This document shows positions 1 to 64,000 of a stretch of DNA of 64,000 nucleotides, piece after piece. Both the position numbers and the translations under genes were made by a program. Numbering within the stretch: the first letter of the stretch is position 1; each line of letters opens with the position of its first letter. Source of the DNA: Bacillaceae bacterium IKA-2 (GTDB taxonomy: Bacteria; Bacillota; Bacilli; Bacillales; Anaerobacillaceae); NCBI GenBank assembly GCA_031761875.1, contig CP134492.1:1488001-1552000 (forward strand). Reading direction: 5' to 3'. A model generated the notes under the pieces. It made no database searches, was not told where the DNA came from, and saw nothing but the letters and a program-made list of their open reading frames with translations.

Positions 1-249
1 AAGCGAAATAATATTAACGAGGGTGACCTTGTTAAAGTTTACAACGAAATTGGCTATGTGACAGTTCAGGCAAAGTTAACAAAGACAGTGCAAGTAGAGG
101 AAGTTGTCATGTATGAGACGTGGTACAAAAATCTTAATTATAATGTAAACTACACTGTCAAAGCTATTCCAGCTGATATGGGAAAAAAGGCAACAGGAAT
201 GCCTGGGATTGCCTTTCATGATAATTTCGTAAATATAGAGAAGGTTTAA
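1..249 (+). CDS. Molybdopterin oxidoreductase (DMSO reductase family), C-terminal fragment
   Basis: The reading frame is open from the first base of the window, so only the last 82 residues of a larger catalytic subunit are visible. The fragment has the look of the C-terminal molybdopterin-dinucleotide binding domain: a GDLVKVYNEIG start and a GMPGIAFHDNFVNIEKV tail. The same GIAF(N/H)D-FVN tail closes the complete molybdoenzyme at 3344-5386, so the two are likely paralogues. A ferredoxin and a membrane anchor follow at once, which is the usual DmsABC-type order. Substrate cannot be told from this piece. Confidence 0.8.
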   Translation, partial: KRNNINEGDLVKVYNEIGYVTVQAKLTKTVQVEEVVMYETWYKNLNYNVNYTVKAIPADMGKKATGMPGIAFHDNFVNIEKV

Positions 250-262
250 GGAGGAGATTTCA

Positions 263-811
263 ATGGGAACGAAGATGGGATTTATGGTTGATAGTAATCG
301 CTGTATCGGTTGTCACTCTTGTTCAATGGCTTGTAAGAATTACAACCAACTTAACCCTGATATTGTGTGGCGAACTGTTTACGACATTAAAGAAGATGCT
401 TACGGTCAACCAACGAGAATTACAATGTCACTAGCATGTAACCACTGTGAAGAGCCAGCTTGTAAAGAGGCTTGCCCTACAAATGCTTACGAAAAAAGGG
501 CAGATGGGATTGTTATCCATCATGAAGAACGATGCATCGGTTGTGAAATGTGTGTTTATGCATGTCCTTACAATGTTCCACAGTTTGATAAAGAGAAGAA
601 AAAGGTCGGCAAATGTCATTTATGTTACGAGCGGCTTGACGAGGGTCTTTCTCCGGCTTGTGTGAGTAGTTGTCCTACCCAAGCCATTTATCAAATAGAT
701 GTTAGTACTATTGGAGATGGGTTTGAAAATTCATTACCTGGTTTTCCTGATCCAAAGATTACGAAACCGTCTGTTCGATTTATAAAACCTTCAATTGTTA
801 AAAAACTTTAA
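263..811 (+). CDS. Four-cluster ferredoxin, DmsB/NrfC-type electron transfer subunit
   Basis: This 182-residue protein has sixteen cysteines in the four-cluster pattern of DmsB-type subunits: C14/17/20/24, C59/62/67/71, C91/94/97/101 and C118/121/133/137. It should carry four [4Fe-4S] clusters that pass electrons from the membrane anchor to the molybdenum subunit. The ATG follows an AAGGAGGAG ribosome site and lies 13 bp after the catalytic subunit. The anchor gene follows 17 bp later, so the three look co-transcribed. Family assignment is firm; the terminal electron acceptor is unknown. Confidence 0.9.
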   Translation: MGTKMGFMVDSNRCIGCHSCSMACKNYNQLNPDIVWRTVYDIKEDAYGQPTRITMSLACNHCEEPACKEACPTNAYEKRADGIVIHHEERCIGCEMCVYACPYNVPQFDKEKKKVGKCHLCYERLDEGLSPACVSSCPTQAIYQIDVSTIGDGFENSLPGFPDPKITKPSVRFIKPSIVKKL

Positions 812-828
812 AAGAGAGGTGAACGACT

Positions 829-1662
829 ATGCATGAACTTCCTTTAGTTATTTTTACGGTACTATCTCAAATTGCTGTTGGAGCACTGTTCACAATGTGG
901 ATAGTTGACTTAAAAGGTGGAATTTTGAATGTTAAGTTAGGAAAAGGGTTAGCTATTTCGATTTTTGCTCTCGCTACAGTTGCGATTTTAGCGTCAATTT
1001 TTCACTTAGGTCATCCTTTACAAGCGTATAAAGCTTTACTGAACGTCCAAACGTCATGGTTATCTCGGGAGATATGGTTATTTTCACTCATGCTTCTGAC
1101 AATGATCGGTTATATTTTTACTTGGTCTGAAGGGAAGGAAAGTCAGCGTAGAATTGTTGGAGCATTTTCATCCTTGTTTGGACTAATTGCAGTCATGGCA
1201 TCAGCTATGATCTATGTCTTGCCAGCAATGCCAGCCTGGAATAACTTCTCACCAATCTTTTTCTTTGTAATGACCGGTGTATTACTTGGTCCTCTGTATG
1301 TCGGAGTAGTTCTTTACTTCTTCGACAAGGAGAGTTTAAACCTTTGGAAGGTTGCTCCTTTAATGGCACTTGTCTATGCCATGAGTTCTTTCTTCTATAT
1401 CACCGTGCTTTTTTCAGGGACAGGGACACTAGCGGCAACAGCAGATAACATCATTAATCATCCAATGTTTGTTTTTAGAGGATTACTCAGTTGGATTATT
1501 CCAGTAGTAGTGTTACTTCCATTTTTCTTTTTGAAAGTGAAGAAAAAACCAGCGATGATGCTTGTCGCTATCGTATTTATTCTTGCATTTGCAGGTGAGA
1601 TCATCGGAAGAGAAATCTTCTATAATACAATCGTAGAACTAGATATCAATCAGATTGATTGA
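829..1662 (+). CDS. DmsC-like membrane anchor subunit
   Basis: A 277-residue, very hydrophobic protein with about eight predicted membrane helices. The N-terminus (MHELPLVIFTVLSQ) and the HLGHP motif near residue 65 are typical of the DmsC family, which anchors a molybdoenzyme-ferredoxin dimer to the membrane and oxidises menaquinol. It sits directly downstream of the ferredoxin gene with an AAAGAGAGGTGA ribosome site. Together with the two preceding genes it would make a complete DmsABC-type reductase. Confidence 0.85.
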   Translation: MHELPLVIFTVLSQIAVGALFTMWIVDLKGGILNVKLGKGLAISIFALATVAILASIFHLGHPLQAYKALLNVQTSWLSREIWLFSLMLLTMIGYIFTWSEGKESQRRIVGAFSSLFGLIAVMASAMIYVLPAMPAWNNFSPIFFFVMTGVLLGPLYVGVVLYFFDKESLNLWKVAPLMALVYAMSSFFYITVLFSGTGTLAATADNIINHPMFVFRGLLSWIIPVVVLLPFFFLKVKKKPAMMLVAIVFILAFAGEIIGREIFYNTIVELDINQID

Positions 1663-1668
1663 TTAAAT

Positions 1669-1690
1669 GAATTTCTTTCAAGTAAATAAA
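1669..1690. repeat. Possible remnant end of the MITE-like repeat
   Basis: The stretch AATTTCTTTCAAGTAAATAA resembles the outer end and flank of the inverted-repeat elements found at 21778 and 55668 and the truncated copy at 30048. Only one end is present and it has changes, so this is a weak call. Confidence 0.3.
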
Positions 1691-1709
1691 AAATAAGGGG
1701 GAGTTATGA

Positions 1710-2645
1710 ATGGCTAATTTATTAAAGATGATGGAAAAAGCAGCAGAGTCTTTTGAAAATCTTGCTATTTCTGACTCTCGTTGTTTGCAAATGATCTCAG
1801 CAAAGAGTAAATGCACGGTTTGCATTGATGCCTGTCCGACCAAAGGGATTGAAATTCAAAATGGAACTATCGCTATATCTAGCTGTACATCTTGCGGTAT
1901 CTGCGCGAAAGTTTGTCCAACAGAAACATTTATCTGGAAGCATCCAACCTATGAAAGTTTATATTCAAAACTTAAAAAAGCTAAATCTTCTAATGAAGCA
2001 GTTATTATTGGTTGTATAAAGTCGCCGTTAAAAATACCTGAAGCACCTTTAATTGAAATCCCTTGTTTTAGTTATTTACTTGATGAGATTTGGACATTTT
2101 TGTTAAACATGAAGCAGGGTTATATTTATTTGCCAGAAGATGCTTGTAATGAATGTAATCATATATGTAAAACACCAGAACAAGTAAAGGCTATAAGATT
2201 GACTTGCGAGAACGATGTGAGGAACATTTTCAACGAAGAGGGTGTTAACCGGATAAAAAGAGACTTTCTAGCGAACGTTTTCTCTTATGTACATGTGCGT
2301 GGCTTAACAAAGTGGCTAAAGGACGAAGAAGTAACGAAAGAGTATAGCGGATCGATAAAAGATGCTTGGAAGAATGAGGTATGCGAGTTACCTATACAGA
2401 TTTCTGAAAAACATCTAATGGCTATTTCCATCAATAGTAATTGCAAAAGTTGCAGAGCATGTTCTATGCTTTGTCCAAACGACGCCTTGGAACAATCAAC
2501 GAATGATAAACAACAAACAACAACGATCACAATCAACCATGACCGTTGTTCAACTTGTGGGTTATGTGTAGATATTTGTTATTTTGATGCTGTTTCTATA
2601 GAGATGAAGGACAATCTCCAAGCTATAGAGCATGTTCAAGTTTGA
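1710..2645 (+). CDS. Multi-cluster 4Fe-4S protein of the molybdoenzyme operon
   Basis: This 311-residue protein has paired [4Fe-4S] motifs at both ends: CTVCIDACP and CTSCGICAKVCP near residues 36-73, and CKSCRACSMLCP and CSTCGLCVDIC near residues 246-290. Between them is a cysteine-containing middle (CNECNHIC near residue 148) that matches no domain I can name. It is probably soluble. Spacing of 47 bp from the anchor gene and a GGGGGAG ribosome site suggest it belongs to the same operon. A role in electron supply or enzyme maturation is inference. Confidence 0.7.
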   Translation: MANLLKMMEKAAESFENLAISDSRCLQMISAKSKCTVCIDACPTKGIEIQNGTIAISSCTSCGICAKVCPTETFIWKHPTYESLYSKLKKAKSSNEAVIIGCIKSPLKIPEAPLIEIPCFSYLLDEIWTFLLNMKQGYIYLPEDACNECNHICKTPEQVKAIRLTCENDVRNIFNEEGVNRIKRDFLANVFSYVHVRGLTKWLKDEEVTKEYSGSIKDAWKNEVCELPIQISEKHLMAISINSNCKSCRACSMLCPNDALEQSTNDKQQTTTITINHDRCSTCGLCVDICYFDAVSIEMKDNLQAIEHVQV

Positions 2646-2650
2646 CCAAG

Positions 2651-3217
2651 TCATTGATTTCCTCTTAGGTAGGATTTAGTTTTATGTTTAGGTAATTGAA
2701 TGATGAGAGATGGTTTTGTATACTGAAGCATTTTAATTTCATCTATCCATGAAGTTGTAGAGTGACTCGTATCTTCTTTTAAGATATTTACAAGTTGTAG
2801 AGCCCCGGTAATACATGCTGAAACGCATGCGGGGTTCTGTCCTTTATCTAAACGTGAGGAACATAAATTGCACTTATCTACTTTTCTCGTATATTCATTA
2901 AATGATGGGGCTTGAAACGGACAGGCGCCGATACAACTTTGGCAACCAATACACTCAGTTGGATCATGAATCACAACTCCATCTCTTCTTTTTTTGAAGC
3001 AATGGTTAGGGCAAACGGCAATACAAGCAGGGCTTTCGCAGTGGTTACAGCCAATAGAGAATTGAACAATAGGTAAGTTTTGTTGTTTTCTTTCGAAAGA
3101 TCTAACTGTTCTTCTTCGTCCTTGACTTAACTGATGCTCATTTTTACAAGCGAGTTCACATGCGCGACAGGCGATACAATTGTCGATATTAACTTTAAAG
3201 CCAAGTTGAATAGCCAT
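2651..3217 (-). CDS. Second DmsB-type four-cluster ferredoxin
   Basis: A 188-residue protein with four [4Fe-4S] motifs (CIACRACELAC, CNHCESPACIAVCP, CIGCQSCIGACP, CNLC plus CVSAC). It closely resembles the 182-residue subunit at 263-811, so the island holds two ferredoxin paralogues. It is transcribed away from the molybdoenzyme at 3344 and converges on the gene at 1710-2645 with a 5-bp gap. The start follows a TGAGGGGGC ribosome site. It most likely serves the divergent molybdoenzyme. There is no second membrane anchor in view. Confidence 0.85.
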   Translation of the reverse strand: MAIQLGFKVNIDNCIACRACELACKNEHQLSQGRRRTVRSFERKQQNLPIVQFSIGCNHCESPACIAVCPNHCFKKRRDGVVIHDPTECIGCQSCIGACPFQAPSFNEYTRKVDKCNLCSSRLDKGQNPACVSACITGALQLVNILKEDTSHSTTSWIDEIKMLQYTKPSLIIQLPKHKTKSYLRGNQ

Positions 3218-3267
3218 GAGTGAGCCCCCTCAGATAATTTTTGTGTCTTAGTCTTTGTTTCTATATT

Positions 3268-3309
3268 ATATAGTATAATAACTTTATAATATAGTATAAT
3301 AACCTTATA
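3268..3309. promoter_or_regulatory. Two 21-bp tandem repeats in the divergent promoter
   Basis: The unit ATATAGTATAATAACTTTAT plus A occurs twice in a row with one substitution, midway between the divergently transcribed ferredoxin (2651-3217) and molybdoenzyme (3344-5386). Each unit includes a TATAAT-like hexamer. The 21-bp period places both copies on the same face of the helix, as for tandem activator sites or duplicated -10 regions. Confidence 0.5.
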
Positions 3310-3343
3310 AATTGTTACATTGTTACGAATAGGAGGCTTTTCT

Positions 3344-5386
3344 ATGAGCAACGATACTTTTCAAATTTCTAAACATATTTGTCCGAGGAATTGTTATGGC
3401 TCATGCGGTATCATAGCCTATAGTGATGAAGGTCGTCTTGTAAAAGTAGAGGGAGATCCAAATCATAGTGTCACTCAAGGAAAGCTTTGTCCTAAAGCAT
3501 ATGGTTATGTGCAGCAAGTTTATGATGAGGACCGCTTGCGATATCCGATGCGACAGTTGGAAAGAGGAAGTGGAGAGTGGCAGCGGATTTCATGGGAGGA
3601 AGCGATAAACACCATTACTGATCAGATAGTCTCTTTATACGAGAAATTTGGCACTAATGAGTATCTATGTCTAAATAAATACTCAGGAAATTTTGGTGTG
3701 GTACACAACAGTGTTGAACAATTTTTCGATGGCTTAGGAGATACAACAAGAGTGGTAGGCTCGCCGTGTTGGTCGGCCGGTTTAGATGCTCATACTTATG
3801 ATTTTGGTAATTACTATACTTCAGATCCATCAGAAATGAGTGACGCTAAAGTGATCATTCTGTGGGGAGTTAATCCTGCATGGACGGCGCCGCATACTCT
3901 TCCTTATATTTTCAAAGCTCGAGAAAAAGGAGCGAAAATAATCGTTATCGATCCAATATTTACTAAAACGGCTGAAAAAGCCGATGAATATATTCAAGTT
4001 AGACCTGGAGCAGATGGAGCCTTGGCTATAGCGATCGCCAAAGTTATTGTTGAGAGAGGGTTTTATGATATCGACTTTACTGACAATAGCTCTGTTGGCT
4101 TTGATGAATTCAAAGCTTATTTATCGTCTATGGAGATTTCCGATTTGTTAGAAGAATGCGATGTTTCCAAAGAAGTAATTGCTGAATTGGCAGAACTGGT
4201 TTCATTAGAGGGTCCTGTTTTTATTTGGCAAGGTTTTGGATTACAGAGACACACTAACGGGGGTCAAAATATCCGTGCTATTAATGCATTGATGGCTTTG
4301 ACAGGAAACATAGGCAAAAAAGGATCAGGTGCTCATTTTGCTCATCAAGCTACGTGGGCATTTAATATTCATAAAAACGAAAAGGGTAATTATCGCTCAA
4401 TCCCAGTGCATCGTTTTGCGGAGGAAGTGTTGAAGCTAAATGATCCACCAGTGAAAATGCTTTGGGTAGCGGCTAGAAATTTTTTAGCACAAGATACCAA
4501 AACGGAAAAGATCATTGAAGCTATGAAGAATATCGAAATGATTGTCGTTGTCGACACAGTTTTAACTGAAACAGCAAAATATGCAGATATTGTTTTGCCA
4601 ACAACGACGTTTTTTGAGGAAGAGGATGTTGTTGCAAGCTATTGGCACCATATTGTCGGAATTAATGATAAAGCAATCGATGCTTTTTACGAGAGTAAAA
4701 GTGATTTTACAATTGCGAAAATGTTATCGGCAGCTCTAAATAAACGGATTCCAAAATTCAGTCAATTTCCAGAGGATATTTCCATCGAAGCATATATAGA
4801 AAATGAGTTCAATGACGACCTTTACGAGATGCTTAACATTAATCATTGGACAGACTTAATTGGCAACCCAAAACGAGCTGATATCAATCGGACATCATGG
4901 AAAGGAAGAGTTTTTGAAACACCTTCCAGAAAATTCGAGTTTTATTCTGAACGCGCTAAACAGAATAATCATCCACCGATGGCAAGTTTTGAAAAGGGCT
5001 TAAAACCTTCTGAAGATTATCCATTTTGGCTATTGACTCCTCACACCCTATACTCATTAAATTCTCAGCTTTACAACAAAGAATTTTCTGAAACTGAGGA
5101 TATGGAAACTGTTGCATATGTATCATCACGAGTTGCAAAAGAAAGAAAAATAGGAGAAGATCATCTTATTAAAGTATATAATGACAATGGAAAGATACAA
5201 TGTCGAATGAAGGTAAATGAGACTCTACCAGGAGATATTATTGTTCTCAGTCAAGGAAGCTCGTTGCATCAAAGAGGAAAAGTGAACCAGTTAATACCTG
5301 GTTTTGAAACAGATATGGGTTGTGAATCCACAGGTGCAAATGGCATCGCCTTTAATGATGTATTTGTGAATTTTTCTAAGATGTAA
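3344..5386 (+). CDS. Molybdopterin-dependent oxidoreductase catalytic subunit (DMSO reductase family)
   Basis: A 680-residue catalytic subunit. Cys13, Cys17, Cys21 and Cys49 form the N-terminal [4Fe-4S] site, followed by the molybdopterin oxidoreductase core and a C-terminal dinucleotide-binding domain. Cys142 in GSPCWSAG is a candidate molybdenum ligand, by position only. No twin-arginine signal is visible, so the enzyme may be cytoplasmic or need a partner for export. I chose ATG 3344, seven bases after AGGAGG, over an in-frame start 24 bp upstream. It is divergent from a ferredoxin gene and 12 bp ahead of a PucR-type regulator. The substrate (S-oxide, N-oxide, sulfur or metalloid compound) is not determinable. 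Confidence 0.88.
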   Translation: MSNDTFQISKHICPRNCYGSCGIIAYSDEGRLVKVEGDPNHSVTQGKLCPKAYGYVQQVYDEDRLRYPMRQLERGSGEWQRISWEEAINTITDQIVSLYEKFGTNEYLCLNKYSGNFGVVHNSVEQFFDGLGDTTRVVGSPCWSAGLDAHTYDFGNYYTSDPSEMSDAKVIILWGVNPAWTAPHTLPYIFKAREKGAKIIVIDPIFTKTAEKADEYIQVRPGADGALAIAIAKVIVERGFYDIDFTDNSSVGFDEFKAYLSSMEISDLLEECDVSKEVIAELAELVSLEGPVFIWQGFGLQRHTNGGQNIRAINALMALTGNIGKKGSGAHFAHQATWAFNIHKNEKGNYRSIPVHRFAEEVLKLNDPPVKMLWVAARNFLAQDTKTEKIIEAMKNIEMIVVVDTVLTETAKYADIVLPTTTFFEEEDVVASYWHHIVGINDKAIDAFYESKSDFTIAKMLSAALNKRIPKFSQFPEDISIEAYIENEFNDDLYEMLNINHWTDLIGNPKRADINRTSWKGRVFETPSRKFEFYSERAKQNNHPPMASFEKGLKPSEDYPFWLLTPHTLYSLNSQLYNKEFSETEDMETVAYVSSRVAKERKIGEDHLIKVYNDNGKIQCRMKVNETLPGDIIVLSQGSSLHQRGKVNQLIPGFETDMGCESTGANGIAFNDVFVNFSKM

Positions 5387-5398
5387 GGAGGAGTTGAA

Positions 5399-6610
5399 TT
5401 GAATAAACTCAAGGCAGACCTTTTTGAAAAGTTTCCTCAGGTGTATATGTCTCAAATTAATGAGTATGGCCTTTCTACCTACCTTTCGGGAGTAAAGGAG
5501 ACTCTCGGTCTTGATATCATCGTCACAACAGATAAGCTAGAACCGCTGTTTCTAATAGGGAAAGAAAAGATTATAACCTTTGAGGAGGATATTCAGCGAA
5601 TCAGGAACAAAAGAGAACTCTTAAAAAAGGTGCGTACCTCAATCGAAATTGTTTCTTTTTCCATTGAAAAAGAAACAAGGTATATAAAAAAGTTACTATA
5701 TGAAAAGCAAGTCATGGGCTATATATTTATAAAGAAAGAGACAGGAAAACTAACAGTAAAAGAAATCAAGTTTATAAACGATTTTTCCGATCTTTTGACC
5801 CCATGGGTTGTTAGTGAACGTATGATGAGAAATACCGATCAAACATGCCAAAAGAGTTTTATTTTTGATTTGCTACACAACCACTTCGATTCATCTATGG
5901 AGATGAACGAACAAGCAAAACGATGGGGTTGGGACTTTTCTCAAGCTTATCAGCTCATGGTAATTGATGTTGGTGAGGAGCTTAGACAAACGACCTCAAT
6001 TGAACAAAAGGTTCGCAGTGTTTTTTATTTAGAGCGGTTGGATGTTATTATAACAGAGTTGAATCACCAGTTTGTGATTCTTTATTTAGAACCTAAAAGA
6101 GATAACCTTACGAAAAAGAGTTCAAAAGAGCTTGCTGAAAAAATTGCTGATAAGATTACTTTGGATGAGGAAGACCATAAAATAAGGATAGGTATTGGTC
6201 ATCTTTATCCTTCATCTCTGGATTTATGCCGTGCTTTCCAAGAAGCAAAAATGGCTCTTAAGTTGTCAAAAGATCTAGACAAAAAAGTCGAGATAATGCA
6301 TTTTAAAGATTTGGGAATTATTAAGCTACTAGCGAATATAAGGCAAGAGTTATTGACGGATTTTTATAAAGAACAGCTTCAGGAATTAGAGGAATATGAT
6401 TATCGATCGGATGAACAATTAATCGAAAGTCTTCGGATGTTTTTGTTGCACAATGGAAATGTTAAATCTTGCTCGTCAGAACTGTTTATCCACCCAAATA
6501 CTCTGAGAAATCGTATTAAAAAAATCGAGGTAGTTCTTGGGATTAGTCTTGAGAATTACAACCATCTAAATAATTTGATCACGGCCTTTAAAATCCGGGA
6601 CAGTAGGTAG
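5399..6610 (+). CDS. PucR/CdaR-family transcriptional regulator
   Basis: A 403-residue protein ending in the PucR-type helix-turn-helix (CSSELFIHPNTLRNRIKKIE), with a GGDEF-like/CdaR middle domain and an uncharacterised N-terminus. Members of this family regulate uptake or catabolic operons in response to small ligands. It starts with TTG just after the AAGGAGGAG that overlaps the stop of the molybdoenzyme gene, so the two are probably one transcript. Position suggests it controls the molybdoenzyme island, perhaps through the repeats at 3268-3309; that link is inference. Confidence 0.75.
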   Translation: MNKLKADLFEKFPQVYMSQINEYGLSTYLSGVKETLGLDIIVTTDKLEPLFLIGKEKIITFEEDIQRIRNKRELLKKVRTSIEIVSFSIEKETRYIKKLLYEKQVMGYIFIKKETGKLTVKEIKFINDFSDLLTPWVVSERMMRNTDQTCQKSFIFDLLHNHFDSSMEMNEQAKRWGWDFSQAYQLMVIDVGEELRQTTSIEQKVRSVFYLERLDVIITELNHQFVILYLEPKRDNLTKKSSKELAEKIADKITLDEEDHKIRIGIGHLYPSSLDLCRAFQEAKMALKLSKDLDKKVEIMHFKDLGIIKLLANIRQELLTDFYKEQLQELEEYDYRSDEQLIESLRMFLLHNGNVKSCSSELFIHPNTLRNRIKKIEVVLGISLENYNHLNNLITAFKIRDSR

Positions 6611-6681
6611 AGAGGGGAATTACATATAGTTGGATTAGAATGCTATAATCGTCATAGTAAAGCCAATGCAAATCTGAAATG

Positions 6682-6819
6682 TCAAGGCTTTGCCAAGTAT
6701 TCGACATCGGCAAAGTCTAAAATAGCTACAAAAATCGAGCTGAATCGGCGAACACAAACCCCCACCAATAATTGCGATATCGCAATCAAAGCTAAAACAT
6801 ACCATTGATTTTTTGTCAC
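6682..6819 (-). CDS. Short hydrophobic ORF, possible transporter fragment
   Basis: A 45-codon frame opens with GTG after a GAGGAG site and encodes one hydrophobic stretch (VLALIAISQLLVGVC) like the first helix of a transporter. It stops quickly and has no continuation in other frames that I can see, so it may be a decayed N-terminus or a chance frame. The rest of the 6611-6961 gap shows only AT-rich promoter-like sequence. Confidence 0.2.
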   Translation of the reverse strand: MTKNQWYVLALIAISQLLVGVCVRRFSSIFVAILDFADVEYLAKP

Positions 6820-6961
6820 TTATGATTTCTCCTCATTCCTAATTAAATTTCAGCTATCATAGGATAATTAACGATGTTTACGGATCTTTTACTTTTAAAA
6901 TAGCTTAAAACAAACGATAATAGACGGGTTGATGAAAGTAATTCAGAAAAATGAGGCTTAT

Positions 6962-7900
6962 ATGATGATAGATAATCAGAAATCAAGATTAGTAGGGATC
7001 GTTCTGGTTCTTTCAGCTGCGATTTTATGGGGTATTACTGGTACTGTTGCCCAATATTTATTTCAATTTCATCAGTTTACGAAAGATTGGCTTGTCGTTG
7101 CCCGACTACTATTTGCAGGTCTCTTATTACTGTTATTTTCAATAGCCAAACGGGACCCTAATGTATGGACTATTTGGAAAGAAAGTAGTTTAAGTTTAAT
7201 TTACTTTGGACTTTTGGGACTATTGGCAGTTCAGTACACTTTCTTTTCGGCTATCGAGGCATCAAATGCTGCTACAGCAACGTTACTTCAATATTTAGCT
7301 CCTGTGATAATTGTTTTTTATGTAACACTGAGATTAAAAAGTTTGCCAACCCGTCAGCAAGTGATCGCCATTTTTTTCGCTTTAGTCGGTACATTATTAT
7401 TAGTGACAAACGGAAATTTACAAGAACTATCAATATCAGGATGGGCACTATTTTGGGGAATTACTTCGGCTTTTGCGTTGGCTTTCTACACGCTTCAGCC
7501 TTTAAACCTCTTAAAAAAATATGGGTCAGTTATTGTTGTTGGCTGGGGAATGATTATTGGTGGTATTGGCATGAGTTTTATTCATCCACCTTGGAAAATA
7601 GAAGGAATAATTTCTCCTATTTCGATATTAGCGGTTGCTTTTATCGTTATTTTTGGGACGCTAATTGCTTTTATTTTATATCTAGAAAGTTTGAAATATT
7701 TAAAAGCAACGGAAACAAGTTTACTTGCTTGTGCTGAACCGTTGTCAGCGGCGAGCTTGGCAGTCATCTGGTTAAAAGTGCCTTTTGGAATTTATGAGTG
7801 GGCGGGTGCGTTTTGTATTATTGCTACTGTTGTGATCTTATCACGAATAAAAGAATCAAAAGAACTGCCTTTAACGGTCAAAGTCAAAAAACAAGCATAA
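6962..7900 (+). CDS. EamA/DMT-family transporter
   Basis: About 312 residues with ten predicted membrane helices arranged as two EamA repeats, the drug/metabolite transporter fold. The first repeat begins at GIVLVLSAAILWGITG and the second at ISGWALFWGITSAFALAFY. Such proteins export or import amino acids and other metabolites; the substrate is unknown. I chose the ATG at 6962 because TGAGG lies five bases upstream; an ATG at 6932 and a TTG at 6929 are in frame but lack a good ribosome site. Confidence 0.8.
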   Translation: MMIDNQKSRLVGIVLVLSAAILWGITGTVAQYLFQFHQFTKDWLVVARLLFAGLLLLLFSIAKRDPNVWTIWKESSLSLIYFGLLGLLAVQYTFFSAIEASNAATATLLQYLAPVIIVFYVTLRLKSLPTRQQVIAIFFALVGTLLLVTNGNLQELSISGWALFWGITSAFALAFYTLQPLNLLKKYGSVIVVGWGMIIGGIGMSFIHPPWKIEGIISPISILAVAFIVIFGTLIAFILYLESLKYLKATETSLLACAEPLSAASLAVIWLKVPFGIYEWAGAFCIIATVVILSRIKESKELPLTVKVKKQA

Positions 7901-7977
7901 ATGATCCGGTTATTTTTTTGCCACTGGAATAAATTTCATAATATTTACAATTTCAAAGAAATTAAAGGGGTAAAAAG

Positions 7978-8577
7978 ATGAGTTGGGAAATTTTAACTAT
8001 GATTGGGACAATTGCTTTTGCATTAAGTGGAGTAATTGTAGCTATGGAAGAAGATTATGACTTAATGGGCGTTTATATTTTAGGATTAGTTACTGCTTTT
8101 GGTGGTGGTGCAATCCGTAATTTATTAATCGGTATTCCTGTTTCAGCTCTTTGGGAACAAGGTGACCTTTTTACAATGGCACTCGTTGTGATGACGATCG
8201 CTTTTTTCTTTCCTAAACTCTGGGTATCAAAATGGTTAAAATGGGGCTTAATTTTTGATGCGATGGGGTTAGCGGCGTTTGCGATCCAAGGCGCGTTGTA
8301 TGCCACAGATATGGGGCACCCGCTTAGTGCTGTGATTGTTGCTGCAATGTTGACCGGTACAGGAGGTGGAATGATCCGTGATGTTTTGGCAGGACGTAAA
8401 CCATTGTTTTTAAGACATGAAATTTACATCGTTTGGGCGATGTTAGCAGGGCTTATCATTGGTCTAGGACTTGTAACAGGGTCAACAGGAATAGCAGTTT
8501 TATTCATCGGGATTGTTGTCTTCCGAATGTTATCAGTTTATTTAAACTGGCGGTTACCACATCGAATGCTTAAATGA
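7978..8577 (+). CDS. TRIC/UPF0126-family channel protein
   Basis: A 199-residue membrane protein of the trimeric intracellular cation channel (UPF0126) family. Two similar halves carry the family GGG motifs: GLVTAFGGGAIRNLLIG near residue 40 and AAMLTGTGGGMIRDVLAG near residue 125. About seven helices are predicted. Bacterial members have been linked to cation or glycine movement. The ATG follows AAAGGGG. No glycine riboswitch is visible in the short upstream gap. A strong terminator follows. Confidence 0.85.
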   Translation: MSWEILTMIGTIAFALSGVIVAMEEDYDLMGVYILGLVTAFGGGAIRNLLIGIPVSALWEQGDLFTMALVVMTIAFFFPKLWVSKWLKWGLIFDAMGLAAFAIQGALYATDMGHPLSAVIVAAMLTGTGGGMIRDVLAGRKPLFLRHEIYIVWAMLAGLIIGLGLVTGSTGIAVLFIGIVVFRMLSVYLNWRLPHRMLK

Positions 8578-8580
8578 AAA

Positions 8581-8625
8581 AAAACTAAGGCCAACCTATC
8601 ACTAGGTTGGCCTTAGTTTTTTTTT
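8581..8625 (+). terminator. Rho-independent terminator
   Basis: A 17-bp perfect stem (AAAACTAAGGCCAACCT at 8581-8597 pairing with 8604-8620), a six-base loop and a run of T follow the TRIC gene. The A-run on the left arm means it could also work on the other strand. Confidence 0.9.
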
Positions 8626-8806
8626 ACGTCATGCGGCGAAAGACTACACTCCACAATGTATTGCCAATAAAGGCCTGTCAATCGACTTATGCAAGTTCTC
8701 ATCGCTAAATAATTATAACACCATCGAAGAATAAAAACAAGGATTACTTATTTTCCTACCTCACTTATTTTACGCTAACTTTTTTCTTCTAGGTAATTAT
8801 TATGAA

Positions 8807-8838
8807 AATCGCCCCATCAATTAAGAACGTGGGCGATT
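8807..8838 (-). terminator. Terminator-like hairpin downstream of hemAT
   Basis: AATCGCCC and GGGCGATT form an eight-bp stem 17 bp after the hemAT stop codon; on the minus strand it is followed by TTTT. It is the likely end of the hemAT transcript. The rest of 8626-8854 shows nothing else. Confidence 0.55.
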
Positions 8839-8854
8839 AATGGTTATTGATTTC

Positions 8855-10165
8855 TTATTTAATTCCCGTATATTCAGAGATTGTTCCAGACAACATCGTT
8901 GCAGTCGTTGCTACGTCTTCGCTTGCTTGGGAAATATCAGATAGCATCGTTACTAAACCTGAGATTTCAAGCTCAATTAAATTATTTTGTGAGTTACTCT
9001 CTTTTGCTTGAGATAAGATTTCATTTAATATTCCATTTACCACTTCTGTTGTTTTCACACTGCCTGTGACAATATTGTTAATACTTTGGATGGAAGTTTC
9101 AATCGTGCGAATTTGCTCATTTGTCCGGCCGCTAATTTCTGAAACCTTTGTTGACGAGCTTTTTGTTTGATCTGCTAATTTGCGTACTTCTTCAGCAACA
9201 ACAGAGAAGCCTTTTCCAGCCTCACCAGCTCTTGCAGCTTCAATCGCTGCATTTAAGGCTAGTAGGTTCGTTTGATCAGCGATGTCCAAAATAATTTTTA
9301 CAATGCCTTGAATTTCTTTGGCATTATTATCTAGTGTTTTGGCATTGTTAACAATCCCTTCAACACTCTCCTTAATTTCTTGAATCTGTTTACTTAAATC
9401 GGTCATCTTTTCAGAACCATCCTGGGATTTTACTTGTACTTCATCAGACAAATTTTTCCCAGTAAACGATGCGTCACGAATTAATTTTGATTGATTGGCC
9501 ATCTCGTTAGTGCTCGCATGTGTTTGTTCAGCTGTTGCAGCTAATCGTTCGGCACTATCTCCGACATTACCAGCAAGTTCCATTTTCGAATTGTGGTCTA
9601 TTTCTTCCCGAAGCTGTTTTTCACGTGCTTCATAAGCTGTAAGTACTAATTGTTGCTCAAAATTTAAAATTTTGTTAACAGCATTGATCGCCATCATCCG
9701 ATCTTCTGGGTTTTCAATATTTTCAATAATGATTTTTTGTGAAATTTCAAAAATCACATTAAAAGCTGCCATATACCATTTTGATTCTAAGCCAATTCTA
9801 ACATGGGTATGAGCGATTGCGTCCCGCTTTGAAACAAAATCTTCATTTAATATTCCGCCAAAAATTTCCATAATATGGGTTCGTAATGTGTCGCGTATGC
9901 GCTCGATAGTACTGTTACTTTTAATGATGTTCGCTAAATGCGGAACCTTCATGACGTGTTCATAAAAGCCCGTCGTCATTAGTTCGACATTTTCCTGAAT
10001 GTGTGGCTGAATTAACTTTAATATTGCTAAATCCTTTTTCGTTAAATTAATCATCTCTAACTGTAATTTAATGTCAGGAGATAGATTGTTGCTTATTGTA
10101 ACAGCAACGTGATCAAGATTATCATTGAACACTGAGTCGCTCTGTTTTTTGCGCCTACTAAACAT
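8855..10165 (-). CDS. hemAT: HemAT-like globin-coupled aerotaxis transducer
   Basis: A 436-residue soluble chemoreceptor with a globin domain (about residues 30-190) and a methyl-accepting signalling domain (residues 200-436). The heme pocket is recognisable: Tyr68 in GFYEH and His119/His121 in [10 protein letters not shown], the latter being the likely proximal ligand. The hairpin tip of the signalling domain ([19 protein letters not shown]) is intact. It senses oxygen and signals to CheA. Length matches Bacillus HemAT (about 432). The start follows GATGAGG. It is a single-gene unit with a terminator downstream. Confidence 0.93.
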
Positions 10166-10487
10166 GTTTTTGCCTCATCTCATAAATTATTTAGCTATTC
10201 AACTTAATATCTAGTTTTTTTTATACCTAGATAATTGAGTATAAACATAGTAAAAGGTAATTCTTTTAAATATACCATTATTCGACATTTTATTCTATAA
10301 AATCTGCACAAAAAAACCCTGTAAATACTCGAATTTAATAATTTTCATTAGAACTGTATGAGGAAAGGATTATCTCGAATTACTTTAATTTTTTTTCACC
10401 TAGTTATTAAGGTTAATTGTTCATATAAAGTGAAATAATTATTATAAGAGGAAGTTAAAAAAGTCATTACTAAAAGGGGAGTTTCAT
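10166..10487. other. AT-rich intergenic region with divergent promoters
   Basis: This 322-bp gap lies between hemAT and a small forward gene. It is very AT-rich and must hold both promoters. I see no RNA gene, riboswitch or strong repeat in it. Confidence 0.5.
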
Positions 10488-10769
10488 TTGCAAATATATT
10501 TTTCGCCAGAATTTATTAATCAAAATGCCCAAGTTTTAAATATAATCACTGATCGTGATGAGGCTGTTGGGTATTTATCATTTTTAATTGAAGAAAAAAA
10601 GATGTACGTATTTGGAAATATTCAAGAAGAGGGGATTTGTGAAGATTTTAAAGACTTAGTTAAGCCTTATTTACTAGGGTTGTCAAAGCTGAAGCCCGAT
10701 TTAGAAGTAATGACTTTTATATCCGTTGGTGGTAAAAAAATCGAATTGGAACTAGATGTAGAAAAATAA
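10488..10769 (+). CDS. Small conserved-looking protein of unknown function
   Basis: A 93-residue acidic protein starting with TTG after AAAAGGGGAG. It has no membrane segment or signal peptide and looks like a compact alpha/beta protein (EAVGYLSFLIEEKKMYVFGNI). I do not recognise a family. It stands alone between hemAT and the lysE-type gene with its own ribosome site, which supports it being real. Confidence 0.6.
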   Translation: MQIYFSPEFINQNAQVLNIITDRDEAVGYLSFLIEEKKMYVFGNIQEEGICEDFKDLVKPYLLGLSKLKPDLEVMTFISVGGKKIELELDVEK

Positions 10770-10869
10770 GCCATTTAACACTGCAAGCTTTAAAAAAACA
10801 TTCTCATTAGTCGTAACAACTTGTTTGGCTGAATACAATGTACAAGCGGTCTGTTTGTCCATTGAGTAA

Positions 10870-10920
10870 GTTCAAAAGGCAATAATTTGAACAAGTTCAA
10901 AAATTGAGTTGTTTTGAACT
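10870..10920. promoter_or_regulatory. Paired GTTCAAA/TTTGAAC inverted repeats upstream of the LysE-type gene
   Basis: Four half-sites lie in 51 bp: GTTCAAA at 10870, TTTGAAC at 10886, AGTTCAAAA at 10894-10902 and TTTTGAACT at 10912-10920. The second pair is a perfect nine-bp inverted repeat. It ends 31 bp before the gene start, a typical operator position. Confidence 0.5.
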
Positions 10921-10951
10921 AAAGCTTTAAATGAGTGGAGGATGTTTTTTT

Positions 10952-11584
10952 ATGAGTATAATTTTAGGATACATTTTTTTAGGGATATCGTTGGCAGCAC
11001 CGATAGGCCCTGTTAATGCAGCAGTGTTAGATAAAGGAATTAAAAATGGATTTTTACATGCATGGATAGTCGGGATTGGTGCTACTGTTGCCGATGTTAT
11101 CTATATGCTGCTTGTGTTTGTCGGAGTCAGTAGATTTATTGAAATGCCGTTTATGCAAACATTTCTGTGGTTATTCGGTTTTTTTGTGCTCGTTTATACA
11201 GGCTATGAAAGTTTGCTGGGCGCTAGAGAAGTTTCAACAAACAGTTATGAAATGAGAACAAAAGCATCTTACTTTAACTCTTTTTTATCAGGATTTTTTA
11301 TTTCATTATTTAATCCAATAACTATTTTATTTTGGCTCGGAATTTTCGGTTCGATTTTAGCAAAAACAGTCACAAGCAATGAACTTAGCCAAGTCATTTT
11401 ATATAGTGTGGCAATTTTTATTGGGATCACTTTATGGGACCTTACGATGGCGCTACTGGCAAGTAATTTACGGAAATATTTAACCAATCAACTTCTTGTT
11501 GTAATTTCAGTGTTATCCGGACTATCATTAATTGGTTTTGGGGTTTATTTTGGTATCCAAGCAGCAGTTGTTATATTTTCGTGA
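10952..11584 (+). CDS. LysE/RhtB-family amino acid exporter
   Basis: A 210-residue membrane protein with about six helices and the family N-terminal motif APIGPVNAAVLDKGIKNGF. LysE-type proteins export amino acids or similar metabolites; the substrate is unknown. I chose ATG 10952 because GTGGAGG sits 11 bases upstream; the in-frame ATG at 10931 lies ahead of that site. The last 14 bp overlap the 3' end of the convergent amino acid permease. Confidence 0.82.
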   Translation: MSIILGYIFLGISLAAPIGPVNAAVLDKGIKNGFLHAWIVGIGATVADVIYMLLVFVGVSRFIEMPFMQTFLWLFGFFVLVYTGYESLLGAREVSTNSYEMRTKASYFNSFLSGFFISLFNPITILFWLGIFGSILAKTVTSNELSQVILYSVAIFIGITLWDLTMALLASNLRKYLTNQLLVVISVLSGLSLIGFGVYFGIQAAVVIFS

Positions 11585-12929
11585 AAACAGTTGGAGTGGT
11601 TGGTTTCTTAGGTTTTTTCCAAAAATGACCCATGATAAGGGTAATAATTGCGATGACAGATATAAAAGCGATACTGACAAAAAAACCTGGTCGACTAATC
11701 TGATGAAAAAGCGTTCCAAATACAGCTAGCAAGACAAGCACAAAGCCAATAAATCGTTTGACGTTATCTTTCGTTGTTAGCTTATGAATACGTCCATATG
11801 AGCCAAGAATGAAAAGCCAATTATATAAGAGCATTAGTCCAGCAGCGGTCGTAATGTATTCATATATTCGATCAGGCATAAGCACAGATAAAATAATTGC
11901 GATGATAATTCCAACGGTCGTAAAGCCTATAGCAGGCAAGGCAATGAGATTATTTCTCACTCTTTTTGCTAGGATTGCTGGCGCATCTTGATCTTCTGCT
12001 AACGTAACTAAAATTCGGATCATGGCAAACAGCGAGGCGACCATTGTTGAAAAACCAGCAATAATAAAAACACCATTAAAAATATCAGTTACATAAGGAA
12101 TTTGATAATTATTTAAAGCTGTCACAAAAGGACTTTTATCAGTCGTGAATTTCGTGAGGGAAACCATCAATAACGCAAAACCAATTGAGGTAATATAAAA
12201 GGCTGACAGCGAAAAGAGCATCACTTTTCCTGCTTTTGTAGCGTCTTCCATATTGGTTAGCCTTATCGCCAAAAGTCCAACAATTTCTATTCCTCCAAAT
12301 CCATAAAAACCGAAAATTAAAGCAGGTAATAAACCGCGAATCCCATTTGGGAAAATACCGTCGTATGTACGAGGGAAACCGGCTTCGTCGGCGCCACCAA
12401 AAAGACCGAAGAGAGCCAAGATTGCCAAAATAATAAACATTAAAATCGCTGCTAGCTTTAATACAGCTAATAAATTTTCGACTCGATCAAAGCCTTTAGG
12501 ACCGGCAATAATGACGAGAAGACCAAGAATAGCGTAACCACTAGCAAATATCCATAAAGGAATGCCAGGAAACCAAAACTTCGAAAAAATTGACAAAGCT
12601 GTCATTTGACTACCCATAATTAACAATTCAGAAAAAAAGTATACCCAACCACTACTAAAGCCTGCCCAACGACCATAGGCTTTTTTTGCATAAGAGCGAA
12701 ATGAGCCTTTTTGTGGATCGGCAATTGTCATTTTCGCTAATGCTTCATAAACAAAATATGTACCTATGCCGGCTATAGCGTAGGCAAATAACACTGATGG
12801 ACCAGCGAGTGTGATCGCAATACTTGATCCAAGAAAAAAACCTGTCCCGATCGTACAAGCAACACCTAATAAGGATAGCTGCCACCATTGTAGTGGCTTT
12901 TCATTTTTTTCAGCAGGATTTGCTTTCAT
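11571..12929 (-). CDS. APC-family amino acid permease
   Basis: A 452-residue transporter with about twelve membrane helices. The first helix carries the APC motif (LSLLGVACTIGTGFFLG). It should import an amino acid with protons or sodium. The ATG at 12929 follows AAGGGGGC; a longer frame reaches 13040 but without a ribosome site and with an unlikely Phe/Tyr-rich leader. Its 3' end overlaps the lysE-type exporter by 14 bp in convergent orientation. A CodY-like box lies about 75 bp upstream. Confidence 0.85.
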   Translation of the reverse strand: MKANPAEKNEKPLQWWQLSLLGVACTIGTGFFLGSSIAITLAGPSVLFAYAIAGIGTYFVYEALAKMTIADPQKGSFRSYAKKAYGRWAGFSSGWVYFFSELLIMGSQMTALSIFSKFWFPGIPLWIFASGYAILGLLVIIAGPKGFDRVENLLAVLKLAAILMFIILAILALFGLFGGADEAGFPRTYDGIFPNGIRGLLPALIFGFYGFGGIEIVGLLAIRLTNMEDATKAGKVMLFSLSAFYITSIGFALLMVSLTKFTTDKSPFVTALNNYQIPYVTDIFNGVFIIAGFSTMVASLFAMIRILVTLAEDQDAPAILAKRVRNNLIALPAIGFTTVGIIIAIILSVLMPDRIYEYITTAAGLMLLYNWLFILGSYGRIHKLTTKDNVKRFIGFVLVLLAVFGTLFHQISRPGFFVSIAFISVIAIITLIMGHFWKKPKKPTTPTVFTKI

Positions 12930-13001
12930 TGATATTGCCCCCTTATTCATTCGTTTATTTTTCGATAAAATGTAGTGGTTTATGTAATATAAATAAAAAA
13001 A

Positions 13002-13016
13002 TATTTTCTGGAAAAT
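13002..13016. promoter_or_regulatory. CodY-box-like sequence upstream of the amino acid permease
   Basis: TATTTTCTGGAAAAT matches 12 of 15 positions of the CodY consensus AATTTTCWGAAAATT. It lies about 75 bp upstream of the permease start, a plausible repressor position. The remaining sequence between 12930 and 13307 is AT-rich and holds the divergent promoters; nothing else is evident. Confidence 0.4.
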
Positions 13017-13307
13017 CCTGTTCATATGTTTGATGATCATTAATAGTCCATTTCATAATCCTAACGCCACGAGGGAACTTGTTATTGATTCAAGTTACTA
13101 AAGATCCTTTATCTACTTGAGATAAGCAATCTCAACTAGAACTAGAAGGAATTGAATTGGCAATTTTTTTTATTATGAAATTCACTCAAATAAAGGATTT
13201 TGAGCTTTCGTTGTTGAAATAATAAACTAGAAGTGAATATCAAAAAGAAAGATAATCCGGATTTTTTTGAGTGTCAGCTTGAACAGAAAAAATAAAGGGT
13301 GAGTTTG

Positions 13308-14636
13308 ATGAACCTAACTAATTGGAGCGATTTTGAACTATCTACCAAAAAAATTATGAAACAAAACAATATTCCTGGTTGTGCAGTGGCAGTTTCTTTA
13401 GGCGGGGAAATCATTTTTCAAAAAGGTTTCGGATACCGAGATTTATTGACGAAACAACCCGTAACTCCAGAGACAATTTTTGGAATTGCCTCTGTTACCA
13501 AATCTTTTACCGCACTAGCAATTTTGCTGCTCGAGGAAAAAGGTTTACTTTCAGTTGATGACTCGGTTATAGAGTATCTTCCTGAATTTAAATTATGTGG
13601 AGTAGAAGATATCAGTCAAATCAAAATATCTCATCTGTTATCTCATACAACGGGACTTGCACCAATGTTTCGAAGAGAGGAACTAAATAAATTTAAGGAG
13701 CATCTAATCTATCTTTCTGAAAAAGAATACGAGATGCTTGGTAAACCAGGTGAATATTTTAGTTACTGTAACGATACTTATCTACTATTAGGAGCAATTA
13801 TTGAAAAGCTCACCTCAAAAATTTATCGAAGGCACATGTTAGAAGTTGTTTTAAACCCTTTAAACATGTATCACACAACAATGAATGTTGAGGAATTAGA
13901 AAAATACGAAAATGTCACGCTACCTTATAAATTCAATCAGTACACAAATCAATTTGAGGAAAAACCTTGGCCAAAGCTAGGAAATTATGAAGTTGGTGGT
14001 GGAATAAGATCGACAGTTTTAGATTTACTTAGTTATGGGGAATTATATGTAAATGAAGGAAAAGAATTAATTAGTTATCAGACACTCCAAAAAATGTGGA
14101 CAAATCTTGTCAGTATAAAGGAGCGTACCTGCTATGGCTATGGGTTCAAAGTTACTGATCATTATTCAAACGTTACACTAGTTGAACATGGTGGTGAACA
14201 GCCAGGTGTTTCAGCCCATTTTGGTTTTATTCCTGAAAAAAGGATAGTTGTTGCTGTTCTCTGTAATGTTTCTGAGGCCCCGGCTGAGAAAATTTGGTTA
14301 AATGCAGTAGATACTGCTTTAGGAATCGCAACGGAAGCTTTCCCGAGAAGTGAGCCAGAAACGAAACTTAGTACCGAAGAAATTTCTAAATTAATTGGCA
14401 CATACGACTGCTCAGAGGGAGTTAAAGCAAAAATCTTCTTAGATAAAAATAGATTGATGATGGAAGTAGAAGATGAAGTGTTCTCACTAAGAGCATTAAG
14501 TTGCGATCGTTTACTTATTGAAGATACAGAGCAAACACTTCAATTTCATATGAAAAATAATGAAAAAGCTTGGGCTCTTTTATTTGGATTACGAATGCTA
14601 ACTCGCATAAAAAGTTGGGTCCCGCGTTATAGCTAA
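13308..14636 (+). CDS. Serine hydrolase of the class C beta-lactamase/penicillin-binding protein fold
   Basis: A 442-residue protein with the SxxK motif at Ser62-Lys65 (SVTK), a YxN-type motif (YCN near residue 155) and an HGG motif in VEHGGEQPG that takes the place of KTG. These mark an esterase, peptidase or beta-lactamase-like enzyme. No signal peptide is visible, so it is probably cytoplasmic and not a true beta-lactamase. The C-terminal third resembles the lipocalin-like extension common in these enzymes. ATG 13308 was preferred because AAAGGGTGAG precedes it. A hairpin follows the stop. Confidence 0.82.
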   Translation: MNLTNWSDFELSTKKIMKQNNIPGCAVAVSLGGEIIFQKGFGYRDLLTKQPVTPETIFGIASVTKSFTALAILLLEEKGLLSVDDSVIEYLPEFKLCGVEDISQIKISHLLSHTTGLAPMFRREELNKFKEHLIYLSEKEYEMLGKPGEYFSYCNDTYLLLGAIIEKLTSKIYRRHMLEVVLNPLNMYHTTMNVEELEKYENVTLPYKFNQYTNQFEEKPWPKLGNYEVGGGIRSTVLDLLSYGELYVNEGKELISYQTLQKMWTNLVSIKERTCYGYGFKVTDHYSNVTLVEHGGEQPGVSAHFGFIPEKRIVVAVLCNVSEAPAEKIWLNAVDTALGIATEAFPRSEPETKLSTEEISKLIGTYDCSEGVKAKIFLDKNRLMMEVEDEVFSLRALSCDRLLIEDTEQTLQFHMKNNEKAWALLFGLRMLTRIKSWVPRYS

Positions 14637-14644
14637 ATTGCAAA

Positions 14645-14666
14645 GAGCGCCATTTCTATGGCGCTC
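14645..14666. terminator. Hairpin between convergent genes
   Basis: GAGCGCCAT and ATGGCGCTC form a nine-bp stem with a four-base loop between the serine hydrolase and the convergent YjcZ gene. The T-tract is poor on both strands. Confidence 0.5.
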
Positions 14667-14703
14667 TCACGTATTTAGAGGAATAAACCCAAAAAATGGG
14701 GTG

Positions 14704-14895
14704 TTAGCATACTGGTTTTGCCCATGAGGCCCCGATAATTACTAACAAGATGAATAAAACCACGATTAACGCAAAGCCGCGGCCAGCACCATGATGAGCT
14801 ACTGGAGCTACTGGAGCTACGGGATAACCACAACCACCGTATCCAAAAGCCGAAGCACTAGCATTAGCGCTGGCACCATATCCATGTCCGTACAT
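14704..14895 (-). CDS. YjcZ-family sporulation protein
   Basis: A 63-residue protein with a Gly/Ala/Tyr-rich N-terminus and a single C-terminal membrane segment ([19 protein letters not shown]) that defines the YjcZ family, small proteins made during spore formation in Bacillus. ATG 14895 follows AAAGGTGGTG; an upstream in-frame ATG has no such site. A second family member lies about 250 bp away in the same direction. Confidence 0.85.
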
Positions 14896-14912
14896 AATAA
14901 CACCACCTTTCC

Positions 14913-15059
14913 GTGAAGCATAATACAGCATATGCACATAGTCGGAAGTATGAGTTAGTTAAATTCGCATTTGTAGATAAATGGGCGATAGGAGAGAAGA
15001 GAGCGAAGATGGAACGACTAAAAGACCTTTACATTAAAGCAATTGAGAATAGAAAATAG
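14913..15059 (+). CDS. Short ORF encoding a 48-residue charged peptide
   Basis: The frame from GTG 14913 to TAG 15059 encodes a Lys/Arg/Glu-rich peptide (core [20 protein letters not shown]) that looks like a real helical sequence and not random translation. The stop codon runs straight into a good terminator. I see no ribosome site before the GTG; an ATG at 15009 is preceded by AGGAGAG but leaves only 16 residues. It may be a true small protein or the 3' end of a lost gene. It lies over the promoter of the YjcZ gene at 14704. Confidence 0.4.
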
Positions 15060-15083
15060 CGCCTAGCTAGCTGGCGCTTTTTT
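15058..15083 (+). terminator. Rho-independent terminator
   Basis: AGCGCC and GGCGCT form a stem closing on a TAGCTAGCT loop, followed by six T. It overlaps the stop codon of the short ORF. Confidence 0.7.
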
Positions 15084-15147
15084 GATTTCTAACGTCCGCA
15101 CACTTTTGACTTCAGTCGTGGAAGGTTCATAGTTTAGCTTGCGCTTG

Positions 15148-15387
15148 CTACACAGTAGTAGTTTGTGGATAATAATAAACGGCACCTAAAATAAACAGCA
15201 GAATAACAACTACCACTACTAAGGCAATTCCAAAGCCAGAGTCAGATCTATAACCTGGTGATGGTGCAGCTGCATATGGATAAGGATAAGGATAAGCAGG
15301 CGGACAACCACAGGCAGGCATAGGTGGTAGACAATGGGGCTCATAAATAGGCATGGCAGGATAGACAGGTGCGTGATGATATCCCAT
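15148..15387 (-). CDS. YjcZ-family sporulation protein with Pro/Tyr-rich N-terminus
   Basis: A 79-residue protein: a Pro/Tyr/His-rich N-terminal half with a YPYPYPY run, then the YjcZ-type membrane segment (GFGIALVVVVVILLFILGAV). ATG 15387 follows AAAGGAG; a longer frame to 15453 lacks a ribosome site. It is likely a spore or forespore membrane protein and a paralogue of the gene at 14704-14895. Confidence 0.8.
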   Translation of the reverse strand: MGYHHAPVYPAMPIYEPHCLPPMPACGCPPAYPYPYPYAAAPSPGYRSDSGFGIALVVVVVILLFILGAVYYYPQTTTV

Positions 15388-15591
15388 AAAAAAACTCCTT
15401 TCAAAGGTTATAGTACAAATTATGTCCGTTACATAGCAAGTGCTACTAAACAATGGGTACTTTCAAAGAATGGGCAGAAAATGCTAGTTGTGATAAAATA
15501 ATCTTGTTGGAAAATCATAGTGTATTTTTGTGTTTATTTTCGTTTTTAGAAGGTAAAAAACCTTGCAAACTTATAAAGGATGAAGTAGTAG

Positions 15592-16281
15592 ATGAGAATT
15601 AATAAATATATTAGCTTAACATCTTTTTGTTCGAGAAAAAGAACGGAACAGCTAATTAATTCAGGTAGAATTACAATTAACACCTCAGTATGCCAACAAG
15701 ATAGTCAAGTTAAACCAGGTGATATCATTTTAATTGATGGGCAACCAATTGCAGATAAGAAAGAAAATGTCTATATAATTTGTAATAAGCCAACAGGAAT
15801 TACTTGTACTGCGAATCCAAACATAGAGGGTAATATTATTGATTTTATTAATTATCCTGAGCGAATTTTTGCAGTTGGTAGATTAGACAAGGCCTCAGAA
15901 GGATTACTGCTGCTAACGAATGATGGTAATATTGTTAATGATATTTTGCGTTCGGAAAACAATCATGAAAAAGAATATATCGTGACAGTTGATAAATATA
16001 TTACCGAATCATTTATTGAAGCGATGGGAGCAGGTGTTGAAATTCTTAATACGATCACAAAACCCTGTCAAGTGTCTCGAATTAATGATTACCAATTGAG
16101 AATGATCATTACAGAGGGACTTAATCGCCAAATAAGGAGAATGTGTAAAGTTTTTGGTTTCCAAGTCGAGCGTCTACAACGAGTAAGGATTATGAATATT
16201 GAGCTTCAAGAACTTTCGCTAGGCGACTGGCGGCACCTTGGTGAAAATGAACTAAGGGAACTTATCACGTTATTAGATTAA
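15592..16281 (+). CDS. rluF: RluF-type 23S rRNA pseudouridine synthase
   Basis: A 229-residue enzyme of the RsuA/RluF branch: an N-terminal S4 RNA-binding domain (residues 2-50) and a catalytic domain with the GRLDKASEGLLLLTND motif, where the Asp is the catalytic nucleophile. It isomerises uridine to pseudouridine in large-subunit rRNA. The C-terminal GLNRQIRRMCKVFGF motif is also typical. It stands alone, 76 bp before the NRDE gene. Assignment to RluF over RluB/RsuA rests on overall resemblance. Confidence 0.8.
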   Translation: MRINKYISLTSFCSRKRTEQLINSGRITINTSVCQQDSQVKPGDIILIDGQPIADKKENVYIICNKPTGITCTANPNIEGNIIDFINYPERIFAVGRLDKASEGLLLLTNDGNIVNDILRSENNHEKEYIVTVDKYITESFIEAMGAGVEILNTITKPCQVSRINDYQLRMIITEGLNRQIRRMCKVFGFQVERLQRVRIMNIELQELSLGDWRHLGENELRELITLLD

Positions 16282-16357
16282 GCCATAAGTGGAGAATTGA
16301 AAGCAAGGTAAGGTGAAGTTAACACTAACTCAAAAATTCCAAAAGGTTGTGATGTGA

Positions 16358-17116
16358 ATGTGTCTAATTTTATTTGCTTATCATCAACATCCTAAATTTA
16401 AACTTATTGTTGGGGCGAATCGTGATGAATTTTACGATCGACCAACTACTCATGCTCATTTTTGGGAAGATCATCCTCAAATCCTTGCGGGTCGTGATTT
16501 ATTAAAAATGGGCACATGGATGGGGATCACAAAGACAGGACGGTTTGCGGCGTTAACCAATTATCGTGACCCAGGTGAACTAACCGCAGGGAAACAATCA
16601 CGAGGAAATTTAGTGGCAGATTTCTTGAAAGGAGAGACCGTAGCGGAGAATTATTTAGCAGAAGTAGCTAAGAAGCGGGATTTATTCGCTGGCTTTAACT
16701 TATTAACAGGAAGTAAGGATGAGCTCTACTTTTATTCTAATATTGAAAACAAAGTAAAGAAGCTAGATCCAGGTATTTATGGACTTAGTAATAACTTTTT
16801 AAATACTGATTGGCCAAAAGTAAACCGAGGAAAAGCTGGCTTAACTAGAATAATCAATGAGAGTGATAACAAAATTGGTGCAGAGCTTATGCAACTGCTT
16901 CAAAATAGCGAACGAGCTCCAGATAAAGAACTTCCAAGTACAGGAGTTCCTTTAGAATGGGAACAGCTTCTTTCACCATTATTTATTGAGAGTGAAACAT
17001 ATGGTACAAGAAGTTCAGCAGTAATGTTATTGTCAGACAATGAAATTATAATGACAGAGCAGATTTATTCGCAAGGTAAAACAAAGGACCAAGAATTTCG
17101 TATTAAGTTGAATTAG
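16358..17116 (+). CDS. NRDE (TANGO2-like) family protein
   Basis: A 252-residue protein with Cys2 at the N-terminus (MCLILFA) and the family signature ANRDEFYDRPT near residue 20, followed by GTWMGITKTGRFAALTNYRDP. The family is widespread and its biochemical role is not established; an N-terminal nucleophile-like fold has been suggested from Cys2. The ATG follows AAAGGTTGTGATG. A strong terminator shared with the convergent brnQ gene lies downstream. Confidence 0.85.
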   Translation: MCLILFAYHQHPKFKLIVGANRDEFYDRPTTHAHFWEDHPQILAGRDLLKMGTWMGITKTGRFAALTNYRDPGELTAGKQSRGNLVADFLKGETVAENYLAEVAKKRDLFAGFNLLTGSKDELYFYSNIENKVKKLDPGIYGLSNNFLNTDWPKVNRGKAGLTRIINESDNKIGAELMQLLQNSERAPDKELPSTGVPLEWEQLLSPLFIESETYGTRSSAVMLLSDNEIIMTEQIYSQGKTKDQEFRIKLN

Positions 17117-17129
17117 TGTCTGGTACCAC
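17116..17129. repeat. Degenerate copy of the GGTGTC palindrome
   Basis: GTGTCTGGTACCAC at the stop of the NRDE gene resembles the GGTGTC-n-GACACC palindromes at 18793, 22814, 25164, 27231 and 28073, and like several of them sits just before a terminator. Confidence 0.4.
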
Positions 17130-17133
17130 AAAA

Positions 17134-17180
17134 ACAAAAGCAGGAAATGTCCGTTTGAAGCGGATATTTCCTGCTTTTGT
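17134..17180. terminator. Bidirectional terminator between the NRDE gene and brnQ
   Basis: A 20-bp near-perfect stem (17134-17153 with 17161-17180, containing AAAGCAGGAAAT) has A-rich and T-rich sides, so it can end both convergent transcripts. Confidence 0.9.
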
Positions 17181-17207
17181 TACTATTTTTTTATAGATTT
17201 GCTGATG

Positions 17208-18509
17208 TTATAATTGACTATTTTTCAAGTCATATAAAAATCCAACGCCCCCCCCGATAATAGCGGGAAGCACCCATGCTAAGCCTATTGAAGCAAACGG
17301 TAGTTGAACTATTAGTAGATTTAGTAAATTAAGATCTAGTCCATACATTGTTAACCCCTCAATTAGACTAACAGAACCTGTCAGTAATACAGCACCGCGA
17401 TATACATTTTGCGAGCCTTTAAGGAAGCGATGTAAAAATGAAAGGGCTACTAATACGATTGTAATCGGATAAACCATTACTAATACAGGTACTGACATCG
17501 TAATAATTTGATTTAAACCAAGATTCGATACGAAAAAACTAAATAATACGATAATAGTGACGGTAGCTTTATAGCTAATCTTCGTTGCTCGTTTCGTAAA
17601 GTATTGACTACAAGCAATCGTTAATCCAACAGAAGTGGTTAAACAAGCGAGAAGAACAATAAGTCCTAATAATAGCTTACCGCTTGGTCCAAAAAGTAGC
17701 TCTGATGCACTCGACAGAATTTGACTACCATTTTCATATGAACCGTTGCTGGCCATTTTCACACCTATCCAACCGAGAGAAACATAGACAAAAGTGAGAC
17801 CGATTCCTGAAATTAATCCAGCAATTAACGAATGTTTTACAAGTTGGCGCTTATCATTGATGCCATTTTCTTTAAAAGCAGTAATGACAATAATCCCAAA
17901 TGCAAGTGCTGCAATCGTGTCCATCGTTAAATAGCCCTCAAGAAAACCGGTAAAGAATGGTGCCGAACTATATTTTTCTGAAACAGGTAAAGCAGGTGCA
18001 TCAAGATTAATAAAGCTCGCAATAACTAAAGCAACGATAGCTAGTAATAATGCTGGTGTTAACCACTTACCAACACGATCTACTATTTTTGATGGATTTA
18101 AACTAACAACGTAAACAATGGAAAAAAATACAATTGTAAAAAATAGTAATGATAGCGCTTCCATTGTACTACCTTGAAAAAATGATCTAACTCCCATTTC
18201 ATAAGCAACTGTTGCAGCACGAGGGATTGCAAAAAATGGCCCTATTGCCAGGTAAACCATGGTAACAAACACAAATCCAAACATTGGATGAACTCGATTA
18301 GCCAGTCCTTCAGCACCACCTGTTACTTTGGCAATCGCAACAATTGCTAGAATTGGTAAGCCTACACCAGTTAGAATAAAGCCACTTATTGCCATCCAAA
18401 ATGAAGTTCCTGCTTCCATTCCTAAGAAAGGCGGGTAAATTAAATTTCCTGCTCCAAAAAATAAAGCAAATAACATAAAGCCTACTAACCATGTTTCTTT
18501 CATTTTCAT
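17208..18509 (-). CDS. brnQ: Branched-chain amino acid transporter BrnQ
   Basis: A 433-residue protein with about twelve membrane helices and the LIVCS-family start (WLVGFMLFALFFGAGNLIYPPFLG). It imports leucine, isoleucine and valine with sodium or protons. The ATG follows GGAGGAATTATT. A CodY-like box lies 158 bp upstream, which fits amino-acid-responsive control, but distance makes direct repression uncertain. It is monocistronic with a shared terminator. Confidence 0.93.
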   Translation of the reverse strand: MKMKETWLVGFMLFALFFGAGNLIYPPFLGMEAGTSFWMAISGFILTGVGLPILAIVAIAKVTGGAEGLANRVHPMFGFVFVTMVYLAIGPFFAIPRAATVAYEMGVRSFFQGSTMEALSLLFFTIVFFSIVYVVSLNPSKIVDRVGKWLTPALLLAIVALVIASFINLDAPALPVSEKYSSAPFFTGFLEGYLTMDTIAALAFGIIVITAFKENGINDKRQLVKHSLIAGLISGIGLTFVYVSLGWIGVKMASNGSYENGSQILSSASELLFGPSGKLLLGLIVLLACLTTSVGLTIACSQYFTKRATKISYKATVTIIVLFSFFVSNLGLNQIITMSVPVLVMVYPITIVLVALSFLHRFLKGSQNVYRGAVLLTGSVSLIEGLTMYGLDLNLLNLLIVQLPFASIGLAWVLPAIIGGGVGFLYDLKNSQL

Positions 18510-18666
18510 AATAATTCCTCCGCTAATTTGTCTTACTGCGACAACTTATCGTTTAAGTAAAATCACATTATTATCCTAACAAATCAAAGACATTGTAATT
18601 GAATTATGTAACAATTATGATTATATAGTATTGTCACAATCTTTCAAAGCTTTTCAGATAAGATTA

Positions 18667-18681
18667 AATTTTCAGAAATCT
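18667..18681. promoter_or_regulatory. CodY-box-like sequence upstream of brnQ
   Basis: AATTTTCAGAAATCT matches 13 of 15 positions of AATTTTCWGAAAATT. It lies in the 18510-18914 gap between brnQ and the divergent regulator gene, 158 bp from the brnQ start. CodY is a known repressor of branched-chain amino acid uptake in Bacillus. Confidence 0.45.
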
Positions 18682-18772
18682 TTATCTAAAAGGATTTTTT
18701 GTATTAATGCAGACTGGTTTATGATTAAAAACAAAATATTACAATAATTATTAATTGGGTTCCTTCAGCGCA

Positions 18773-18825
18773 TTTTTGTGAATTTATCACATGGTGTCAG
18801 GCACCATGTGATAAATTCACAAAAA
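18773..18825. repeat. Perfect 24-bp inverted repeat around a GGTGTC palindrome
   Basis: Positions 18773-18796 are the exact reverse complement of 18802-18825, separated by TCAGG. The core GGTGTCAGGCACC belongs to the dispersed palindrome family; here the arms extend far into flanking sequence (GTGAATTTATCACAT). Flanking T and A runs would let it work as a terminator in either direction. Confidence 0.8.
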
Positions 18826-18859
18826 TATTGGAAGAATATTCTTGCAATTACAGATATAG

Positions 18860-18877
18860 AAGTGTAATATTACACTT
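18860..18877. promoter_or_regulatory. Perfect 18-bp palindrome, likely operator
   Basis: AAGTGTAATATTACACTT is a perfect palindrome 37 bp upstream of the start of the helix-turn-helix gene. Autoregulation by that protein is the simplest reading. Confidence 0.6.
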
Positions 18878-18914
18878 AAAGAGTGAATTAACCATAAAGG
18901 TGTTGAAATGTAAT

Positions 18915-19370
18915 ATGGATAAAGAACAAGTAACTGAGCTTATATCTAGTAAAATGAAGCTAATTAGAACAGAAAGGGGTTATACGCAGTTTAAAATGGC
19001 AGAAGTTCTAGGGATGTCTAAGAAAACGCTCGTTCAAATTGAAAAAGAGCGAACAAAGGCGGGGTGGACAAATGTAATTGCTGTTTGTGCTTTATTTAGA
19101 AGTAGCGAAGTTTTACAATCTGCCCTAGGTAGTGACCCACTAGAAATAATTGAAATAGTTGCCCATGAAAGTATATCTAGGCCAAAGCAAAAAACGATGG
19201 GAGGTAAAGTTTGGTGGAAAGAGATTAGTAAAAAAAATCGCTTTTATTTACAACAAAATCTAGTTAGTCTCCATTTTCGGATTATTGACGAAGACGATTA
19301 TCGCTGGTTTAGTACGTTTGATCAAAATGAAGCGGAACTGCACTTAGATGAATTGTCGTTAAATAAGTAA
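18915..19370 (+). CDS. XRE-type helix-turn-helix regulator
   Basis: A 151-residue protein with a helix-turn-helix in residues 6-60 (RGYTQFKMAEVLGMSKKTLVQIEKER) and a C-terminal region of unknown type. ATG 18915 was chosen because the preceding sequence holds a palindrome that would otherwise be coding; the AAAGG site is rather far (14 bases), so TTG 18903 is possible. It is 52 bp ahead of the membrane-tethered binding protein, so the two may be one operon. Confidence 0.72.
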   Translation: MDKEQVTELISSKMKLIRTERGYTQFKMAEVLGMSKKTLVQIEKERTKAGWTNVIAVCALFRSSEVLQSALGSDPLEIIEIVAHESISRPKQKTMGGKVWWKEISKKNRFYLQQNLVSLHFRIIDEDDYRWFSTFDQNEAELHLDELSLNK

Positions 19371-19422
19371 GTGAGGGATCTTCAGAAAAAAGGGTTAACG
19401 AACTATACAAGGGGGAATAGTT

Positions 19423-20586
19423 TTGAATAAGCCATTTGGGGTAAAGGTAGTCAGTGCAATCTTTTTTAGTGCAACTATTGGGTTTGCTGGTTTTGTTGCA
19501 GCGATCTTCTCAGCACTAATGGGTGGAGAAAAATTTTACATGCCACTCATTATTGTCATTACTGGAGGCATCATCATCTTTATGATCATTGGAATATTTA
19601 AGCTAGTTAAGCCGAGAATTTTTAAACTATCGATGATTAGTTTTGTTTCGTTAGCGCTTGCTACTTTAGGTGCTTATGAAATAAACAAAGCCTATCATGA
19701 TAGTTTCGCGGCAGTCGATGATAATGAAGTAGATTTATATGAGTACCATCCTTTCTCAGAAACAACAAAAGCAGTTTCATTACCAGAACCAGCAAGTATT
19801 ACTCTCGAGGAACAGCTGCCTATACTAGACGGAGCGACAGCTCTTTATCCTATTTACGCGGCATTTGTAAAAGCTACCTATCCTAAAAAAGAATATGACA
19901 CTCTTAAGAGTGAAGTAATGGTCACTAAAACAAATCAAGCTTATCTAAATCTAATTAATGGTAATGCTGATATTATTTTTGCAGCGGGTCCATCTAAGCG
20001 ACAACTCCAATTGGCAGAACAGCGAGGAGTTGAACTGAGGTTAACTCCAATTGGAAGAGAAGCATTTGTATTTTTTGTCAATTCAAGAAACCAGGTTGAA
20101 AGTCTAACTCTGAGTCAAATTCAAGCAATTTATGCGGGTGAAATCTTGAATTGGAGTGAGGTTGGGGGTAATAGCAACTCGATTCGCGCCTTTCAACGTC
20201 CGGATGATAGCGGCAGTCAAACGGCATTGGAAAAGCTAATGGCTGATAAGCCGTTAATGACTCCGCCAAAGAAAGATGTTGTAGCAGGGATGGGTGGGAT
20301 TATTTCCGAAACATCAAACTACCGAAATTATCGAAACTCGCTAGGCTACTCATTTCGTTTCTTTTCTACTGAAATGGTGAAAGACGGTGAAATCCGTCAT
20401 TTGCAAATTAACGATGTTTTTCCAGATAAAGAAACGATTCGCAGCGGCGAGTATCCATTAACTGCTGAATTCTACGCGATAACCGCCGGCAGTGACAATC
20501 CAAATGTTGAGCCGTTTATTGAGTGGATCTTGTCTGATCAGGGTCAAATGATTATTGAAAAAACAGGATATGTTCCGATTAAGTGA
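19423..20586 (+). CDS. Membrane-tethered PstS-like phosphate-binding-type protein
   Basis: A 387-residue protein: three membrane helices in residues 8-90, then a PBP-like domain (residues 125-387) with the PstS-type motifs LDGATALYPIYAAF, FQRPDDSGSQTALE and GILSWSEVGG-like (GEILNWSEVGG). Binding proteins of this type capture phosphate or related oxyanions. There is no ABC permease nearby and the three-helix N-terminus is unlike a normal lipoprotein, so a sensory or adhesion role is possible. It starts with TTG after AAGGGGGAATAG, 52 bp downstream of the XRE regulator. Confidence 0.78.
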   Translation: MNKPFGVKVVSAIFFSATIGFAGFVAAIFSALMGGEKFYMPLIIVITGGIIIFMIIGIFKLVKPRIFKLSMISFVSLALATLGAYEINKAYHDSFAAVDDNEVDLYEYHPFSETTKAVSLPEPASITLEEQLPILDGATALYPIYAAFVKATYPKKEYDTLKSEVMVTKTNQAYLNLINGNADIIFAAGPSKRQLQLAEQRGVELRLTPIGREAFVFFVNSRNQVESLTLSQIQAIYAGEILNWSEVGGNSNSIRAFQRPDDSGSQTALEKLMADKPLMTPPKKDVVAGMGGIISETSNYRNYRNSLGYSFRFFSTEMVKDGEIRHLQINDVFPDKETIRSGEYPLTAEFYAITAGSDNPNVEPFIEWILSDQGQMIIEKTGYVPIK

Positions 20587-20638
20587 TAGAATTAAGATAA
20601 TAAAGTAGCATATAAAATTATTTGAAAGGGTGGCGTTT

Positions 20639-20968
20639 ATGGCAGCAATTGAAGATTTTATGAAACTTGATATTCGTATTGGGACAGTAATCGAAGCAGA
20701 ATTTTTTCCGAAAGCGAAAGTACCAGCAATTATCATGAAAATAGATTTTGGTGAAGTAGGCATAAAGCAAACAAGTGCGCAAATAACTGAACGCTATCTG
20801 CCTGAACAATTGGTTGGTAAACAAGTAGTAGCGGTCGTCAATTTCCCACCAAGAAAAATCGCTGGCTTTACGAGTGAAGTACTAGTGCTCGGTGGTGTTC
20901 CAAAAAATGGTGACGTTGTCTTACTTGCACCTGACATGACGCTTCCAAATGGAACACCAATTGCTTAG
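20639..20968 (+). CDS. csaA: CsaA export-related chaperone
   Basis: A 109-residue tRNA-binding-domain protein (EDFMKLDIRIGTVIEAE start; ITERYLPEQLVGKQVVAVVNFPPRKI core), the same length as Bacillus subtilis CsaA (110). CsaA forms a dimer that binds preproteins and SecA. ATG 20639 follows AAAGGGTGGCG; a GTG nine bases upstream overlaps that site. The gene is 52 bp after the binding protein gene. Confidence 0.9.
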   Translation: MAAIEDFMKLDIRIGTVIEAEFFPKAKVPAIIMKIDFGEVGIKQTSAQITERYLPEQLVGKQVVAVVNFPPRKIAGFTSEVLVLGGVPKNGDVVLLAPDMTLPNGTPIA

Positions 20969-20980
20969 CAAGCAATGAAA

Positions 20981-21014
20981 AAGGTAAGCCGCACATCCAT
21001 TTTCGGCTTACCTT
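20981..21014. terminator. Hairpin between convergent genes
   Basis: AAGGTAAGCCG and CGGCTTACCTT form an 11-bp stem just after csaA. The T-tract is weak, but the position between two convergent stops favours a terminator. Confidence 0.55.
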
Positions 21015-21079
21015 CATATATGTGTTGCCCCAAGGGGTTTCGCTTTGCTTAGTCAATATGTACCACTACATTAAAGATG

Positions 21080-21556
21080 CTACTTTTGTTTTTCAACTGG
21101 AAGGATCGAAATAATCTCTATTTCACTAAAATTCTCATCATATGAACGAACATCTATTTGACCAAAAAAGATCTCGCCCATACTACCATCTGCTGTGTAG
21201 GAGATGTATTCGAAATATACATGAGTGTCAAATTGGTTAGCAACTGGATCATATTGAACTGAAATATATTGTGCGAAATTCCCGTTGACAGTTGGATTTG
21301 TGTACTCATCAAAGTAAGGGATTTCGACGTTATAAATGATTGGGTGAGGGAGACCTAATTCTTGAAAACCATGAAAAAACTCCTTGATTTTATCGTTTTC
21401 CACTTCGGTCAAGGCGCTTGATTGCTGAGTTGTAATAATCTCAGCAATAAATTCCTTTGTATAATCCTTAACTGCATCATTTCCCATGAAAAAAAATGAG
21501 GTTACGACAATAGATCCAATAATAAATATAAATGAAATCAAAGCTAAGTGCTTCAT
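21080..21556 (-). CDS. Hypothetical protein with N-terminal membrane anchor
   Basis: A 158-residue protein with one N-terminal hydrophobic segment (LALISFIFIIGSIVVTSFFF) and a hydrophilic, acidic, probably extracellular remainder rich in Tyr, Phe and Asp. No lipobox or known domain is visible. The start follows TGGAGCTG. It is monocistronic. I do not recognise the family. Confidence 0.65.
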   Translation of the reverse strand: MKHLALISFIFIIGSIVVTSFFFMGNDAVKDYTKEFIAEIITTQQSSALTEVENDKIKEFFHGFQELGLPHPIIYNVEIPYFDEYTNPTVNGNFAQYISVQYDPVANQFDTHVYFEYISYTADGSMGEIFFGQIDVRSYDENFSEIEIISILPVEKQK

Positions 21557-21777
21557 AAAATCAGCTCCATGATTGTTAATTTTTTTAAAGATTAGTATAA
21601 CATATTACATACAGAGAGCTAACAATTTTGCTTGGCAACGATAGAAATTTCCGAAACTTTTGCCTTGTGTAACTAATTGTGTTTTATTCCTAAAGAAAGC
21701 TTCAGCTAGTAGAGGATGTTCAAGTCATTCCATTTTTATTAACGAAAATTAACTATAATTAGATTTCTCAGGGTAAA

Positions 21778-21854
21778 TGAATTTCATAATGCAGATTCTG
21801 CGCTACTAGATGCAGATTAATGTGGCTAGTTTTTGGTATTATGAATTTCATTCA
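21778..21854. repeat. MITE-like inverted-repeat element, copy 1
   Basis: The ends TGAATTTCATAAT and ATTATGAATTTCATTCA are inverted repeats; the interior carries GCAGATTCTGCGC and TGTGGCTAGTTTTTGG, shared with copies at 28942, 53465 and 55668. It has no coding capacity and sits 30 bp upstream of the ketopantoate-reductase-like gene. The remaining gap from 21557 shows nothing else. Confidence 0.8.
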
Positions 21855-21884
21855 GGTAAATAAATTTAGCTAAGGAGGAGCAAT

Positions 21885-22808
21885 ATGCGTTTCTTAATTG
21901 TTGGAGCAGGTGGAGTCGGTGGCTATTTTGGCGGTCGACTTATTGAAAAAGGAGAAGATGTTACGTTTTTAGTTCGTCAAAATCGTAAAACACAATTAAA
22001 AACGGCTGGTCTTGTTATTAAAAGTAGTCATGGTAATTTTCAAACAGATGTTAAAGCAATTTGTACGGGCGAAGAAAAGAAACCGTTTGATGTTGTGATT
22101 ATAACCGTGAAAGCATATCATTTAGCTCAAGTTATCACAGATATAGCACCATACGTGGGAGAAAATACAATGATTATTCCACTTGTTAATGGTTATATTC
22201 ATTACGAAACATTACATCAAGCCTTTGGCAAAGAAAAAATTCTTGGTGGCCTATGCTTCATTGAAACGACTATAAATGATCAAGCTGAAATTGTTCAAAC
22301 AAGCAATAGTCACGATTTTATTTTTGGTGAGTGGGATGGTTCAAAAACAGAACGGGTAACACTATTAGCTGAGCATATCCGAGGAACGAAATTTAATTCT
22401 GTCCTGAGTGAAAAAATTTATAGCGATGTCTGGAACAAATACATTTTTATTGCGACAATGAGTGGTGTAACAACGTTAATGCGGTCGCCAATTGGACCAA
22501 TTATAACTGACGAAAATGGGCAAACAGTTTGTAAAAGATTACTAGCTGAAATTGTTTTAATAGTAAGAGACTATGATCAAACAGTTCAAGAAGATATCGC
22601 CGAGCTTACCCTACATAAACTTCAATCCATTGAATTTTTGATGAAGTCTTCGATGCAGCGCGATATGGAAAATAACCGAAACGTTGAAGTAGAACATTTT
22701 CATGGGTTTCTACTAAATTTAGCAGAAAAACAAGGAAAAGACCGAAATGACTTTCCAATCCTAACAACAGTTTATAGCAATTTAAAAATTTATGAAAGCT
22801 TACTTTAG
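21885..22808 (+). CDS. Ketopantoate reductase-like protein (PanE/ApbA family)
   Basis: A 307-residue oxidoreductase with an N-terminal Rossmann motif (FLIVGAGGVGGYFGGRL) and an all-helical C-terminal domain. The family reduces 2-dehydropantoate to pantoate with NADPH in coenzyme A synthesis, though Bacillus genomes often encode more than one paralogue of uncertain substrate. The start follows AAGGAGGAGC. It is a single-gene unit between a MITE-like element and a GGTGTC/terminator module. No other pan genes are near. Confidence 0.8.
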   Translation: MRFLIVGAGGVGGYFGGRLIEKGEDVTFLVRQNRKTQLKTAGLVIKSSHGNFQTDVKAICTGEEKKPFDVVIITVKAYHLAQVITDIAPYVGENTMIIPLVNGYIHYETLHQAFGKEKILGGLCFIETTINDQAEIVQTSNSHDFIFGEWDGSKTERVTLLAEHIRGTKFNSVLSEKIYSDVWNKYIFIATMSGVTTLMRSPIGPIITDENGQTVCKRLLAEIVLIVRDYDQTVQEDIAELTLHKLQSIEFLMKSSMQRDMENNRNVEVEHFHGFLLNLAEKQGKDRNDFPILTTVYSNLKIYESLL

Positions 22809-22813
22809 AATGT

Positions 22814-22933
22814 TGGTGTCTGACACCACGTAAACACAAAAATACCCCACGAATCCATGGTGGGCGGACGTTTTTTCGATAATCTAACAAAAAAGGCAAA
22901 TCGCAAATGTAGATTGTGTGGTTTGCTTTTTTG
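22814..22933. repeat. GGTGTC palindrome followed by terminator hairpins
   Basis: TGGTGTCTGACACCA (22814-22828) is a perfect palindrome. It is followed by CACAAAAATACCCC and a CCCAC/GTGGG hairpin with a T-run, then a second hairpin, AAAAAGGCAAA to TTTGCTTTTTT (22888-22933). The same order of parts recurs at 28073. The rest of the gap to 23195 shows only a promoter-like region for the next gene. Confidence 0.7.
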
Positions 22934-23195
22934 TATTGAAGTGACATTCTCTTCTCATTAAAATCGTGAGCGATTGATAAATGGCAATTATTTTATTTTC
23001 ATTAACGGTTTAGGCACTTGTATTGTTGTTGCTACTTTGCGGAATTTTTTTCTGATTCTAACAATTCCGTGAGCGGTTATGAAATTTACTCAGTCGTGTA
23101 ACTTAATAATCTATTATGACGACAAAAGAGTAAGACAACATCTTAGCGATTTCACTAAAAAAGACTGGTTTACGAAAATACAAGGGGGCCTAAAC

Positions 23196-25139
23196 ATGAA
23201 AAAAGTGTATCTACTGACTAGTTTCATCATCTTCGCTGTGCTAATTTTTAGTGTTGCAATCTCAAATCAACAAAGTAGTAACGAAACACCAATAATCGAG
23301 AATGATCTTCCTTTCGTTGGGACAGCGAAAAATTTTGAAAAATTATTAAAAGACATGAATCAAAGAGAAAATAATTTTGCGATGCGAACTGAAGTTTCTA
23401 TGGACATGGCAGTAGAATCGTCTAAAGATGCAGTTAGTAGTAGTGGATCTGATCACTCATCAACGAACGTCCAAGTAGAAGGTGTAGATGAAGCAGATAG
23501 CGTCAAAAATGATGGCGATTTTATTTATCAACTTCGCGATAATCAGCTAATCATTTCAAAAGTAAATCCTCCAACAGAAATGAAGGTTGTTTACAAGGAA
23601 GACTTTGATCACAATGAATTTTTTCCTCGGGAAATGTATTTGGATGATCAACACCTGGTCCTAATCGGGGCAAGACCGCTGTATGATCAAAAAAATTATT
23701 ATCATCAAGAATTCACTAGTATCAAGGTCTATGATCTAAATGACCGTAGCAACTTAACGTTAGTTCGTGAAGCAGAAGTCGAAGGATATTATTCTTCTTC
23801 TCGAAAAATTAATGACGCACTATACATTGTCACGAATAAGCATTTACCGTATTATTTATTGGATGAAATTCAAAACAAGGTAGATAGGGAAACGTTTATT
23901 GATGAAATGAAACCAAGCTATCGTGATTCAGCTTTTTCTGAGGAACTTAAAATGGTTGATTGGGATGAAGTAAATTACTTTCCTGGATCTCCAGAAAGCA
24001 ATTACTTGATTGTTTCAGCATTGGATTTAGCAGATCTAGATAAACCTATTTCAGTTAATCCATATTTAGGAGCAGGTAATACGATTTATGCATCACAGGA
24101 ACATTTATATGTGACAAGAACTCATTACGAGTATGAAGGGAACTTTTGGAACACAAAGGAGATTATGATTGCCCCAACTGCCACTAAACAGGAAACCTTT
24201 ATTTATAAATTCAAATTAAATGAAGGGGATGTAACATTTTTGACTGAAGCGAGTGTAAAAGGGGCTCTATTAAATCAATTCTCAATGGATGAGCATAACG
24301 GTTATTTTCGGATTGCAACAACCTTTGGGGATATGTGGTCAGAGACAAATCCGTCAGAAAACCTCTTATTTGTTCTTGATGAAAACTTAAAAGTTAGCGG
24401 TTCAATTACAGGGATAGCAAAAGGAGAACGGATTTTCTCAGCTCGTTTTTTAGGTGATCGTGGTTATATTGTCACCTTTAAACAAGTAGACCCATTATTC
24501 GTCTTAGATTTAAAAGACCCAACAAATCCAACGATCCTCGGAGAATTAAAAATACCCGGCTTTAGTGATTATTTGCATCCTTATGATGAAAACCATATTA
24601 TCGGTTTTGGAAAAGATACAACTGAAAATAATCGAGGGGGTGTGATGGTAGAAGGTTTTAAGATGGCCTTGTTTGATATTACTGACGTCAATAATCCAAA
24701 AGAAAAGTTTGTTGAAATTATCGGCGACAGTGGCACACACTCTGAACTACTTTATAACCATAAAGCACTATTATTTTCAAAAGAGAAAAATATTATCGCT
24801 TTTCCGATCGAAGTGTATGAAAACAATGATAATCAAACGAACAATGAAATTAATAATAGCAGCATCCCAAGTGATCGGATGATGATGTATCCATCGTTTT
24901 CATTTCAAGGAGCTTATGTTTATGGATTAGATCTTGATAATGGATTTAAACTTCAAACCCGGATCTCTCATTATGATAAGAAGCCTGATCAATCGTCTGA
25001 GTATTATTACGACTACCAAAAACATATTTCACGAATGATTTATATTGAAGAAAACTTGTACACATTGTCCAATTATAAAATAGAAGCACACGACTTGAAT
25101 AACTTCACCAAAAAAGCTGAGTTAGTTTTCACAAAATAA
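23196..25139 (+). CDS. Secreted or membrane-anchored beta-propeller domain protein
   Basis: A 647-residue protein with an N-terminal membrane segment (VYLLTSFIIFAVLIFSVAI) and a large extracellular region. The stretch VQVEGVDEADSVKNDGDFIY near residue 100 is the signature of the C-terminal beta-propeller (Beta_propel) family found in Bacillus and archaea. The function is not known. ATG 23196 follows AAGGGGG; a longer frame from 23079 lacks a ribosome site and would bury the signal segment. Confidence 0.8.
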   Translation: MKKVYLLTSFIIFAVLIFSVAISNQQSSNETPIIENDLPFVGTAKNFEKLLKDMNQRENNFAMRTEVSMDMAVESSKDAVSSSGSDHSSTNVQVEGVDEADSVKNDGDFIYQLRDNQLIISKVNPPTEMKVVYKEDFDHNEFFPREMYLDDQHLVLIGARPLYDQKNYYHQEFTSIKVYDLNDRSNLTLVREAEVEGYYSSSRKINDALYIVTNKHLPYYLLDEIQNKVDRETFIDEMKPSYRDSAFSEELKMVDWDEVNYFPGSPESNYLIVSALDLADLDKPISVNPYLGAGNTIYASQEHLYVTRTHYEYEGNFWNTKEIMIAPTATKQETFIYKFKLNEGDVTFLTEASVKGALLNQFSMDEHNGYFRIATTFGDMWSETNPSENLLFVLDENLKVSGSITGIAKGERIFSARFLGDRGYIVTFKQVDPLFVLDLKDPTNPTILGELKIPGFSDYLHPYDENHIIGFGKDTTENNRGGVMVEGFKMALFDITDVNNPKEKFVEIIGDSGTHSELLYNHKALLFSKEKNIIAFPIEVYENNDNQTNNEINNSSIPSDRMMMYPSFSFQGAYVYGLDLDNGFKLQTRISHYDKKPDQSSEYYYDYQKHISRMIYIEENLYTLSNYKIEAHDLNNFTKKAELVFTK

Positions 25140-25230
25140 TCACTGCGGTGTCATAATCACTGCGGTGTCAGGCACCAAAAAGATACAAAAATACCCCATC
25201 CAAACAAACGGTATGGGGGTATTTTTGTGG
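25137..25230. repeat. 17-bp tandem duplication, GGTGTC palindrome and terminator
   Basis: TAATCACTGCGGTGTCA is present twice head to tail (25137-25170), the first copy including the stop codon of the beta-propeller gene. The second copy runs into GGTGTCAGGCACC (25164-25176), followed by a terminator whose arms ACAAAAATACCCCAT and ATGGGGGTATTTTTGT are nearly complementary. Confidence 0.75.
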
Positions 25231-25278
25231 AGGTGCTCTCATCAAAAAGCTTTCAGTTAGGTTGAGGTAAAGAATGCT

Positions 25279-25731
25279 TTATTTAAAGCGCTTTAAAATA
25301 TGTTGGTATCCATAAATGGTGAGAGCAAAACCTAAAAATGAAAAGTAGATATGTTTCGGTTTAAAATTCACTAATTTATAAAGTTTCATCCTTTGAAACA
25401 GATGATTTAAAGGATAAGAAAATATCCAATCAATGATTAGATTAACCAAAAAGTATTTTTTGAAATTTCCAAATGTAAAATGAAAAATCCATAATGTGCC
25501 CACAAAAAAAGGTCCTAAAATAAAACTTAAATCGTTAAAAAGTTTATATTTCCAGCCGCCTTTGACGACCCACCATTTATATGGAACTGCTAAAGAACAC
25601 ATTCCTACCACAAGTATTGAAGCAAAAAGAGAAACAGGAAAAAAATTCCTAATTGATTTTTTAGGAAGAACAACAACGGATAACCAAGGAACAATAACTA
25701 AAATGGTTCGAATAAAATTAGGTTTACTCAT
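25279..25731 (-). CDS. Hypothetical multi-helix membrane protein
   Basis: A 150-residue protein with four or five hydrophobic segments and a basic C-terminus (YGYQHILKRFK). It has general features of the CBO0543-type membrane protein at 40594 (Trp-Leu-Pro first helix, Lys-rich loops), but I cannot claim homology. ATG 25731 follows AAGAGGAATTTTG; an ATG six codons upstream is possible. Confidence 0.6.
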   Translation of the reverse strand: MSKPNFIRTILVIVPWLSVVVLPKKSIRNFFPVSLFASILVVGMCSLAVPYKWWVVKGGWKYKLFNDLSFILGPFFVGTLWIFHFTFGNFKKYFLVNLIIDWIFSYPLNHLFQRMKLYKLVNFKPKHIYFSFLGFALTIYGYQHILKRFK

Positions 25732-25813
25732 CAAAATTCCTCTTTTCATCAGGACTTATTGCCGCTGGATAACGATTACACTCTACCAATCATTTTGCAG
25801 AAAAGAGCCCCAT

Positions 25814-26284
25814 TCATCCCTCTACTTTTGCAACGCCCAATGCAAGATGTTCCCAAAGCATATTTTCGATTTCATCAACTAATTCGACTGGACAATCGAT
25901 AACCAAAATCACTTCTGAATTTTTACCTTTTAGTTGTCTTTTATTCTTATGAATAACTTTATAAATGATGTAATTAATAATAAATCCAATTACAAAACCA
26001 ACCGCCGCCCCTATTAAGCCCCAAAAAATTGGACCCCATTCTAACGCAAAACCGACACTGGCTCCGATTACAGAAAAGGCTGTTGCTAATGCTGCGCTCT
26101 TATCAAACATACTAATTCCATCGGCTCGATGAAGCGTGTCAAATAATTTTCTTTCCTCGACTCGATTATTTAGCGGGATAGCGAGAATATGATCTTTTTT
26201 TATGCCAATTTTTTCCAATGAAGTGATCGCTATTTCAAGGAAAATGGAATGTTCAAAAGTTGAAAAAATTTGCAAAGTCCTCAC
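25814..26284 (-). CDS. Hypothetical protein with central glycine-zipper-like membrane hairpin
   Basis: A 156-residue protein. The N-terminal 50 residues look like a small alpha/beta domain, followed by two membrane segments with small-residue patterns (FSVIGASVGFALEWG and GLIGAAVGFVIGFIINY), then a second soluble domain ending ELVDEIENMLWEH. The gene begins 1 bp after the end of the upstream TM2-like gene, so they are co-translated. I do not recognise a named family. Confidence 0.65.
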   Translation of the reverse strand: MRTLQIFSTFEHSIFLEIAITSLEKIGIKKDHILAIPLNNRVEERKLFDTLHRADGISMFDKSAALATAFSVIGASVGFALEWGPIFWGLIGAAVGFVIGFIINYIIYKVIHKNKRQLKGKNSEVILVIDCPVELVDEIENMLWEHLALGVAKVEG

Positions 26285-26285
26285 C

Positions 26286-27065
26286 TCAAGCTTTTTTTGG
26301 AATTTTTAGACGGTACTGTTGATAATTATTCTTTAAAAATTTCCTTTGCTCGCTATCATATAGTTTATTATTTTCTACCGTATTAACGTAAGCATCATAA
26401 ATGGCGAATCCGTAGTGCGAAGGTAAGAACAGAAACCACTGCGGGTCGATAACTTGTGTCGAGAGACTGAATTCTCCAAGAAAAAGCAAATGAACAGCAT
26501 TGAGAGCATTAGAATAATATACAAAAACAATGATAAATATTAGCATAAAAAGGGCCACAAGGATTCGATGGATATAAAGTTGCCCCATCCCAGGCATTAG
26601 CACTGACCACATGACCGCCGTTGTAGGTTTTCGTTTATCTAAGTAGTTGATTTCCGTGGCTCCAATGCTGAATGTGTTGAAATTGGAATTTTCTCGTTCA
26701 GCTAATACATATATTTTGTTGAGATCAACAGTCGTTCGATAACTATCCCAGATTCCAAAAATATAAACAGGAATATATAAGAGCATCCATCTTGGTTCAA
26801 GAACTTCCTTTGCCATTTCGAAATTACCAGTAAAAGAATAAACCATAGCATGATTAATGTTAGCCATATTATTAATGAGGATTTCCCAAATAAATAAAGC
26901 ATAACCTCTTAAATATTTAGACATTAGCAGATGACCAAAACCAGGAAATGCAGCTGACCACCAAGCTATCATATATGGGTTTCGCAGATGTAATTGAGTT
27001 GTACCAAAAACACTTACATGGGCTTTAAAGCGCCGCTCGTTATTTGTTGGGTTGAAATTGTTCAT
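26286..27065 (-). CDS. Hypothetical membrane protein with two tandem TM2-like halves
   Basis: A 259-residue protein built from two similar halves. Each has Trp-Ser-Ala/Val, a PG-(F/M)-GQ/H-L turn (WWSAAFPGFGHLLMSKY and MWSVLMPGMGQLYIHRI), two membrane segments, then (E/D)P-(R/Q)-W and a (I/A)(W/Y)D-(S/A)Y motif ending in N-K-(I/L)-Y. This points to an internal duplication. It is the first gene of a two-gene operon with 25814-26284. The role is unknown. Confidence 0.65.
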   Translation of the reverse strand: MNNFNPTNNERRFKAHVSVFGTTQLHLRNPYMIAWWSAAFPGFGHLLMSKYLRGYALFIWEILINNMANINHAMVYSFTGNFEMAKEVLEPRWMLLYIPVYIFGIWDSYRTTVDLNKIYVLAERENSNFNTFSIGATEINYLDKRKPTTAVMWSVLMPGMGQLYIHRILVALFMLIFIIVFVYYSNALNAVHLLFLGEFSLSTQVIDPQWFLFLPSHYGFAIYDAYVNTVENNKLYDSEQRKFLKNNYQQYRLKIPKKA

Positions 27066-27230
27066 ATGTTACTCCCTCTTGTTCATGCATTCTATATTAT
27101 AATTTACAATAATTTAGGATTTATGTACTCGTAGTTAAAAAAACTATTAGCTCAGCATAATATTGACGTAACTTATTGGAGAAAGCTTTGTTCATAAAAG
27201 GCTTGCTTCAATTTGCTCATAACTTCACAC

Positions 27231-27243
27231 GGTGTCAGACACC
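27231..27243. repeat. GGTGTC-A-GACACC palindrome
   Basis: GGTGTCAGACACC lies in the gap between two divergent genes, here without an adjacent terminator. The rest of 27066-27353 is AT-rich with no other clear feature. Confidence 0.7.
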
Positions 27244-27353
27244 GGAGAGAGCTTGTATTTGACACTACGAAAATAAGTAATTTCGCTAATGTGTTTATCA
27301 CAGTGAGTCTTTGTCGAAAATGAGAATAGCTGAATAAAAAGTGGGGAAAAACC

Positions 27354-28058
27354 TTGAATACAAATTTCTTTCATTTATCGCTTGAACTTATCACAGGATT
27401 TTTTGGATTATTGCTAATAACAAAAGTATTAGGTAAAACACAAATCACCCAGCTTACACCATTTGATTTTGTTTCTGGACTTGTTATGGGGGAGTTGTTA
27501 GGCAATGCAATTTATAATAAAGATATTAGTCTTCGTTATGTCCTCTATGCGATTACATTGTGGGGATTGCTCATTTATACTTTGGAGGTGATCACGCAAA
27601 AATTTAAAAAAACAAGATCAATCTTAGAGGGAAACCCTGCAATTATTATTCGGAATGGGAAAATTGATCGAGAGCAATTGAAGAAAAATAAATTAGACTT
27701 AAATCAGCTTCAACATCTACTTCGCGATAAAGATGTGTTTTCAATGCGTGAAGTGGAGTATGCAATATTGGAACCGAATGGAACTGTCAATGTGTTACGA
27801 AAAACAGGGTACGAGAAACCGATAAATAGCGACTTGAATTTACCTCCTAAACAAGTGCACCTGCCGATCGCCTTAATTATTGACGGCGAAGTACTATCGG
27901 ATAATCTTAAGCAATCTGGATTTGATGAAGAGTGGCTTCAACGTCAACTGAGCTCACGCGGAATCGTTAAAGCTGACCAAGTTTTTTTTGCGGAATGGTT
28001 AGAAGGTGATTCGTTATATATTAGTCAATATATTGAACCAAAACTTCATCAGTTGTAG
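27354..28058 (+). CDS. DUF421 (YetF-like) membrane protein
   Basis: A 234-residue protein with three N-terminal membrane helices and a C-terminal DUF421/YetF domain. The motif LTPFDFVSGLVMGELLGNAI after helix 1 and RDKDVFSMREVEYAILEPNG in the soluble part are typical. Bacillus spores and cells carry several such paralogues; some have been tied to germinant receptor function. It starts with TTG. A GGTGTC/terminator module follows. Confidence 0.82.
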   Translation: MNTNFFHLSLELITGFFGLLLITKVLGKTQITQLTPFDFVSGLVMGELLGNAIYNKDISLRYVLYAITLWGLLIYTLEVITQKFKKTRSILEGNPAIIIRNGKIDREQLKKNKLDLNQLQHLLRDKDVFSMREVEYAILEPNGTVNVLRKTGYEKPINSDLNLPPKQVHLPIALIIDGEVLSDNLKQSGFDEEWLQRQLSSRGIVKADQVFFAEWLEGDSLYISQYIEPKLHQL

Positions 28059-28072
28059 AAAATCACATACCA

Positions 28073-28188
28073 TGGTGTCAGACACCACGAAAACACAAAA
28101 ATACCCCCTGAATCCACAGAGGGAGGACGTTATTGTGAGTCTAAATAAAAAAGAAACCGCAAATGGATACCATTCCACTTGCGGTTTG
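28073..28188. repeat. GGTGTC palindrome followed by terminator hairpins
   Basis: TGGTGTCAGACACCA (28073-28087) is followed by CACAAAAATACCCCC and a weak hairpin, then AAACCGCAA to TTGCGGTTT, a bidirectional terminator between two convergent genes. The order matches the module at 22814-22933. Confidence 0.75.
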
Positions 28189-28237
28189 TCTATTGAAGTC
28201 TGTCACAACAAACTAATCCGGAATTATTCAGACAAGC

Positions 28238-28915
28238 TTAGAGGACCCATTCAACAACTTGATCTTTTTCTTTGCGAGTTTTCGGTGGTGGATCATCGAC
28301 GCGATAACCAAAGGCAACCATAACTGAAATATCAAAACTTCCGTCTTCGAGCAAACCGGCCTCATTAAAAATTTTGTGTGCTTTGTTACGATCAAATCCT
28401 TCTATTGGGCATGAATCAATGCCGATTTGAGCTGCAGCTGTCATCATGTTTCCTAAAGCGATATAAGTTTGCTTACTAGACCAATCAAACATCGTCCTAT
28501 CATTGTCAAGTAAATGTTGACCAGCTTCTTGAAAAGACTTATATTTATTTTGAATTTGCGCAATCATATTTTCAGGTGTTTTTTTAACGTCCTTTAAGTG
28601 GTTAGCAATATACTCAGAATCGTATTTAGTGTCTTTTATTGTTCTGGCAAGAATGACAACAAAATGACTAGCCGTAGGCAGTTGTCCTTGCGCTCCTCCA
28701 CAAACTTCTTTTAAGCTATTTCGCAATTCTTGATTTTGGATGACGACAAATTTCCACGCTTCAATGCCAACCGAACTTGGTGAAAGTCTTGCAGTTTCTA
28801 AAATGAAATCAAAGTCCAAGTCTGTAATTTTTTTATCAAGATTAAATTTCTTCGTTGCATGTCTAAAATGGAAAGCATCAAGAATTTGTTGTTTAATGAC
28901 TTCTTTGTCGTTCAT
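28238..28915 (-). CDS. yfkO: NAD(P)H-dependent nitroreductase, YfkO-like
   Basis: A 225-residue FMN enzyme of the NfsB-type nitroreductase family. Recognisable blocks are FHFRHATKKF, ARLSPSSVGIEAWKFVVIQ and IGIDSCPIEGFD. It reduces nitro compounds and quinones. Length and sequence are close to Bacillus subtilis YfkO (221 residues) from memory. A MITE-like element lies directly upstream, within its promoter region. Confidence 0.85.
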   Translation of the reverse strand: MNDKEVIKQQILDAFHFRHATKKFNLDKKITDLDFDFILETARLSPSSVGIEAWKFVVIQNQELRNSLKEVCGGAQGQLPTASHFVVILARTIKDTKYDSEYIANHLKDVKKTPENMIAQIQNKYKSFQEAGQHLLDNDRTMFDWSSKQTYIALGNMMTAAAQIGIDSCPIEGFDRNKAHKIFNEAGLLEDGSFDISVMVAFGYRVDDPPPKTRKEKDQVVEWVL

Positions 28916-28941
28916 AATTCACACTCCTTAAATTATCTATT

Positions 28942-29060
28942 TGAATGAATTTCATAATGCAGAATCTGCGCCACTAGGATACTATATATAGTTTAATTAA
29001 TAGATTTTCGACTATATATAGGTTTATGTGGCTGGTTTTTGGTAGTATGAAATTCATTCA
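28942..29060. repeat. MITE-like inverted-repeat element, copy 2
   Basis: The ends TGAATGAATTTCATAATGCA and GTATGAAATTCATTCA are inverted; the interior has GCAGAATCTGCGCCACTA and TGTGGCTGGTTTTTGG as in the other copies, plus a unique insertion with CTATATATAG-like repeats. It sits between the divergent yfkO and racemase genes. Confidence 0.85.
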
Positions 29061-29205
29061 TTTATGCTAACAATAGCTCAGTAGCAACTATATAATCAAC
29101 CTTTTAGCGAATAATAGGATTGTTCAATCCATAGGAATACCGTTTTTGGTATAATTGAAATTAGATAAGTTTTTGAACATGTACAATAGAATGGGGGAGC
29201 TGTTT

Positions 29206-29904
29206 GTGAAAACTATTGGTCTTATCGGTGGAATGAGCTGGGAATCATCGGCAGAATATTATCGGATCATCAATGAAGAAGTAAAACAAAAATTAGGTGG
29301 TTTACATTCGGCGAAATGCCTTTTATACAGCGTTGATTTTGAAGAGATTGAACGTTACCAAGCCAATGGTGACTGGGAAAGTGCAGGTAAATTATTAGCT
29401 AATGTTGCTTATTCTCTAGAAAAAGCAGGAGCCGATTTTATTGTTATTTGTACAAATACGATGCACAATGTTGTTCATTTTATTGAAGAAAAAATTAGTA
29501 TCCCAGTTTTACATATCGCCGAAGCGACCGCAACTCAAATTAAAAAAACAGCAATTACTAAGGTTGGGTTACTCGGAACGAAATATACGATGGAGCAAGA
29601 TTTTTATAAATCTCGGATAGAATCGAAAGGAATAAAGGTTTTAGTCCCGAATCAAACTAATAGAGAAACTGTAAATAAAATTATATATGAGGAATTATGT
29701 TTGGGTAAAATTCAGCAAAACTCAAGAGAGTATTATAAAAAAGTAATCAAAGATTTAGTTGATAACGGAGCAGAAGGCATCATATTGGGTTGCACAGAGA
29801 TTGGCCTATTGGTTAAAGCTGAGGACTCGGAAGTTCCGCTCTTTGACACGACCGTCATCCATGCTCTTGAAGCTGTGAACTTTGCATTAGCAAGGGAAAT
29901 ATAA
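29206..29904 (+). CDS. Aspartate/glutamate racemase family protein
   Basis: A 232-residue cofactor-independent racemase. The two catalytic cysteines are visible: Cys82 in CTNTMH and the one in GCTEIGLL near residue 193. The start TIGLIGGMSWESSAEYYR is typical of aspartate racemases. GTG 29206 follows GGGGGAGC; an upstream TTG frame to 29155 overlaps a TATAAT -10 hexamer and is unlikely. The gene was followed by an lhgO-like gene of which only the first 46 codons remain. Confidence 0.85.
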   Translation: MKTIGLIGGMSWESSAEYYRIINEEVKQKLGGLHSAKCLLYSVDFEEIERYQANGDWESAGKLLANVAYSLEKAGADFIVICTNTMHNVVHFIEEKISIPVLHIAEATATQIKKTAITKVGLLGTKYTMEQDFYKSRIESKGIKVLVPNQTNRETVNKIIYEELCLGKIQQNSREYYKKVIKDLVDNGAEGIILGCTEIGLLVKAEDSEVPLFDTTVIHALEAVNFALAREI

Positions 29905-29921
29905 TTTAGGGGGAGATATGT

Positions 29922-30062
29922 GTGTATGATATCGTCATAGTTGGCGGGGGAATTGTCGGTTTATCGACTGGGATGGCATTGCTTGAAATGTTTCCGAATT
30001 ATAAACTAGCAATTATCGAAAAAGAGGAACAAGTAGCGAAGCATCAAAATTCATTCAAGTAA
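29922..30062 (+). pseudogene. lhgO: Truncated lhgO-like FAD-dependent oxidoreductase (relic 1)
   Basis: GTG 29922, after TTAGGGGGAG, opens a frame with a clear FAD-binding N-terminus ([20 protein letters not shown]) and the LhgO-like [10 protein letters not shown]. It then ends after 46 residues at the point where an end of the MITE-like repeat (AATTCATTCAAGTAAATAAA) begins. The rest of this roughly 400-residue L-2-hydroxyglutarate oxidase-type gene is absent. A second relic of the same gene start lies at 31007. Confidence 0.8.
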
Positions 30063-30106
30063 ATAAAGATAAATGGAATTTATTTCGTTCATTAAAGGAG
30101 TATAAC

Positions 30107-30832
30107 ATGTCTATGGTTGCCTTTATTATGGGAATTTCATTCATTCTAATCCATGTGTTTGCAAATGAGATTATCCCTTCAAATAAAATTCAGCGATTAA
30201 AATGGTTTTCATTTTCAGGAGGGTTAGCTGTATCATATGTTTTTGTATATGTTCTTCCTACTCTTCACAAAGAACAAATGTTAGTGAAAGATTATGGGGA
30301 TTTCCTTGCAATGGAGTCAGAATTATATTTTATTGGTTTAATAGGCTTGTTAATTTTTTATGCTCTACAAAAGTACGCAAGAAAAACACAACTGAACATC
30401 ACTAAGAATAAACCTAGCAAGGTGTTTTGGTTACAAATCATCTTTTTTTCTATTTATAATATGCTTGTAGCCTACACTATCATCTCTCATGATGTTTCAG
30501 GAGTACAAGCTGTATTCTATGGACTTGCGGTTGGGCTTCATTTTGTTGCTGTCGCTCATGACTTATGGAGAGAATTTGGAGCTATTTATAATAAAGTAGG
30601 TAGATATGTACTAACTTTGGGAATTATCCTAGGCTGGTTATTGGGCGTTGCTTTTAAACTATCGGCTCTCACGGAATCTGTTATTTTTGCATTTATTGCG
30701 GGAGCTATGATTTTAAATGTTTTAAAGTATGAATTACCCCCAGATAGTGAAGCGCATTTTGGTATGTTTGCATTTGGAGTCGTCTCATATACCTCAATTA
30801 CCATGTCCCTTAAGTTTTTCTTCCAATGGTAA
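30107..30832 (+). CDS. Hypothetical polytopic membrane protein, ZIP-transporter-like layout
   Basis: A 241-residue protein with seven or eight membrane helices. SGGLAVSYVFVYVLPTL near residue 37 and FIAGAMILNVLKYELP near residue 200 resemble the layout of ZIP metal transporters, but the metal-site His residues are not clearly conserved. A start at ATG 30107 follows AAAGGAG. It lies between the two lhgO relics, so it may have arrived by rearrangement. Confidence 0.6.
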   Translation: MSMVAFIMGISFILIHVFANEIIPSNKIQRLKWFSFSGGLAVSYVFVYVLPTLHKEQMLVKDYGDFLAMESELYFIGLIGLLIFYALQKYARKTQLNITKNKPSKVFWLQIIFFSIYNMLVAYTIISHDVSGVQAVFYGLAVGLHFVAVAHDLWREFGAIYNKVGRYVLTLGIILGWLLGVAFKLSALTESVIFAFIAGAMILNVLKYELPPDSEAHFGMFAFGVVSYTSITMSLKFFFQW

Positions 30833-31006
30833 ACGCACTGAAAAAACCTTCATTAACCCAATGATTATTGTCGACATTAAATTCGGCAATTGATTCGACT
30901 TACATTTAAAATGATTGGGTGAACTAGTATAATTGGAATTAGATATATTTTTTGAAGACCTTCTTTTTGAATACACTATTTATGATTAATTTAGGGGGAA
31001 CTATGT

Positions 31007-31042
31007 GTGTATGATATCGTTATTGTTGGTGGGGGAAGGTGA
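31007..31042 (+). pseudogene. lhgO-like gene start (relic 2)
   Basis: Sequence from TTTAGGGGGAACTATGTG onward repeats the ribosome site and first ten codons of relic 1 (YDIVIVGGG), then breaks off at AGGTGA, which now serves the next gene as ribosome site. The upstream promoter-like TATAATTGGAATTAGATA also resembles that upstream of the racemase at 29150. Confidence 0.65.
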
Positions 31043-31051
31043 GACATAATT

Positions 31052-31474
31052 ATGTATGAACTAAAAACAAAAGAAAATGACAGCAATGTCGTTGAGTTTA
31101 TTGAAGAAGTCGAAAACGCTAAAAAACGTGAAGATGCATATAAATTATTAGATATTTTTACTGAAACGACAGGTTACCAAGCAAGGATGTGGGGTCCAAG
31201 TATTATTGGATTCGGTGCATATCATTATAAATATAAATCTGGACACGAAGGGGACGCACCGTTAGTTGGGTATTCACCTCGAAAAACTAAAATTAGTTTA
31301 TACTTTGCAACAGGTGACACACACCGAGAAGATTTATTAAAGAGTTTGGGAAAATACACGACAGGAAAAGCGTGTGTGTACATAAATAAAGTAGCAGATA
31401 TTGATATTGATGTGTTAAGAGCATTAATAAAGCAATCTGTCATGTTTTTGAAAGAAACCTACTCGAATCAATGA
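31052..31474 (+). CDS. DUF1801-domain protein
   Basis: A 140-residue protein of the DUF1801 (YdhG-like) family, seen from GYQARMWGPSIIGFGAYHYKY and the ISLYF block. The function of the family is unknown. ATG 31052 follows GGTGAG derived from the broken lhgO-like start, so its expression signal may have been captured from that gene. Confidence 0.8.
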   Translation: MYELKTKENDSNVVEFIEEVENAKKREDAYKLLDIFTETTGYQARMWGPSIIGFGAYHYKYKSGHEGDAPLVGYSPRKTKISLYFATGDTHREDLLKSLGKYTTGKACVYINKVADIDIDVLRALIKQSVMFLKETYSNQ

Positions 31475-31586
31475 GGCTTTAATCAACAAATTGTCCGTTT
31501 TCGATTAACAAACGAATCTAAATTAGGAAATTAATTCGCATTTCATTTATAATAAGGGAATAAAACAAATAGAGGATGAAGATAAC

Positions 31587-32543
31587 TTGACTGAAAATAA
31601 ACTACAGAAAATGCCTTATATCTACACCTATTCACCTCACCTGTTTGAAATCCCTTTGTGTCGCTTGGAAATGCGTTCCCTTTTTGGTTTTGATAGCCAA
31701 TCAAGCATCCTTGAAAGCAAATTGAAAATCGACCCGAGCCGAAGTCCATTTATAAAAGCGAGAATTGATATTATTTTTGAGGGAAATTGCTTGGCGGACA
31801 TTGTTAATCAGGTTGAAGGTTATAAAATTTCAGGATCAACATTCAAAGTGATTTTTGTTAAAAATAAGGATTTAGATCCACTTGAAAAAGTAAGGTTTGA
31901 AACAAGGCGTAAAATTGAGCGTGAAATTGGCTTAGTTATTGATGGAGATGTCGATCTTGATAAACCAGAACGAATGTTTTGTATCATGAAAGTTAATGGG
32001 CGCTTTGTATTTGGTGAATATTTCATAAGTGAGTCCATATGGTTAAAGCACCAAGACAAGCCACAAAATTATTCAGTTGCACTAGGAACACGCTTAGCTA
32101 GAGCTGTTGCAAATATAGCGGTACCTAATCCAAAGGATATTAAAGCGATTGATCCTTGTTGTGGAATAGGTACTGTTTTGATAGAAGCATTATCGCTGGG
32201 AATTGACATTGTTGGAAGGGATCTAAATCCACTCGTACTTCCTGGAGCTCGAGAAAACATCGCTTATTTTGGACTGAATTGCGAAGTTACTTTAGGCGAT
32301 ATCCGAGAAGTGACGGGCAATTATGATGTTGCTATCATTGATATGCCGTACAATCTAAGTTCAGTGCTACCTCCAGAAGTGCAGCTTGAGATGCTCCAAA
32401 GCGCGCGAAGCTTTGCTAAAAAATTAGTCGTAATAACGCTTGAGCCGATTGATTCTGTTCTTGAAAAAGCCGGATTTATCATTATTGACCGTTGTGATGC
32501 AAAAAAATGGACACTTACTCGTCAAGTCATTGTTTGTGAATAA
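31587..32543 (+). CDS. Trm11/UPF0020-like SAM-dependent methyltransferase
   Basis: A 318-residue protein. The C-terminal half is a Rossmann methyltransferase: IDPCCGIGTVLIEAL (motif I) and DMPYN (motif IV, in place of DPPY), with KWTLTRQVIV at the end. It is likely an RNA (tRNA guanine) or DNA methyltransferase; the variant motif IV favours RNA. It starts with TTG after GAGGATG. It is monocistronic. Confidence 0.75.
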   Translation: MTENKLQKMPYIYTYSPHLFEIPLCRLEMRSLFGFDSQSSILESKLKIDPSRSPFIKARIDIIFEGNCLADIVNQVEGYKISGSTFKVIFVKNKDLDPLEKVRFETRRKIEREIGLVIDGDVDLDKPERMFCIMKVNGRFVFGEYFISESIWLKHQDKPQNYSVALGTRLARAVANIAVPNPKDIKAIDPCCGIGTVLIEALSLGIDIVGRDLNPLVLPGARENIAYFGLNCEVTLGDIREVTGNYDVAIIDMPYNLSSVLPPEVQLEMLQSARSFAKKLVVITLEPIDSVLEKAGFIIIDRCDAKKWTLTRQVIVCE

Positions 32544-32691
32544 TGAGTTAAGTAATTTTTTGGATATAAGATAATGATTTGTAAATGATAATATGGATGA
32601 AAATGGAAAGTGGTTATTTAATACACTTGCTTCGACCTATGTTAAGATTAATGATAGATATTAGCACCTAGAGGGGAAATGGTAAAATAAA

Positions 32692-33753
32692 ATGAATGTT
32701 TTTATTACAGGAGCAACTGGATTTTTAGGTACAGAACTAGTAAAATCCTTAGTCAAAGAGGGACATGATGTTTATTTACTAATTCGCAGTATGAAAAAAG
32801 CTAGGGCCTTACTTGAAAAATTACCAACAGGAGAAAGACAACAAGTTAATTTTATTGAAGGTAATTTAGAAACAACGAAATTAGGCATGACTGACCAAGC
32901 TGTGAAAAAGCTTGGCGATAAAATAGATATCATTTACCATACTGCCGCTTTTTTATCATTTGATGAAACGTTGAGGGCAGAAATTTTTAAAACGAATCTT
33001 GAGGGAACAAAATATGTATTAGAATTTGCAAAGGAAATCAATGTACCGAAATTTATTTATGTAAGTACAGCTTATACTTTAGGAAATCAAACGAATGGAT
33101 ATGAGAAACTATACTCATTAGATACAAATTTTGTTAATAGTTATGAAGAAAGCAAATGCCATAGTGAACACATCGTAATGAGTTATAGTGATACATTTGA
33201 TGTGGCAATTATGCGCCCTTCGATTATTATCGGTGATTCGATTACTGGAGAGGCGAACACCACTTTTGGATTATACGGTATTTTAAAAACAGTCCAGCTG
33301 TTAAAAAAGCGATCAATCAGACTAGATAAGGAATTATATGTAAGATTACTAGTCGATAAAGATGCGGTTGCAAACATCGTCCCGGTTGATTATGTTGTAC
33401 AAGCACTTTTGTTAGCAATGAATAGTAGTAATAATAAGTCTGTGTATAATGTGACAAACCCAAATCCACCAACAAACGAACTCATTTTCCAAATAGTAAA
33501 AGATGCATATAATTTTAAAACATTAGACATAGCGTCAATTGAAGCAGCATCGGACTTAACAGAGTTTGAACTGTCTTTTAATAAGCCGCTAGAAGTTTTT
33601 AAAGACTATATAAATCGTTCTATTTATTTTGAATCTGAAAATACAAACGAACTTTTTAATCAAAAAGGTCTGGCACCATTAAAAATGGATGCTGACATGC
33701 TCTACCGGATTATCAGTGGCTATAACAAAGGAGCGTTAGTTTCAAATAAATAA
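32692..33753 (+). CDS. NAD(P)-dependent SDR, thioester reductase-like
   Basis: A 353-residue extended short-chain dehydrogenase. The cofactor motif GATGFLG is at residues 7-13 and the catalytic YxxxK in YEESK near residue 147, with upstream Ser in VSTAY. The layout resembles male-sterility/thioester-reductase domains (NAD_binding_4), which reduce acyl thioesters. No peptide synthetase is nearby, so the substrate is unknown. The GAGGGG site is rather far from the ATG. Confidence 0.8.
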   Translation: MNVFITGATGFLGTELVKSLVKEGHDVYLLIRSMKKARALLEKLPTGERQQVNFIEGNLETTKLGMTDQAVKKLGDKIDIIYHTAAFLSFDETLRAEIFKTNLEGTKYVLEFAKEINVPKFIYVSTAYTLGNQTNGYEKLYSLDTNFVNSYEESKCHSEHIVMSYSDTFDVAIMRPSIIIGDSITGEANTTFGLYGILKTVQLLKKRSIRLDKELYVRLLVDKDAVANIVPVDYVVQALLLAMNSSNNKSVYNVTNPNPPTNELIFQIVKDAYNFKTLDIASIEAASDLTEFELSFNKPLEVFKDYINRSIYFESENTNELFNQKGLAPLKMDADMLYRIISGYNKGALVSNK

Positions 33754-33765
33754 TAGATGAAGAAA

Positions 33766-33798
33766 GTGTAAATCTCTAAATGAGATTTTACACTTTTT
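33766..33798 (+). terminator. Rho-independent terminator
   Basis: GTGTAAATCTC and GAGATTTTACAC form a stem with one bulge, a five-base loop and a T-run, 12 bp after the SDR gene. Confidence 0.8.
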
Positions 33799-33819
33799 AA
33801 ATATTTTAGGAGTGATTTT

Positions 33820-34422
33820 GTGAAACTTTGTCCAGAGTGTGAGAGTGATAATATAGAAAGAAGTTCTTCCACTTTATTTAGAGTTTTCATTTCTCTGATT
33901 TTAATTTTCATCATTCCATATGGATTTCTTTTTTGCTGGGTTCCGTTCGTCTTAGCCCATAAATACCGCTGCAAACATTGCTTTAGCGAAGGGAAAGAAG
34001 CTAGCTTAGTAGAAATTGATGGGCGAGATCAAGAAAAATTTTTAACTAAGAATGCTGTAATAGAGCGAACTATGTCCGTTTTTTTAAATAAGTGGTTTGA
34101 AGAAAATCAGGGGTTATATAAGGTAATTCAACAAAAAGAACTTTATTTATTGGTAGAAATTAAGATTGATGATATCAAAACATATAAGATTACTAGTATT
34201 GAGAACAATAAATTAACTGTCGAAGATATCAGCATTTCTTTCCCAGCCTTTGTTTATCAGGATTCATTGTGGAAAGAAACGGATTTAAGTAGAGGGTTAT
34301 TGACGACTAAAGAGTTAAAATTGATTAATGAAAGCGACTTACAACAGTTAAAAATGAATTTCTATAAAGAACAAAAACTTCATCAAGAACCAGTTGAAAT
34401 TATTAAAATAGAGGCATACTAA
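33820..34422 (+). CDS. Hypothetical zinc-ribbon membrane protein
   Basis: A 200-residue protein that starts with a split zinc ribbon: CPEC at residues 4-7 and CKHC near residue 51, separated by a hydrophobic segment (VFISLILIFIIPYGFLFCW) that should cross the membrane. A lysine- and glutamate-rich soluble domain follows. GTG start after AGGAGTG. I do not recognise the C-terminal domain. Confidence 0.65.
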   Translation: MKLCPECESDNIERSSSTLFRVFISLILIFIIPYGFLFCWVPFVLAHKYRCKHCFSEGKEASLVEIDGRDQEKFLTKNAVIERTMSVFLNKWFEENQGLYKVIQQKELYLLVEIKIDDIKTYKITSIENNKLTVEDISISFPAFVYQDSLWKETDLSRGLLTTKELKLINESDLQQLKMNFYKEQKLHQEPVEIIKIEAY

Positions 34423-34441
34423 CTAATAAAAGAATTGAACA

Positions 34442-34505
34442 AAAAAAGCATCATAATCCCCTTCAAAATCTAACTGATTTTGTGGGGGATTATGGTGCTT
34501 TTTTT
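34442..34505 (+). terminator. Long-stem rho-independent terminator
   Basis: AAAAAAGCATCATAATCCCC pairs with GGGGGATTATGGTGCTTTTT, followed by T. The symmetric A and T runs allow either strand. Beyond it, 34506-34670 shows no feature. Confidence 0.85.
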
Positions 34506-34721
34506 AATTATTAATCATCTTCGATCTATTTTTTTAGTACTTTCACTAAATTTTTACCAGTGTTACTAAAGGGATTTTATTAATTTTGTTTAATTTAGAC
34601 AGAGTATAACTGTTGTGGCTTCTAAAAAAATTATCCTTCTCGTCGAATTATTTTTCTAACAATGGAAACATGTATTTGTCAACTCAAAAGCGGTCCACGA
34701 ATCAGTTGAAAAAAGGTCCAC

Positions 34722-35468
34722 TTATTTAGTTGGTTTTAGCCATGACATTGTCTCTTCAAATCGGTGACTTACTTCTCGTGAAATATCTAAGATATGTGAT
34801 TTGTGAGCAAGTCTATCTACAATTGCACCAGTAAGCATCGGGTCTTTAAAAATCTCTTCCCAGCGATCAAAAGCCAAGTTTGTTGTTATGATTATTGATC
34901 CTTTATCGTTTCTATTTGATAATAAATTAAATAGTATTTCACAACCAATTTTGTCAAATGATACGTATCCCAGTTCATCTAAAACGACAAGACTGTACTT
35001 TTCAAATTTGGTTTTATATTGCGATAGTTTGCTTTCACTCATTGCTTCTTTTAACTCTATTATTAAGTTAGGTACAGAGATAAACAATACACTTTTGCCT
35101 TCCAAACACGCCTTAATACCAAGCCCAATACTATAATGTGATTTCCCGCAGCCAGGAGATCCTATTAAGATTATATTTTCTTTATTTTCAATGAACTGCA
35201 ACGTTTCTAGTTCTTCGAATTTCGGTATAAATTTCTTATGGTACTTACTCTTGTCGAAGTCTTCTAAGTACTTGTTAAGAGGGAATTTAGCCCTTCTGAG
35301 TCTATGTTTTAAACCATTCTCAAGCCTTAGTTCTAATTCTCTTTCGAGTAGACGACTTATCAGCTCTCGGTGGGTCATGTTTGTATGGTTTGCTTCATCA
35401 AGAAGCATTTGATAATTGGTTTTTATATAGGGTAATTTTAGTATATGGGCCATTTCTTGTATTTGCAT
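34722..35468 (-). CDS. istB: IstB-like ATPase, IS21 transposition helper
   Basis: A 248-residue AAA+ ATPase with Walker A (GSPGCGKSH, near residue 103) and Walker B (LVVLDELGY near residue 165). IstB binds target DNA and delivers it to the IstA transposase. The istA stop TAA is immediately followed by the istB ATG, with GGAGGTGG just upstream. The gene looks intact, but its partner is disrupted, so the element should not move by itself. Confidence 0.92.
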   Translation of the reverse strand: MQIQEMAHILKLPYIKTNYQMLLDEANHTNMTHRELISRLLERELELRLENGLKHRLRRAKFPLNKYLEDFDKSKYHKKFIPKFEELETLQFIENKENIILIGSPGCGKSHYSIGLGIKACLEGKSVLFISVPNLIIELKEAMSESKLSQYKTKFEKYSLVVLDELGYVSFDKIGCEILFNLLSNRNDKGSIIITTNLAFDRWEEIFKDPMLTGAIVDRLAHKSHILDISREVSHRFEETMSWLKPTK

Positions 35469-36157
35469 TTATTCCACCTCCGAGAAACATAATTCGTTAT
35501 ATCTAGATACTTGCCTTGTAGCGATGTTGCTAAGTGCAGTTTTATCTATGTGCATAGATGGAATAATATCGATATGAGATTTATTGTATGTTTCTAGAAT
35601 CAATAGTATTTCTTCGATTGGTTTATCATCATTTTCTTGAATGATCTCTATGAATTTTTTCTTGTTTCTGCTAAAATTAGTATCATAGATGGCTTTTAAC
35701 CTTGGTATGCTTTTTAGAGCGTGGGAGTTCTTGATTGCACCTGGTTTTTTGTTTAATGAGTTTAAGTAATGTTTAATTTTAATACTTATCTCGTTAGTAC
35801 CATCTATTTTTTTGTGTTCACAAACGAGTATGTTGTTTGAATAAAAGCCTATTGTGTCGTAATATTTCTTGATTGTTATTAAGCGTCCTACAAGATACTC
35901 CGGTACTGAATAGTGGTTGTTATCAACTCGTACAAAACTATATTTATTTGGTTTTTGCACTGTAACTGTTGCAAGATCAAGCTTTGGTTTTGTAGGTTGA
36001 AGATGTTTTATTTCTTCAGAAATAGTGCTGTCTTTATTGAGTTCTATCAATATAGTATTCAAGTATTCACGTGCATCATCGAATGTCTTAAACTTATAAG
36101 TTAACGCAAATGCTTTGTTCCTAATTATCTTCACGCTGCCCTCCACATGACCCTTCT
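35469..36157 (-). pseudogene. istA: istA C-terminal fragment
   Basis: The C-terminal part of an IS21 transposase. It resumes at the codons GHVEGSVK, where the Glu is the last acid of the DDE catalytic triad, and runs about 228 residues to the stop touching istB. It includes the Mu-type beta-barrel region (VRVDNNHYSVPEYLVG). The N-terminal part lies 3.5 kb away at 39650-40435; the RIT element separates them. Confidence 0.9.
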
Positions 36158-36183
36158 AATGCAAAGCTTTACATTAGAAGGGT
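36150..36183. repeat. 34-bp near-perfect palindrome at the RIT/istA junction
   Basis: ACCCTTCTAATG at 36150 is the reverse complement of CATTAGAAGGGT ending at 36183, and the middle is AAAGCTTT-centred with one mismatched pair. It joins the duplicated target bases to the terminal repeat and is present only at this end. Confidence 0.75.
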
Positions 36184-36263
36184 AATGAAAAGTATATGAT
36201 AATGTAAAGTAAGGCTGTTAAATAACCGTAAGTAAAGGATCCCTCGCTGTTTTACTTTACATT
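36176..36263. repeat. RIT terminal inverted repeat, low-coordinate end
   Basis: Reads AGAAGGGTAATGAAAAGTAT outward-in, continues through ATAATGTAAAGTAAGGCTGT and ends in TGTTTTACTTTACATT. The first 45 bases match the other end apart from one base; the inner 16 also match. The two TTTACTTTACATT motifs face each other and look like recombinase arm sites. Confidence 0.8.
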
Positions 36264-36284
36264 ATCTGCAACGCAAACACTATT

Positions 36285-37304
36285 TTATTTATCAAATCTT
36301 TTTAGCCATTCCAATAAATCTCCACTTTTTTGCCAAGAAGGTGCACCTTTTGGTACAACATCTGTATATGCTTTTTCAATTGCTTCTCTTTTTTGTTTTG
36401 AATCTACCTTAGCGTAAATTTCAGTTGTTTGGACAGAACGGTGACCTAGTATATCACGGATGTATATGAGATTAACTCCTGCTTGGAGTAAGTGCATAGC
36501 TTTTGAATGTCTCAGACAATGACAGCTAAATCGTTCTGGGATTAATATTTGATCTTTAATACGAGCCTTGCGTGCATATTTATCTAGTATGTAATTCACC
36601 CCTGCCCGGGTCAGTTTTTCTCCTCTTTTGTTACAGAACAATGGGTACATGTTTGCTGACAAACTTAACAGCCCCTGCTCATCCATATATCGATTTAATA
36701 AATCTAACGGAGCATCCATCAGAGGGACTATCCGGGCTTTATTCCCCTTACCAATTAACTTTACAGTACATGGTCTGTCAAAACGTACTTGTGACGGAGT
36801 GAGGTCAATGATTTCCTGTACTCTTCCACCGCTTTCATACATAATTGACAAAAGAGCAAGATCTCTTCGTCCTATTTTAGTTGACTGATCAGGCATTTCC
36901 AAAAGTAGTCTGATCCCATTAAGCGTTAGGTAACTGATTGATTTTGTTTCTGTTTTCTTAACCCGGATTCCAAGGATTCTCTGCCATTCCAAAAGATTAT
37001 CGGGGCTCTGATACTGGAGATATTGGAAGAAAGAGTGTAATGCCGCAAGGCGGACGTTCCTTGTGGCTGTACTACAGCCACGCTCTGTTTCTATCCAGTC
37101 AAGAAAGTGAATAACCATTTCCTTATTAATCATGCCCAGCGTCAGAGAATTTGTTTTTATTCCTTTTTTATCCTTGATAAATGTAAGGAAAAGTACAAAT
37201 GTGTCTCTATAAGAGGCAATCGTATTTATACTGAACCCCATTTCTCCTGGCAGGTATTTTGTAAGAAATCCTGTCAGATAGCGAGAGAAATCAGTCGGCT
37301 TCAT
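36285..37304 (-). CDS. RIT tyrosine recombinase, third gene
   Basis: A 339-residue tyrosine recombinase with an N-terminal SAM-like core-binding domain and a C-terminal catalytic domain: Arg in YESGGRVQEI, Lys in GKGNKARIVPL, HCLRH, GHRSVQTTEIY with the nucleophilic Tyr. ATG 37304 follows CGGAGGTTGACC; a longer frame to 37334 lacks this site. Its first 14 bases overlap the previous recombinase gene. All catalytic residues appear present. Confidence 0.88.
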   Translation of the reverse strand: MKPTDFSRYLTGFLTKYLPGEMGFSINTIASYRDTFVLFLTFIKDKKGIKTNSLTLGMINKEMVIHFLDWIETERGCSTATRNVRLAALHSFFQYLQYQSPDNLLEWQRILGIRVKKTETKSISYLTLNGIRLLLEMPDQSTKIGRRDLALLSIMYESGGRVQEIIDLTPSQVRFDRPCTVKLIGKGNKARIVPLMDAPLDLLNRYMDEQGLLSLSANMYPLFCNKRGEKLTRAGVNYILDKYARKARIKDQILIPERFSCHCLRHSKAMHLLQAGVNLIYIRDILGHRSVQTTEIYAKVDSKQKREAIEKAYTDVVPKGAPSWQKSGDLLEWLKRFDK

Positions 37305-38262
37305 AATGGTCAACCTCCGGAAATACATAGGCACAAACGTTATCTACTTCTCTAATTAAATCAGGGTACATGTCAGATGTTAGCCTTACATACTTATCTG
37401 TAGCCTCTAATGACTGATGCCCAAGATATTTTGATAATATTGGGAGTGAGTAGTATAAATCTAGCCCAGCTTCTGACATTTTCACAAGAGAGTGTACACT
37501 GAAAGTGTGACGAAAGTCATGCATTCTTGGGCCAAAACCCTTCCCACCATGTGGAATTCCTGCATTCCAGAGTATTTTTCTGAACCATTCATATATTGCC
37601 TTGGCATTACATTTTTGCCCATTGTTCTTGATAAAAAAATAACCTTTCGGTTCATATTTGCCGGGACGAACATTCCTATATTGAATACACACCTCAGTTA
37701 GTGTTTCAGATAATGGGAGTATTCGGTCTTTGCCGTTTTTCGTTTCCCTGACAATAATATTTTTTGCATCAAGATCAACATCCTTACATGTTAGGGATAA
37801 CGCTTCGCTGATACGGATGCCACAGCCATATAGCATTCTAAATAAAGCGGGGAGTACATACACAGTTGTTTCAAATCGTCTATTAACTTTAAGCGTATCA
37901 CATGCATCGAAGAATGCATTCACTTCCTTTTTCGAGAAAATATGTGGTACAAACGTACTGCTGTACTTTTTAGGCAATCTCGGTATATGTGATGGATATC
38001 CCATATCATTTAAATAGGCGGAAAATTTTGCAATATAATGAATCCTCGCATAACGTGTCTTGTCTGATTCATTTGGACGCTTCTCACTCCATTTATCAAC
38101 AATCTCCTTTGATAGACCGAGTTTTAATACGGCATTATCTATTGTAAATCTGTCAAATAACGAAAGTGTGTAAGTGGCATCAACAAACTTGTAACCGAGG
38201 TTTCTTTTGAAATCAATGTACTGTTCGATTAAACCAGCATAAATACCACAATAGTTCGGCAT
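37291..38262 (-). CDS. RIT tyrosine recombinase, second gene
   Basis: A 323-residue tyrosine recombinase. Catalytic blocks are YGCGIRISEAL, NGKDRILPL, HDFRHTFSVHSL and YLGHQSLEATDKY. AAGGAGGTGGA precedes ATGATG; the second ATG (38262) has the better spacing and shares one base with the TGA of the first recombinase gene, so the genes are translationally coupled. The N-terminal 80 residues form the DNA-binding domain. Confidence 0.88.
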   Translation of the reverse strand: MPNYCGIYAGLIEQYIDFKRNLGYKFVDATYTLSLFDRFTIDNAVLKLGLSKEIVDKWSEKRPNESDKTRYARIHYIAKFSAYLNDMGYPSHIPRLPKKYSSTFVPHIFSKKEVNAFFDACDTLKVNRRFETTVYVLPALFRMLYGCGIRISEALSLTCKDVDLDAKNIIVRETKNGKDRILPLSETLTEVCIQYRNVRPGKYEPKGYFFIKNNGQKCNAKAIYEWFRKILWNAGIPHGGKGFGPRMHDFRHTFSVHSLVKMSEAGLDLYYSLPILSKYLGHQSLEATDKYVRLTSDMYPDLIREVDNVCAYVFPEVDHYEAD

Positions 38263-39509
38263 CATTCCACCTCCTTGGCATAAAATGGCGTTTTTAAGAG
38301 TGGAACATCTAATGCGCATTGGCTCAAAGATGTTAAGTCTATTCGTAAATAAGTTTTTGTGCTTTCGGTATTCTTGTGACCTAGCACTTCTGATATAACA
38401 TGGATGGGTATTTTTTGTTCCAGTAGTTGCCCAGCAAGACTGTGCCTCAAAGCATGAGGACCATGTTTCTTTTCTGTTATGTTTTTAATGCCAGCACGAC
38501 GGAGATAAAAAGTAACAATGCTATGCAAAGTCGATCTATTTAGGCAGTTATATGGCGGGATTGCATGTAGGAAGACATAAGGAAGATCAGATTTAGGCCG
38601 TCCATACTTCAGATAATCGATAATAGCCTCTCCTATTTCTATTAAAAGTGGATGCTCAATCTTATTTTTAGTCTTTTGTTGAACAAGTGTAATTGTATTC
38701 TTTTCCCAGTGTATGTTTTCAAACTTCAACAGACAGATGTCAGAAGCCCTCAATCCCAATCGTGCAGCCAATAGTATCATAGCAGCATCACGCTTCCCTT
38801 TTGGGCTACTTCTGTCAACAGTATTGATTAATGATTCAACTTCATTTTTCGTATATGTCGTGGGTAGTTTACATTGCTTCTTGTAATTGTCTTTTGGAAT
38901 TAGGTATGAAAAGTCAATCCCTGTATACCCATTGTCATGTAGATATCTCATAAACCCACGTAAAGTGGTAAGCATGCTGTGGCGCGTTGCAGGTGTATAA
39001 AAACCAAGCTGATTCACAAATCCTAAAATGTGTTGTTTTTTAATTGCTTCGGTTTCCATGACTCCTTCTTCATTAAAAAAACTAAGAAAGCGATGAAGAT
39101 TTAATCGGTAATGACCAAGCGTATTTTCTGTAATACCCAAAGATTTTCGGTGATTAAGGAAATCCACCATAGGATTACCGATGCAACCATAAAATTGGTA
39201 GGATTTCTTTGCCCTTCTGTATTGGAACGTTCCTGTAGACTGAAATTCAGTTAGAACATCCACACACCGGATTATGCTCTTTTCCCAATGGCTAAATTCC
39301 TCGTATTTCCCAGTACCAATAAAGTCAGCTATAAATGCTCCACCTACTGACGCTGAATAATACTCAATCTGATTGTTTTCCATAAAAGTAGCCAGTTTTT
39401 GCCACGCGGAACGATATTGGCTTATCCTTGATTCGGAATAGGACATATCCCGAAGGGATTTAACTACTTCTGAGGACAGTTGTTCAAATGTTTGATATTT
39501 TTGTTCCAT
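38262..39509 (-). CDS. RIT tyrosine recombinase, first gene
   Basis: A 415-residue tyrosine recombinase, the longest of the trio, with an extra N-terminal region of about 120 residues before the core-binding domain. Catalytic blocks are RLGLRASDIC, QKTKNKIEHPL, HALRHSLAGQLL and VLGHKNTESTKTY. ATG 39509 follows AGGAGG by eight bases; the ATG two codons upstream is too close to it. It is the promoter-proximal gene of the three. Confidence 0.88.
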   Translation of the reverse strand: MEQKYQTFEQLSSEVVKSLRDMSYSESRISQYRSAWQKLATFMENNQIEYYSASVGGAFIADFIGTGKYEEFSHWEKSIIRCVDVLTEFQSTGTFQYRRAKKSYQFYGCIGNPMVDFLNHRKSLGITENTLGHYRLNLHRFLSFFNEEGVMETEAIKKQHILGFVNQLGFYTPATRHSMLTTLRGFMRYLHDNGYTGIDFSYLIPKDNYKKQCKLPTTYTKNEVESLINTVDRSSPKGKRDAAMILLAARLGLRASDICLLKFENIHWEKNTITLVQQKTKNKIEHPLLIEIGEAIIDYLKYGRPKSDLPYVFLHAIPPYNCLNRSTLHSIVTFYLRRAGIKNITEKKHGPHALRHSLAGQLLEQKIPIHVISEVLGHKNTESTKTYLRIDLTSLSQCALDVPLLKTPFYAKEVE

Positions 39510-39567
39510 AATCATAACCTCCTATATTTAACGTAGGCGACCTCGCCTATATTAAATATAGCCATTG

Positions 39568-39657
39568 AAAATGTAAAGTAAAACAACTAGAATCACTTTG
39601 TTTATAGTTATCTAACAGCCTTACTTTACATTATCATATACTTTTCATTACCCTTCT
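39568..39657. repeat. RIT terminal inverted repeat, high-coordinate end
   Basis: On the minus strand it reads AGAAGGGTAATGAAAAGTAT inward and continues as at the other end, with TGTTTTACTTTACATT as the inner block. The middle 25 bases differ between the ends while both outer and inner blocks are kept, which suggests selection on two binding sites per end. Confidence 0.8.
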
Positions 39658-40435
39658 CGTTTCCACTGAAACAATTAGTGACGTTGATATCGAATCCGTA
39701 GTAGAGTGACAATTTTAGCAAATTCTCATTGAGGACTTTTTCAGTTTTACCTATGAATTTTGATACTACATTTCTCATATTGTCGTACACAATCTCTGAA
39801 TAAACGCCACCTAACATATCGAAGAAACGCACATGAGAATCCATAAAGACGTCTTGCTTTTGATTCTTATATAAATACGCCCATCTGAAATCAGCAGCTG
39901 GTGAAGATAGTACAGCTAGATGATAGGTATTGATCTCCCCGTTTATTTCTAACTTCACTTCGCCAAAATCATATTCAAGTCTTTGCCCTAAATCATATGA
40001 TTGTTTAATAAAGCATTCCTTAGGTTTGTTTCTTTTTTCTCTGATTTTATTTGTAATAGTTGTATATCCAATATCAAACTTTTCATTGACTAGCATTTGG
40101 TGAATTTGCAAATTAGTCAGCTGTTGTTTATGTCGACCTAACTCTTTACACTTTTCAGATTCACTCTCTAGGATTTCGTCTAATCTGGTATCGATTTCTG
40201 CTGTGTACTTTCTTGGCTTTCTATTTTGAGCATTATACTTTGGTGCCTCGCATATTTTTTCTTGTACTTCTTGTACTTCTTTTTTATTAACGTCTAAGGC
40301 ATTCAACAGAGTATTGTTCTTCTGGTACTCATTCCAATAGATTGCGACTGTTTTCCGATTGATGTTTAAAAGCTTGGCAGCTTTTCTATTGGATACACCT
40401 TGCTGCTTTAGTTTTATTATTGCATGTTTGTCCAT
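39650..40435 (-). pseudogene. istA: istA N-terminal fragment
   Basis: The first 262 residues of the IS21 transposase: helix-turn-helix (GVSNRKAAKLLNINRKTVA) and the first two catalytic acids (LEYDFGEVKLEI and IVYDNMRN). It breaks after CFSGNEKG, right before the catalytic Glu found in the other fragment, then reads a few codons into the RIT end and stops at 39626. ATG 40435 follows TGGAGTGA. Confidence 0.9.
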
Positions 40436-40593
40436 TATCTCAATCACTCCATCCCACCCCTTTACTGCCATCATAACAGTAAGAGATTAGTGTTAAAGTA
40501 CTGGACCGTTTTTCAATTGATATTATTCTATTAATGGGCCACTTTTAGAGTATCATAAACAAAACATTAAGACATGAGTGAGGTGTAAAGTAA

Positions 40594-41088
40594 ATGTCAA
40601 AAGATAGAGGTATTTTAATACTTATTTGGTTGGTCACAATTGGACTTCTTTACAACTATATACCGAAAAATAAAATTAGACATGCTGTATTAGTTTATTT
40701 ATTTAAACAAACGATCACGTGGTTTTTTGGTATGTTTGTAGTGGAAATGAAATTAATAAAATATCCGATCAAATTATTTTTTGAGAACACAAACAAAGCG
40801 AGTTTTTCATTTGAGTATTTCTTTTTCCCTTCCTTGTGTGCTATTTTCAACCTGAATTATCCAGAAAAGAAAAATAAAATCATAAAATTACTTTATTATT
40901 TTTTTCACACAGGACTACTCACAGGTCTTGAAGTAATATTAGAAAGATACACTAATCTGATCAAATATATAAAATGGAAGTGGTATTGGACTTTCATAAC
41001 GATAGGATCTACTTATTATTTGTCGAGGAGATTTTATCTTTGGTTTTTTAAAAGTGAAGTTAATTCCGAAAAGTTTAGTGAGAAGTAA
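40594..41088 (+). CDS. CBO0543-family membrane protein
   Basis: A 164-residue protein with four or five membrane helices. VEMKLIKYPIKLFF, FEYFFFPSLCAIFN and ERYTNLIKYIKWKWYW match my memory of the CBO0543 family, common in Bacillales and of unknown role. ATG follows GAGGTG. The IS21 target duplication ends 28 bp upstream of the start, so the native promoter has probably been displaced and transcription may now depend on the element. Confidence 0.75.
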   Translation: MSKDRGILILIWLVTIGLLYNYIPKNKIRHAVLVYLFKQTITWFFGMFVVEMKLIKYPIKLFFENTNKASFSFEYFFFPSLCAIFNLNYPEKKNKIIKLLYYFFHTGLLTGLEVILERYTNLIKYIKWKWYWTFITIGSTYYLSRRFYLWFFKSEVNSEKFSEK

Positions 41089-41158
41089 CAGTAAGTTCAT
41101 TACTAAATAAAAGATAGTACCAATATAGATACGAGTAATTAAACCCCAAAATAGGTCA

Positions 41159-41183
41159 GACCATTACTGTAGCAGTAATGGTC
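41159..41183. terminator. Perfect 11-bp hairpin between convergent genes
   Basis: GACCATTACTG and CAGTAATGGTC pair perfectly around a TAG loop. It lacks a T-tract, so it may terminate poorly or be a protein-binding site. Its position, between the CBO0543-type gene and nsrR, favours a terminator role. Confidence 0.45.
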
Positions 41184-41257
41184 CTAGTGTATTCCTTGTA
41201 ATCCCTCAACTTTTAATATCTCAACTGCAGTGAGGCCGGTTATTCAAACAATATCTT

Positions 41258-41716
41258 TCACAATATATTTTTCTTAATAGTCGCGGTTTGAAAAATCGAG
41301 TTAAGTTCATCTTTGTTGCTAAGTATATCTTCGAGAGTGTAAGAAGAGAGTACTTGCAAATATGCTGCTAAAGCTTCGTTAAAAACATGTTTTAATTTAC
41401 ATGCTTCGCTGATAATGCAAGCATTAGTTTTTTGGTTGAAGCATTCTACTATGTCTAAGTTTTCTTCTGTTTGCTGAATGACAGAGCCGATATTTATCTC
41501 ACTGGGTTGTTTAGCAAGTTTGATCCCGCCATTTCTACCCCTAACTGTAGTAATTAATTTAAGCTTTCCTAATTCAAAAACAATTTTGCTAACATGATGA
41601 TTAGATATATTATAAATTGATGATATTTCTTTTGTGCTTGATAACTTGTTTTCAGGTTGATTTCCTAAAAAAAGCAGAACACGAAGAGAATAATCAGTAA
41701 ATGTGGTCAGGTGCAC
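41258..41716 (-). CDS. nsrR: NsrR, nitric-oxide-sensing Rrf2-family repressor
   Basis: A 152-residue Rrf2 protein with a winged helix (TTFTDYSLRVLLFLG start; RGRNGGIKLAKQP) and Cys92, Cys100 and Cys106 that bind the [4Fe-4S] cluster. Nitric oxide destroys the cluster and lifts repression. I chose GTG 41716, eight bases after TTGGAG, because it starts at the conserved HLTTFTDYSLR; a longer frame reaches 41761. It is divergent from hmp, its classic target. Confidence 0.9.
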   Translation of the reverse strand: MHLTTFTDYSLRVLLFLGNQPENKLSSTKEISSIYNISNHHVSKIVFELGKLKLITTVRGRNGGIKLAKQPSEINIGSVIQQTEENLDIVECFNQKTNACIISEACKLKHVFNEALAAYLQVLSSYTLEDILSNKDELNSIFQTATIKKNIL

Positions 41717-41738
41717 GTAATTCAACTCCAATCTAATA

Positions 41739-41753
41739 GAATGAAATTCATTC
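41739..41753. promoter_or_regulatory. GAATGAA-A-TTCATTC palindrome upstream of nsrR
   Basis: A perfect 7-1-7 palindrome 22 bp before the nsrR start codon. It could be an autoregulatory site, although it does not match the AT-only NsrR consensus. The sequence also equals the two outer ends of the MITE-like repeat fused together, so it may be a deletion scar of such an element. Confidence 0.4.
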
Positions 41754-41917
41754 AATAACACAAAAATTTATTCATCCGCATTGGTAGGTAGTAAAACCCT
41801 ACTGGTCGTTAGTTGTATTTTAACAATCTTACCATAAAAGAGGTTTGAATAAGAGTTCTACTCTAAAAGATGTATATTAAATATTGCTTTTAAACTAATA
41901 AAGTGTTTAAATAAAAG

Positions 41918-41934
41918 ATGTATTTAAAATACAT
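41918..41934. promoter_or_regulatory. NsrR operator upstream of hmp
   Basis: ATGTATTTAAAATACAT is an 8-1-8 perfect palindrome that fits the Bacillus NsrR motif (ATRTATYTTAAATATAT-like). It lies 25 bp before the hmp start. A weaker half-match, ATGTATATTAAATATT, is at 41870. Confidence 0.75.
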
Positions 41935-41959
41935 ATTTAAAATCAGGGAGGATTTTACG

Positions 41960-43189
41960 ATGACTACTACAGCGATATTAAGTACTGAAAAGATTGCAAT
42001 CATTAAATCAACAGTGCCGGTTTTAGCGGAGCACGGAGAGAAAATCACAAAATGTTTTTATGAGATGATGTTTACTGATCATCCAGAACTATTAAATATT
42101 TTTAATCATGCAAATCAAAAGCAAGGTAAACAACCAAAGGCATTAGCTAACACGGTCTATGCTGCGGCGATGCATATTGATAATCTTGAAGCAATTATCC
42201 CAGTAGTAAAACAAATTGCTCATAAACATCGCAGTTTAAATATAAAGGCTAGTCACTATCCTATTGTCGGAAAGTACTTATTATTAGCGATCAAAGATGT
42301 TCTAGGTGACGCTGCAACTGATGATATTATGAATGCTTGGGCAGAAGCATATGGAATTATTGCAGACGTGTTTATTAGTGTTGAAAAAGAGATGTATGCC
42401 GAAGCGGCAAGTGTCGATGGTGGCTGGAAAGAGTTTAGAAAATTTGTCGTTAGTAAGAAAGTAAAAGAAAGTGATGTCATTACTTCTTTTTATTTTAAAC
42501 CAGAGGATGGCGGGAAAATTACAAGCTTTCAACCAGGACAATATATTTCAATTAAAGTCGTCATTGATGGCGAGCAATATACGCATATAAGACAATACAG
42601 CCTTTCTGATTCTTCAGGAAATGAGTACTATCGAATAAGTCCAAAACTTGAAGTAGGACAGGGCGATATTCCAGGTGGAAAAGTGTCTCACTATCTTCAT
42701 AACGATATCGTTGAAGGTGATATAGTAGAACTTACTTCTCCAGCCGGTGATTTTGTTTTAAAAACGGAATCTGAACTTCCGGTTGTATTAATTAGTGGTG
42801 GCGTTGGCCAAACGCCTATGATAAGTATGTTAAAAACACTAGCTGATAACCATCCAGAAAAAGAAGTAACGTACATTCATGCAGCTATTAATGGATCTAC
42901 TCATGCATTTAAGGATGAGGTATTGGAAATTGACAATGAAAATGATCAAATTAAATCTTTTTTATGCTATGAAACTCCAGCGGTTGAAGATAAAGCCGCG
43001 CAAAGTTATCAAAAGGAAGGTTATTTTGATCTAAATTGGTTACAGTCAATTTTGAAAAATAATCAAGCAGAATTTTATTTCTGTGGACCAATACCGTTTA
43101 TGAAAGCAGTAAATAATGCTTTGATAGAATGGGAAGTCCCCGAAGCACGCATTAATTATGAATTCTTTGGTCCGGCAACAACTTTGTAA
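41960..43189 (+). CDS. hmp: Flavohemoglobin, nitric oxide dioxygenase
   Basis: A 409-residue protein with a globin domain (residues 1-140, proximal His90 in AHKHRSL), a FAD domain (RQYSLSD) and an NAD domain (SGGVGQTPMISML). It turns nitric oxide and oxygen into nitrate using NADPH. ATG 41960 follows GGGAGGA; an in-frame ATG at 41918 lies inside the NsrR operator and is not the start. A strong terminator follows. Control by the divergent NsrR is expected. Confidence 0.95.
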   Translation: MTTTAILSTEKIAIIKSTVPVLAEHGEKITKCFYEMMFTDHPELLNIFNHANQKQGKQPKALANTVYAAAMHIDNLEAIIPVVKQIAHKHRSLNIKASHYPIVGKYLLLAIKDVLGDAATDDIMNAWAEAYGIIADVFISVEKEMYAEAASVDGGWKEFRKFVVSKKVKESDVITSFYFKPEDGGKITSFQPGQYISIKVVIDGEQYTHIRQYSLSDSSGNEYYRISPKLEVGQGDIPGGKVSHYLHNDIVEGDIVELTSPAGDFVLKTESELPVVLISGGVGQTPMISMLKTLADNHPEKEVTYIHAAINGSTHAFKDEVLEIDNENDQIKSFLCYETPAVEDKAAQSYQKEGYFDLNWLQSILKNNQAEFYFCGPIPFMKAVNNALIEWEVPEARINYEFFGPATTL

Positions 43190-43213
43190 GATAAATAATA
43201 AAATATTTTTTTT

Positions 43214-43246
43214 CACGCCGATTCGCATTTGAATCGGCGTGTTTTT
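43214..43246 (+). terminator. Rho-independent terminator of hmp
   Basis: CACGCCGATTC and GAATCGGCGTG form an 11-bp perfect stem with a six-base loop, followed by five T. Confidence 0.9.
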
Positions 43247-43250
43247 AAAC

Positions 43251-43416
43251 TGTCTAGCTCCAGGAGACTTCAGATCTTCATTTACTGACCGCATGACCGT
43301 AACTTACCGATCTTCCAGTGCTTGTCGTCGGGAGTTAGGAAGACGACATTTCGCAGTTGCCGACAGGACATTGGCAGTAGCAGTAGTCAGGTGGATTCGG
43401 GCGCTTGGGCTTTTCT
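43251..43416. repeat. Dispersed Bacillus-type intergenic repeat (TGTCTAGCTCCAG...GCGCTTGGGCTTTTC)
   Basis: The segment begins TGTCTAGCTCCAGGAGAC and ends GGGCGCTTGGGCTTTTC, the two conserved borders of a non-coding repeat I recall from many Bacillus genomes. It is richer in G+C than its surroundings and holds internal inverted repeats (CGTCGGGAG, GACGACA). It has no coding capacity. Only one copy is in the window. Confidence 0.55.
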
Positions 43417-43525
43417 AAAGGATAAAAAAGTTTCAGCAATCGACACAATATTTAGAAGGTAAACGAAGTCTTCGTGGTACAATCAAAAAAAATAATTTTT
43501 TGCAAAGAGATGAAGGAGTTGCTAA

Positions 43526-44995
43526 ATGATTGTCAAGAGACAAGGATTTTATAAAAAAAAGGTTTGTAGTCAGAAATTTAAAATATTGACGGGATTAATC
43601 GCGATAGGGTTTGTACTGTCCGGATGTGGTTTACTAGGTGGAGAAAAAAGTCCTTTAGATCCAGATAGTCCTGTTTCCGTAACGCTTTGGCATTATTACA
43701 GTGGACAAACAAAGGAAAAGTTTGATGAGCTCGTTTCGGAGTTTAATGATACAACTGGAATGGAAAAAGGTATCGTCATTGATGCACAAAGTCAAGGTGA
43801 TGTTCAGCAACTTCAAGCAGCAGTTTTCGATGCTGCTAACAAAAAAATTGGTGCACAGCCACTTCCAGATATTTTTGCAGCTTATCCGGATAATGCCTAT
43901 CGCATAAATCAGCTAGCAAAACTTGTCGAGATTGAATCTTATTTTTCAGAGGACGAGCTGCAAGCTTTTAGACAGGATTTTCTCGATGAAGGAAGGTTTG
44001 GTGATGAAAATAAGCTGAGAATTATTCCGGTTGCCAAATCATCGGAAAATCTATTTCTGAATAAAACTTTTTGGGATGATTTTGCAAGTGAGACGGGCGC
44101 TAATCTAAATGATTTATCTACCTGGGAAGCTATTGTTCAAACAGCGGAATCTTACTTTAATTGGTCTGGAGGTAAAGCTTTCTTAGGTATTGGCTCAAAT
44201 TCAAATTATATGCTTCTTTCTGCGGTGCAGTTAGGAGAGGAAATGTATAACTACGGCGGAGATACAGTAAAGCTAAACTTCAGCAAGGAAGTAGCAAAAA
44301 AAATCTGGGACAACTACTATATCCCTTCCATCAAAGGTTATTTTGCAAAAACAGGTAGATTCAGTTCTGATGATGCTAAAACAGGTACGATTATTGCCTA
44401 CACTGGTTCAACAGCAGGTGCGAGTTATTTTCCGAAAGAAGTGACTTTAAGTCAGTCCGAGGTTTTTCCAATCGAAAGTTTAACACTATCTTATCCTAAC
44501 TTTGAAGATGGAAGCCCAACCGCCGTCCAGCAAGGAGCAGGAATGTCGATTACAAAGAGTGAAGCTGCCTATGAATACGCTGCGGCAGAATTTTTGAAGT
44601 GGTTTACGAATGTCGAACAAAATATTAGATTTGCAGTATCAACAGCTTATTTCCCTGTAAAAAAAGAGGCCCTTAAAGAAGAGCTAATTCTTTCTATTAT
44701 TAAGGAAGGGGACACGGTCTCCTCCGATACGGTCATTTCATCGATCATAACTACGTTAGCAATGTTAGATAACTATGACTTATACGGGTATAAACCCTTT
44801 GAGGGAAGCGTGGAGATGAGAAAAATTTTGGAACATCATCTTTCTGGTAAGATTGAAAAAGATTTAGAAAGGTTATCAGATCAAACAATCAGTGCAGAAG
44901 ATAAAGCTAGTAAAATAGTTAGGCTGATTTCTGATGAAAGCTTTGTTGATTGGTATGAGGATTTTATGAAAGAAGCTAAAGCGTATATCGAATAA
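43526..44995 (+). CDS. Extracellular solute-binding lipoprotein (family 1)
   Basis: A 489-residue protein with a lipoprotein signal (GLIAIGFVLSGC, lipid Cys34) and an ABC-type solute-binding fold (VSVTLWHYYSGQTKEKFDELV start). Such proteins bind sugars or other solutes outside the membrane. There is no ABC permease or ATPase gene beside it. The next gene, 30 bp downstream, is a membrane diguanylate cyclase, so the pair may be a sensing module and not a transporter. ATG follows GAAGGAG. Confidence 0.82.
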   Translation: MIVKRQGFYKKKVCSQKFKILTGLIAIGFVLSGCGLLGGEKSPLDPDSPVSVTLWHYYSGQTKEKFDELVSEFNDTTGMEKGIVIDAQSQGDVQQLQAAVFDAANKKIGAQPLPDIFAAYPDNAYRINQLAKLVEIESYFSEDELQAFRQDFLDEGRFGDENKLRIIPVAKSSENLFLNKTFWDDFASETGANLNDLSTWEAIVQTAESYFNWSGGKAFLGIGSNSNYMLLSAVQLGEEMYNYGGDTVKLNFSKEVAKKIWDNYYIPSIKGYFAKTGRFSSDDAKTGTIIAYTGSTAGASYFPKEVTLSQSEVFPIESLTLSYPNFEDGSPTAVQQGAGMSITKSEAAYEYAAAEFLKWFTNVEQNIRFAVSTAYFPVKKEALKEELILSIIKEGDTVSSDTVISSIITTLAMLDNYDLYGYKPFEGSVEMRKILEHHLSGKIEKDLERLSDQTISAEDKASKIVRLISDESFVDWYEDFMKEAKAYIE

Positions 44996-45025
44996 AATGC
45001 TGGCGATTGGAAAGGTAATGACTGT

Positions 45026-47167
45026 ATGAAAAAAATTAGCTGGAATAAAAATTCAATTGTATTTAAGTTGACGGTCTTTGTCATCTTTCTGATCATTGCA
45101 CAGTCAGTGTTGCTTATTGCCGCGATGATCGCGGGAGGAATTTTAAAACAGACCGAGGAAAATGCCTTTCAATCTTTTTCCGAAAAAGTAGATAGTCGAA
45201 AAGGTTATTTACAAAGGGAAATGAGTAACCGTTGGTCGAATGTTGATCCTTATTTAAAAGAGATATCTAGGATGCTACCATTAGAGGATGATAATAATTC
45301 GACGGAGCAGTTTTTAATTGATTCAGCACCGATCTTGATCTCGATGCTCAGAACAACAATGACTAACGGAACTTTCATTATTCTTAATGATCAGGAAAAT
45401 GAATCGAATCAGCATTCGACACTTTACTTTAGAGATTATGATCCATTATTAAACGATGAATTAAATAAGGATCTGTATTTTGTTGCCGGTCCATTTGAAA
45501 TATCTCAGAAGCTACGTATCCCAATGGATCAGAGTTGGTCGTATAGTATGGAACTTACTGATGAGAACAGAAAATTTTACGATAAGCCATATTTAAATGC
45601 TTCTTTAAGTTCACATTCTGCGTTGCTCGGTTATTGGAGTCCGCCGTTTAGGTTGACGCCAGATGATCTGCCAATTGTTACTTATTCGATGCCGATTTTC
45701 GATGGTAATAATGAGGTTAGAGGTGTAATTGGAGTTGAGATTTCAATTAATTACTTTAATCAGTTCCTACCAGCAACGGATTTGCTAGCCAGGGATTCGC
45801 TAGGCTATCTTATCGGCTACAAAGAGCAGCCTGAAGGGGCGATTAAGCCCATGATTACAAATGGAGCATTACAAAAACGGATGATCCAACTAGACAAGGA
45901 TTTTAGCTTTTTGAAAGAAGATGAAAAACGAGATATTTATCTATTGGAAAACCATAACAGTCAGGATAAAATTTATGCAAGTGTTCAAAAGATGGGTCTA
46001 TATAATTACAATACCCCCTTTGAAGAGGAAGAGTGGTATCTAATAGGCCTGATGGAGCAAAATAAGCTGTTAAGTTTTGTGAAAAAAATTCAAAGTATTC
46101 TGCTAATCTCTTTTCTTGGATCGAGTGTAATCGGGGGTGTAGGAGGGTACTTTATCAGCTACGCATTTACGAAACCGATTATTCATTTGGCGAAACAGGT
46201 AAGGGAAAGCGATCTGAAAAATACCAAAACATTAACCAGAATCGGATTAACTGAGATTGATAGTCTGACCGATGCGATGGAGACAGCTAACAAAAACCTC
46301 CTAGAATCTACAATAAAAATGTCTCGGATCATTAATCTGGTCGAAGTTCCAATTGGTGCGTTTGAATATAAAGAGCATCGAGAGACGGTCTTTGCGACAG
46401 ACCAGCTTAAGCAACTGCTTTTCCTTGAAGAAACAGAGGCAGAAGACTTTTATTGCAAAAAGCGGCAGTTTATCAACCATCTTCTCGGAATTATGGGGAG
46501 GCCAGAAGCTGAAGAAGAAAACGTTTATAAATTTAGCGATTCCCCGGAAAAATGGCTCAAAATAAAAATGATAACTGATGAAAACAGCACACTTGGTATC
46601 GTCATCGATGTTACAAAAGAAATTCATGAAAAAAATCAAATCAAGCTCGATCGTGATCATGACATGCTTACGAGCATCTATAACCGTGGCGCATTTCAAA
46701 GAAGTGTTACGGCAGTGCTAAGGCGAGGCGATCTTAACTTCGGGGCGTTTATCATGTTAGATCTTGATTATCTTAAACAAATTAACGATAGCTATGGTCA
46801 TATGTGGGGAGATATTTATATTAAAACCACAGCCGATTTGCTTTTTGAATTTAAAAAAGCAGGTGGGATCATTGGCCGTCAATCAGGAGATGAGTTTTCA
46901 GTATTTTTGTTTGGATTTGATTCTAAAGATCAAATCAGAGCGCTTGTTGAAGTATTTTATGAAAAACTTAAAGCGAATCCCATCGACTTCCCTGAAGTAG
47001 GACAAAGGGAGATTATGATCTCCGCTGGTCTTTACTGGTTGGATGATAATGAAGAGAATTATAACTATGAACAACTTTCACAAAAAGCAGACCAGGCTCT
47101 TTATAAAGCGAAGAATAAAGACAAGGGAAGCTGGAAGGAATTCATTGATGAGGATTTTATAACTTAA
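45026..47167 (+). CDS. Membrane sensor diguanylate cyclase (dCache-like and GGDEF)
   Basis: A 713-residue protein with membrane helices near residues 12-36 and 350-375 enclosing a Cache-type extracellular sensor, followed by a linker, a PAS-like stretch and a GGDEF domain (DHDMLTSIYNRGAFQ; IMLDLDYLKQINDSYGHMWGD). The signature reads RQSGDEF, with Ser for the first Gly, which usually still allows activity. No RxxD inhibition site is seen. It should make c-di-GMP in response to an external signal, possibly delivered by the adjacent lipoprotein. Confidence 0.85.
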   Translation: MKKISWNKNSIVFKLTVFVIFLIIAQSVLLIAAMIAGGILKQTEENAFQSFSEKVDSRKGYLQREMSNRWSNVDPYLKEISRMLPLEDDNNSTEQFLIDSAPILISMLRTTMTNGTFIILNDQENESNQHSTLYFRDYDPLLNDELNKDLYFVAGPFEISQKLRIPMDQSWSYSMELTDENRKFYDKPYLNASLSSHSALLGYWSPPFRLTPDDLPIVTYSMPIFDGNNEVRGVIGVEISINYFNQFLPATDLLARDSLGYLIGYKEQPEGAIKPMITNGALQKRMIQLDKDFSFLKEDEKRDIYLLENHNSQDKIYASVQKMGLYNYNTPFEEEEWYLIGLMEQNKLLSFVKKIQSILLISFLGSSVIGGVGGYFISYAFTKPIIHLAKQVRESDLKNTKTLTRIGLTEIDSLTDAMETANKNLLESTIKMSRIINLVEVPIGAFEYKEHRETVFATDQLKQLLFLEETEAEDFYCKKRQFINHLLGIMGRPEAEEENVYKFSDSPEKWLKIKMITDENSTLGIVIDVTKEIHEKNQIKLDRDHDMLTSIYNRGAFQRSVTAVLRRGDLNFGAFIMLDLDYLKQINDSYGHMWGDIYIKTTADLLFEFKKAGGIIGRQSGDEFSVFLFGFDSKDQIRALVEVFYEKLKANPIDFPEVGQREIMISAGLYWLDDNEENYNYEQLSQKADQALYKAKNKDKGSWKEFIDEDFIT

Positions 47168-47300
47168 TCGAAAGCTAAAATGCACTGTTAAGCGAATGTT
47201 TTTAACTGAGTCTTAGGTTTAGAAGGCGAATGGATCAATAAGTTTCGTTCGAAATGCCATCTATAATCCGTGCATTCTAATTGCTGGCACGGCTATAATT

Positions 47301-47335
47301 TTTCAACTCATGAATAAATGATTCATGAGTTGAAA
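47301..47335. terminator. Long hairpin after the diguanylate cyclase gene
   Basis: TTTCAACTCATGAAT and ATTCATGAGTTGAAA form a perfect 15-bp stem with a five-base loop between the GGDEF gene and the rrn promoters. It likely insulates the rrn operon from upstream transcription. Confidence 0.7.
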
Positions 47336-47341
47336 ATAATT

Positions 47342-47371
47342 GTTGCACAAAACATTATTGTGTCGTATAAT
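47342..47371 (+). promoter_or_regulatory. rrn promoter P1
   Basis: TTGCAC, an 18-bp spacer, then TATAAT. It lies about 280 bp upstream of 16S rRNA, the position of the first of the tandem promoters of Bacillus rrn operons. Confidence 0.75.
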
Positions 47372-47438
47372 AATTCTTATCGCCAACAAAGATTAGTTAT
47401 AAAGTGTTGGTAAGCAATTATTAGTTAAAAAATAATTG

Positions 47439-47467
47439 TTGTAAAAAAAATACCTTTGTGGTATAAT
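47439..47467 (+). promoter_or_regulatory. rrn promoter P2
   Basis: TTGTAA, a 17-bp spacer, then TATAAT, about 95 bp downstream of P1, as expected for the second tandem promoter. Confidence 0.75.
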
Positions 47468-47518
47468 AAATATCTTGCTGTTAAGGCAAAAATAAACATT
47501 AATTTAGAATGTTCTTTG

Positions 47519-47535
47519 AAAACTGAACACACAGC
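47519..47535 (+). other. 16S rRNA processing stem, 5' strand
   Basis: AAAACTGAACACACAGC is the exact reverse complement of 49264-49280 beyond the 3' end of 16S. The two form the long stem cut by RNase III. A boxA-like TGTTCTTTGAAAACT sits at its start. Confidence 0.8.
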
Positions 47536-47645
47536 CAAGCGAAGTAGAGATAGTAATATCTCGTCAATGCAAGAAATAGGATGGGGAGCCCGACTAACGT
47601 CGAAGCGAACACATCTTATGTAAGAAGAGCTAAATCAAACAACAC

Positions 47646-49209
<1,564 letters not shown>

Positions 49210-49263
49210 TGGAGTTAAAACTCTAGTCGATACTTTTGCTTTCATTAGTAGAAGTACGCTTAC

Positions 49264-49280
49264 GCTGTGTGTTCAGTTTT
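49264..49280 (+). other. 16S rRNA processing stem, 3' strand
   Basis: GCTGTGTGTTCAGTTTT pairs over 17 bases with the leader segment at 47519-47535. Confidence 0.8.
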
Positions 49281-49316
49281 GGAAGAATAATCTTCCAATT
49301 TAATAAAGGCAATTTA

Positions 49317-49421
49317 GAAGCAAGTAGTTCGAGAAAGCAAGTGGGACAATCCCCGGAATGTACATAAGGTACATGAGGACGATTGGCACACGCCGCTGAC
49401 GAAGAAATACGAAGCTTATCA
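49317..49421 (+). repeat. Spacer repeat, copy 1
   Basis: The 16S-23S spacer holds two related segments of about 105 bp. This one contains AGCAAGTAGTTCGAGAAAGC, a GTAC-loop hairpin (GTACATAAGGTACATGAGGA) and GACGAAGAAATACGAAGCTT. The spacer has no tRNA gene. Confidence 0.7.
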
Positions 49422-49433
49422 ATTGGCTTTTCG

Positions 49434-49454
49434 TTCTTTGAAAACTAGATAACA
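49434..49454 (+). other. 23S rRNA processing stem, 5' strand
   Basis: TTCTTTGAAAACTAGATAAC plus A pairs over 21 bases with 52721-52741 after the 3' end of 23S. It also carries the boxA-like antitermination motif. Confidence 0.8.
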
Positions 49455-49551
49455 ACAATAACAACACATTTAAGTTTTACCGGAAAGTTTGTAAAAACGT
49501 GAAGGTAAATTTGAGTAGTCAAGAATTCAATTCGACGTAGAAATCCTTTTA

Positions 49552-49588
49552 ACAGGTGTTTTTGTAAAAAGACACCAGGTATTTTTTT
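49552..49588 (+). terminator. Terminator-like hairpin inside the 16S-23S spacer
   Basis: GGTGTTTTT and AAAAAGACACC form a hairpin followed within five bases by TATTTTTTT. In the middle of an rrn operon it should be overridden by boxA-dependent antitermination. Confidence 0.5.
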
Positions 49589-49590
49589 GA

Positions 49591-49697
49591 GAGAAGCGAG
49601 TAGTTCAAGGAAACAAGCGAGGCGATCCCCGCAATGTACTTTTGGGTACATGAGGACGATTTCGAGCGCAGTTGACGAAGAAATGCGAAGCTTATCA
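49591..49697 (+). repeat. Spacer repeat, copy 2
   Basis: Related to 49317-49421: GAAGCGAGTAGTTCAAGGAA, a GTACTTTTGGGTAC hairpin, CATGAGGACGATT and GACGAAGAAATGCGAAGCTT. It ends 11 bp before 23S rRNA. Confidence 0.7.
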
Positions 49698-49708
49698 CAA
49701 AAAGATTA

Positions 49709-52666
<2,958 letters not shown>

Positions 52667-52720
52667 AAAAATAAGACGAATTGAATTGAATGAAGCTCAA
52701 ATCTTGAATGTGTGTACAGT

Positions 52721-52741
52721 TGTTATCTAGTTTTCAAAGAA
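52721..52741 (+). other. 23S rRNA processing stem, 3' strand
   Basis: TGTTATCTAGTTTTCAAAGA plus A is the exact reverse complement of 49434-49454 before 23S. Confidence 0.8.
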
Positions 52742-52764
52742 TGAATTTCTTTGATTAATAATAG

Positions 52765-52880
<116 letters not shown>

Positions 52881-52889
52881 ACAAAAAAG

Positions 52890-52916
52890 CACATTCGATT
52901 ACGAATGTGTTTCTTT
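52890..52916 (+). terminator. rrn operon terminator
   Basis: CACATTCG and CGAATGTG form a stem followed by TTTCTTTG, ten bases after 5S rRNA. Confidence 0.75.
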
Positions 52917-53077
52917 GTGTGGAAAAGTATTGAGATATAAAAGATCATAAAATAGTCAGTCCTGTTCCTGTGGTACTCCTTCCGTCTGATCCTCGTCGCA
53001 ATGCTACACGAAGCAAAATCAATGAAGTATAGCATGTGTAGTTGTGGTCAGCAGTTGTGCGCTTTTATCGAAATTTT

Positions 53078-53440
53078 CTATTCTTCTTGGTCTCTTAGTT
53101 TTTCAATTTCAGCATCTGTTAGCCCAGTTAACTCACGAATATCTTTTATATTAAATCCGTTTACCAGCATCTGTTTCGCAACCTCTACTTTTCCTGCTAA
53201 CTTACCTACTACCCTTCTTTTTTGCATGCCCTTACCTCCTCAGAAGTCACCAGTTCGGCAATTTACCTCAGTTGATTTTCAGTATTTGAATTTGTCTTAC
53301 TCTAATTTAAGAAGTATTCATGAAAATTTAAATTTTATCTTTACCTTTTCAATATGATCGTAACCCATTTTTGTTAATAATGCTATAGGGGAAGCCCTGC
53401 AATAATAATGCTTTTTTAATGCTTCTGCTTCCATTTGAAA
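53078..53440 (-). pseudogene. Decayed Rpn-family recombination-promoting nuclease gene, C-terminal part
   Basis: Pieces of an Rpn/YhgA-type PD-(D/E)XK nuclease are readable in different frames on the minus strand: FQMEAEALKKHYY then SPIALLTKMGYDHIEKVKIK, then ELVTSEEVR, and finally a 49-codon frame ending VAKQMLVNGFNIKDIRELTG. Stops and frameshifts separate them and the N-terminal nuclease domain is missing. The last piece begins with ATG after GAGGAGG, but this is the old coding text and not evidence of a new gene. Confidence 0.75.
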
Positions 53441-53464
53441 TGTTTGTTATAATAACCTTACTAG

Positions 53465-53549
53465 AACGAATTTGATAATACCAAAACTAGCCACATCAAC
53501 TTGATTTAGATTGATGTGGCGCAGAATCTGCATTATGAAATTCATTCAC
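53465..53549. repeat. MITE-like inverted-repeat element, copy 3
   Basis: Opposite orientation to copies 1 and 2: GAACGAATTTGATAATACCA at the left (with two changes), AACTAGCCACATCAA, GTGGCGCAGAATCTGCATTA, and ATGAAATTCATTCA at the right. It lies 25 bp from the rpn relic and upstream of the mgtC-type gene. Confidence 0.8.
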
Positions 53550-53640
53550 TAAATTTAATAATGAACTTGAATAAAGTCAAGGTGACACTATGTTTAATGT
53601 GTCATGGCAATTCAGATCGAAATCTAGGAGTTAGTGGTAA

Positions 53641-53655
53641 TGATAATGATAATGA
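53641..53655. promoter_or_regulatory. Fur-box-like sequence upstream of the MgtC-family gene
   Basis: TGATAATGATAATGA fits the Fur/PerR/Zur 7-1-7 motif TGATAATNATTATCA at 12 of 14 defined positions, as three GATAAT-type hexamers in a row. It lies 31 bp before the start codon. Confidence 0.45.
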
Positions 53656-53685
53656 ATAAATAAATATTATTAAAAGGGGAAAAAG

Positions 53686-54399
53686 ATGGACTACAATTAT
53701 GAAATATTACTGAAGCTTTGTGTTGCACTATTATTTGGAATGTTAATTGGAATTGATCGTCAATTGAAACATAAGCCACTAGGATTAAAAACAAGTATGG
53801 TAATTTGTGTTGCGAGTTGTTTAATAACAATTGTTTCGATTGAATCGTTTTTTAAATTTTCTTCGCCTACCTTTTATGCAATGGACCCAATGAGGTTGGC
53901 AGCTCAAATTGTCTCAGGAGTCGGGTTTCTAGGTGCAGGCGTTATCTTACGCAGGCAAAATGATGTAATTTCTGGATTAACGAGTGCAGCTATGATTTGG
54001 GCTGCTTCAGGGTTAGGGATTGCAGTTGGAGCAGGTTTTTTTATGGAAGCCACGATTACCGTAATATTATTAATTTTGGCAGTTAATGTATTGCCTTCAA
54101 TAATTAAATCGGTTGGTCCATCTGAATTACGACAAAGAGATGTTTCAGTGCGTATAGTGATGGAGCCCAATCACCGAATGACTGAAGTGCTGAAAGCAAT
54201 TGAAAGAAAAGGGGAAGGCTTGAATGAACTTGAAAAAAACAGGATAAAAATTCGTAAACTTAAATTAAAAGACTTAGATAACGGAAATCAACAAATGTCG
54301 TTAACTATTTCTGCTCCAGAAAAACAATACACAACAGAAATTTACTATTTGATTAAGGAAATTGATCATGTTCTTTCGGTTGATGTTGAGCATCTATAA
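53686..54399 (+). CDS. MgtC/SapB-family membrane protein
   Basis: A 237-residue protein: an N-terminal MgtC domain with four or five helices (LLFGMLIGIDRQLKHKPLGLKT; VSGVGFLGAGVILRR) and a C-terminal ACT-like soluble domain. MgtC proteins are linked to growth in low magnesium and to control of membrane ATP synthase, and not to Mg transport as such. ATG follows AAAAGGGG. A Fur-like box suggests metal control. Confidence 0.85.
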   Translation: MDYNYEILLKLCVALLFGMLIGIDRQLKHKPLGLKTSMVICVASCLITIVSIESFFKFSSPTFYAMDPMRLAAQIVSGVGFLGAGVILRRQNDVISGLTSAAMIWAASGLGIAVGAGFFMEATITVILLILAVNVLPSIIKSVGPSELRQRDVSVRIVMEPNHRMTEVLKAIERKGEGLNELEKNRIKIRKLKLKDLDNGNQQMSLTISAPEKQYTTEIYYLIKEIDHVLSVDVEHL

Positions 54400-54626
54400 T
54401 GAAATTGAGTATACATGGTGCGATCGTAAAAAAAGCAGTCACTGCTTGAACTATAGAATTAGTCCTTTGGATTTAATGTTGCTTCTTAAACGAACACCAG
54501 CTAAAGCAGATATCCGTTTTTATCGTATTTATATTATTAGGTCTCCTATTTTACCGTTACCGTATCCTAAACTGAACCTGTTAAGATTAGCATGCATTCT
54601 TTTTTTACCCTTTTTTTCGGTAAATA
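54400..54626. other. Gap between mgtC-type gene and ktrA
   Basis: Nothing clear apart from a small TTTACC/GGTAAA hairpin at 54603-54624 near the ktrA stop, which may end the ktrA transcript. Forward frames running through it have no ribosome site. Confidence 0.4.
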
Positions 54627-55283
54627 TTACAGTGCTTCATCCTCAAAGCGTTTTAGGTCTCTGTTATGACCAATAACTATTAAAATATCATTGTCCTTAA
54701 TTGTATGATCAGGAGTTGGTGAAATCAAGATGTCCTCACCATTTTTAATTCCTAGGATTGTGCAACCATATTTAGCGCGAACGTCCAACTCAGCAATCGT
54801 ATGCTTGGCAACTTTTTCGGTGGCCATAAGTTCAACGATACTGTATTCTGGCGAAAGCTCGATATAATCAATAATTTTTTCGGAAACTAAATAGTGAGCG
54901 ATTCGGACACCCATGTCTTGTTCAGGGTGAATAATTCGATCAGCCCCTATTTTTTCTAGAACTTTATGATGGTATTGGTTTTGTGCTTTTACCCAAACCT
55001 GCTTTACATTCAATTCCTTTAAAAGTAGCGTACACAAAATACTTGCTTGAATGTTATCACCAATTGCAACGATAACATGCTCAAAATTTCTAATCCCTAG
55101 TGATTTAAGTACATTTTCGTCAGTAGCATTAGCGACAACAGAATGTGTAGAATATCTAGTAAAATCATTAACCCTATCTTCATTAAGGTCAACCGCCAAT
55201 ACTTCGTGTCCCATCGTATAAAGCTCTTTACAGACACTTCCGCCAAAACGACCCAGTCCAATTACAGCAAATTGTTTTTTCAT
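54627..55283 (-). CDS. ktrA: KtrA, potassium uptake regulatory RCK subunit
   Basis: A 218-residue RCK protein: an N-terminal Rossmann domain (FAVIGLGRFGGSVCKELYTM) that binds ATP/ADP and NAD and a C-terminal RCK_C domain that can bind c-di-AMP. It gates a KtrB channel. The text (ANATDENVLKSLGIRNFEHV, WVKAQNQYHHKVLEKIGADR) is closer to KtrA than KtrC of Bacillus. No ktrB gene is adjacent, unlike the usual ktrAB operon. ATG 55283 follows AAGAGGAG. The leader carries a c-di-AMP riboswitch. Confidence 0.88.
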   Translation of the reverse strand: MKKQFAVIGLGRFGGSVCKELYTMGHEVLAVDLNEDRVNDFTRYSTHSVVANATDENVLKSLGIRNFEHVIVAIGDNIQASILCTLLLKELNVKQVWVKAQNQYHHKVLEKIGADRIIHPEQDMGVRIAHYLVSEKIIDYIELSPEYSIVELMATEKVAKHTIAELDVRAKYGCTILGIKNGEDILISPTPDHTIKDNDILIVIGHNRDLKRFEDEAL

Positions 55284-55358
55284 TTTAAAGACTCCTCTTA
55301 TGTGTTGTATTTTTATCTTTTCCATCTTGAAGAGGATGAGTCAAAGTTTAATGGCAAC

Positions 55359-55383
55359 AAAAAAAATCATTACAAAGAATGAT
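55359..55383 (-). terminator. Riboswitch expression-platform terminator
   Basis: On the minus strand ATCATT-CTTTGT-AATGAT is followed by seven or eight T, between the riboswitch aptamer and ktrA. It would stop transcription when c-di-AMP is bound. Confidence 0.75.
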
Positions 55384-55401
55384 CAATAGTTTCCTATTTG
55401 A

Positions 55402-55548
55402 CCTTCTCTCTTTAATAACGCTTACGAGGTTAGCTGTCGGATTAGGGACTGAGAGTATCCCCTCTTACAAATGTAAGATTTACCCCAAAACAGTTTGGAG
55501 ACTGTTTAGTTTGGTTCCCCCGCTCAAAAAAATGATTCAGCGATTTAT
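55402..55548 (-). promoter_or_regulatory. c-di-AMP riboswitch (ydaO-yuaA family) upstream of ktrA
   Basis: Read on the minus strand the conserved blocks occur in order: AATCGCTGAATCA, GAGCGGGGGAACCAAA, GGGGTAAATCTTAC, TCTCAGTCCCTAATCCG, CAGCTAACCTCGTAAGCGT and GAGAGAAGG. This is the ydaO-yuaA aptamer, which in Bacillus controls ktrAB (yuaA). A terminator lies just downstream, so high c-di-AMP should switch ktrA off. Confidence 0.93.
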
Positions 55549-55667
55549 AGGTGTATGATAAGTAAATTTACTCCTGATTCCGAGCTTTGTCAATACTTAA
55601 TTATATTAATAGACATTGCTCTTTCGGTATAAAAAAAGCTTTCTATCTTTGGATAAATTATCATAAG

Positions 55668-55746
55668 TGAATGAATTTCATAACACCAAAAACTAGCCAC
55701 ATCAAGCTACCTAGTGGCGCAGAATCTGCATTATGAAATTCATTCA
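55668..55746. repeat. MITE-like inverted-repeat element, copy 4
   Basis: TGAATGAATTTCATAACACC at the left and GCATTATGAAATTCATTCA at the right are inverted; the interior has AACTAGCCACATCAAG and GTGGCGCAGAATCTGC. This is the best-kept copy and has the same orientation as copy 3. Confidence 0.88.
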
Positions 55747-55917
55747 AGTAAGGGTTGAAAATAAATGAAATTAATCGGGGGCAAGTAAGCGGCGCAAATC
55801 GAATAATATGGTCGTAAAGCTCAAACATTACCTTTAGGATATCCGAGACACAGTAATCCTGACATACTGGACAATCAGATCCGAATACATCTAGATAAAC
55901 GGGTGAAAAGGGAGTGA

Positions 55918-56082
55918 TTGTCCATAAAAAAGCAACGCTATATTAATGAAAAGAAAGGTGAAAAAAAGAGTTCGCTGAAAAGCGGCACAGAAGTAAAGGT
56001 GATAGTAGAGGTTGCAAATGAGTTAGATACGAAAAAAGCTGTTCTAGAATTTTATAAGGTCGTAAAGAGTGAACGGTTATAA
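55918..56082 (+). CDS. Short ORF for a 54-residue lysine-rich protein
   Basis: TTG 55918 follows AAAAGGGAG (close spacing) and opens a frame with protein-like composition (TEVKVIVEVANELDTKKAVL, then EFYKVVKSERL). It has no membrane segment. It may be a real small gene or the end of an older one; the region 55750-55917 before it shows no other feature. A terminator lies 118 bp downstream. Confidence 0.4.
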   Translation: MSIKKQRYINEKKGEKKSSLKSGTEVKVIVEVANELDTKKAVLEFYKVVKSERL

Positions 56083-56199
56083 TTGGAAGCGATGGATTGA
56101 GGTTTAGAAGTGGATCGGTGTATTTGCGATAACAGCTAAAGGAACTAAGCTTAGTAATTTATATTAAAGTTTAAGTTAAGCTAATCAAGGTTTAAAATT

Positions 56200-56227
56200 A
56201 GAAGTGGCATGTGCTACTTCTTTTTTG
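56200..56227 (+). terminator. Rho-independent terminator
   Basis: AGAAGTGGCA and TGCTACTTCT pair with one bulge, followed by six T. Confidence 0.7.
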
Positions 56228-56331
56228 TGTATTCATGAAATAAACAGTGCCCCTGTTTATTTTGGGCTTGGACCGTGGTATAGTCAGATTTAATGCAAGA
56301 AATTACACAAAAGTGTTAGGATGCGATTAAT

Positions 56332-56970
56332 ATGTCAAATGCCATTATAATTCAAAAACCAAAAATTCCAGCAAGTTTACCTAAAGTAGATTTTAAGGAA
56401 ATGAAAGATTCCTATTTAAATTTAAGTGAGATTTACGATTGTGAAATTACTGAAGAAGAAATTAATAAAGTATGTTTTGATCAAGTGGTTTTTAAAAATG
56501 TGACATTTATCGATGTATCATTCAGAAATATTGAATTAACAGATGTAATTTTTGAAAAATGTGATTTATCCAATACCGATTTTAGCGATGGCATCATTCA
56601 TAGAGTTCAATTTAAGGAATCCAAATTACTAGGTCTAAATTTTTCCGGGGCAACCTTAGGTAATGTTTCATTTGAGAATTGTCACGCTAATTTATGTTCT
56701 TTTGGTTACGCTAAATTAAAGCTTGTTAAGTTTGATTCTTGTTTCCTAAACAGCGCTGATTACTATGAATGTAAATTTACTAAAGTAACGTTTAACTATT
56801 GTGATTTAGATGAAGCTAATTTTGGCGGAACATCACTCAATGGTATTGATTTAAGCAATTGCAGTTTTAATAAACTAAATGTATCAATGGAAAACTTAGC
56901 AGGCTGTGAAGTTTCGCCAGCGCAGGCAATCGGTTTTGTTCAATTATTGGGTCTGAAAATAAAAGAATAA
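56332..56970 (+). CDS. Pentapeptide-repeat protein
   Basis: A 212-residue protein built from pentapeptide repeats between residues 45 and 190 (VVFKNVTFIDVSFRNIELTD, CDLSNTDFSDG, CDLDEANFGGTSLNGIDLSN). These fold into a right-handed quadrilateral helix. Qnr/McbG-type members mimic DNA and shield gyrase, and the length (about 214-218 for Qnr) fits, but the function cannot be concluded from sequence pattern alone. It stands alone between two terminator-like regions. Confidence 0.8.
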   Translation: MSNAIIIQKPKIPASLPKVDFKEMKDSYLNLSEIYDCEITEEEINKVCFDQVVFKNVTFIDVSFRNIELTDVIFEKCDLSNTDFSDGIIHRVQFKESKLLGLNFSGATLGNVSFENCHANLCSFGYAKLKLVKFDSCFLNSADYYECKFTKVTFNYCDLDEANFGGTSLNGIDLSNCSFNKLNVSMENLAGCEVSPAQAIGFVQLLGLKIKE

Positions 56971-57220
56971 AATACTAGGAAGCTCACTGTATTCAAAATA
57001 AAGACACTGATAGCGCAGCGCAAAACAAAGGTGTGAAATCATTGCCATATTAACAACGTAGTGATAGCCTAGTTGTTAAGTTGAGAATAATTTAGGTGAA
57101 GATAGCTGAAGATAACGACCAAGAACCAACTTCGTTAAAATGAAGTACTAGTCGGAATTTCGAAGAAAACTAAGCGACGCCGGCCCTTCGAAATCAACTT
57201 CAGTAATAGGAGTGTAATAT

Positions 57221-57838
57221 ATGAAGGTTTTAGTTGGAATAAAGCATGAATTATTGAGATACGGATTGGTTGAACTACTTAAAGATGTTCAACCTATTGA
57301 ATATATGGTAATGGTTTCTGACGTTAAGGAGCTCAATCAAGCACTTAGAAACTATCATTTCGATTTAATTATTGTCGATGAAAGGCTACAAGGAGATGGA
57401 GGGTTAAGAAGTGTTTTAGCTGTCTTAAAAACAGTTCAAGCTTCATCTAAGCGAGTTTTAATGTTTAATGAAGCGGTCCAAAAATTAGAGGTTATGACTA
57501 AACAAGAGGTGTTCCAGGGCCTTTTTTATGAGCACTCTACTTTAGAGGAGTTAATGGATTTTTTCCATAGGGTATTAAAAGGAGAACATGTTTATTTAAA
57601 TACAGATCAGAAAAGTGGTCTGTTTTCAACTTTGGAAGAAACGGAGCACGACTTGTCGAAGCGGGAGGAAGAGGTCTTTTACATGAAGGTTCGTGGTTAT
57701 ACGTTAAAAGATACTGCAGAAGCTCTGAAAATATCGCCTCGAACAGCAGAAAATCACCGTCTAAACATCCGGAAAAAACTTAACATTGAAAAAAATAGTG
57801 ATTGGTACAAATGGGGAAAACAGCTTGGTGTGCTTTAG
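57221..57838 (+). CDS. LuxR-type regulator with atypical receiver domain
   Basis: A 205-residue protein with a NarL/LuxR C-terminal helix-turn-helix (LSKREEEVFYMKVRGYTLKD, ISPRTAENHRLNIRKKL) and an N-terminal receiver-like domain. Asp53 (LIIVDERL) is in the phosphorylation position, but the acidic pair that normally binds Mg (DD in ADDH) is replaced by IK in GIKHELLRYG, so normal phosphorylation is doubtful. No sensor kinase is adjacent. It lies 135 bp before cydDC and might regulate it. ATG follows AGGAGTG. Between 56971 and 57220 I see no other feature. Confidence 0.8.
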   Translation: MKVLVGIKHELLRYGLVELLKDVQPIEYMVMVSDVKELNQALRNYHFDLIIVDERLQGDGGLRSVLAVLKTVQASSKRVLMFNEAVQKLEVMTKQEVFQGLFYEHSTLEELMDFFHRVLKGEHVYLNTDQKSGLFSTLEETEHDLSKREEEVFYMKVRGYTLKDTAEALKISPRTAENHRLNIRKKLNIEKNSDWYKWGKQLGVL

Positions 57839-57973
57839 AAATAAGTTATGCTTTGTAATAAAAATAATAGATCAACGATGATGAGAATATTTTCTGTCAA
57901 CGAAGTATGATGCATAATTGACCGTCATACTGATTAATTATTTTTTCGAGATACCATAGGAGTGAATGATGAT

Positions 57974-59701
57974 ATGAAACAGCTAAAGGAAATCGCCCGC
58001 GCACAAAAAAATCGTGTTTATTTGCTATATTTACTCGCTGTCATGTCCGGAACAGTTATTATTGGACAGGCATTTTTAATTGTGCTGATTGTCGATCGGA
58101 TTTTTTTACAAGGAGTAGCTTTTCGCGAAATTCTGCCGTTATTAGCTGGTCTGATTGTTATGCTTGTCGCTCGCTCTATTTTTACATATTTAAACGGACG
58201 AACCGGAGTGAAGATGGCCTCGGAGGTAAAGACGGATTTTCGGAAGGCACTTTTAAGTAAGTATACGAGAAATCCGATTTTAGCTTCTTTAAAAGGGCAG
58301 TCGGGTCAAAAGGTTAGTATTTTAATGGATGCAGTAGATGAAATCGATAGTTATTTTAGTAAGTACTATCCGATTATGATACAAACTAATATTGTTCCAT
58401 TAATGATACTAGCAACAATTTTTTATCAAAACTGGGTATCAGGTTTGATTATCCTCGTTACAGCTCCATTTATCCCCATCTTTATGATCATTATTGGTGG
58501 GGCAACGGAAAAAAAATCTGAGGAGCAGTTAGACAAGCTAGCAAGATTTTCTGGACGATTCTTAGATATATTACAGGGGCTTTCGACACTTAAGTTTTTT
58601 GGTCGGGCAAGACAACAGACAGAAATGATCAGGCAAAGCAGTCTCGATTACAGGGACGCAACGATGAGTGTATTAAAGGTCGCCTTTTTATCTTCCTTAA
58701 TGCTTGAGTTTATATCGATGTTAAGTATTGCTCTGGTAGCTTTGGAGGTAGGACTCCGATTGGTTGTCTATGATCAGTTAACATTTTATACAGCATTTTT
58801 TGTGTTAGTTCTAGTCCCAGAATTTTTTGCATCATTAAAGGAATTAGGGAGTGCCTTCCATTCTGGACGCGGCAGCATGGGAGCAGCAAAAAAGATAACA
58901 GAAGAGTTAGAAGCAGTCGAGCAGCCTCTCGAATGGGGTGAATTAGGATTGGTAAAAGGTAATCCACCGCCAACGATTGAATTACAGAATGTTGGTTTTA
59001 GCTATGGCGAAGGGAAATTTGCATTAAATCATTTTGATGTAACGATAGATCCATATACTGATGTTGCAATTGTTGGTCGAAGTGGTTCTGGAAAAACAAC
59101 ATTGTTACATGTCATCTCTGGACTTGTTGGTTCTTCCTCAGGGAGCATTCTTGTCAATGATCGCTCGTTGTTTGAGTACCAAGAGGAGGATTGGTTTGAT
59201 CAATTAAGCTATATTTCCCAAGATCCATATCTTTTTTCAGGGACGATTGAAGAAAATATTGCGATTGGTAGGAAAGAAAAGGCAACTCGCTTTGAAGTGG
59301 AAAGCGCTGCTGAGAAAGCAGGCATACTTGAGATGATTGTTAATCTTAGTGAAAAGTATGAAACGAGGATTGGTGAGGGAGGAAGAGGTCTTTCTGGTGG
59401 CGAAAAGCAGCGAATCGCCCTGGCAAGAGCTTTTTTGAAAAAACCTTCAGTGATACTTTTTGATGAACCAACTGTCGGTCTTGATCTGCATACTGAGCGA
59501 ATTTTACAGCGATCTATCCAGGAATTATCTCGTACGGCAACAGTTATTACCGTTGCCCATCGTCTTTATACAATTAAAAAGGCGAAGCAAATATTATTTA
59601 TAGCAGATGGAGAGCTTGTCGCAACGGGAACACATGATGAATTGATCTTGACTCAATCAGAATATCGCAAAATGGTATCAGCGCAGAAAGGAGACAATTA
59701 G
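57974..59701 (+). CDS. cydD: CydD-type subunit of the thiol-reductant ABC exporter
   Basis: A 575-residue half-transporter with six membrane helices (residues 15-300) and an ATPase domain with Walker A GRSGSGKTT, signature LSGGEKQR, Walker B VILFDEP and the H-loop VAHRL. With CydC it exports glutathione or cysteine-type thiols needed for cytochrome bd assembly. ATG 57974 follows AGGAG at 11 bases; the GTG at 57962 lies within that site. It is followed 1 bp later by its partner gene. No cydAB genes are in the window. Confidence 0.85.
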   Translation: MKQLKEIARAQKNRVYLLYLLAVMSGTVIIGQAFLIVLIVDRIFLQGVAFREILPLLAGLIVMLVARSIFTYLNGRTGVKMASEVKTDFRKALLSKYTRNPILASLKGQSGQKVSILMDAVDEIDSYFSKYYPIMIQTNIVPLMILATIFYQNWVSGLIILVTAPFIPIFMIIIGGATEKKSEEQLDKLARFSGRFLDILQGLSTLKFFGRARQQTEMIRQSSLDYRDATMSVLKVAFLSSLMLEFISMLSIALVALEVGLRLVVYDQLTFYTAFFVLVLVPEFFASLKELGSAFHSGRGSMGAAKKITEELEAVEQPLEWGELGLVKGNPPPTIELQNVGFSYGEGKFALNHFDVTIDPYTDVAIVGRSGSGKTTLLHVISGLVGSSSGSILVNDRSLFEYQEEDWFDQLSYISQDPYLFSGTIEENIAIGRKEKATRFEVESAAEKAGILEMIVNLSEKYETRIGEGGRGLSGGEKQRIALARAFLKKPSVILFDEPTVGLDLHTERILQRSIQELSRTATVITVAHRLYTIKKAKQILFIADGELVATGTHDELILTQSEYRKMVSAQKGDN

Positions 59702-59702
59702 G

Positions 59703-61424
59703 ATGAGTGATATAAGAAAAGTGATCAAGCTGATGTTGATCGAAAAAAAAGATATCTTTTATTCGATCCTGTTTGGCTTCTTAGCAGGGATTGCCGCAGT
59801 GGCGTTATTCGCCAATAGTGGCTACCTGATTTCAAAAGCGGCAATTACACCGCCGTTATATATCATAACGATCAGTATTGGCGCATTGAAGCTGTTTAGT
59901 TTTACACGAGCACTGAGCCGGTATGGGGAACGGTACTTTTCTCACCGAGCAACATTTACAATCCTAAGTAATTTACGCGTCTCCTTTTTTGAAAAATTAG
60001 AGCCACTAGCACCAAGAATATTGCATAAATACAGAAGTGGAGATTTGCTGTCGCGAATAGTAGGCGATGTCGAAAGCTTACAAAACTTTTTTCTGCGCGT
60101 CTATTATCCACCAATTGTAATGGTAATTGTTTTTTTAACGACGATTGCTTTCACTGCATTTTTCTCGATTTATATAGCTATCGTCCTTGTTTTTGGACTC
60201 ATCATAACAGGATTTATCGCCCCTATCTCCTTTGCATTAAAACAGATCAAGCTTGAAAACAAACTCAGATATGAACGAGGCGAATTATCTGTGGAAGCGA
60301 CAGAATTTCTATATGGTTTTCGTGATTTAAAGCTTTATCAAAGACTCGAGGAACAGAAGCAGCAGTTAATCGAAAGATCGAACGATTATATTAAAGAGCA
60401 AAATCGTGAGAGTATTCAAGGGCTATATAATCACTCAGTTAATCAAATCATTGCTTTTATGGTGTCTTGGCTGATACTTGGCATTGGCGCCTACTTTGTC
60501 ACTGTGGGGCAATTAGATGGTGTCTTTCTTGCGATGCTAGTGATGATCTCATTGACTGTTTTTGAAAATTCGACACCGATGGCAGTATTCCCTACCCATT
60601 TTGAAGATACTCGCCGAGCGGCAAAACGACTTTTTTCAGTTGTAGAAGAAGAGGTCGAAGAGAAAGTTTCTGAAGTAAATAAAAAGCAACTAGACGATGG
60701 AGTGGGAGTGTCGATTGAAATGAAAAATGTTTCTTTTTCATTTCCGTACGAAAGTCGTCAAGCTCTCAGAAATGTTAGTTTGAAAATACCTGCAGGCTCG
60801 AAAATAGCGATTGTCGGACCGAGTGGTTCAGGTAAATCGACAGTGCTGCAACTTATATTAAAGGCTTATGCTGGTTATCAAGGCGAAATTCGTTTAGGTG
60901 GGACATCGCTTACTCAATTGGATGAAGAGGATATCTGGAGAGCAACGAATACGGTTCTGCAGAATAACCATTTTTTCTACGGTACGATTAAGGATAACTT
61001 ACTTATTGCCAAAGATAACCTGACTGATGCTGAAATGCTTGATGTCTTAAAGAAAGTAAAGCTTGAGAAATTTTCTTTGGCTGATCCTGTGCTAGAGAAG
61101 GGGGAGAACCTTTCGGGCGGAGAAAAACAAAGATTGGCAATCGCAAGAACGATGTTAAAAGGCTCTAGGCTTTGGTTGTTGGATGAACCAACATCCTCTG
61201 TAGATGTGTTAACAGAGAAACTGATTTTCAATGATCTTTTTGAGCAAGGGAAAGAGAATACGATGATTCTTGTCAGTCACCGCTTAACAGGACTAGAAAA
61301 CATCGATCAAATTATTGTCATGGAGCAAGGGACGACGATTGAAAAGGGGACGTTTAAGGAGTTAATGGAACAGAAAGGCTACTTCTACGAAATGAAGCAA
61401 ATTGAAAAGGAAGTACTTATGTAG
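59703..61424 (+). CDS. cydC: CydC-type subunit of the thiol-reductant ABC exporter
   Basis: A 573-residue half-transporter with the same layout: six helices, Walker A GPSGSGKST, LSGGEKQR, LWLLDEPT and SHRL. ATG 59703 is preceded by AAAGGAG within the end of cydD, so the two are co-translated and form the heterodimer. A hairpin follows the stop codon. Confidence 0.85.
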   Translation: MSDIRKVIKLMLIEKKDIFYSILFGFLAGIAAVALFANSGYLISKAAITPPLYIITISIGALKLFSFTRALSRYGERYFSHRATFTILSNLRVSFFEKLEPLAPRILHKYRSGDLLSRIVGDVESLQNFFLRVYYPPIVMVIVFLTTIAFTAFFSIYIAIVLVFGLIITGFIAPISFALKQIKLENKLRYERGELSVEATEFLYGFRDLKLYQRLEEQKQQLIERSNDYIKEQNRESIQGLYNHSVNQIIAFMVSWLILGIGAYFVTVGQLDGVFLAMLVMISLTVFENSTPMAVFPTHFEDTRRAAKRLFSVVEEEVEEKVSEVNKKQLDDGVGVSIEMKNVSFSFPYESRQALRNVSLKIPAGSKIAIVGPSGSGKSTVLQLILKAYAGYQGEIRLGGTSLTQLDEEDIWRATNTVLQNNHFFYGTIKDNLLIAKDNLTDAEMLDVLKKVKLEKFSLADPVLEKGENLSGGEKQRLAIARTMLKGSRLWLLDEPTSSVDVLTEKLIFNDLFEQGKENTMILVSHRLTGLENIDQIIVMEQGTTIEKGTFKELMEQKGYFYEMKQIEKEVLM

Positions 61425-61450
61425 AGGTATTAATAAGCATTTAATACCTC
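61424..61450. terminator. Hairpin after cydC
   Basis: GAGGTATTAA and TTAATACCTC form a perfect ten-bp stem right after the stop, between convergent genes. The T-tract is weak. Confidence 0.55.
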
Positions 61451-61490
61451 CAGTATGACTTGAGCTGGTTTTCTTTTCTAGCGATCCTTT

Positions 61491-61661
61491 TCAACCAATG
61501 TTGCTATGATAGTTTTGCGACTGTACTTGATTCAGGAGTTGATCAAGTTTTTGACTGATTCGAATGGTTTCAGGATGCACCATGCCTTTTTTATTTGATA
61601 AATCAATTAACTCTAGTTTCAGATTCTCAATTTGTTGGAGTAAATCATCTTTATTGTTCAC
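61491..61661 (-). CDS. Spo0E-like aspartyl-phosphate phosphatase
   Basis: A 56-residue protein of the Spo0E family: a two-helix hairpin with the signature SQKLDQLL near residue 37 and the preceding IENLKLELIDLSN helix. Spo0E-type proteins remove phosphate from Spo0A and delay sporulation. GTG 61661 is preceded by GAGGAGG; a longer frame reaches ATG 61709 (72 residues) without such a site. An 11-bp repeat array lies about 150 bp upstream. Confidence 0.8.
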   Translation of the reverse strand: MNNKDDLLQQIENLKLELIDLSNKKGMVHPETIRISQKLDQLLNQVQSQNYHSNIG

Positions 61662-61813
61662 TGGTAGCTGTTCCTCCTCAATTTTTGTTGTTAAACAAGT
61701 AATAATCATGATTAATTTAACAAAAGCAGGTAATATTGTAATTGGTTAGAAACTTCTTACCAAATATTCAGAGCAGTTATTTTAACTACTTGTCTTTACT
61801 ATAAAATAAAGAT

Positions 61814-61879
61814 ATGACCAAACCATGACCAATTTATGACGAATTTATGACCAAAGTATTACCAAATAAATACCACATT
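61814..61879. repeat. Six 11-bp phased direct repeats (ATGACCAA type)
   Basis: Units start at 61814, 61825, 61836, 61847, 61858 and 61869: ATGACCAAACC, ATGACCAATTT, ATGACGAATTT, ATGACCAAAGT, ATTACCAAATA, AATACCACATT. The period of 11 places them on one face of the helix, as for tandem response-regulator sites. They lie upstream of the spo0E-like gene and downstream of the chrA terminator. The rest of 61662-61968 shows no other feature. Confidence 0.75.
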
Positions 61880-61968
61880 AAGAAAATTCATCATCTATTA
61901 GCATTTTTACCCAGATTGATTAAAAGGACCTAGATTTTGTATTTAACACTATACTGTTTAACAAAAAA

Positions 61969-62005
61969 ACTGATTTCCCACTTCAATAGATAGTGGGAAA
62001 TCAGT
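61969..62005 (-). terminator. Terminator of chrA
   Basis: ACTGATTTCCCACT and AGTGGGAAATCAGT form a perfect 14-bp stem; on the minus strand it ends in seven T. Confidence 0.88.
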
Positions 62006-62031
62006 CAATTAACTTTTCTGGTTAAAGTTTG

Positions 62032-63222
62032 TTAAATTAGTGATAATAAGAAGCCGCCGATCGCACCAGTTACGACAATCATCCATGCTGGCAATTTCCA
62101 GAAAGCCAACATACTAAACAATATTGCTGCAAAAGCAAAATCAATTGCAGTTATGATCGAACTGGTCCAGATAGGCTGATAAAGAGCAGCGATTAAAATC
62201 CCAACCACAGCAGCATTAACACCCATTAGAGCACCCTTAACTTTTGAGTTACGACGTAATGAGTTCCAAAAAGGTAAGGTACCTAAAATGAGCAAAAAGG
62301 CAGGTAAGAAGACAGCAACTGTTGCGAGCAAGCCGCCTTTCCAGCCGTTAATAATAGCCCCAATGTAGGCTGCAAATGTAAATAAAGGTCCTGGAACGGC
62401 TTGAGCCGCACCATAGCCAGCCAGAAATTGTTCTTCACTTAGCGACCCTGTTGGTACAAATTCTCGTTCAAGTAAAGGTAAGACGACATGTCCGCCACCA
62501 AAGACAAGCGAACCTGCTCGATAAAAGCTATCAAACATCGCAATCCAAGCTAAGTTCGTTGCTTCCCTTAGTAATGGTAGAGAAATTAGCAGACCAAAGA
62601 ATAACGTTAAAGAGACTACTGCAAAACGATGTGAAATAGGGAACTGAATCCCTTCTGACTGATCATCAATTGTCTGATCTTTATAAATAAGAAACCCGAC
62701 AAAGCCAGCTAATAAAATAATCCCAACTTGTGTAAAAGCTGTTTGCCATAGTAATGTCACGACAACAGCAAATAAGGCAATTGTTTTTCTCTTGACATCA
62801 GGTGTCAAATTTTTTGCCATACCTAAAATGGCATGTGCAACGACGGCGACAGCAACTATTTTTAACCCGTGGATCCAACTGGCATCAAATCCAAAGCTTT
62901 GAAGGACAAAGGCAAAAATAATCAGCGCTATGACCGAGGGAAGCGTAAAGCCAAGAAACGATACGAAACCACCTAGTATTCCAGCCCGCATCACCCCAAT
63001 TCCAATTCCTACTTGGCTACTAGCGGGTCCAGGTAAAAACTGGCATAATGCAACTAAATCAGCATAACTATGCTCATCCATCCATTTTCTTCTCCGAATA
63101 TACTCTTCATGAAAAAAAGCTAAATGGGCAATCGGTCCGCCGAATGAAGTAAGTCCAAGTTTAGTAGAAACAAACAATATTTCCAGTAATAACTTGAGCT
63201 TGTTAACTTTTTTATCGATCAT
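62032..63222 (-). CDS. chrA: ChrA-family chromate transporter
   Basis: A 396-residue fused two-domain CHR protein with about twelve helices. Each half has its signature: LTSFGGPIAHLAFFHEEYI near residue 24 and GSLVFGGGHVVLPLLEREFV near residue 236. ChrA exports chromate by proton exchange. ATG follows GAAGGTTGAC. It is monocistronic with a terminator; no chrB-like regulator is nearby. Confidence 0.9.
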   Translation of the reverse strand: MIDKKVNKLKLLLEILFVSTKLGLTSFGGPIAHLAFFHEEYIRRRKWMDEHSYADLVALCQFLPGPASSQVGIGIGVMRAGILGGFVSFLGFTLPSVIALIIFAFVLQSFGFDASWIHGLKIVAVAVVAHAILGMAKNLTPDVKRKTIALFAVVVTLLWQTAFTQVGIILLAGFVGFLIYKDQTIDDQSEGIQFPISHRFAVVSLTLFFGLLISLPLLREATNLAWIAMFDSFYRAGSLVFGGGHVVLPLLEREFVPTGSLSEEQFLAGYGAAQAVPGPLFTFAAYIGAIINGWKGGLLATVAVFLPAFLLILGTLPFWNSLRRNSKVKGALMGVNAAVVGILIAALYQPIWTSSIITAIDFAFAAILFSMLAFWKLPAWMIVVTGAIGGFLLSLI

Positions 63223-63557
63223 ATGTCAACCTTCTTTATTCATTTTATTGTCTCTTTTAAAAGTTGATAGGCTTAGTTTTGAGCAATAATTAGTGCCATT
63301 TCAGTTTTCAATTACGATAATAGAACCGTAACAAATTTTTTTCTTTCAAGCAATTAATAAACCTGAAATCAGTGAAAAAATATATAATTAAAAGAGCAAT
63401 AGAAATATCTATTAATTAGGAACGATATATTTGAAAAGATACATTCTTTTATTTTCACTAGGATGAGAAAGAATATGAGTGGGAATATTGATTTAATTAG
63501 TAAAAGAAGGATAATATTGATTTAAAAAATGGATATTGATAATAGGGGGTTCTTTAC

Positions 63558-64000
63558 ATAATAGTTGAGATAAAAAATGGTGATAATTGTATTACTATAT
63601 ATAGTAACAGTGTAAAGATTGAGACATTTGATTGTGAAGTAGATACCGGCTCTGAAGGAGAGTCTTCTTTTAAGATCATAAAATTTAAAAAGAAAGAATT
63701 AAATTCTTATCTAGTTGAAAATGGTGATTTTAATTATGTGGACTTTCTTAGAAATTATATTGTTAAATCTTTAGTTAAGCGATTAGAAGTATCAGTAAAT
63801 GATCTGATTATGAATGGATATCAATACAACCCAAATGCGAGGATATTAACAGATCACATAAATTTATTAGAAAAAATTAAAGAAATAGGTACTTCGAATA
63901 AAGCTGAATTCTATAAATTAAAATTGTTTTCAGAAGAATTGGCTAGTTCTGAAAAATATTTTTACCTGGGACCCAAAAGTGTAATTAAACATTTAGAAAA
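63558..64000 (+). CDS. Unrecognised protein, runs off the window; non-canonical start likely
   Basis: A frame open from 63546 to the end of the window (at least 147 residues) with protein-like, Lys/Glu/Asn-rich content (NGDNCITIYSNSVKIETFDC, RLEVSVNDLIMNGYQYNP). AGGGGG at 63544-63549 sits eight bases before an ATA codon at 63558, and no ATG, GTG or TTG occurs in frame for over 60 codons. So it may use ATA, or its start was lost by mutation. I recognise no domain. The gap 63223-63557 is AT-rich with no other feature. Confidence 0.55.
   Translation, partial: MIVEIKNGDNCITIYSNSVKIETFDCEVDTGSEGESSFKIIKFKKKELNSYLVENGDFNYVDFLRNYIVKSLVKRLEVSVNDLIMNGYQYNPNARILTDHINLLEKIKEIGTSNKAEFYKLKLFSEELASSEKYFYLGPKSVIKHLE

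Follow-up and report, generated by a model that had tools for sequence, protein, structure and literature searches.

The window analysed here is a 64,000-nucleotide stretch of the genome of Bacillaceae bacterium IKA-2. It contains an IS21-family element whose istA gene is split by an insert with three tyrosine recombinase genes, a RIT (recombinase in trio) element:

34666-34670, no strand: left AAACA target-site duplication (sequence; partner at 40562-40566)
34671-40561, minus strand: IS21-family element interrupted by the RIT (sequence; the genome has 22 copies of this IS21)
34722-35468, minus strand: istB, 248 aa (Pfam IstB_IS21, E 3.9e-60)
35469-36146, minus strand: istA 3′ part, with the catalytic Glu in HVEGSVK (sequence, Pfam)
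36150-36157, minus strand: 8-bp core AGAAGGGT (istA sense), istA 3′ side (sequence)
36158-36175, minus strand: 18-bp near-palindromic spacer, AATGTAAAGCTTTGCATT in istA sense, turned around in the 8 opposite copies (copy comparison)
36176-36183, plus strand: inverted inner core, AGAAGGGT on the plus strand (sequence)
36176-36220, no strand: 45-bp terminal inverted repeat, ritC side, inner core included (40 ends, 0 mismatches)
36285-37334, minus strand: ritC tyrosine recombinase, 349 aa (Phage_integrase, E 3.8e-31; R, HxxR and Y motifs)
37291-38319, minus strand: ritB tyrosine recombinase, 342 aa (Pfam; R, HxxR and Y motifs)
38262-39515, minus strand: ritA tyrosine recombinase, 417 aa (Pfam; R, HxxR and Y motifs)
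39613-39657, no strand: 45-bp terminal inverted repeat, ritA side, outer core included (end search)
39650-39657, minus strand: 8-bp core AGAAGGGT (istA sense), istA 5′ side (sequence)
39658-40474, minus strand: istA 5′ part, its frame continuing into the RIT to a stop at 39626 (sequence, Pfam)
40562-40566, no strand: right AAACA target-site duplication (sequence)

Sequence and Pfam comparisons bore out the original prediction that 34671-40561 is an IS21 with a RIT of three overlapping recombinase genes nested in istA. The host element carries istA (DDE) and istB (ATPase), and its TG...CA ends are intact between the short AAACA duplications, as had been claimed; we take the Glu of HVEGSVK, in the istA 3′ part, to be the catalytic Glu of the DDE triad. 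Within the insert, three adjacent, overlapping tyrosine recombinase genes, each encoding the R, HxxR and Y motifs, occupy about 3.5 kb (3,500 bp) bounded by 45-bp terminal inverted repeats, with a palindrome in the form of the 18-bp spacer. Gene by gene, in the order A-B-C, they resemble the trios of related loci and annotated recombinase trios in plasmids, for example in Cupriavidus. A search between the RIT ends for a partner like the tnpC of Tn554 found no open reading frame of at least 100 aa besides the three recombinases.

Known RIT elements, such as those of C. metallidurans CH34, comprise overlapping ritA-ritB-ritC genes in about 3.5 kb, with inverted repeats and a palindromic sequence near the ends, and interrupt transposase genes (IS66 tnpA, Tn6049-like) and radC (PMC2864759, PMC3414803); the window element matches them in gene trio, length, inverted repeats, palindrome and transposase host. 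Cupriavidus is also the genus of the first RITs. How RITs move, how they choose targets and even where they end are left as questions in section 11 of one paper (PMC3414803) and in Table 1 of a 2023 paper, where RIT target specificity, the empty site and movement are all entered as untested (PMC10214605). Compared with these earlier RITs, the sequence here shows the exact ends, the empty site and recurrent targeting of motifs, as well as insertion in both orientations with the spacer turned accordingly.

The 22 copies of this IS21 in the genome comprise two empty copies, 11 with the RIT in the direction of istA (direct), eight with it opposite, and one chimeric copy (L012) without a reciprocal product. 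The filled copy in the window measures 5891 bp and the empty ones 2391 bp, so that the RIT unit is 3,500 bp, that is, 36158-39649 plus one 8-bp core. Removal of exactly this segment had been predicted to restore the istA frame, with an uninterrupted istA as the deciding comparison. Both empty copies, L021 and L022, equal the predicted joined sequence: they read GGAAACG-AGAAGGGT-CATGTGGAGG, encoding GNEKG-HVEGSVK, and are open over 501 aa, L021 encoding a 501-aa IstA with CFSGNEKGHVEGSVK. The other 20 copies carry the RIT at this site, just before the catalytic Glu. An empty site has one AGAAGGGT, whereas a filled site has two direct copies and one inverted, with the 18-bp near-palindrome between.

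A genome search for further RITs with the same ends, also proposed earlier, returned 40 ends at up to 3 mismatches, corresponding to 20 RITs, all inside this IS21 and none elsewhere in the genome. The RIT thus fills 20 of the 22 copies, splitting istA in each; this occupancy, the two orientations, and the spacer with its third, inverted core (36158-36183) go beyond the original prediction. RIT sequences are near-identical across the 20 copies, with one SNP, in L020. The IS21 parts are identical among the 21 non-chimeric copies save for a 12-bp deletion in L015, and flanking duplications match in 17 of these 21. The presence of 20 copies, in either orientation and beside empty sites, suggests that the RIT may transpose actively. 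The insert is probably a 3.5-kb recombinase-only mobile element, a RIT, integrating site-specifically at the Lys-Gly codons just before the catalytic Glu of the IS21 transposase.

The spacer bears on how the two orientations arise. It is AATGTAAAGCTTTGCATT in all 11 direct copies but AATGCAAAGCTTTACATT in all 8 opposite ones, having turned together with the RIT. Inversion in place between the 45-bp repeats might seem an obvious source of both orientations, given that the repeats are perfect and site-specific recombinases are at hand, but it would keep the spacer unturned, a state seen in 0 of 8 opposite copies. Simple in-place inversion is therefore excluded, an in-place invertible phase-variation switch was rejected in its simple form, and inversion between the repeats in general appears very improbable. 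The two orientations and the turned spacer fit a circle that bears two inverted AGAAGGGT cores and integrates in either orientation. On this model, the three recombinases would excise a RIT circle whose junction consists of two inverted core sites, with arms of type TATGnAAAG, sharing the spacer. Either core of the circle could pair with the target core, so that the RIT would enter in either direction, and the asymmetry of the core would always place the spacer on the istA 3′ side. In principle such a two-core circle might undergo inversion in place as well, with the spacer kept unturned, a form that none of the 8 opposite copies shows. Excision followed by re-entry into the same IS21 copy could also have contributed to the change of orientation. 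That a single site occurs empty, filled in either direction and as a chimera within one genome makes the junction chemistry readable and testable.

A separate matter is how 20 copies came about. The RIT may have entered istA only twice, once per direction, after which IS21::RIT composites were copied by IstA and IstB acting in trans from intact copies; this concerns the history of the copies only, not the insertion mechanism. The essentially identical 22 IS21 and 20 RIT sequences, the matching duplications around 17 of 21 non-chimeric copies, and two intact copies able to supply IstA all agree with such composite amplification. So do two loci of the congener G004, L051 and L053, which share orientation and 99.98% identity over 6.4 kb, as expected of co-transposed composites. 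Against it, intact copies have the same ends and would be expected to multiply as well, but just 2 of the 22 are empty, and independent entry into different hosts is the mode seen in G004 and Neobacillus; we consider the composite route plausible but somewhat short of an even chance. An IS21 or RIT variant separating direct from opposite copies could distinguish serial invasion from composite amplification; none was found, the differences noted being the L020 SNP and the L015 deletion.

Relatives in other genomes point to repeated insertion. Among seven congener genomes searched for the window IS21, two gave matches: the source genome itself (G000) and G004, where the match was a 140-bp stretch of the RIT at 74% identity. 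G004 carries four copies of a RIT that shares 33% (RitA), 39% (RitB) and 45% (RitC) identity with the window RIT. These four are 99.9-100% identical and interrupt two IS21 elements, in both orientations, at the Walker-A codons of IstB. The IstB halves of the two elements share just 34% and 39% identity, and the 4-bp junction bases of the RITs differ, as circle-borne footprints would. A search for empty copies of the G004 IS21 found three copies, all RIT-filled. In Neobacillus sp. PS3-12, three RITs 99.8-100% identical interrupt group II intron RTs only 33-48% identical, all at GTPQGG|xxSP, and the insertions must therefore be independent. IS21 elements of other genera are broken at the same istA codons (L074, from Pfam pieces and reading; L114 and L113, from reading of the piece), so that the istA position is no accident of one event. 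Viral contigs scanned with only the window protein gave no hit; the alignment scan gave 51 loci.

Compared across loci, RITs appear to recur at codons of conserved motifs: the IstA Glu, IstB Walker A/B, group II intron RT, IS4 Glu, tyrosine-recombinase HxxR, RadC and amidoligase. These motif names are our assumption, and some breaks were read by eye. In Pfam coordinates, breaks fall at 100-104 (six loci) and 160-162 (two loci) of IstB, where L050 and L052 carry the same RIT; at 122-125 of RVT_1 (six loci); 164 of DDE_Tnp_1 (three loci); end 102 of rve (four loci); 130-133 of Phage_integrase (three loci); 152-156 of IS66 (two loci); 70 of RadC (two loci); and 112-113 of Amidoligase_2 (two loci). 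Of 67 same-family locus pairs, which are not fully independent given some common RIT ancestry, 46 fall within 5 positions of each other, against a mean of 3.8 and a maximum of 18 in 100,000 simulations with uniform breaks. L132, L159 and L084 were excluded from this test because their Pfam match stopped before the break or belonged to a different model, as was the istA of the window, whose N part has no rve match. Breaks in L113, L115, L117, L139, L054 and L058 were read by eye in pieces lacking a Pfam match, and others were assigned solely by likeness to a scanned sibling (L161, L162 and L164 to L160; L163 to L165; L167 and L168 to L166; L051 and L053 to L052). L105 resembles an IS4 hit and was left out of the count. 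The RitC tree was built from the 41 of 112 sequences whose target had been labelled, excluding any labelled locus with a broken or partial RitC.

In 42 of 65 loci (L121, masked, omitted) an AGCT-centred near-palindrome sits close to an end, compared with 134 of 4000 random draws; by this test the other 23 lack an AGCT-centred spacer, some owing to misplaced end calls and some possibly truly. For 64 loci both the complete trio and host sequence were available. In 13 of them the interrupted gene shows no clear catalytic motif where it is broken (for example HsdR, SSB, AbiEii, HK97 gp10, PcfK and DUF4314), and 14 have no assigned host gene. These 27 loci, and break calls made partly by eye, lend some support to the view that the motif-bound look is an artefact of homology searches recognising conserved DNA. 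But breaks recur within a few profile positions of long domains, and near-identical RITs sit at the same codons of divergent genes in single genomes; search bias is an improbable explanation.

We favour, with some reserve, the wider reading that RITs are a bacteria-wide class of recombinase-only parasites which, using neither endonuclease nor splicing, home into catalytic-motif codons, chiefly of other mobile elements. Each lineage would have a core fitted to the codons of one conserved motif, the motif could be switched by exchanging core bases on the circle, and the two-core junction would allow entry either way. A motif-fitted core would guarantee targets in many hosts, and a mobile host gene would offer many targets per cell. 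If this rule is true, RITs would disable both transposons and group II introns at the active site itself and so act as natural brakes on mobile DNA of other kinds, and the RIT cores would illustrate how target choice changes in a site-specific recombinase. A literature search that covered part of the RIT work found no description of motif targeting by RITs.

Homing elements such as self-splicing introns and inteins likewise occupy codons of conserved active sites, but RITs have neither splicing nor an endonuclease, and the host gene is broken while the RIT is present. Tn554 inserts in radC. The Tn554 family and the strand-biased circularizing elements (SEs), one of which was seen inserted in insJ of IS3, resemble RITs in having several tyrosine recombinases, no conjugation genes and a short footprint that is carried over from the donor to the next site (PMC10214605). 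They differ in their own gene sets (TnpC; Tfp and Srap), whereas the RIT junction here would consist of two inverted cores and a near-palindromic spacer. GInts also combine several integrases, site specificity and a circular form, but have four genes and form genomic islands with cargo (PMC5385486). Within the split istA of the window, a GTG at 36146 behind AGAAGGG could conceivably start the C part, in which case a split IstA might still work.

An IS21-family element, carrying istB (ATPase) and istA (DDE transposase), occupies the following position in the window, listed with two other features:

34671-40561, genes on the minus strand: IS21-family element with TG...CA ends and AAACA duplications
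47647-52880: complete 16S-23S-5S rRNA operon
55404-55552: c-di-AMP riboswitch

The original prediction placed a recombinase-in-trio (RIT) element inside istA. As it had claimed, three overlapping tyrosine recombinase genes separate the two istA parts, which lie with istB on the minus strand, and the intact IS21 ends and 5-bp AAACA duplication are both seen. The R, HxxR and Tyr motifs are retained in all three recombinases (RitA, RitB and RitC). The 5′ part of istA is an open frame of 282 aa that ends just within the insert, and reading restarts in the 3′ part at HVEGSVK, the E of HVE being the presumed DDE Glu of the IS21 transposase.

Searching the element against its own genome (4.42 Mb, one contig) identified 22 IS21 copies. 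Two are uninterrupted, each 2391 bp and open across 501 aa (translated for copy L021: CFSGNEKGHVEGSVK); they match the predicted empty-site join exactly and set the net insert at 3,500 bp. The 20 filled copies comprise 11 with the RIT in the istA direction (direct), 8 with it reversed (opposite) and one chimera (L012), and the 11-to-8 division fits chance orientation (p = 0.65). A 45-bp RIT end pattern, searched genome-wide with up to 3 mismatches, occurred 40 times, each with 0 mismatches, which corresponds to the 20 copies; this search found no RIT ends outside this IS21.

In istA sense, the empty junction reads GAAACG-AGAAGGGT-CATG and the direct junction GAAACG-AGAAGGGT-RIT-ACCCTTCT-AATGTAAAGCTTTGCATT-AGAAGGGT-CATG; the opposite junction has the same layout with the RIT turned and AATGCAAAGCTTTACATT as the 18-bp near-palindromic spacer in 8/8 copies. 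Simple inversion between inverted repeats would leave the spacer unchanged, so the turned spacer in all eight shows that the opposite copies did not arise in this way. We instead propose a 3,500-bp RIT circle carrying ACCCTTCT-spacer-AGAAGGGT, either of whose 8-bp cores could pair with the single target core to give both direct and opposite forms, while core asymmetry would place the spacer on the istA 3′ side either way. This placement, which the circle model expects, is what both forms show.

Among the 21 non-chimeric copies, the IS21 parts vary only in L015, where 12 bp are deleted at a point 22 bases inside the 3′ part of istA; the RIT of L020 differs from the others by a single base. Flanking duplications, judged by eye, agree in 17 of these 21 copies and disagree between the two flanks of L006, L011, L017 and L021. 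The sequence to the left of L011 agrees with that to the right of L021, which suggests, from sequence comparison, that copies recombined with each other. In the chimera L012 (G000:C1:2182728-2192219, in the window's own genome), the istB-side half flanks the RIT on both sides, with a spacer at each end; its reciprocal, with two istA 5′ halves, was not found in the genome (21 left IS ends counted vs 23 right ends deduced from the copy alignments). Similar same-half structures occur at L055, L084, L108, L115, L129 and L132. Two more IstA-like genes (G000:C1:1599078-1599968 and 4130278-4131168; 28% identity, 446-aa open frame) are uninterrupted across the matched stretch.

A RitA match at E <= 1e-30 was present in 14/299 genomes of the order, including the window's own. 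A congener (G004) carries four copies of a related RIT, mutually 99.9-100% identical and 33% (RitA), 39% (RitB) and 45% (RitC) identical to the window's. All sit in istB Walker-A codons, two in gene direction and two opposite, and L050 occupies another IS21 than L051-L053 (IstB halves 34% and 39% identical). In istB sense, junction bases are CGGA / CCCC / CGGT at L052 and CGGA / TCCG / GGGG at L053. Because these two istB genes are nearly the same (N side identical across 591 bp, C side ~99.4%), the shared CGGA on the spacer-free side is most simply read as the target's own bases, and the spacer-side bases as brought by the circle. This pattern resembles the footprint rule of SE and Tn554 elements, as set out in PMC10214605.

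In earlier work, RIT mobility is described as undemonstrated and the ends as unclear (PMC3414803); target specificity, empty site and movement are marked not tested, with no laboratory-reproduced transposition to those authors' knowledge (PMC10214605). Host genes reported for RITs are radC and a Tn6049-like transposase gene (PMC3414803), and an IS66 tnpA and radC (PMC2864759); RitA is described with two CB domains and RitC with an additional helix (PMC8138268).

We surveyed the best 80 of 558 confirmed loci from genome contigs and 51 loci from viral contigs; 64 of these 131 had the full trio and were flanked by host DNA on one side or both. Pieces adjoining the RIT ends were searched separately against Pfam, and some breaks were read by eye. 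By our tally, 37/64 breaks hit codons belonging to a recognised conserved motif, and for 13/64 the host gene shows no obvious catalytic motif at the break point; 14/64 have no assignment, one of them masked. Some target genes are not mobile-element genes. Among same-order loci (20 fetched, 15 analysed), read likewise, 12/15 lie at a motif, while the remaining three (L057, L066 and L067) have no assignment. The motif names Walker A/B, PQGG, YREK, TOPRIM, ENV, HxxR and RadC HxHP are presumptive assignments.

RIT targets by motif (L-numbers are individual loci)
IstA Glu: window, L074, L113, L114
rve transposases, Glu or second Asp: L059, L071, L102, L117; L054/L055
IstB Walker A: L050-L053, L101, L116, L129, L143
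IstB Walker B: L141, L145
P-loop gene, family not named: L058
Group II intron reverse transcriptase (RT): L060, L061, L122, L127, L132, L136, L137, L139
IS4 Glu: L087, L096, L106, L115
IS66: L056, L140; L084 at a different conserved stretch
IS3: L062
Tyrosine recombinases, one a RitC: L146, L147, L158 (inserted in ritC of another RIT, at HxxR codons)
RadC: L081, L082
Amidoligase: L156, L159, L174
Topoisomerase TOPRIM, phage lysozyme, ParA: one case each
C5 methylases: two cases

A plasmid protein search gave 554 records, of which six were examined and two gave an interpretable host gene. On an annotated Rhodococcus plasmid, a group II intron RT is split by a RIT, with GTPQGG on one side and VISPL on the other; in R. 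leguminosarum an IS66 gene adjoins a RIT. Among the best 80 of 558, many draft genomes hold the RIT as a lone ~3.4-3.5 kb contig (L069, L070, L072, L073, L091, L103, L130 and others), resembling a collapsed multicopy repeat, and short-read assemblies may conceal RIT insertion sites.

Within families, 46 of 67 break-point pairs lie <=5 profile positions apart, vs 3.8 pairs on average and never more than 18 in 100,000 uniform-break draws (L132, L159, L084 and the window's own istA left out). An AGCT-centred near-palindrome lies near an end at 42/65 loci vs 134/4000 random draws; TATGnAAAG-like arms near the left end occur at 59/65, a loose pattern counted in the loci alone. We interpret the RIT as a site-specific element whose core is matched to a conserved codon motif.

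Three Neobacillus RITs, 99.8-100% identical, sit in group II intron RTs only 33-48% identical, and pairwise comparison of the three loci aligned no host DNA beyond the RIT itself. As judged from these alignments, independent insertion is best shown within single genomes, by this trio and the G004 pair. The 20 filled copies could reflect spread of IS21::RIT composites by IstA acting in trans, or serial RIT entry into an IS21 already spread through the genome; given the high filling (20/22) together with the congener and Neobacillus cases, serial entry is favoured and composite spread less so.

In a tree built from 41 labelled RitC rows, RITs that target group II RTs fall in one clade (support 100/100) and those that target tyrosine recombinases in a separate one (99/99), while the starred branches require 3 changes of the Walker-A label and 2 of the IstA-Glu label. 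These clades and repeated label changes indicate that RIT targets are both inherited and re-acquired. The RITs of L115 (in IS4) and L119 (in HsdR) are 97% identical and occupy different host genes.
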